A stretch of DNA of 20,820 nt from the IMG/VR virus record IMGVR_UViG_3300000227_000034, positions 1 to 20,820 of that record, one strand, 5' to 3'. Shown here one piece after another: positions 1 through 20,820 of this stretch. The position numbers and the translations under genes are program-made. The stretch comes from a virus. Each line of letters starts with the position of its first letter. The stretch's first letter is position 1. The notes under the pieces were generated by a model that saw only the letters and a program-made list of their open reading frames with translations, ran no database searches and had not been told where the DNA came from.

Positions 1-708
1 GACGCGGTGTGGAAGCGCCTTGCTGAAATGCTGGCCGAGACCTGGACGCACGCCTCCGGCGCGGCGATGCCGCTGGCGCGCTTCGCGCTGGACACCGGCT
101 TTGCAACGCAGGAGGCCTACGCCTTCGTGCGAGCCTGCCACGATCCGCGCGTGATGGCGGTCAAGGGCGTGGCGCGCGGCGCGGCCCTGATCGGCACGCC
201 GACGGCCATCGATGTCTCGCAGGGTGGCAAGAAACTGCGCCGAGGCATCAAGGTGTTCACGGTGGCGGGCGGCATCGCCAAGCTCGAGTTCTACAACAAC
301 CTGCGCAAGAGCGCGGATGTGGGCGAGGACGGCTCGACCCCGGTGTTTCCTGCCGGGTTCGTCCATCTGCCCAAGATCGACGCCGAGTTCATCCAGCAGC
401 TCTGCGCCGAGCAACTGATCACGCGCCGCGACCGCAACGGCTTCCCGGTGCGCGAATGGCAAAAGATGCGCGAGCGCAACGAGGCGCTCGACTGCTACGT
501 CTACGCCCGCGCGGCCGCATCGGCGGCGGGTCTGGATCGCTTCGAGGAACGTCACTGGCGGGAACTGGAGCGACAACTGGGGCTGGCCAGTCCGCCACCT
601 CCAGAACAACCAACGGAATCAACCATCGAGGCCACCCAACGCGGTGGCCTCGCTGTTTCTGGAACCACCCCGCGTCGGCGCGTCATCAAAAGCCGCTGGC
701 TGCCCTGA
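1..708 (+). CDS. terL: Terminase large subunit, C-terminal part (GpA-like), 5' end outside the window
   Basis: This is the DNA-packaging motor subunit that cuts concatemeric DNA and drives it into the prohead. Only the last 235 residues are visible: the frame is open at base 1, and the GTG at base 7 is simply the first start-like codon inside the gene. The visible part belongs to the nuclease half. It has the GpA-family pattern of a FYNNLR segment, then VFPAGFVHLPK, an EFIQQLCAEQL helix, and the REWQKMRERNEALDC segment followed by VYARAAA. Its acidic residues are inferred to sit at or near the nuclease site. The protein ends in a Pro-rich stretch and RRRVIKSRWLP, a tail common in this family. 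The ATPase half lies upstream of the window. A 10-bp stem-loop is encoded within the last codons. The next gene begins 17 bases after the stop. Confidence 0.93.
   Translation, partial: DAVWKRLAEMLAETWTHASGAAMPLARFALDTGFATQEAYAFVRACHDPRVMAVKGVARGAALIGTPTAIDVSQGGKKLRRGIKVFTVAGGIAKLEFYNNLRKSADVGEDGSTPVFPAGFVHLPKIDAEFIQQLCAEQLITRRDRNGFPVREWQKMRERNEALDCYVYARAAASAAGLDRFEERHWRELERQLGLASPPPPEQPTESTIEATQRGGLAVSGTTPRRRVIKSRWLP
627..652 (+). other. Stem-loop inside the 3' end of terL
   Basis: The left arm CGAGGCCACC (627-636) pairs perfectly with GGTGGCCTCG (643-652) around a 6-base loop, CAACGC. The downstream sequence is CTGTTTCTGGAA, and there is no clear T tract. It lies in the poorly conserved last codons of the terminase gene. 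It could be a weak terminator, an mRNA-processing site or a module-boundary element. Its 3' flank resembles that of the stem-loops at 5101 and 18952. Confidence 0.6.
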
Positions 709-725
709 CACCACAAGGAGAAAAC

Positions 726-1217
726 ATGAGTCTTGCTACCCGTATCGAGAGCCTGGTCATCCGCGTCGCGCAGGAGTTCAACGATGTCCGCGCCAAGGCG
801 GGCAACCTGGCCAACCTCACCACCACCGACAAGTCGAATCTGGTCGCTGCCATCAATGAACTGAAAGCCGCCGTGGTGTCCTCGGCGGTGATCGACGATG
901 CGCAGATCGCGACCACGACCACGTACTCGTCCACCAAGATCGTCTCGCTGCTCGACGCGCTCAAGACCGAGATCTTGGGCGGTGCCGATGCCGCCTACGA
1001 CACGCTGGTGGAAATCCAGCAGTTGCTACAGGACGGCACCAGTGGCCTGGATGCCCTGCTGGCCGCTGTCAACAACCGTGTGCGCTTCGATGCGGCGCAG
1101 TCGCTGACCGTGGACGAGCAACTTCAGGCACGCAGCAACATCGGCGCGGTCGCCGCCAGCGATGTTGGCAACACCGATGCCGACTTTGTCGCAGTGTTCG
1201 AAGGCGCGCTGGTCTGA
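726..1217 (+). CDS. Fibre/decoration-like structural protein, 163 aa
   Basis: Small virion-type protein with no catalytic motif. The ATG at 726 is chosen because AAGGAGAAAAC lies just upstream; the same frame is open further upstream but only in shadow sequence over terL. Residues 1-50 are helical (SLATRIESLVIRVAQEFNDVRAK), then comes NLTTTDKSNLVAAINELK, a segment typical of trimeric phage fibres. The C-terminal part carries LTVDEQLQARSNIGAV, the Q-x-R-x-NIGA repeat common in tail and head fibres, and ends in NTDADFVAVFEGALV. The next gene overlaps by one base and starts with a similar N-terminus (MSLA-RI--L--RV). The position between terminase and gpW suggests a head decoration or fibre protein. 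The role is inferred; the structural character is fairly secure. Confidence 0.7.
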   Translation: MSLATRIESLVIRVAQEFNDVRAKAGNLANLTTTDKSNLVAAINELKAAVVSSAVIDDAQIATTTTYSSTKIVSLLDALKTEILGGADAAYDTLVEIQQLLQDGTSGLDALLAAVNNRVRFDAAQSLTVDEQLQARSNIGAVAASDVGNTDADFVAVFEGALV

Positions 1218-1609
1218 TGAGCCTCGCATCGCGCATCAATGCGCTGGCCAGCCGTGTCGGAGTCGAGGTCAAGACCAAGATCGACGCCACCCACCCCGGT
1301 CTGGCCCGGGCGTGGGTGTGCTTCGGCTACGTCGGCAACCAGATCGTCGTGCGCGCGTCGCATAACGTGGCCAGCGTGACCCGGACGGCAACGGGCCGCT
1401 ACCGCGTCCATTTCACGCAGCCAATGCCGGACGCCGACTACTGCTGGACGGCGCTTGCCCGCAGCAGCACCGACAGACGCACGCAGCGTATCGCCATTGT
1501 GCGATCCACCACCGACCAGAAGACCGCTCAGTACGTCGATATCAGTTGCGCGACGACATCGGCGTCGTTTTCTGACTCCACCGAAATCAACCTCACGGTA
1601 TATCGCTAA
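1217..1609 (+). CDS. Fibre/decoration-like structural protein with a fibre-tip-type domain, 130 aa
   Basis: It starts one base inside the previous stop (TGATG) and ends by overlapping the next start (TAATG), so it is translationally coupled on both sides. The first 20 residues (MSLASRINALASRVGVEV) resemble the start of the preceding protein, which suggests a shared attachment helix. The rest resembles a small beta domain seen in phage fibres and appendages: GLARAWVCFGYVGNQIVVRASHNVASVTR, then TGRYRVHFTQPMPDADYCWT. That pattern of an aromatic strand, 'RAS-NV-S-T' and 'Y-V-FT-PMPDA-Y' is one I know from the C-terminal domains of many tail-fibre proteins. No enzyme motif is visible. It probably pairs with its neighbour on the capsid surface or near the neck, but this is inference from position. 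Confidence 0.65.
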   Translation: MSLASRINALASRVGVEVKTKIDATHPGLARAWVCFGYVGNQIVVRASHNVASVTRTATGRYRVHFTQPMPDADYCWTALARSSTDRRTQRIAIVRSTTDQKTAQYVDISCATTSASFSDSTEINLTVYR

Positions 1610-1830
1610 TGGCCTACACACAAGCACATCTCGACGCACTGGAAGCGGCGCTGGTCAAGGGCGAAAAGCGCGTGACCTTTGGTGACAAGACCGTCGAGTA
1701 CCGCAGCGTCGATGAACTCCAGGCCGCCATCGCGGCGGTCAAGCGCGACATCTTCGAGCAGGCCGTGGACACCGGACTGTGGCCCGGTGCGCCGCGCCAG
1801 ATCCGGGTCACCACCGGCAAAGGGTTCTGA
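1609..1830 (+). CDS. Head-tail joining protein, gpW-like
   Basis: Small connector protein of 73 residues; lambda gpW has 68. In lambda the protein binds under the portal ring after DNA packaging and prepares the head for tail attachment. The start MAYTQAHLDALEAAL, the middle VTFGDKTVEYRSVDELQAAIA and the basic C-terminal end fit the gpW family of two helices and a short hairpin. The ATG overlaps the previous stop by one base, and the portal gene starts two bases after this stop, which is the lambda order W-B. Confidence 0.88.
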   Translation: MAYTQAHLDALEAALVKGEKRVTFGDKTVEYRSVDELQAAIAAVKRDIFEQAVDTGLWPGAPRQIRVTTGKGF

Positions 1831-1832
1831 AC

Positions 1833-3365
1833 ATGCAATGGTTTGACCGAATGCGTAGACGCGTCGGCATGAGTCTGCTTGGCGGCGCCCCGTTCTATGA
1901 CGGTATCGGTGGCGGCCGTCGCGCATTGGCGTGGCAGGTCGGCAATCCCGGTGCAGTCGCAGCACTGGCGTTTACCCAGAACGAATTGCGCGCCAAGAGC
2001 CGCGATCTGGTACGCCGCAATGCCTGGGCAGCGGCAGGCGTCGAGGCCTTTGTCTCGAACGCCATCGGCACCGGCATCAAGCCGCAGAGCATGCTGGCCG
2101 ATCAGCCCTTGCGCGAAGCGATCCACAGCCTGTGGTGGGACTGGTGCGAGGAGGCCGATGCCGCTGGCCTCACCGATTTCTACGGCCTGCAGGCCTTGGC
2201 CTGTCGCGCCATGTGTGAGGCCGGGGAATGCCTGGTGCGGCTGCGCTATCGCCGCCCGGAAGATGGCCTGCCGGTAGGCCTGCAGTTGCAGTTGCTCGAA
2301 CCCGAACACCTGCCAGCCACGCTGAATCAGGAATTGGCTTCGGGAAATGTGATCCGTGCGGGCATCGAGTTCGACAAGCTCGGACGGCGGGTGGCTTACC
2401 ACCTGTATCGCTCGCATCCGGGTGATGGCTCGCTGGCCCCGATGTCGGGCACCGGTGGCGTGGTGGGCGGTCTCGACACAGTGCGTGTCCCGGCCAGCGA
2501 AATCATCCACCTGTTTCGTCCCTTGCGGCCCGGACAGATCCGGGGCGAACCGTGGCTGGCGCGCGCACTGGTCAAGCTCAACGAACTCGACCAGTACGAC
2601 GACGCCGAGCTCGTGCGCAAGAAAACCGCCGCGATGTTCGCGGGCTTCATCACGCGCCTGTCCCCCGAGGACAACCTGATGGGTGAAGGCTTGCCGGATG
2701 CCAGCGGTGCGGCATTGGCCGGGCTGGAGCCGGGCACGATGCAGATCCTGGAGCCCGGCGAGGACGTGAAGTTCAGTCAGCCTGCCGACGTGGGCGCGAG
2801 CTACGCCGAGTTCTTGCGCATGCAGTTCCGGGCGGTGGCAGCGGCGATGGGCATCACCTACGAGATGCTGACCGGCGACCTGACGCAAGTGAACTACTCG
2901 TCGATCCGGGCCGGGTTGCTGGAATTTCGCCGCCGCTGTGAGGCCATCCAGCACGGCGTGATCGTCCACCAGCTGTGCCGCCCGATCTGGCGTGCCTGGA
3001 TGGAGCAGGCGCTACTTGAAGGCGCGCTGGCGCTGCCGCAGTTCACCGAGAAGAAGCGCGACTACTTCGCGGCCAAATGGATTCCACAGGGTTGGCAGTG
3101 GGTCGATCCCAAGAAGGAATTCGACGCGATGCTGACCGCCATTCGCGCCGGGCTGCTGTCTCGCTCGGAAGCCATCTCGGCCTTCGGCTACGACGCCGAG
3201 GACATCGACCGCGAGATCGCCGCCGACAACCAGCGCGCCGATGCGCTCGGTCTGGTCTTTGACTCCGACCCGCGCCACGACAAAGCGCCCCAACCATCGA
3301 CATTGGGCGCTCCCATGAATGCGGCCGCCACGGTGACCGTGCCGCAAGACCAACAGGACAACTGA
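1833..3365 (+). CDS. Portal protein, lambda gpB family
   Basis: Forms the dodecameric ring at one capsid vertex through which DNA enters and leaves and to which the tail attaches. It has 510 residues (lambda gpB has 533). The start at 1833 is preferred to an in-frame ATG at 1779 because 1833 follows the gpW stop directly and avoids a 50-base overlap. Family features include an N-terminal helical segment with NELRAKSRDLVRRNAWAAAGVE, a central beta/alpha region with the EIIHLFRPLRPGQIRGEPWL signature, and the late QFRAVAAAMGITYEMLTGDLTQ segment followed by VNYSSIRAG at about residue 353. The C-terminal region is Asp/Ala-rich and less ordered. The gene sits between gpW and the head protease, as in lambda. 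Confidence 0.95.
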   Translation: MQWFDRMRRRVGMSLLGGAPFYDGIGGGRRALAWQVGNPGAVAALAFTQNELRAKSRDLVRRNAWAAAGVEAFVSNAIGTGIKPQSMLADQPLREAIHSLWWDWCEEADAAGLTDFYGLQALACRAMCEAGECLVRLRYRRPEDGLPVGLQLQLLEPEHLPATLNQELASGNVIRAGIEFDKLGRRVAYHLYRSHPGDGSLAPMSGTGGVVGGLDTVRVPASEIIHLFRPLRPGQIRGEPWLARALVKLNELDQYDDAELVRKKTAAMFAGFITRLSPEDNLMGEGLPDASGAALAGLEPGTMQILEPGEDVKFSQPADVGASYAEFLRMQFRAVAAAMGITYEMLTGDLTQVNYSSIRAGLLEFRRRCEAIQHGVIVHQLCRPIWRAWMEQALLEGALALPQFTEKKRDYFAAKWIPQGWQWVDPKKEFDAMLTAIRAGLLSRSEAISAFGYDAEDIDREIAADNQRADALGLVFDSDPRHDKAPQPSTLGAPMNAAATVTVPQDQQDN

Positions 3366-3366
3366 C

Positions 3367-4674
3367 ATGCAACTCGTTCATCTGGCGTCCCGCCTCTACG
3401 GGACGCCGCTCCTCATTGCACGACCCAAACTCGACGTGATCCTCTCCGTGCTGGGTTCCCGCATCGGCTTGCCCGATCTGGACATGGCGATGCCGCTGCC
3501 CATGCCGCGCCAGAAAGCCACATCAGCTCAGGCTGGCATTGCCGTCATTCCGGTGGTCGGCACGCTGGTCAGACGTTCGATGGGTATCGAAGCCGCCTCT
3601 GGCCTGATGTCCTACGGCGAGATCGAATCCCGACTGGACGCCGCGCTGGCCGACCCGCAGGTGGCGGGCATCCTGCTCGATCTGGACTCGCCCGGCGGCG
3701 AGGCCTCGGGCGTGTTCGAATTGGCCGAGCGCATCCGTGCTGCCAGCACCATCAAGCCGATCTGGGCGCACGCCAACGATGCCGCGTACTCGGCGGCTTT
3801 TGCCATCGCGGCAGCCTGCCAGCGCCTGACGCTGTCGCAGACCGCTGGCGTCGGGTCGATTGGCGTGATCGCGCTGCACGTCGACCAGTCGGTGAAGGAC
3901 GCCAAGGACGGCCTGAATTACACCGCTGTCTTCGCAGGCAGCCACAAGAACGATTTCTCCCCGCACGAGCCACTCAGCCCGCAGGCCATCACCGCGTTGC
4001 AGACCGAGGTGGATCGCCTCTACGACATCTTCGTGAATCAGGTTGGACAGATGCGCGGCCTCGATCCGGATGCCGTGCGCGCCACCGAGGCGGGGCTGTT
4101 CTACGGCGAGCAGGCGGTGGCAGCAGGCCTCGCCGACGCCGTGATGCCGTTTGATGCGGTGATGACCGAGTTCACCGACGCGTTGGCAGCCAAGCAGCGG
4201 CTGGCGCAGCCCGGCGTGGCCCGCGCCTCGCCGCGAAGCCTGTCCACTCAATCCATTTCATACCCGCCCCGAAGCAAACCTTTCACCCTGGAGAACACCA
4301 TGACCGACCCCAAAGACGACCACGAAAACCTTAAGCGTCCGGCCGATACCGCCCCACTGGGCGACCAGCCGCAGCTTGAGAGCGATCCGCAACCGACGCC
4401 TGTTGCCCAAGCCGCACTGGCGCAGTCCTTCGCCAGCGGGCGCGGCCAAGCACAGGCCATTGCAGAGATGTGCCTGATCGCGGGCCAGTCCCAACGCACG
4501 GCGGAATTCCTCGCAGCAGGCTTCTCGGAAGCGCAGGTGCGCCGCGCCTTGCTCGACGCCCGTGCCGACCAACCCGAAATCGCCTCGCGCATCACCGCCG
4601 AGGCAGGAACCAGCCAGCACCCGGAAAACAGTCCGGTGGTCGCTGCCGTCAAGAAACTCACCGCCAAGGAGTAA
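3367..4674 (+). CDS. S49-family head maturation protease with C-terminal scaffold domain (lambda gpC-like)
   Basis: Capsid-maturation protease of the SppA/ClpP fold, 435 residues against 439 for lambda gpC. It is expected to cleave scaffold and portal inside the prohead. Residues 57-115 hold the first strands and the DLDSPGGEASG oxyanion-type loop. The catalytic Ser is most likely Ser142 (AAYSAAFAIA) and the Lys is Lys194 (AGSHKNDF). Their 52-residue spacing is the same as I recall for the Ser/Lys dyads of lambda gpC and Bacillus SppA. GVGSIGV at 161-167 follows as in other S49 enzymes. From residue 312 the same frame encodes a scaffold that has its own start (see next entry). The ATG lies one base after the portal stop, and the stop is followed by the decoration gene after three bases. 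Confidence 0.94.
   Translation: MQLVHLASRLYGTPLLIARPKLDVILSVLGSRIGLPDLDMAMPLPMPRQKATSAQAGIAVIPVVGTLVRRSMGIEAASGLMSYGEIESRLDAALADPQVAGILLDLDSPGGEASGVFELAERIRAASTIKPIWAHANDAAYSAAFAIAAACQRLTLSQTAGVGSIGVIALHVDQSVKDAKDGLNYTAVFAGSHKNDFSPHEPLSPQAITALQTEVDRLYDIFVNQVGQMRGLDPDAVRATEAGLFYGEQAVAAGLADAVMPFDAVMTEFTDALAAKQRLAQPGVARASPRSLSTQSISYPPRSKPFTLENTMTDPKDDHENLKRPADTAPLGDQPQLESDPQPTPVAQAALAQSFASGRGQAQAIAEMCLIAGQSQRTAEFLAAGFSEAQVRRALLDARADQPEIASRITAEAGTSQHPENSPVVAAVKKLTAKE
4300..4674 (+). CDS. Nested in-frame capsid scaffold (lambda Nu3-like)
   Basis: A separate translation start inside the protease gene is well supported. ATG 4300 is in frame with the protease and follows CTGGAG at 4288-4293, the same ribosome-binding sequence used by several other genes here. 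The product would be 124 residues, Met312 to Glu435 of the protease; lambda Nu3 begins at a very similar place in gpC. Its N-terminus is acidic and polar (TDPKDDHENL), followed by Gln/Ala-rich helices and a basic end (VAAVKKLTAKE), as expected of an internal scaffold. The stretch just before it (SLSTQSISYPPRS) looks like a linker between protease and scaffold parts. The role is by analogy with lambda. Confidence 0.8.
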   Translation: MTDPKDDHENLKRPADTAPLGDQPQLESDPQPTPVAQAALAQSFASGRGQAQAIAEMCLIAGQSQRTAEFLAAGFSEAQVRRALLDARADQPEIASRITAEAGTSQHPENSPVVAAVKKLTAKE

Positions 4675-4677
4675 GCC

Positions 4678-5055
4678 ATGCCCACTGTCTCTCAACCCAA
4701 GAATCTCGGCGACCTGTTGAAGTACGAAGCGCCGAATCTCTACTCGCGCGACCAGGACACCGTCGCGGCCGCGCAGAACCTGTCGCTGGGCACCGTGGTG
4801 GGCCGCGAAACGGCTACCGCCAAGCTCAAGGCCCTCGACCCGAGCGCCTCGGACGGCACGGAAACCGCCGTTGGCGTGCTCGGCAATGACGTCGATGCGA
4901 CGCTGATCGACCGTGAGGACGCGATCCTGATCGCCCGCCACGCCATCGTCGCGCGCGGCGCACTGGTCTGGCCGACCGGCATCAGCACTGCGCACAAAGC
5001 GGCTGCCATCAAGCAACTCGCAGAACGTGGAGTCCTGGCCCGTGAGAGTGCCTAA
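4678..5055 (+). CDS. Head decoration protein, lambda gpD family
   Basis: Capsid-stabilising protein that in lambda binds as trimers at the three-fold axes of the expanded shell. It has 125 residues (lambda gpD has 110). The family pattern is visible: an N-terminal arm with NLGDLLKYEAPNLYSRDQ, then NLSLGTVVGRET, DGTETAVGVLGNDVDAT, IDREDAILIARHAIVARGALVW and a C-terminal helix ending LAERGVLARESA. AAGGAG at 4666-4671, overlapping the protease stop, is the ribosome-binding site. The capsid gene follows after an 87-base gap that holds a stem-loop. Confidence 0.92.
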   Translation: MPTVSQPKNLGDLLKYEAPNLYSRDQDTVAAAQNLSLGTVVGRETATAKLKALDPSASDGTETAVGVLGNDVDATLIDREDAILIARHAIVARGALVWPTGISTAHKAAAIKQLAERGVLARESA

Positions 5056-5100
5056 AACCCGCGCCTGACCCACTTCCAACGCTCCGTTTCACTCCCCCCA

Positions 5101-5121
5101 AAACCCGCCGCTGGCGGGTTT
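5101..5121 (+). terminator. Stem-loop between decoration and major capsid genes
   Basis: AAACCCGCC (5101-5109) pairs perfectly with GGCGGGTTT (5113-5121) around a 3-base GCT loop. The A-rich 5' flank and the T's at the end of the stem resemble an intrinsic terminator, but the following TCGTCATTT is a poor U tract, so termination would be partial. It fills most of the 87-base gap and ends about 20 bases before the capsid start; CTGGAGA follows at 5130-5136. It may tune or stabilise the mRNA of the two most heavily used head genes. Confidence 0.6.
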
Positions 5122-5142
5122 CGTCATTTCTGGAGATCCCAA

Positions 5143-6165
5143 ATGCAGAACCCTTTTGAAAACCCCGGCTTTTCGATGGCCAGCCTGACGGCCGCCATCA
5201 ACCTCCTGCCCAACCGCTATGGGCGGCTGGAGCAACTCAACCTGTTCCCGGCCAAGCCGGTGCGCACCCGGCAGATCATCGTCGAGGAGTACGCCGGTCG
5301 TCTGAACCTGCTGCCAACCCGCGCGCCCGGTTCGCCCGGCACGGTGGGTGAACGTGGCAAGCGCAAGCTGCGCTCCTTCGTGATCCCGCACATCCCGCAC
5401 GACGACGTGGTGCTGCCCGAGGAAGTGCAAGGACTGCGCGCCTTCGGTTCCGAAACCGAAATGGAAGCCATCGGCGGTGTCATGGCCCGCCATCTGGAGA
5501 CCATGCGCAACAAGCACGCGATCACCCTGGAGCATCTGCGCATGGGCGCGCTCAAGGGCAAGATCCTCGACGCTGATGGCAGTGAACTCGTCGATCTGTT
5601 CGACGAGTTCGACATCACTGCGCAATCGGTGTCCTTCGAGTTTTCGACGGCGGCCGACAACGGGCAAATCAAGACTGCCTGCCTGGAGTTGCTGGGCCTC
5701 ATGGAAGATGGGCTCACCGGCGAGTTCTCGACCGGCGTGCATGTGCTGTGCTCGACCGAGTTCTTCCGAGCACTGACCACCCACAAGGAGGTCAAGACCG
5801 CCTACCAGAACTGGCAGCAGGGCGCAGTGCTGATCAACGACATGCGCTCGGGCTTCAGCTACAGCGGCATCACCTTCGAGGAATACCGTGGCCAGGCTTC
5901 CTTTGTGCAGGCCGACGGCACGCTGGGGTCGCGCCGCTTCATTGCCGCAGGGGAAGCCCATGCCTTCCCGGTCGGTACGGTGGATACCTTCGCGACCTAC
6001 TTCGCGCCAGCGGACTTCAACGAGACCGTGAACACCATCGGCCAGCCGCTGTACGCCAAGCAGGAGCCACGCAAGTTCGACCGGGGCACTGATCTGCACA
6101 CGCAGTCGAACCCGCTGCCGATGTGCCACCGCCCGGGCGTGCTGATCAAGCTCGTCGCAGCCTGA
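5143..6165 (+). CDS. Major capsid protein, lambda gpE family
   Basis: Main shell protein with the HK97 fold. It has 340 residues against 341 for lambda gpE, and no cleaved N-terminal delta domain is expected in this family. Recognisable segments are the N-terminal FSMASLTAAINLLPNRYGRL, the RTRQIIVEEYAG strand, RKLRSFVIPHIPHDDVVLPEEV (E-loop region), LEHLRMGALKGKILDADG, STGVHVLCSTEFF with the following 'HKEVKTAYQNW' helix, FSYSGITFEEYRG and the C-terminal FNETVNTIGQPLYAKQEPRK. ATG 5143 is preceded by CTGGAGATCCCAA. The stop overlaps the next start by one base. Confidence 0.96.
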   Translation: MQNPFENPGFSMASLTAAINLLPNRYGRLEQLNLFPAKPVRTRQIIVEEYAGRLNLLPTRAPGSPGTVGERGKRKLRSFVIPHIPHDDVVLPEEVQGLRAFGSETEMEAIGGVMARHLETMRNKHAITLEHLRMGALKGKILDADGSELVDLFDEFDITAQSVSFEFSTAADNGQIKTACLELLGLMEDGLTGEFSTGVHVLCSTEFFRALTTHKEVKTAYQNWQQGAVLINDMRSGFSYSGITFEEYRGQASFVQADGTLGSRRFIAAGEAHAFPVGTVDTFATYFAPADFNETVNTIGQPLYAKQEPRKFDRGTDLHTQSNPLPMCHRPGVLIKLVAA

Positions 6166-6443
6166 TGGATGTCGCGACGCTGTACGAAGCGGCCCGCAAT
6201 GCCGGACTCCTGACCGCTGTCACGGTGGCGGGCAGCACCGTCCACTGTGCCTTCCGTGCCCCGGACGAAACCGTTCTGGATGGTTTTGCGCTGTCGCGGG
6301 ACTACCAGATCGACTACCCGGCGTCCTGGCTGACGCTGGCTGCCGGGGACACCGTCGAGGTGGCAGGCAATACCTATCAGGTGCGCGACGTGCGCGCCAT
6401 GGGCGACGGCACCGAGCGTCGCGCCTCGCTCTCCCAACTCTGA
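6165..6443 (+). CDS. Head-tail connector/stopper protein (FII-like position)
   Basis: Small protein of 92 residues directly after the capsid gene, where lambda encodes FI and FII. The ATG at 6165 overlaps the capsid stop (TGATG); an in-frame ATG 42 bases upstream lies inside the capsid gene and is not favoured. An N-terminal helix (DVATLYEAARNAGLL) is followed by a small beta barrel: VTVAGSTVHCAF, DGFALSRDYQIDYP, LAAGDTVEVAGNTYQVRDVRAMGDGTE. This 'G--V-V-G--Y-V--V-----G' pattern is typical of stopper or attachment proteins that seal the head and receive the tail. The exact family is less certain than the role. No separate FI homologue is present. Confidence 0.75.
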   Translation: MDVATLYEAARNAGLLTAVTVAGSTVHCAFRAPDETVLDGFALSRDYQIDYPASWLTLAAGDTVEVAGNTYQVRDVRAMGDGTERRASLSQL

Positions 6444-6453
6444 GGAACTCCCC

Positions 6454-6879
6454 ATGAACTCCGTCCGCGAGCGCGTCTTGCGGGAGGTCGTCGCACGCCT
6501 GTCATCTGCGATTGCACCCGTTCCAGTGCTACGCATGCCAGCCGTGCCGGTCACCCGCGAGGCCAGTCCTGCGCTGCTGCTGTTCGTCGATGGCGACAGC
6601 ATCACCGCCCACGCCAACCACCTGGTCGACCGCTTGCTGATCGTCCGGCTTGCCGTGGTGGCGCGCGGTGCGGACGCCTTCGACGTCGCCGACCAGGCGC
6701 TGGTCGCGGCCCACGCGGCCATGCTCGCCGACCCGAATCTGGGCGGTCTGGCCATCGCCGTGCGCGAGATCGACTGCGAATGGGAGTTCGACGACGCCGA
6801 TGCCGGGGCCGTCGCGCTGCCTGCCCGCTACGAGATCCGCTACCGCACCCACGCCATCGACCTCACCCAAACAGGATGA
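6454..6879 (+). CDS. Tail terminator / minor tail protein (gpU-like)
   Basis: Protein of 141 residues in the place of lambda gpU (131), which caps the tail tube and forms the tail side of the joint. An N-terminal helix (SVRERVLREVVARLSSAI) is followed by an alternating alpha/beta region: LLLFVDGDSITAHANH, LLIVRLAVVARG, ADQALVAAHAAMLADP and a final REIDCEWEFDDADAGAV / ARYEIRYRTHA strand pair. That last signature, an acidic 'W-FDDAD' followed by 'Y-I-YRT', is one I associate with tail terminator proteins of this phage group. GAGGAACTCCCC precedes the ATG. A recognisable gpZ homologue is missing just upstream. Confidence 0.78.
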   Translation: MNSVRERVLREVVARLSSAIAPVPVLRMPAVPVTREASPALLLFVDGDSITAHANHLVDRLLIVRLAVVARGADAFDVADQALVAAHAAMLADPNLGGLAIAVREIDCEWEFDDADAGAVALPARYEIRYRTHAIDLTQTG

Positions 6880-6886
6880 ACACCCT

Positions 6887-7108
6887 ATGCAAACCCTCTC
6901 CATCGAACTACTGAAACCCCATACCCACGCAGGCAAGCGCCTCGCCGTAGGTGATCGCCTTGATCTGAATGACGCCAGCGCCCGTTGGCTGATCACACAA
7001 GGCACGGCCAAAGCGGCCACCCCCGCCACCCCCATCACCGATCCCAAACCCACCCGCCGTGATGCCACGTCTGGTGTTTCCGCAACTGCAGCCACCCAAG
7101 GAGACTGA
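6887..7108 (+). CDS. Small phage protein with KPHTHAG motif (DUF7210-like)
   Basis: A 73-residue protein of unknown function. The N-terminal half forms a small conserved domain: MQTLSIELLKPHTHAGKRL, then VGDRLDLNDASARWLITQG. This pattern ('V-LLKPHTHAG--Y-PGD-I-V----A-WL---G') recurs in small genes just before the tail tube gene of many siphoviruses, and I believe it corresponds to DUF7210, although I cannot search. The last 30 residues are low-complexity, Pro/Thr/Ala-rich and probably disordered. The start is set by ACAGGA ten bases upstream, and the stop lies two bases before the tail tube ATG. A connector or tail-tube accessory role is plausible but unproven. Confidence 0.75.
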   Translation: MQTLSIELLKPHTHAGKRLAVGDRLDLNDASARWLITQGTAKAATPATPITDPKPTRRDATSGVSATAATQGD

Positions 7109-7110
7109 AC

Positions 7111-7863
7111 ATGGCTTACTTTTCCGGACAAGGCCGCGTCTACATCGGCGCACGTGATGAACTCGGCAACCCTGCTGGGCTGACCTTCGTCGGCAACGTG
7201 CCCGAATTGAAGGTGTCGCTGTCGGTGGACACCATCGAGCACCAGGAAGCGCAGTCGGGCCAGCGCCTCACCGACCTGCAGCTCATCAAGACCAAGAAAG
7301 GCGAGTTCGCCTGCACGCTGGAAGAGCTGATCGCCACCAACCTGGCGCTCGCGCTCTACGGCACCACGACCACGATCACCCCCGGCACGGTGACTGGCGA
7401 GCTGCTGCCCAACCCGGTCACGCCGGGCAGTCTGTATCCCTTGGCCATGCAAAACGTGTCCGCCGTGCAGATCCAGGACTCGGGTGCCACGCCCAAGACG
7501 CTCCCGGCCAGCCAGTACAGCGTCAATGCCAAGCACGGTTCACTGGTGGTGCTCGATGCCACGTCGGGCGGCCCGTACACCGAGCCGTTCACCGTCGATT
7601 ACGCCTATGGCGCGGCGCAGAGCACGGCGATGTTCACCCAGCCACTGCCCGAGCGCTGGATTCGCTTCGAGGGGCTCAACACCGCCGACGGCAACCGCGA
7701 GGTGGTGATTGACCTGTACCGCGTGGCCATTAACCCGGCGAAGGAACTCTCGATCATCACGGACGAGCTGCTGAAGTTCGAGCTGTCGGGCCAGGTACTG
7801 GCGGATCTGACCAAGCCGGTGGGCGGTGATCTCGGTCAGTTCGGCCGCCTGGTGCTGCTGTGA
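7111..7863 (+). CDS. Major tail tube protein
   Basis: Forms the stacked hexameric rings of the tail tube; 250 residues compared with 246 for lambda gpV. Visible features are the N-terminal FSGQGRVYIGARDELGNP and FVGNVPELKVSLSVDTIEHQ strands, LIKTKKGEFACTLEEL, an alanine/leucine helix (NLALALYG), a loop region rich in Gly/Thr/Pro, and a C-terminal RWIRFEGLNTADGNREVVIDL strand pair followed by RVAINPAKELSII and the final beta segment. These match tail tube proteins whose loops face the lumen. AAGGAGACTGAAC precedes the ATG. The stop overlaps the chaperone start by one base. Confidence 0.9.
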   Translation: MAYFSGQGRVYIGARDELGNPAGLTFVGNVPELKVSLSVDTIEHQEAQSGQRLTDLQLIKTKKGEFACTLEELIATNLALALYGTTTTITPGTVTGELLPNPVTPGSLYPLAMQNVSAVQIQDSGATPKTLPASQYSVNAKHGSLVVLDATSGGPYTEPFTVDYAYGAAQSTAMFTQPLPERWIRFEGLNTADGNREVVIDLYRVAINPAKELSIITDELLKFELSGQVLADLTKPVGGDLGQFGRLVLL

Positions 7864-8264
7864 TGGACGGCTTCAAGACCTTCCCCCCTGAGCCTGTGGT
7901 CGTGACGCTGTCCGGCACCGCGCTGGAACTGACGCCGATCCGGCTGGGCGAGTTGCCACGGCTGCTGGCCGTGGTGCGCCCGCTGGCCGAGGAAATCACC
8001 AGCGATCCGGACTGGATGGCGCTGCTGGGACTGCACGGCGATGCCGTGCTGGATTTGCTGGCGATCACCACCCGGCGTGAACGCGCGTGGATCAACGACC
8101 TTCAGCTTGCGGACGCCGTGCAACTGGCCGCCGCCGTGTTCGAGGTGAACGCGGATTTTTTCGTGGTGCACGTCGTCCCGGCGATTCAGGGCGCGGCCCA
8201 GCGACTCGCGCCGACGCTGCGCCGACTTCCGACCTCGGCTGGGACAGTGCCGTCGCCCGCCTGA
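7863..8264 (+). CDS. Tail assembly chaperone (gpG-like)
   Basis: Helical 133-residue protein in the position of lambda gpG (140), between tail tube and tape measure genes. G coats the tape measure during tail assembly and leaves the finished particle. The ATG at 7863 overlaps the tube stop by one base; a GTG immediately before it is less likely. Features are a beta start (PEPVVVTLSGTALELTPIRLGEL) and helices LPRLLAVVRPLAEEI, DAVLDLLAITTRRERAWI and LADAVQLAAAVFEVNADFF. A T TTT TTC heptamer at 8156-8162 can shift ribosomes to the -1 frame and give a longer GT product. Without the shift the protein continues for 33 residues to 8264. Confidence 0.85.
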   Translation: MDGFKTFPPEPVVVTLSGTALELTPIRLGELPRLLAVVRPLAEEITSDPDWMALLGLHGDAVLDLLAITTRRERAWINDLQLADAVQLAAAVFEVNADFFVVHVVPAIQGAAQRLAPTLRRLPTSAGTVPSPA

Positions 8265-8449
8265 TCCGCGCCGGGCACCGGCTGGGCGACGTGATGGCCT
8301 ACACGCTCACTCAGGCGCAAGCCTTTCTGGATGCCGACGGACAGATCGAACGGCAGCAACTTGCCGAGCTGCTCGGCATTCATGCGGTGGCAGCCCAGGG
8401 CGAGAAGCGTGGCATCGAACAACTGCAACGCGATCTGCTCAAGGACTGA
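7863..8449 (+). CDS. Frameshifted tail assembly chaperone GT (-1 product)
   Basis: Predicted fusion of the chaperone with an overlapping -1 frame. Shifting at T TTT TTC (8156-8162) would join the first 100 residues of G to 95 residues read from 8162 to the TGA at 8447-8449, about 195 residues in all. The downstream frame has clear protein character from DLGWDSAVARLIRAGHRLGD onward, followed by VMAYTLTQAQAFLDADGQIE and the helical end RGIEQLQRDLLKD. That arrangement resembles the T extensions that recruit tail tube protein in lambda-like phages. About 20 residues just after the slip are Arg/Gly-rich and look like dual-coded linker. An alternative is a separate 51-residue gene from ATG 8294. 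The frameshift is inferred, not proved. Confidence 0.72.
8156..8162 (+). other. Candidate -1 ribosomal slippery site, T TTT TTC
   Basis: Read in the gpG frame the bases group as GAT TTT TTC GTG, giving the heptamer T TTT TTC, an X XXY YYZ sequence in exactly the register needed for simultaneous slippage. It lies about 100 bases before the G stop and leads into the frame that ends at 8449. No other heptamer of this type in the correct register was found between here and the G stop. A stimulatory structure downstream was not clearly identified. Confidence 0.7.
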
Positions 8450-8452
8450 CTC

Positions 8453-9094
8453 ATGCGTCTCTCGCTCACCACCACCGGCTTGCTGGACCCGGGCCAGTTG
8501 GCGGCGTGGAACGCCGAGCGGCGTCGCGCCATCCACACCGCTGTCGCCAAGGGCATGCAATCGGGCGGGCGTGAAGTGCGTGATGCGGCGCGATCCGAGA
8601 TGCGCAGTGCCTTCACCGTCAAGCGCAACAGATTCATCTCCTCGATGGGCGTGAAGGTGTTCGACAAGAAGCCCGAACTGCTGCCCGCCTTGCTGGTGGG
8701 CAGCAAGATTCCTTGGCTCGGTCTGCATGAAAAAGGCGGCACGGTGAGCGGCAATTTGCTGATCCCGCTGCTGCCCGGGCGCATCGGCCCCAAGCGTTTC
8801 AAGGCGGTCATTGACGGCCTGATGCGCTCGGGCAATGCCTTCTTCATCGAGAAGAACGGTCGCGTGCTGCTGATGGCCGAGAACATCAAAGAGAACGCCG
8901 GGCAGCTGGGCCGCTTCAAGCGTGCCGAGCGTGGCCGTACCGGCGCGAAACAGATCAAGCGTGGTCAGGAAATTCCCATCGCCGTACTGGTCAAGCGCGT
9001 CGATCTCAAACGACGACTGAATCTGGCGGGTGGCGTGCAACGCGCACTACCTGCCTTGGCGCGGGCGATTCAACAAGAACTGGACAAAGTCTGA
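8453..9094 (+). CDS. Minor tail / tail-completion-like protein (gpZ- or DUF6441-like)
   Basis: A 213-residue basic protein between the chaperone and the tape measure. Helical N-terminus (LAAWNAERRRAIHTAVAKGM and an R-x-x-A-x-x-E-M-R segment), then FTVKRNRFISSMGVKVFDKK, a VGSKIPWLGLHEKGGTV / NLLIPLLPG region, an AFFIEKNGRVLLMAENIKEN segment, and a C-terminal EIPIAVLVKRVDLKRRL followed by an alanine-rich helix ending IQQELDKV. The layout of basic helices, 'F-I--NGR--L', 'IPIAV', then a long C-terminal helix is like lambda gpZ, which completes the tail end. It also resembles phage proteins grouped as DUF6441. Both links are from memory. The start follows CAAGGACTGACTC, and the stop overlaps the tape measure start. 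Confidence 0.68.
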   Translation: MRLSLTTTGLLDPGQLAAWNAERRRAIHTAVAKGMQSGGREVRDAARSEMRSAFTVKRNRFISSMGVKVFDKKPELLPALLVGSKIPWLGLHEKGGTVSGNLLIPLLPGRIGPKRFKAVIDGLMRSGNAFFIEKNGRVLLMAENIKENAGQLGRFKRAERGRTGAKQIKRGQEIPIAVLVKRVDLKRRLNLAGGVQRALPALARAIQQELDKV

Positions 9095-11799
9095 TGGCAA
9101 GCAATCGTGCCCAAATCCTGATCACCGCCGTCGACCAGACCAAGACCGCTTTCGATTCGATCAAGCGCGGGCTGGGCGGCCTCACCGATACGGCCAAGAG
9201 CGTCAACGGCGTGCTGGCCAACCTCGGCGTGGGCGTTTCGCTGGCGGGCATCGGGGCCATGATCAAGTCCAGCATCGATTCGGCGGATGCGCTGGACGAG
9301 ATGGCGCAGCGTACCGGCATTGCCGTCGAATCGCTGTCGCTGCTGGTGCCTGCTGCCGATTTGTCGGCGGTGTCCACCGAGAAGTTCGAAGCTGGGCTCA
9401 AGAAGTTGGCCACCGGCATGCTGGAGGCCGCGACCGGCTCGGAGGCATCGGCACAGAACTTCGAAGCGCTGGGTGTGGCGGTCCAGAACCAGGATGGCAC
9501 CCTACGCGATAGCGAACAGGTATTGCTGGATCTGGCCGACCGCTTCCAGGCCATGCCCGATGGCGCTGAGAAAGCGGCGCTGGCGGTCGATATCTTCGGC
9601 AAAGCCGGTGCGGAAATGATCCCCTTCCTCAATCAAGGGCGGGAGGGCATTGGTGCGCTGAAGCAGGAGGCGGCTGAACTCGGGTTGCAGCTGTCCGCTG
9701 ACACCGCCGCACAAGCGGGCAACTTCAACGATGCGCTCGACAAGCTGAAACTGGCCACCACCAGCATCGGCAACCAGATCATCGCGTCCTTGCTGCCCGC
9801 CCTGAACGATATGGCCGGTGGCATGGTCGAGTCGGCCAAGCAAGGCGGCACGCTGCGCGTGATCCTGGATGGCGTGGTGCTGGTGCTCAAGACCCTGGCC
9901 CTCGGTGCCGCCACCGTCGGCAAGGCCTTCATCGCCTTGGGCGAGGCCATTGGCGCAGGTGTCGCGGCGGCGGTCGAGGCGCTCAAGGGCAACACCGACG
10001 GGGCCAAGGCCATCATTGCCGACCTCAAAGGCAATCTGGTCAAACGGCTGGATGAACTGGCGTCCTTCCGTGACAGCCTGTTCGACCCCAAGCCCATCGA
10101 GGTCAAGGCACCCAAGATCCAGGCCGATCCGGAACTGCTTCAACGCCTGACCAAGCCCAAGGCCGCCAAGCCTGCGCAGGACACGGCCGGCGCGCAAACC
10201 ACGCTGATGAAAGCGCAGTTGGACGCCGAGTTCGCCCTGCTCAAAGACGGTCTGACCCGGCAACAAACTGCGCTGGATGCTGCACTCGAAGACCGTCTGG
10301 TTTCGGTGCGCGACTACTACACGCAGAAAACGGCCATCGAGCAGCACGAGGTCGATGCCGAGATTGCCCGCAAGCAGCAGGAGCTGGCCCGTAGTCAGCA
10401 AGTCGCCAATACCGGCAAATCGGAAAACGACCGCCTGCGTGCCAAGGCCGAAGTGGCCAAGGCGGAAGCCGACCTGATCACGCTCAACAACCGGCGCACG
10501 GACATCGAGCAGGCCAATGCCCGCAAGGCGGCACAAGCCGAGCGCGAATTGGCCGACACCTTGGCGCAGGCACGTCAGGAACTGGCGCAGATCACCGGCA
10601 CCGCCACGGATGCCGACCGGCAAGCAGCCATCGAGCGCAGCTACCGCGATCTGCGGGCACGTCTCGCTGCAGAAAGTGATGCCGACGGCGTGTCGCTCGT
10701 CGACCGACTGATCAACGTGAAGGCGGCGCAGGCCAATCTGGCGGCGCTGGAGGCCCAATGGCGGCAGGTCACCGAGCGTCTGCGTAATGCGCAGGAGGCC
10801 ATTCAGACCCAGCAGCAGGCCGGGTTGCTCACCGAAGCGCAGGCGCGTCAGCAGATCGTGGCCCTGCAACAGCAATCGGCTACCGAGATGGAGCGCTTGT
10901 TGCCGACCATGCAGCAAGCCGCGCAGGCCATCGGGCCAGATGCGGTGATCCGCGTGCAGGCTTGGCGCAACGAGCTGGATCGCACCAAGCTCACGGTCGA
11001 TGAAATGGCTCCGCTGTGGAACCAATTGGGCGAGAGTTTTGGCGGCGCGCTCAACGCCATGCTCACCGGCGCGCAGACCTGGCGCAGTGCCTTGGCGAGC
11101 ATCTTCCAGCAGGTGGCCGATGCCTTCCTGCAGCAAATCGTGATCCAGCCGTTCCAGCAGTGGATCGCCATGCAGGCGCGGATGCTGGCGCTCAAGCTCG
11201 GTTTCATCCAGCAAGAGCAGACCGTCGATGCGGCGGCCAGCGCCGCCAAGGTCGCCCAAAAGACCACCGAAACTACCGCCGTGGTGTCGATGGATGCGGC
11301 CAAGGCGGGAGCCGGGGCGGCGGCGTCGCAGGCTTCCATTCCCTACGTTGGCCCGGCACTCGCAGTGGCCGCGATGGTAGCCATGGTCGCTGCGGTCATG
11401 GCGCTCTTGGGTGGCATCAAGAAGTTCGCGGGCGGCGGTCTGGTCTCCGGGCCGGGCAGCGCCACCTCGGATTCGATCCCGGCGCGTCTGTCCGCAGGCG
11501 AGTACGTGGTGCGGGCGGCCGCCGTGCGCCAGGTCGGTGTGGCCTTCCTCGATTCGCTCAACGGCTTGTCGGCAGGCCCACGTTTCAAGGGTGGCGAACT
11601 GGCCTTCGCAGCGGGCGGGCTGGTACCGGAGGTGAAAGTGCCGCCCGCGCAGCCGCAGATGAATCAGGCGGTGCGCATCGTCAACGCGGTCGATCCGGGC
11701 GTGACCCACGACCACCTGCAGTCGCCTGCCGGAGAGAAAGTCATCGTCAACATCATCGGGCGCAATGCACGGGCTATCCGTGCGGCGCTGCAAGGCTGA
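9094..11799 (+). CDS. Tail tape measure protein
   Basis: Long helical protein (901 residues; lambda gpH has 853) that sets tail length and occupies the tube lumen. The N-terminus starts with the usual beta/helix ASNRAQILITAVDQTKTAFD and a Gly/Ala-rich segment at about 40-65. A hydrophobic stretch lies at about 255-290 (VILDGVVLVLKTLALGAATV) and another at about 750-775 (PALAVAAMVAMVAAVMALLG), as in tape measures that insert into the host membrane. Residues 365-620 are Gln/Ala/Glu-rich and predicted to be coiled coil. The C-terminal FAGGGLVSGPG followed by SDSIPARLSAGEYVV is a hallmark of phage tape measure proteins. The ATG overlaps the previous stop. No peptidoglycan hydrolase motif was seen. 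Confidence 0.95.
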   Translation: MASNRAQILITAVDQTKTAFDSIKRGLGGLTDTAKSVNGVLANLGVGVSLAGIGAMIKSSIDSADALDEMAQRTGIAVESLSLLVPAADLSAVSTEKFEAGLKKLATGMLEAATGSEASAQNFEALGVAVQNQDGTLRDSEQVLLDLADRFQAMPDGAEKAALAVDIFGKAGAEMIPFLNQGREGIGALKQEAAELGLQLSADTAAQAGNFNDALDKLKLATTSIGNQIIASLLPALNDMAGGMVESAKQGGTLRVILDGVVLVLKTLALGAATVGKAFIALGEAIGAGVAAAVEALKGNTDGAKAIIADLKGNLVKRLDELASFRDSLFDPKPIEVKAPKIQADPELLQRLTKPKAAKPAQDTAGAQTTLMKAQLDAEFALLKDGLTRQQTALDAALEDRLVSVRDYYTQKTAIEQHEVDAEIARKQQELARSQQVANTGKSENDRLRAKAEVAKAEADLITLNNRRTDIEQANARKAAQAERELADTLAQARQELAQITGTATDADRQAAIERSYRDLRARLAAESDADGVSLVDRLINVKAAQANLAALEAQWRQVTERLRNAQEAIQTQQQAGLLTEAQARQQIVALQQQSATEMERLLPTMQQAAQAIGPDAVIRVQAWRNELDRTKLTVDEMAPLWNQLGESFGGALNAMLTGAQTWRSALASIFQQVADAFLQQIVIQPFQQWIAMQARMLALKLGFIQQEQTVDAAASAAKVAQKTTETTAVVSMDAAKAGAGAAASQASIPYVGPALAVAAMVAMVAAVMALLGGIKKFAGGGLVSGPGSATSDSIPARLSAGEYVVRAAAVRQVGVAFLDSLNGLSAGPRFKGGELAFAAGGLVPEVKVPPAQPQMNQAVRIVNAVDPGVTHDHLQSPAGEKVIVNIIGRNARAIRAALQG

Positions 11800-11818
11800 A
11801 TTTTCAGGGGAAAGTCCA

Positions 11819-12874
11819 ATGGCACTTCTGTTCATCGACGGTTTCGATCACTACGACCCACAGGCCGTGGACAGCTTTGGCGATCCCTGGCTGGCACGAG
11901 GCAAGGCAGCGTATCTCTCGCCGCAGGCCACCCGGATCAATGGCCGTCGTCCATCCTCCTATGCCCTGCGTTTGCCGGAAGGTTCGGGTGGTGGCTACGT
12001 CAAGAACCTCGACGCCACCAAGACCAGCCTGATCGTCGGGGCAGCCATTCGCGTGGCGCCGTACCAGAACACCTACACCGAGCCACTGCTGCTGGGCGTG
12101 CGTGACTCCAACTCGCAGGTCGCACACCTCGTGAAAATCGGCGAGGACGGTCGGCTCAAGCTCTACCGCTGGCAGGGCTACGACCAGTTGATCTCTGTCT
12201 CAGTCGCCAGCGCTCCGGCGCGCGGCTGGCACTACATCGAGTTGCAGGTCACGCAGGGCACCAGCAACGGTGTGCTGTCAGTGCGCATCAACGGCATCCT
12301 GGCCATCCAGATGACAGCGCAGAACACCATCCAGGGCGGTGGCCAACTGCTCACGGCATTCGTGGGTGCAGTGCCTGGCCAAAACTGCCCGCTCACCATC
12401 GACGTCGACGACTTCTACATCGCCGACACCAGCGGCACGATCAACAACACCTTTCTCGGTGATGTGCGCGTCGATGCCTTGCAGGCACAGGCCGATGGCA
12501 GCCTGAACCAGTGGACGGCCAGCCCGGTCGGTACCGCCGCATGGGAAGCCGTGAGCGACGAGGACGAAGCTACGGCGATCAATGCACCGAACGTGGGGTT
12601 GCGCCAGTCCTTCGATGTCGAGCCGTTGCCGGTGATGGCCACGCCCGCCATCTACGGCGTCCAGCTCACGATGTTGGCGCGCAAGACCGACGCCGGTCTT
12701 GGCAAGGTCAAAGGCCTCGTGGTCAGTGGTGCGCAAAGCGCCGTCAGCACCGACATCATTCTGCAGGAGCAACTGGCCTGGCAGAGCACGTTGTTCGAGC
12801 GTAATCCAAACGGCAACGTGCAGTGGACGGAGGCCGCCTTCAATGCCGCTGAGTTCGGCGTGGAGTCGGCATGA
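11819..12874 (+). CDS. Distal tail structural protein with lectin-like (LamG/concanavalin-type) fold
   Basis: 351 residues, first gene after the tape measure. ATG 11819 is chosen over an in-frame ATG at 11765 because TCAGGGGAAAG lies just before it and the upstream start is inside the tape measure gene. The first 215 residues look like a beta jelly roll: LLFIDGFDHYD, YALRLPEGSGGGYVKNL, SLIVGAAIRVAPY, then RGWHYIELQVTQG, GVLSVRINGILAIQM, and an acidic IDVDDFYIADTSG strand. This series is common in carbohydrate-binding or structural phage modules. The last 130 residues form a second domain (LRQSFDVEPLP, YGVQLTMLARKTDAG). The stop overlaps the next start by four bases (ATGA). Structural role at or near the tail tip, possibly sugar binding; no ligand can be named. 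Confidence 0.72.
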   Translation: MALLFIDGFDHYDPQAVDSFGDPWLARGKAAYLSPQATRINGRRPSSYALRLPEGSGGGYVKNLDATKTSLIVGAAIRVAPYQNTYTEPLLLGVRDSNSQVAHLVKIGEDGRLKLYRWQGYDQLISVSVASAPARGWHYIELQVTQGTSNGVLSVRINGILAIQMTAQNTIQGGGQLLTAFVGAVPGQNCPLTIDVDDFYIADTSGTINNTFLGDVRVDALQAQADGSLNQWTASPVGTAAWEAVSDEDEATAINAPNVGLRQSFDVEPLPVMATPAIYGVQLTMLARKTDAGLGKVKGLVVSGAQSAVSTDIILQEQLAWQSTLFERNPNGNVQWTEAAFNAAEFGVESA

Positions 12875-14451
12875 CGGATCGCGTCGTCGTTCAAGACCTC
12901 GCGGAGGTTGGAAGCTCGCCGACGCCTGGAAGCGAGCTGCCCGCCTTTCAGGGTGAAGTGCTCTCGCGCGCCACCTTCGGGGCGAGCGCAGCCAGCTTCA
13001 CGCCGGAAACAGCTGTCGCTCCGCTGCCGCCCAATCTGGCGGCCAGCCTGCTGGCGGAATCCTTGACGGGCCCCTGGCCACCCATCGATGCACCGATCTT
13101 TCTGGTCGAAGTGTTGCGCCGGGATACGGCCTCGAGCGCCATCGCCGCCACCGGTATGGATGCCTTCGGCGACCAGCCTTGGCCGGATGCGCAACGCGGC
13201 GTGTTTGCCTTCCGTCATGATTGGATGGAGCCCCTTGTGGAACGGCTGGAGTGGCAGACCAGCCTGGTACGGCTGGCCAGTGGCAACGAATCCCGTCAGG
13301 CACGCCGACGTGTTCCTCGGCGCTGGCTCACCTACAAGGTGGGCAACGCTCGTCAGACCGATGCCCTGGTGGCCGACTGGCTGGCCGATCATCTCGGTCA
13401 AATGGCGCTGTGGCCGCTGCCGCAGTACGCGGTGCACCTGACCGAGTCCTGCGAACGTGGCGCACTGGCACTCAATGTGACCGAGGCTGACGGGCGACAG
13501 TTCGGGCCACTCTCGGCCAATGTGCATCTGACCTACGACGGGGTGCAGGGCTGGCAGGAAACTGAGAACAATGGCCGCTGGATTTTGATCATCGCCGCCG
13601 ATGGCTGGCAGATCGCCCAACTTGAGCGTGTGGAAAGCGATCTGCTGTGGCTGACGGAGCCCTTGGCACGCGCCGCAGCCGTGGGCAGCTCCGTCATGCC
13701 CTTGGTGTGGGGCAAGGCCATCGACCCGGTGGATCTCACGCAGTGGCTGCCTGGCATGGTCGGCAGCAACGTCCCCACACAGATCCAGCCTGCGCCATTG
13801 CCCGACCAGGATGGCCTCGATGACCCATGGCTCGACGAGATCCCGGTCTGGCCGGATGGCAACTGGCGGGACGATCCGACGGCCGCCGCGCAGGCCACGG
13901 TCACACGCCAGGATTTATCCCCTGCAGATCCGTGGGTGCGCCGGGACGATCCGTGGTCGACGACAACTTTGCAGCGGCGCTATCTGGCCCGCTCACTCGA
14001 TGAAATCGAGATCTGGCGGGCGCGGTTGTGGCGCACTCAAGGCCGCCTGGAAGCCTTCTGGCTGCCCGATGGCTTGGCTCCGATCCTGTGGGTGACAGAC
14101 GAAGCCGATCCCGAAGATGGCTTCCTGCGCATGGATGGCAAAGACATCTCCGCGCGAATTTCGGATTTTTGGCATCGCCCCGCCGCTTGCTTGATCGTGC
14201 ACCCAGACGGCTATCGGCAGTACGCCCTGACAGCGACCTGCCATCTGGATCAAGGCGGTGTGCTGGTGCTGCGCTCGGGTCTCGAGACTCAAGTGCCCGC
14301 AGGCAGCCGCGTCATTCGCCTCGTGCGCTGCCGCCTCGACCACGATGCCATCGATCTGTACTGGCACAGCCCGACGCTGCTGGAGATCACCTTGACCGCG
14401 CGCCAGTTGCCCGAACCGCGCGGAAATGACCGTCAAACCTACGAGGGATAG
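12871..14451 (+). CDS. Distal tail / baseplate protein, 526 aa
   Basis: A 526-residue tail protein without enzyme motifs. It has two recognisable halves. Residues 115-175 hold FAFRHDWMEPLVERLEWQTS, then SGNESRQARRRVPRRWLTY, a pattern seen in minor tail proteins whose beta domain starts with 'W-E---W-T------G-EQR--LR--PR'. Residues 330-480 contain RSLDEIEIWRARLWRTQGRL, EAFWLPDGLAPILWV and a beta-rich end, resembling the 'EI--WR-FL---GR---FWLP' segment of the same class. Between them lies an acidic Trp/Asp/Pro-rich linker (about 300-345). In position it corresponds to lambda gpM or the distal tail protein of RcGTA. It overlaps the preceding gene by four bases. Confidence 0.72.
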   Translation: MTDRVVVQDLAEVGSSPTPGSELPAFQGEVLSRATFGASAASFTPETAVAPLPPNLAASLLAESLTGPWPPIDAPIFLVEVLRRDTASSAIAATGMDAFGDQPWPDAQRGVFAFRHDWMEPLVERLEWQTSLVRLASGNESRQARRRVPRRWLTYKVGNARQTDALVADWLADHLGQMALWPLPQYAVHLTESCERGALALNVTEADGRQFGPLSANVHLTYDGVQGWQETENNGRWILIIAADGWQIAQLERVESDLLWLTEPLARAAAVGSSVMPLVWGKAIDPVDLTQWLPGMVGSNVPTQIQPAPLPDQDGLDDPWLDEIPVWPDGNWRDDPTAAAQATVTRQDLSPADPWVRRDDPWSTTTLQRRYLARSLDEIEIWRARLWRTQGRLEAFWLPDGLAPILWVTDEADPEDGFLRMDGKDISARISDFWHRPAACLIVHPDGYRQYALTATCHLDQGGVLVLRSGLETQVPAGSRVIRLVRCRLDHDAIDLYWHSPTLLEITLTARQLPEPRGNDRQTYEG

Positions 14452-14459
14452 TAAGCGCG

Positions 14460-15248
14460 ATGAGCCAGAACCCATTGCTGGAAGTCGAGCTATACGCCTT
14501 CGCCAGCAACAGCGCGCAGTTCTATCTGACACCGCACGAATTCGATGTTGATCTGGATGGCAACCTCTACAAGAGCCTGGCCTTGGAACGCAACGAACTG
14601 GCGCTGGGTGCCGAAGCTGCGAAGGCTGGCTTGGATCTGAAACTGCCGCCGAACTGTGATTTGGTGCACCACCTGCTGGCCACGTCGCTCACTGGGGATA
14701 CCACCTCGGTGACCTTGCGCATCGGACGGCGCGACACATGGGGCGACTACTGGTGGCTGTCGGGCACGCGCTGGATGGGCCGGGTGTTGGGCGTCGAAGT
14801 GGCTGACGATGTCGCTCGCGTTCGCTGCGAGTCGGCGCAAGTCAGTCTCAAGCGTATCGGGTTGCGGCGGCTCTACAGCCGCAAGTGCTCGCACGTTCTG
14901 TATTCGGCTGCCTGTGGCGCCTCACCGATTTCCGCCAGCGCCTTGGTGAGCAACAGCAATGGCCGTAACGTCGATCTCGACGGTGGCACACCCGGCAGCG
15001 TCAGTGGTGGCCTGGCCGGTGGCTGGCTGCAAACCCCGCAAGGTGCCCGCCACATGATCGTCAATGACTACGGTGGCGGCGTCGAGTTGCTCTATCCGGT
15101 CGCCATAGACGTCGGTACCGAGGTGCTGCTGACGGTCGGCTGCGATCACAGCACGGCCACCTGTCAGACGCGCTTCGGCAACCTCGACAACTACGGCGGC
15201 TTTCCCGCCATCCCGAGCAAAAACCCGTTCTCGACGGGCGTGTTCTGA
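14460..15248 (+). CDS. Tail hub protein, DUF2163 / BR0599-like (gpL-like, probable Fe-S cluster)
   Basis: 262-residue tail tip hub protein. The C-terminus has the BR0599 signature CDHSTATCQTRFGNLDNYGG followed by FPAIPSKNPF; the N-terminal half (VELYAFASNSAQFYLTPHEF, YKSLALERNELAL, GDTTSVTLRIGRRD) is DUF2163-like. Four cysteines at 143, 152, 228 and 235 give the spacing C-x8-C ... C-x6-C. Lambda gpL, which carries a [4Fe-4S] cluster, has, as I recall, the same spacing; the RcGTA hub protein is also reported to hold a cluster. A cluster here is therefore likely but inferred. Start: ATG 14460, with GAGGGATAG upstream. In lambda the next gene is the K peptidase; here two very small genes follow instead. 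Confidence 0.86.
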   Translation: MSQNPLLEVELYAFASNSAQFYLTPHEFDVDLDGNLYKSLALERNELALGAEAAKAGLDLKLPPNCDLVHHLLATSLTGDTTSVTLRIGRRDTWGDYWWLSGTRWMGRVLGVEVADDVARVRCESAQVSLKRIGLRRLYSRKCSHVLYSAACGASPISASALVSNSNGRNVDLDGGTPGSVSGGLAGGWLQTPQGARHMIVNDYGGGVELLYPVAIDVGTEVLLTVGCDHSTATCQTRFGNLDNYGGFPAIPSKNPFSTGVF

Positions 15249-15266
15249 ATCCCTGGAGAAATCGCC

Positions 15267-15494
15267 ATGTGGTACCTCGTCGTCATCGTGGTGGCGGCGC
15301 TGGTTTCGGTCGCGCTCGCGCCGAAACCGCCCGAACCCAAACCGGCGTCCCTGTCTGACGTCGATGCCCCCACCGCAGAAGAAGGCCGACCGATTCCCGT
15401 CGTGTTCGGCACCGTGCTGCTGCGTGGCGCGAACGTGGTCTGGTACGGCGATCTGGAAGCCGACCCGATCAAGAAGAAAGGTGGCAAGAAATGA
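15267..15494 (+). CDS. Small tail-tip-associated protein with N-terminal hydrophobic segment, 75 aa
   Basis: 75 residues. Residues 2-17 are hydrophobic (WYLVVIVVAALVSVAL), like a membrane segment or uncleaved signal anchor. A Pro/Glu-rich linker (APKPPEPKPASL) is followed by a conserved small domain, APTAEEGRPIPVVFGTVLLR and ANVVWYGDLEADP, and a Lys-rich end (KKKGGKK). I recognise this sequence type from the same place, just before the J-like gene, in other phages with RcGTA/YuA-like tails, but know no assigned function. CTGGAGAAATCGCC precedes the ATG. The stop overlaps the next start by four bases (ATGA). Confidence 0.8.
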   Translation: MWYLVVIVVAALVSVALAPKPPEPKPASLSDVDAPTAEEGRPIPVVFGTVLLRGANVVWYGDLEADPIKKKGGKK

Positions 15495-15706
15495 CCACGC
15501 AGACCGTCATCACCATCGATCACGTGCGCGCCGTCGGCCTGTGCGTGAACGGCACGCGCACGTGGTTTGCGCGTCACGATCTGAATTTCCGGGCCTTCCT
15601 GCGTGAAGGCTGTGACGCCGACACCTTGCTGGCCACCGGCGATGCAATGGCCCAACGTGTGGTCGAACACGCCCGCAATCAATCCAGCCAGCGGGAGCAA
15701 GGCTGA
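15491..15706 (+). CDS. Small conserved tail-region protein, 71 aa
   Basis: 71-residue soluble protein with no known function. The pattern VITIDHVRAVGLCVNGTRTW, then FARHDLNFRAFLREGCDADT, then LLATGDAMAQRVVEHAR is conserved in my memory in the same position (between the hydrophobic 75-residue gene and the J-like gene) in related prophages. It overlaps its neighbours by four bases upstream (ATGA) and one base downstream. It may be a chaperone or a small hub component; nothing in the sequence decides this. Confidence 0.8.
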   Translation: MTTQTVITIDHVRAVGLCVNGTRTWFARHDLNFRAFLREGCDADTLLATGDAMAQRVVEHARNQSSQREQG

Positions 15707-17979
15707 TGGGCGGTAGCAGCAAAAAACAAACCGTCGGCTACCGCTACCGGATGGGTCTGCATCTGGCCCTGTGCCAGGGGCCCGTCGATGCCGTGCAGGA
15801 AATCCAGATGGGCGAGCGCACCGCGTGGGGAAATGCCGACCGCGCGCCGCTGTCCAGCGGGCATGGGCTGAGCAGCCTCTCGATTAACAAGCCCACGCTG
15901 TTTGGCGGCGACGAGCGCGAAGGCGGCGTGGTCGGCACCATCGATGTGCTTTCTGGTCATGCCGGGCAAGGACGCAACGACTACCTGATGAGTCGCCTCG
16001 GCGGTTCCATTCCGGCATTTCGGGGCGTGCTGTCCTTGGTGGCGCGCAAGATCCTGTTCGCGGCCAACAACCCCTACATCAAACCGTGGGCAGTGCGCGT
16101 CCGGCGCTTCACGGCGGGTTGGTTCGATGCGCCGTGGATGGAATGGAATGCCGAAGTCCGCACCTGGGATGAGGACGAAGGCCAGGAAATCAGCGTTGGC
16201 ATGAACCCGGCGCACATCCTGGTGCAGTGCCTCACCGATCCGCACTGGGGCATGGGCTATCCGCAGAGCACCATCGGTTGGAGTTTCTGGAACGCGGCAT
16301 GGGCTTTGTCGAGTGAGGGCTTCGGCCTCAATCTGATCTGGACGCGCCAGCAGCCCATCGAGAGCTTCATCGGCCAGGTCATCGACCACATTGGCGGCAT
16401 CCTCTACACCGACCCGGAGCAAGGCACGTTTGAGCTCAAGCTGCTGCGCGACGACTATTGGATCGACAGCCTGCCGCAGTTGGGGCCTGACGAAATTGTG
16501 CGGCTGGAACGCTTCGAACGCGCCCAGTGGGGCGAGCTGCCCAATGAACTGACCGTGGTCTACACCGACTGGCAGACCGGCGGTGATGCTGCCGTCACGG
16601 TCGAGAACCTGGCCGCCATCCAGTTGCAAGGCGGCGTGATCAATCAACGCCGCGACTACCCGGGTGTGAACTACGGGCCACTGGCCGCGCGGCTGGCCTT
16701 GCGTGACCTGCGCGCCTTGGGTTCGCCCCTGGCCCGGATGAGCCTGACCGTGGCACGCGACACGCTGGAGCGTGCGCCGCTGCCGGGTGATGTGTTCCTG
16801 CTGAACTGGCCGCGCTTGGGTGTGGATCAGATGGTGGTGCGCGTCACCGGCATCGACACCGGCACCTTGGGGGCGGCCGAGTGGCGAATCGAAGCCATGG
16901 AAGACGTGTTCGGGATGAGCAACACCGTGCTGTCGCCCCCGCCACCGCACGTCGAGGAGCCGACCATCGAACCGTTGCCGCCCGCCGTGGTGCTGGCCGT
17001 CGAGGTGCCGCATTGGGAACTGGCCCGGCGCTTGTCGCGTGCAGATCTGGCCTACCTGACCGATACGGACACCTATCTCGGTGCGCTGGCCGCCGCCGGT
17101 GGCAGCGGGCAGTTGAATTGGCAACTGGCTACCGGCGCGTCCAGCGGCGACCTCACTGCCGTGGTGGGCGAAGACTACGCACCACTGCTGACGCTCGATG
17201 CAGCCTTGCCTGCCAGCGAGGTCGATGCCATCGGTATGCCGGTGACGGCCATCAGCCAGCCGGAGAGACTGGCCGAGGGCGACTACGCCTATCTGATGGC
17301 CGCCAATGGGGCGATTGCAGAGGCAGTTGCCGTCCTGGCCTTCGATGCTGCCAACGCGACCATCGATCTCGCACGCGGCGTGCTCGACACCACACCCCAA
17401 GCACATGCCTCGGGGACTCGGTTGATCGGTGTCGGCGAATGGCTGGCATCCGAAGGTGCGGAGCGCGCCCCGGGCGAATCGGTCTTCGTGGGCGCGATTC
17501 CTCGCACGTCGACCGGCCAGGGCGATCCTGTGCTGGCCGCCAATGGGCAGCCGATGGTGCTGGCTGGTCGGCAGGCTTTGCCGTATCCACCCGGTCGTAT
17601 CCGCCTCAATGGCCAGACCGAGCCTGTCGTGGTGGGCGGTGACCTCGCCGTCACGTGGGCCCATCGCGACCGCACGCAGCAGACCGCCTATCTCGTGCAG
17701 CAGGACGAGGGCGACATCGGGCCGGAACTGGGCGTGACTTACACAGTGCACATCCGCAATCGCAACAACGTGCTGGTTCGTAACGAGACGGGGCTGCTCG
17801 GCACCGCCTACAGCTGGACGGCAGCAGTGGCCGCGCTGGATGCCGGTGTGCTGGGCGACCGCATCACAGTCGAAATCAGTGCCGAGCGCGATGGTTTGAG
17901 CAGCTGGCAACCGCAGGTGCGGGTCATGGATCGCGCGGGCTACGGCCTGCGCTGGGGACAGTATTGGGGAGGTGTGTGA
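15706..17979 (+). CDS. Tail tip / host-specificity protein (J-like), 757 aa
   Basis: Large distal tail protein of 757 residues, shorter than lambda gpJ. The start MGGSSKKQTVGYRYRMGLHL, then ALCQGPVDAVQEIQMGERTA, is a characteristic entry of these proteins: 'Y-Y-MG-H---C-GPVD---EI-'. Further features are GRNDYLMSRLGGSIPAFRGV, WMEWNAEV, NPAHILVQCLTDPHWGMGYP and SFIGQVIDHIGGILYTDPEQ at about 220-240, which form the ring domains of the hub. Later comes a beta-rich part with FGMSNTVLSPPPPHVEEPTI (about 402-422), and the C-terminus (YTVHIRNRNNVLVRN, TVEISAERDGLSSWQPQ) is fibronectin-like. The receptor contact site cannot be pointed out. It overlaps the glycosyltransferase gene by one base. Confidence 0.88.
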   Translation: MGGSSKKQTVGYRYRMGLHLALCQGPVDAVQEIQMGERTAWGNADRAPLSSGHGLSSLSINKPTLFGGDEREGGVVGTIDVLSGHAGQGRNDYLMSRLGGSIPAFRGVLSLVARKILFAANNPYIKPWAVRVRRFTAGWFDAPWMEWNAEVRTWDEDEGQEISVGMNPAHILVQCLTDPHWGMGYPQSTIGWSFWNAAWALSSEGFGLNLIWTRQQPIESFIGQVIDHIGGILYTDPEQGTFELKLLRDDYWIDSLPQLGPDEIVRLERFERAQWGELPNELTVVYTDWQTGGDAAVTVENLAAIQLQGGVINQRRDYPGVNYGPLAARLALRDLRALGSPLARMSLTVARDTLERAPLPGDVFLLNWPRLGVDQMVVRVTGIDTGTLGAAEWRIEAMEDVFGMSNTVLSPPPPHVEEPTIEPLPPAVVLAVEVPHWELARRLSRADLAYLTDTDTYLGALAAAGGSGQLNWQLATGASSGDLTAVVGEDYAPLLTLDAALPASEVDAIGMPVTAISQPERLAEGDYAYLMAANGAIAEAVAVLAFDAANATIDLARGVLDTTPQAHASGTRLIGVGEWLASEGAERAPGESVFVGAIPRTSTGQGDPVLAANGQPMVLAGRQALPYPPGRIRLNGQTEPVVVGGDLAVTWAHRDRTQQTAYLVQQDEGDIGPELGVTYTVHIRNRNNVLVRNETGLLGTAYSWTAAVAALDAGVLGDRITVEISAERDGLSSWQPQVRVMDRAGYGLRWGQYWGGV

Positions 17980-18575
17980 TGGAGCCGCGCATCGATGTTC
18001 ATCTGCTCACCCTGAACGAGCCTGCCGAATGGCGTGAGGCCTGCGTCGCCAGCCTCGAGGAAGCACCGATCAGTTTGCACGTTCTGCCCGGCATTCCGGG
18101 CCGTATCGGCGAGGCACGTGCGGCAGGCTATGCACAAGGCACGCTGCCGCTGGTGTCCTTTGTCGATCCCGACGATTTGTACGAAGCCAGCGCCTTCACA
18201 CAACTGGCCGACGCGCTGGATGCCTGCCCGCAGGCCGTGATGGCCTACACCGACGAAGCTCTGACCGACGAAAACGGCCAGGACATTGCCGTGCGGCGTC
18301 TGGCCTACAGCCGTTGGCAGCACGCCAACAGTGCCAGCCACGTGCACGGCCTGATCGTGATGCGCCGATCCGTCGTCGAAGCCGTGCTCAAGGAAACCAC
18401 CGACCTCAACAACTTTGCCGACTGGTTGCTGACCCTGCTCGTAGCCAAGCGCGGCGGCGTGCTGTACCTGCCCATCGTCGGGCGGCATTGGCGACAACAC
18501 CCGCAGCAAAGCCATCGTACCGGCGACCCGGAAGCCGTCCGGCGCATTCGCCACGCATCGAATCTCTGGAGATAA
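17979..18575 (+). CDS. Family-2-type (GT-A) glycosyltransferase in the tail module
   Basis: 198-residue protein with a compact GT-A fold. The N-terminus (RIDVHLLTLNEP) gives the first strand and nucleotide loop. The helix GRIGEARAAGYAQGTLP followed by LVSFVDPDDLYE places an acidic DPDD at 63-66, the equivalent of the DXD metal/nucleotide-sugar site. AVMAYTDEALTDENG follows as the next strand, then GLIVMRRSVVEAVL and LNNFADWLLTLLVAKRGGVL, and the family's YLPIVGRHWRQHPQQSHRTG end. This matches the 'D-W-L------G----LP---YR-H--Q-S' pattern of family-2 enzymes, although it is shorter than most. ATG 17979 overlaps the J-like stop, so it is coupled to the tail genes. Acceptor unknown: tail protein or host surface polysaccharide are both possible. 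No transmembrane segment. Confidence 0.78.
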   Translation: MEPRIDVHLLTLNEPAEWREACVASLEEAPISLHVLPGIPGRIGEARAAGYAQGTLPLVSFVDPDDLYEASAFTQLADALDACPQAVMAYTDEALTDENGQDIAVRRLAYSRWQHANSASHVHGLIVMRRSVVEAVLKETTDLNNFADWLLTLLVAKRGGVLYLPIVGRHWRQHPQQSHRTGDPEAVRRIRHASNLWR

Positions 18576-18578
18576 ACC

Positions 18579-18929
18579 ATGTCATCAACCGATCCGAACC
18601 TTGGGCTCAACTACGGCTGGACGCTCGGTGAGAGCGGCTGGGACACCGGCATGGACGCCAATCTCAAGCGCCTCGGCGCAGTGGTTGGCCTGTCCGTGAA
18701 AGACCGCGACCTGACCACGCCACCGGCCAGCCCGGCCAATGGTGACCGTTACCTCATTCCCGCTGGCGCAACCGGCGTCTGGAGCGGCAAGACCGATCAG
18801 ATCGCGGCGCGCATCGCGGGCGTCTGGGAATACCACATCCCTAAAGTCGGCTGGCTTTGCTACATCGAGGACGAGGCCAAGCTCTCGGCCTACAAGACCA
18901 CCGGCTGGAGCGCAGGCCTCGCCATCTGA
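18579..18929 (+). CDS. DUF2793-type tail protein
   Basis: 116-residue protein with the DUF2793 pattern: LNYGWTLGESGWDTGMDANL near the N-terminus, TTPPASPANGDRYLIPAGAT in the middle, then GVWSGKTDQIAARIAGVWEY, PKVGWLCYIEDEAKL and a short Trp-containing end. In other phages this domain occurs in tail fibre or tail spike proteins or as a separate small gene behind the J-like gene, probably on the distal tail. CTGGAGATAAACC precedes the ATG three bases after the glycosyltransferase stop. The following gap carries a strong stem-loop. Confidence 0.85.
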   Translation: MSSTDPNLGLNYGWTLGESGWDTGMDANLKRLGAVVGLSVKDRDLTTPPASPANGDRYLIPAGATGVWSGKTDQIAARIAGVWEYHIPKVGWLCYIEDEAKLSAYKTTGWSAGLAI

Positions 18930-18951
18930 TTTCCCAAATTCGTACCCACCA

Positions 18952-18988
18952 GAAACCCGCCCAGATGTTCACGCACTGGGCGGGTTTC
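18952..18988 (+). terminator. Strong stem-loop between tail and lysis genes
   Basis: GAAACCCGCCCAG (18952-18964) pairs perfectly over 13 bases with CTGGGCGGGTTTC (18976-18988) around an 11-base loop. The stem ends in GTTTC and is followed by GCATTTCTGGAGACC. Its location, between the last tail gene and the first lysis gene, fits a partial intrinsic terminator or processing site that separates structural from lysis expression. No uninterrupted T tract is present. It shares GCGGGTTTCG and CATTTCTGGAGA with the stem-loop at 5101-5121. Confidence 0.68.
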
Positions 18989-19007
18989 GCATTTCTGGAG
19001 ACCGCCA

Positions 19008-19313
19008 ATGACCGAACCCGAACAACAACAGCCTGCGCTCGTCGAGAACATGCTCCTCTTGCGCCGCGAGGACTTCGACGAACTGCTGGACCGCGCCGCT
19101 GAACGCGGAGCCGAGCGTGTCCTGACCCACCTTGGCCTGGAAAACGGCCACGCCGCACGCGACATCCGCGAACTACGCGACCTGCTGGAGGCCTGGCGCG
19201 ATGCTCGCCGCACAGCCTGGCAGACCACCGTCAAGGTCATCACCACCGGCATCCTGGCCGCATTGCTGGTCGGTGCCGCCATCAAACTCAAACTGATGGG
19301 AGGCCCGCAATGA
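19008..19313 (+). CDS. Single-TM membrane protein of lysis cassette (DUF6127-like)
   Basis: 101 residues: a soluble helical N-terminal part (LLLRREDFDELLDRAAERGA, HAARDIRELRDLLEAWRDAR) and one transmembrane helix at about 74-96 (TVKVITTGILAALLVGAAIK). The 'DIRELRDLL-AWR-AR' signature matches what I remember as DUF6127, found next to holin genes. It could be an accessory holin, antiholin or lysis regulator. CTGGAGACCGCC lies upstream. It shares four bases with the next gene (ATGA), so the two are co-translated. Confidence 0.75.
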   Translation: MTEPEQQQPALVENMLLLRREDFDELLDRAAERGAERVLTHLGLENGHAARDIRELRDLLEAWRDARRTAWQTTVKVITTGILAALLVGAAIKLKLMGGPQ

Positions 19314-19786
19314 TCGAGACCTTGCTCGGTGGTCTCCTCGGTGGGGCCTTCCGTCTCGCACCTGAAATCCTCAAATGGCTCGACCGTAAAGGCGAGCGTG
19401 GCCACGAACTGGCGATGCAGGACAAGGCGCTGGAGTTCGAGAAGCTGCGTGGCGCGCAGCGAATGTCGGAAATCGGTGCGGGTGCCGACGCCGCGTGGAA
19501 TGTCGGGGCCATCGAAACCCTGCGCGAAGCCGTTCGCACTCAGGGAGAGAAAACTGGCGTGCGCTGGGCCGATGCCTTGTCTTGCAGCGTTCGCCCCGTC
19601 ATCACCTACTGGTTCATGGCCTTGTACTGCGCTGCCAAGACGGCCGCTTTCGCGGCTGCAGTGACTGCCGGTGCTGGCTGGGGAACGGCCATCCTGCATG
19701 CCTGGACGGAGGCCGATCAGGCGCTGTGGGCCGGGGTGCTGAACTTCTGGTTCCTCGGGCGCGTTTTTGACCGGGTACGGCCATGA
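19310..19786 (+). CDS. Holin, GTA-type three-TM family
   Basis: 158 residues. An N-terminal hydrophobic/amphipathic helix (ETLLGGLLGGAFRLAPEILK) is followed by a charged helical region (GERGHELAMQDKALEFEKLR). The C-terminal half carries two membrane segments: RPVITYWFMALYCAAKTAAF with following Ala/Gly-rich residues, and ALWAGVLNFWFLGRVF. This arrangement and the RPVITYW motif fit the three-TM holin family known from gene transfer agents and related prophages. The holin opens the inner membrane for the endolysin encoded directly downstream, whose start overlaps this stop by four bases (ATGA). Confidence 0.85.
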   Translation: MIETLLGGLLGGAFRLAPEILKWLDRKGERGHELAMQDKALEFEKLRGAQRMSEIGAGADAAWNVGAIETLREAVRTQGEKTGVRWADALSCSVRPVITYWFMALYCAAKTAAFAAAVTAGAGWGTAILHAWTEADQALWAGVLNFWFLGRVFDRVRP

Positions 19787-20250
19787 TCGAAATCCCTCAA
19801 GCGGCCATCGAACTGGCCAAGCGCTTCGAGGGGTTTGAGCGCAAGGTGAAACGCGGAATCGAGATCACTGCCGTTCCCTACATCTGTCCGGCAGGTTTCT
19901 GGACCATTGGGTACGGCCATCTCTGCGACCCCAAGCACCCGCCGATCACGGATGCGGAAGCCGAGGTCTATCTGGCGCGCGATCTGCAGGCCGCACTGGC
20001 GGCAACGCTGCGCTACTGCCCTGTACTGGCCACCGAGCCGGAGGGGCGGCTCGCGGCCATCGTCGACTTCACGTTCAACCTCGGCGCGGGGCGGTTGCAG
20101 ACGTCGACGCTGCGGCGACGGGTTAACCAGCGGGACTGGGGCTCTGCGGGACAGGAACTGCGACGGTGGGTCTACGGTGGCGGGAAAGTGCTGCCGGGAC
20201 TCGTTACTCGGCGCGAGGCTGAGGTCGCTTGGCTGCTTCGCAACGCCTGA
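19783..20250 (+). CDS. Endolysin, T4-type lysozyme (GH24)
   Basis: 155-residue muramidase that cleaves the glycan strands of peptidoglycan. Catalytic Glu16 is in KRFEGFER, and Thr41 is in FWTIGYGH. The position of the usual catalytic Asp (six residues before the Thr) is Cys35 in PYICPAGFWT; Cys at this place is known from other phage lysozymes. The Glu-to-Cys distance is 19 residues instead of the usual 9, because of a loop insertion (residues about 20-31). The C-terminal part has the family features RLAAIVDFTFNLGAGRLQTS, TLRRRVNQRDWGSAGQELRR, WVYGGGKVLPGLVTRREAEV. There is no signal peptide or N-terminal membrane anchor, so export depends on the holin. No spanin gene was recognised nearby. 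Confidence 0.92.
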   Translation: MIEIPQAAIELAKRFEGFERKVKRGIEITAVPYICPAGFWTIGYGHLCDPKHPPITDAEAEVYLARDLQAALAATLRYCPVLATEPEGRLAAIVDFTFNLGAGRLQTSTLRRRVNQRDWGSAGQELRRWVYGGGKVLPGLVTRREAEVAWLLRNA

Positions 20251-20337
20251 CCGCAGAGGCACGCGGAAGAGCTTGGCTTTCCCGTCGAACAGCGCGTTCA
20301 TGTCATCCACACCACCAACTACCGTAAGAGTCGCATC
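20251..20337 (+). other. Gap after the endolysin that is open in the same frame as both neighbours
   Basis: These 87 bases contain no stop in the frame shared by the endolysin and the next gene. The hypothetical translation includes HAEELGFPVEQ and VIHTTNYRKSRIM, which look protein-like, but no ATG, GTG or TTG start in this frame is present. It may be 5' remnant of a longer ancestor of the 86-residue gene, or chance openness in GC-rich DNA. No promoter or terminator was recognised. Confidence 0.4.
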
Positions 20338-20598
20338 ATGAAAAATGAATCCGAATGGCAGACCCAGATCGCAGAGCAAAACGCGGCGGATGCGCTGACC
20401 AATGCGCGTGGCACGTTGATGCGTGCTCTGCAAGAACTTGACTCGTATATCGAGAAGTTCGACGCAGCCGATAGCCCCGCCAGGAAGGCTGAGGCGCTCA
20501 ACTGGACACTGAATTACTTGGCGACTGGCATTGCACCAAACCTTCGCCTAGACCTGATCGCCAACGCTCAAGCGCAGTTCACCCGACTGGCGAAATGA
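20338..20598 (+). CDS. Hypothetical protein, 86 aa, helical
   Basis: I do not recognise this gene. It encodes 86 residues, mainly helical and acidic at the N-terminus (MKNESEWQTQIAEQNAADAL, LMRALQELDSYIEKFDA), with a second helical part (RKAEALNWTLNYLATGIAPN, LRLDLIANAQAQFTRLAK). No membrane segment or catalytic motif is visible. Third codon positions are less G/C-biased than in the structural genes, so it may be an accessory gene acquired separately. The ATG at 20338 is the only start in the frame; the region upstream (TAAGAGTCGCATC) offers a weak ribosome-binding site. Its 3' end overlaps a convergent minus-strand gene by 20 bases (20579-20598). Confidence 0.65.
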   Translation: MKNESEWQTQIAEQNAADALTNARGTLMRALQELDSYIEKFDAADSPARKAEALNWTLNYLATGIAPNLRLDLIANAQAQFTRLAK

Positions 20599-20820
20599 CT
20601 TGCTGCTGATCGCTCTCATCCTCTTCAGGATCGCCAGGATCAGCTCCGTCCGCAACAACCGCCGCCGCTTTACCCATAGCCCGTTCGACCAGTTTGACCA
20701 GGGCGGCCTTTCTGCTCTTGGGCACCTCGAAAAACCTTTCGAGGTGCCCGTGCGTCCCAGGGACGGGACGCCGCCCAATCGCGTAAGCGATTGAAATGGC
20801 GTGAGTTCGTCGCGGGTTCC
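20579..20820 (-). CDS. Unrecognised protein, C-terminal part, runs off the right edge
   Basis: The minus strand is open from the window edge to the TGA at 20581-20579, giving the last 79 residues of a gene that starts beyond 20820. No start codon near the edge is needed. The residues look like a real protein: RRTHAISIAYAIGRRPVPG, THGHLERFFEVPKSRKAALV, KLVERAMGKAAAVV, then an acidic low-complexity tail (DGADPGDPEEDESDQQQ) ending VISPVG. The basic helix with 'SRKAALVKLVERA' followed by an acidic disordered tail is the main visible feature. I cannot assign a family. It is the only minus-strand gene in the window and converges on the 86-residue gene, so it probably belongs to a separate unit such as an accessory or early gene. 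Confidence 0.66.
   Translation of the reverse strand, partial: NPRRTHAISIAYAIGRRPVPGTHGHLERFFEVPKSRKAALVKLVERAMGKAAAVVADGADPGDPEEDESDQQQVISPVG

Follow-up and report, generated by a model that had tools for sequence, protein, structure and literature searches.

The window, by which we mean the whole stretch of viral DNA analysed here (20,820 nt, positions 1 to 20,820 of IMG/VR record IMGVR_UViG_3300000227_000034), very probably carries a tail assembly chaperone gene of the lambda G/GT type that is expressed with programmed -1 ribosomal frameshifting, as judged from its sequence and from that of its homologues. The gene for the major tail tube protein, which has an Ig-like domain (7111-7863, plus strand; phrog_807, E-value 3.2e-83; NF052337, phage tail tube protein), is followed on the same strand by a G-like gene starting at ATG 7863 (7863-8264), whose zero-frame product of 133 aa matches phrog_1442, annotated as 'tail assembly chaperone' (E-value 4e-31). 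A T-like -1 extension of 95 aa (8162-8449, plus strand) matches phrog_13355 (E-value 4.7e-26). Further downstream lie a DUF6441 gene (8453-9094; Pfam PF20039, E-value 3.2e-95; phrog_6367, of unknown function) and, again on the plus strand, the tape-measure gene (9094-11799; phrog_13338 and many tape-measure PHROGs). G thus has the major tail protein gene on one side and the tape-measure gene on the other, as do chaperones of the lambda G/GT type, with one extra gene, that of DUF6441, separating T from the tape-measure gene. A search of NCBIfam returned no family for G or T.

The heptamer T TTT TTC (8156-8162, plus strand) stands in exact X XXY YYZ register with G, whose frame reads GCG GAT TTT TTC GTG at this place, as the initial annotation had proposed; 108 bases separate the start of the heptamer from the end of the G ORF, close to the distance of about 100 bases given there. 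The -1 frame contains no stop from 8081 up to the one whose last base is 8449, and the protein character that had been noticed in it is borne out by the conservation of T as a protein. The codons that follow the slip, from 8162 onward, are CGT GGT GCA and so on, and specify 95 residues that begin with RGARRPGDSG and end with LLKD. Together with the first 100 residues of G, they make up a predicted GT fusion of 195 aa (7863-8449, plus strand), which agrees with the size expected earlier. This fusion was aligned without a break through the junction to phrog_14432 (191 positions; query residues 50-193; E-value 6.5e-8), a family whose members may be continuous ORFs or annotated frameshift products. 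TTTTTTC occurs once in the window, both strands counted, where 0.76 copies are expected by chance; its occurrence alone is not significant, and it is its conservation that exceeds chance.

Searching viral contigs with G yielded 80 loci of 49-95% identity, all of which have an in-frame TTTTTTC or TTTTTTT together with an open -1 frame. The slip site lies 93-123 bases from the end of the G ORF across these loci, and the -1 extension comprises 90-121 aa in the G homologues, except that the one in L017 runs off the end of its contig. To avoid selecting on G, we also searched viral contigs and GTDB genomes with T alone as the query, in the form of both a single sequence and a profile. Six T followed by C or T was found in frame at 126 of the 127 loci selected in this way (45 of the 46 from GTDB genomes), a set that includes Stenotrophomonas phages Summit and DLP_5 and shares many contigs with the G-selected one. 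The match of L209, the sole locus lacking the heptamer, is confined to the last 33 residues of T, and this locus seems to be a degenerate short remnant. Thus, the comparison of homologues that had been recommended shows the heptamer and both frames kept together, and no homologue was seen that had lost the heptamer while keeping both frames.

The overlap from the slip site to the G stop (8163-8264, plus strand) shows the signs of dual coding, and the -1 ORF is under protein-level selection, including its part before the G stop. In line with the predicted suppression of synonymous change, the codon-level ratio of observed to expected synonymous changes amounts to 0.70 for the overlap and is close to zero at GAT98 and TTT99, which are present in 73 of 73 sequences and show no parsimony change on a tree whose total length is 8.7. 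By comparison, codons conserved in G upstream of codon 90 have undergone 3-9 changes where two-fold degenerate and 4-14 where four-fold degenerate, and background codon use, taken from the genes flanking the homologues, is 0.156 of Phe for TTT and 0.40-0.41 of Asp for GAT. Codon periodicity of the G frame is lost in the overlap, where the entropy at the third position minus that at the second is 0.25, versus 0.73-0.94 in upstream windows. G codon 126 shows all four letters at its second base and always T at its third, as it overlaps GGN TGG (Gly-Trp) in the -1 frame; the Trp at 8240-8242 is invariant. We also noted that GCG at codon 97 (8151-8153) and GTG at codon 101 (8163-8165) show only one synonymous change each in the 73 sequences, and these two near-frozen codons suggest that selection also acts on the codon context of the slip site.

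Several other explanations of these observations can be considered. The -1 extension might be a chance ORF and the heptamer just two Phe codons, since open frames abound in GC-rich DNA (the window has 131 ORFs of at least 60 aa), and since the heptamer is expected about once in a sequence of this length, as noted above. However, T is conserved as a protein, having eight invariant residues in 40 divergent sequences and variation at wobble positions in the T-only part, and TTT is found in 73 of 73 sequences versus 16% expected, so that the probability of a chance ORF is practically nil and this candidate was rejected on the grounds of conservation. Alternatively, RNA polymerase rather than the ribosome might slip on the run of six or seven T to yield a shifted message, as the run is invariant and homopolymers can cause transcriptional slippage. 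Yet six T is a short run for efficient transcriptional slippage in bacteria, and the GCG, GAG and GTG context is also frozen, which fits a translational signal; we thus consider slippage of the polymerase very unlikely.

It is highly improbable, too, that T is a separate small protein made from an internal start (GTG 8291 or ATG 8294, giving 51 aa, or GTG 8087) with no frameshifting. GTG or ATG codons are indeed present at these positions, and phrog_13355 (58 aa) covers T from about residue 42 only, suggesting that annotators call a stand-alone ORF. In the AlphaFold model of T, however, residues 1-22 are disordered and the chain is all helical from residue 23, with pLDDT of about 93-96 over residues 31-90, and GTG 8291 and ATG 8294 both fall within the helical domain, leaving the first T helix upstream of them. 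The overlap accordingly encodes the Arg/Gly linker that had been described, which is disordered in the model, followed by the beginning of the T helix. The Trp at 8240 is present in 73 of 73 sequences, and conserved Ala, Arg and Leu residues then precede the G stop, also upstream of the candidate starts. Moreover, ATG is found at 8294 in 52 of 73 sequences and a start codon at 8291 in 50 of 73, several lineages having neither, and a search for a separate T start in 40 representatives revealed no conserved start and no Shine-Dalgarno sequence near the G stop. In several homologues, the -1 frame has a stop 15 nt upstream of the heptamer, so that T cannot be started in them from a codon farther upstream such as GTG 8087. 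Since the Trp and a conserved helix precede any conserved start, the separate 51-residue protein from ATG 8294 that the initial annotation had considered cannot explain the conservation, and a separate protein of any kind leaves the conservation of the heptamer unexplained.

Programmed ribosomal frameshifting is thus the preferred reading, and we searched both sides of the heptamer for stimulators of the kind known from dnaX. GAGGT (8142-8146, plus strand) is a possible internal Shine-Dalgarno-like stimulator: its GAG, codon 94 of G, is found in 73 of 73 sequences with no parsimony change, and 10 nt lie between the end of GAGG and the heptamer, matching the spacing of about 10 nt of the Shine-Dalgarno-like sequence in dnaX-like signals. 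The duplex of GAGG with the anti-Shine-Dalgarno sequence has a predicted energy of about -7 kcal/mol, a value also reached by 10% of the other 30-mers of G. Bacterial -1 signals are known to use upstream stimulators of this type (PMC4066793), and GAGGT may be one of them. A dnaX-like signal also has a stable hairpin or pseudoknot a few nucleotides downstream; folding of the downstream RNA into nested secondary structures in the window, in 40 homologues and in an alignment gave nothing beyond shuffled sequences (z of 0.07 for the window and, on average, 0.22 for the 40 homologues). Likewise, no compensatory pairs were found by covariation analysis, the only consensus pairs being six around the heptamer itself, which show no compensatory change. 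Across this family, the recoding signal could be composed of the heptamer, the frozen GAGGT and the frozen codon context, GCG before and GTG after, with no downstream RNA structure, in which case the G:GT ratio would be set mainly by pairing to 16S rRNA; we put this forward tentatively, as being slightly short of an even chance. A Shine-Dalgarno-like stimulator with no hairpin was found in only two of 69 candidate clusters (PMC4066793), and the combination of a frozen upstream GAGGT with the lack of downstream structure is the only mildly new point in what is otherwise an ordinary though well supported mechanism confirming known biology.

From the register, the conservation, the dual coding and the gene order, we infer that expression would proceed as follows. 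Most ribosomes would terminate at 8264 and release the 133-aa G protein, while in a minority of them the two tRNAs, paired with TTT in the P site and TTC in the A site, would both shift back by one base within T TTT TTC and pair anew. The slipped ribosomes would go on from CGT GGT GCA in the -1 frame until the stop ending at 8449, giving GT, in which the first 100 residues of G would be joined to the Arg/Gly linker and the helical T domain. By analogy with lambda (PMC5009743), G would coat the tape-measure protein, the T domain would bring the tail tube protein to the tape measure, and GT would be made at a low ratio to G, with neither of the two expected in the mature virion. The predicted mechanism shares with the lambda system, reviewed in PMC5009743, both its logic and its position (G, a -1 heptamer near the 3' end, a T domain and then the tape measure), and differs in spacing: about 24 nt separate the lambda heptamer, G GGA AAG, from the end of its G ORF, versus 108 nt in the present phage. 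No sequence homology is detectable between lambda gpG and G (hhalign probability 0.2%), whereas phrog_1442, Pseudomonas phage D3112 and Summit link the present gene to chaperones already known to be of this type. Searches of solved structures by sequence and by fold returned nothing useful; the PDB gave no fold match, and the model of G is only moderately confident.

D3112, a Mu-like siphophage of P. aeruginosa with which we group PaMx73 as a presumed relative, has the identical T TTT TTC in its orf42. Its homology to the present genes is remote (hhalign probability 95.5% with the G profile and 87.5% with the T profile), and its gene order is alike (tail tube, G, T, tape measure). It differs from the present phage in that its proteins are highly diverged and in that it has neither GAGGT nor a gene between T and the tape measure. 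The likeness to PaMx73, a Mu-like phage of P. aeruginosa, lies in its published T TTT TTC heptamer (PMC4378225) rather than in a sequence comparison. In Summit and DLP_5, the site at the same place is TTTTTTT, within GAT TTT TTT, hence T7 and not T6C. Their tape measure chaperone has a 93-aa T extension, the Summit record annotates a frameshift product, and the G of Summit is homologous to ours (hhalign probability 95.5%). Unlike in the present phage, GAGGT is missing from these two and the tape-measure gene follows T directly. A T6 run is also used by P2, in which a -1 frameshift occurs at T6G in the equivalent tail genes, with T7G and T7C in P2-like relatives (PMC3931495); the P2 E/E+E' genes belong to a contractile-tail phage, and are compared here by site and gene role. 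In addition, U_UU.U_UU.C frameshifts above background in E. coli (PMC4066793). The initial annotation was thus right that the heptamer, T TTT TTC, is not the G GGA AAG of lambda, but the site is not unusual, given its publication for PaMx73 and the T6G, T7G and T7C sites of P2-like phages.

These results would settle how a widespread prophage family, found mostly in Proteobacteria, should be annotated; its T ORF stands in PHROGs only as a short family of unknown function. They would also widen the range of the G/GT device with T TTT TTC over a deep divergence, from Mu-like phages of Pseudomonas to phages of Stenotrophomonas and to many betaproteobacterial prophages. Among the INPHARED phages, tblastn gave no match for G and only four Stenotrophomonas phage records for T, and a search of plasmids found none. 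The DUF6441 gene is located directly 3' of T in nearly all homologues with enough flanking sequence, and is not at that place in D3112 and Summit. Because its position is so constant, a role in tail assembly is suggested for it.

The slip site itself shows some variation among the homologues. TTTTTTT replaces TTTTTTC, with both frames kept, in L009, L043, L066, L069, L081, L127 and L187, where the efficiency of slipping may differ from that at TTTTTTC. The only other in-frame heptamer among the G homologues is GGGGGGC, which occurs in L063 as a second site. In Thermomonas sp. S9 (L201), the run carries an additional T (GAT TTTTTTC) that would place G and T in a single frame, representing either a natural fusion or a homopolymer error of long-read sequencing.
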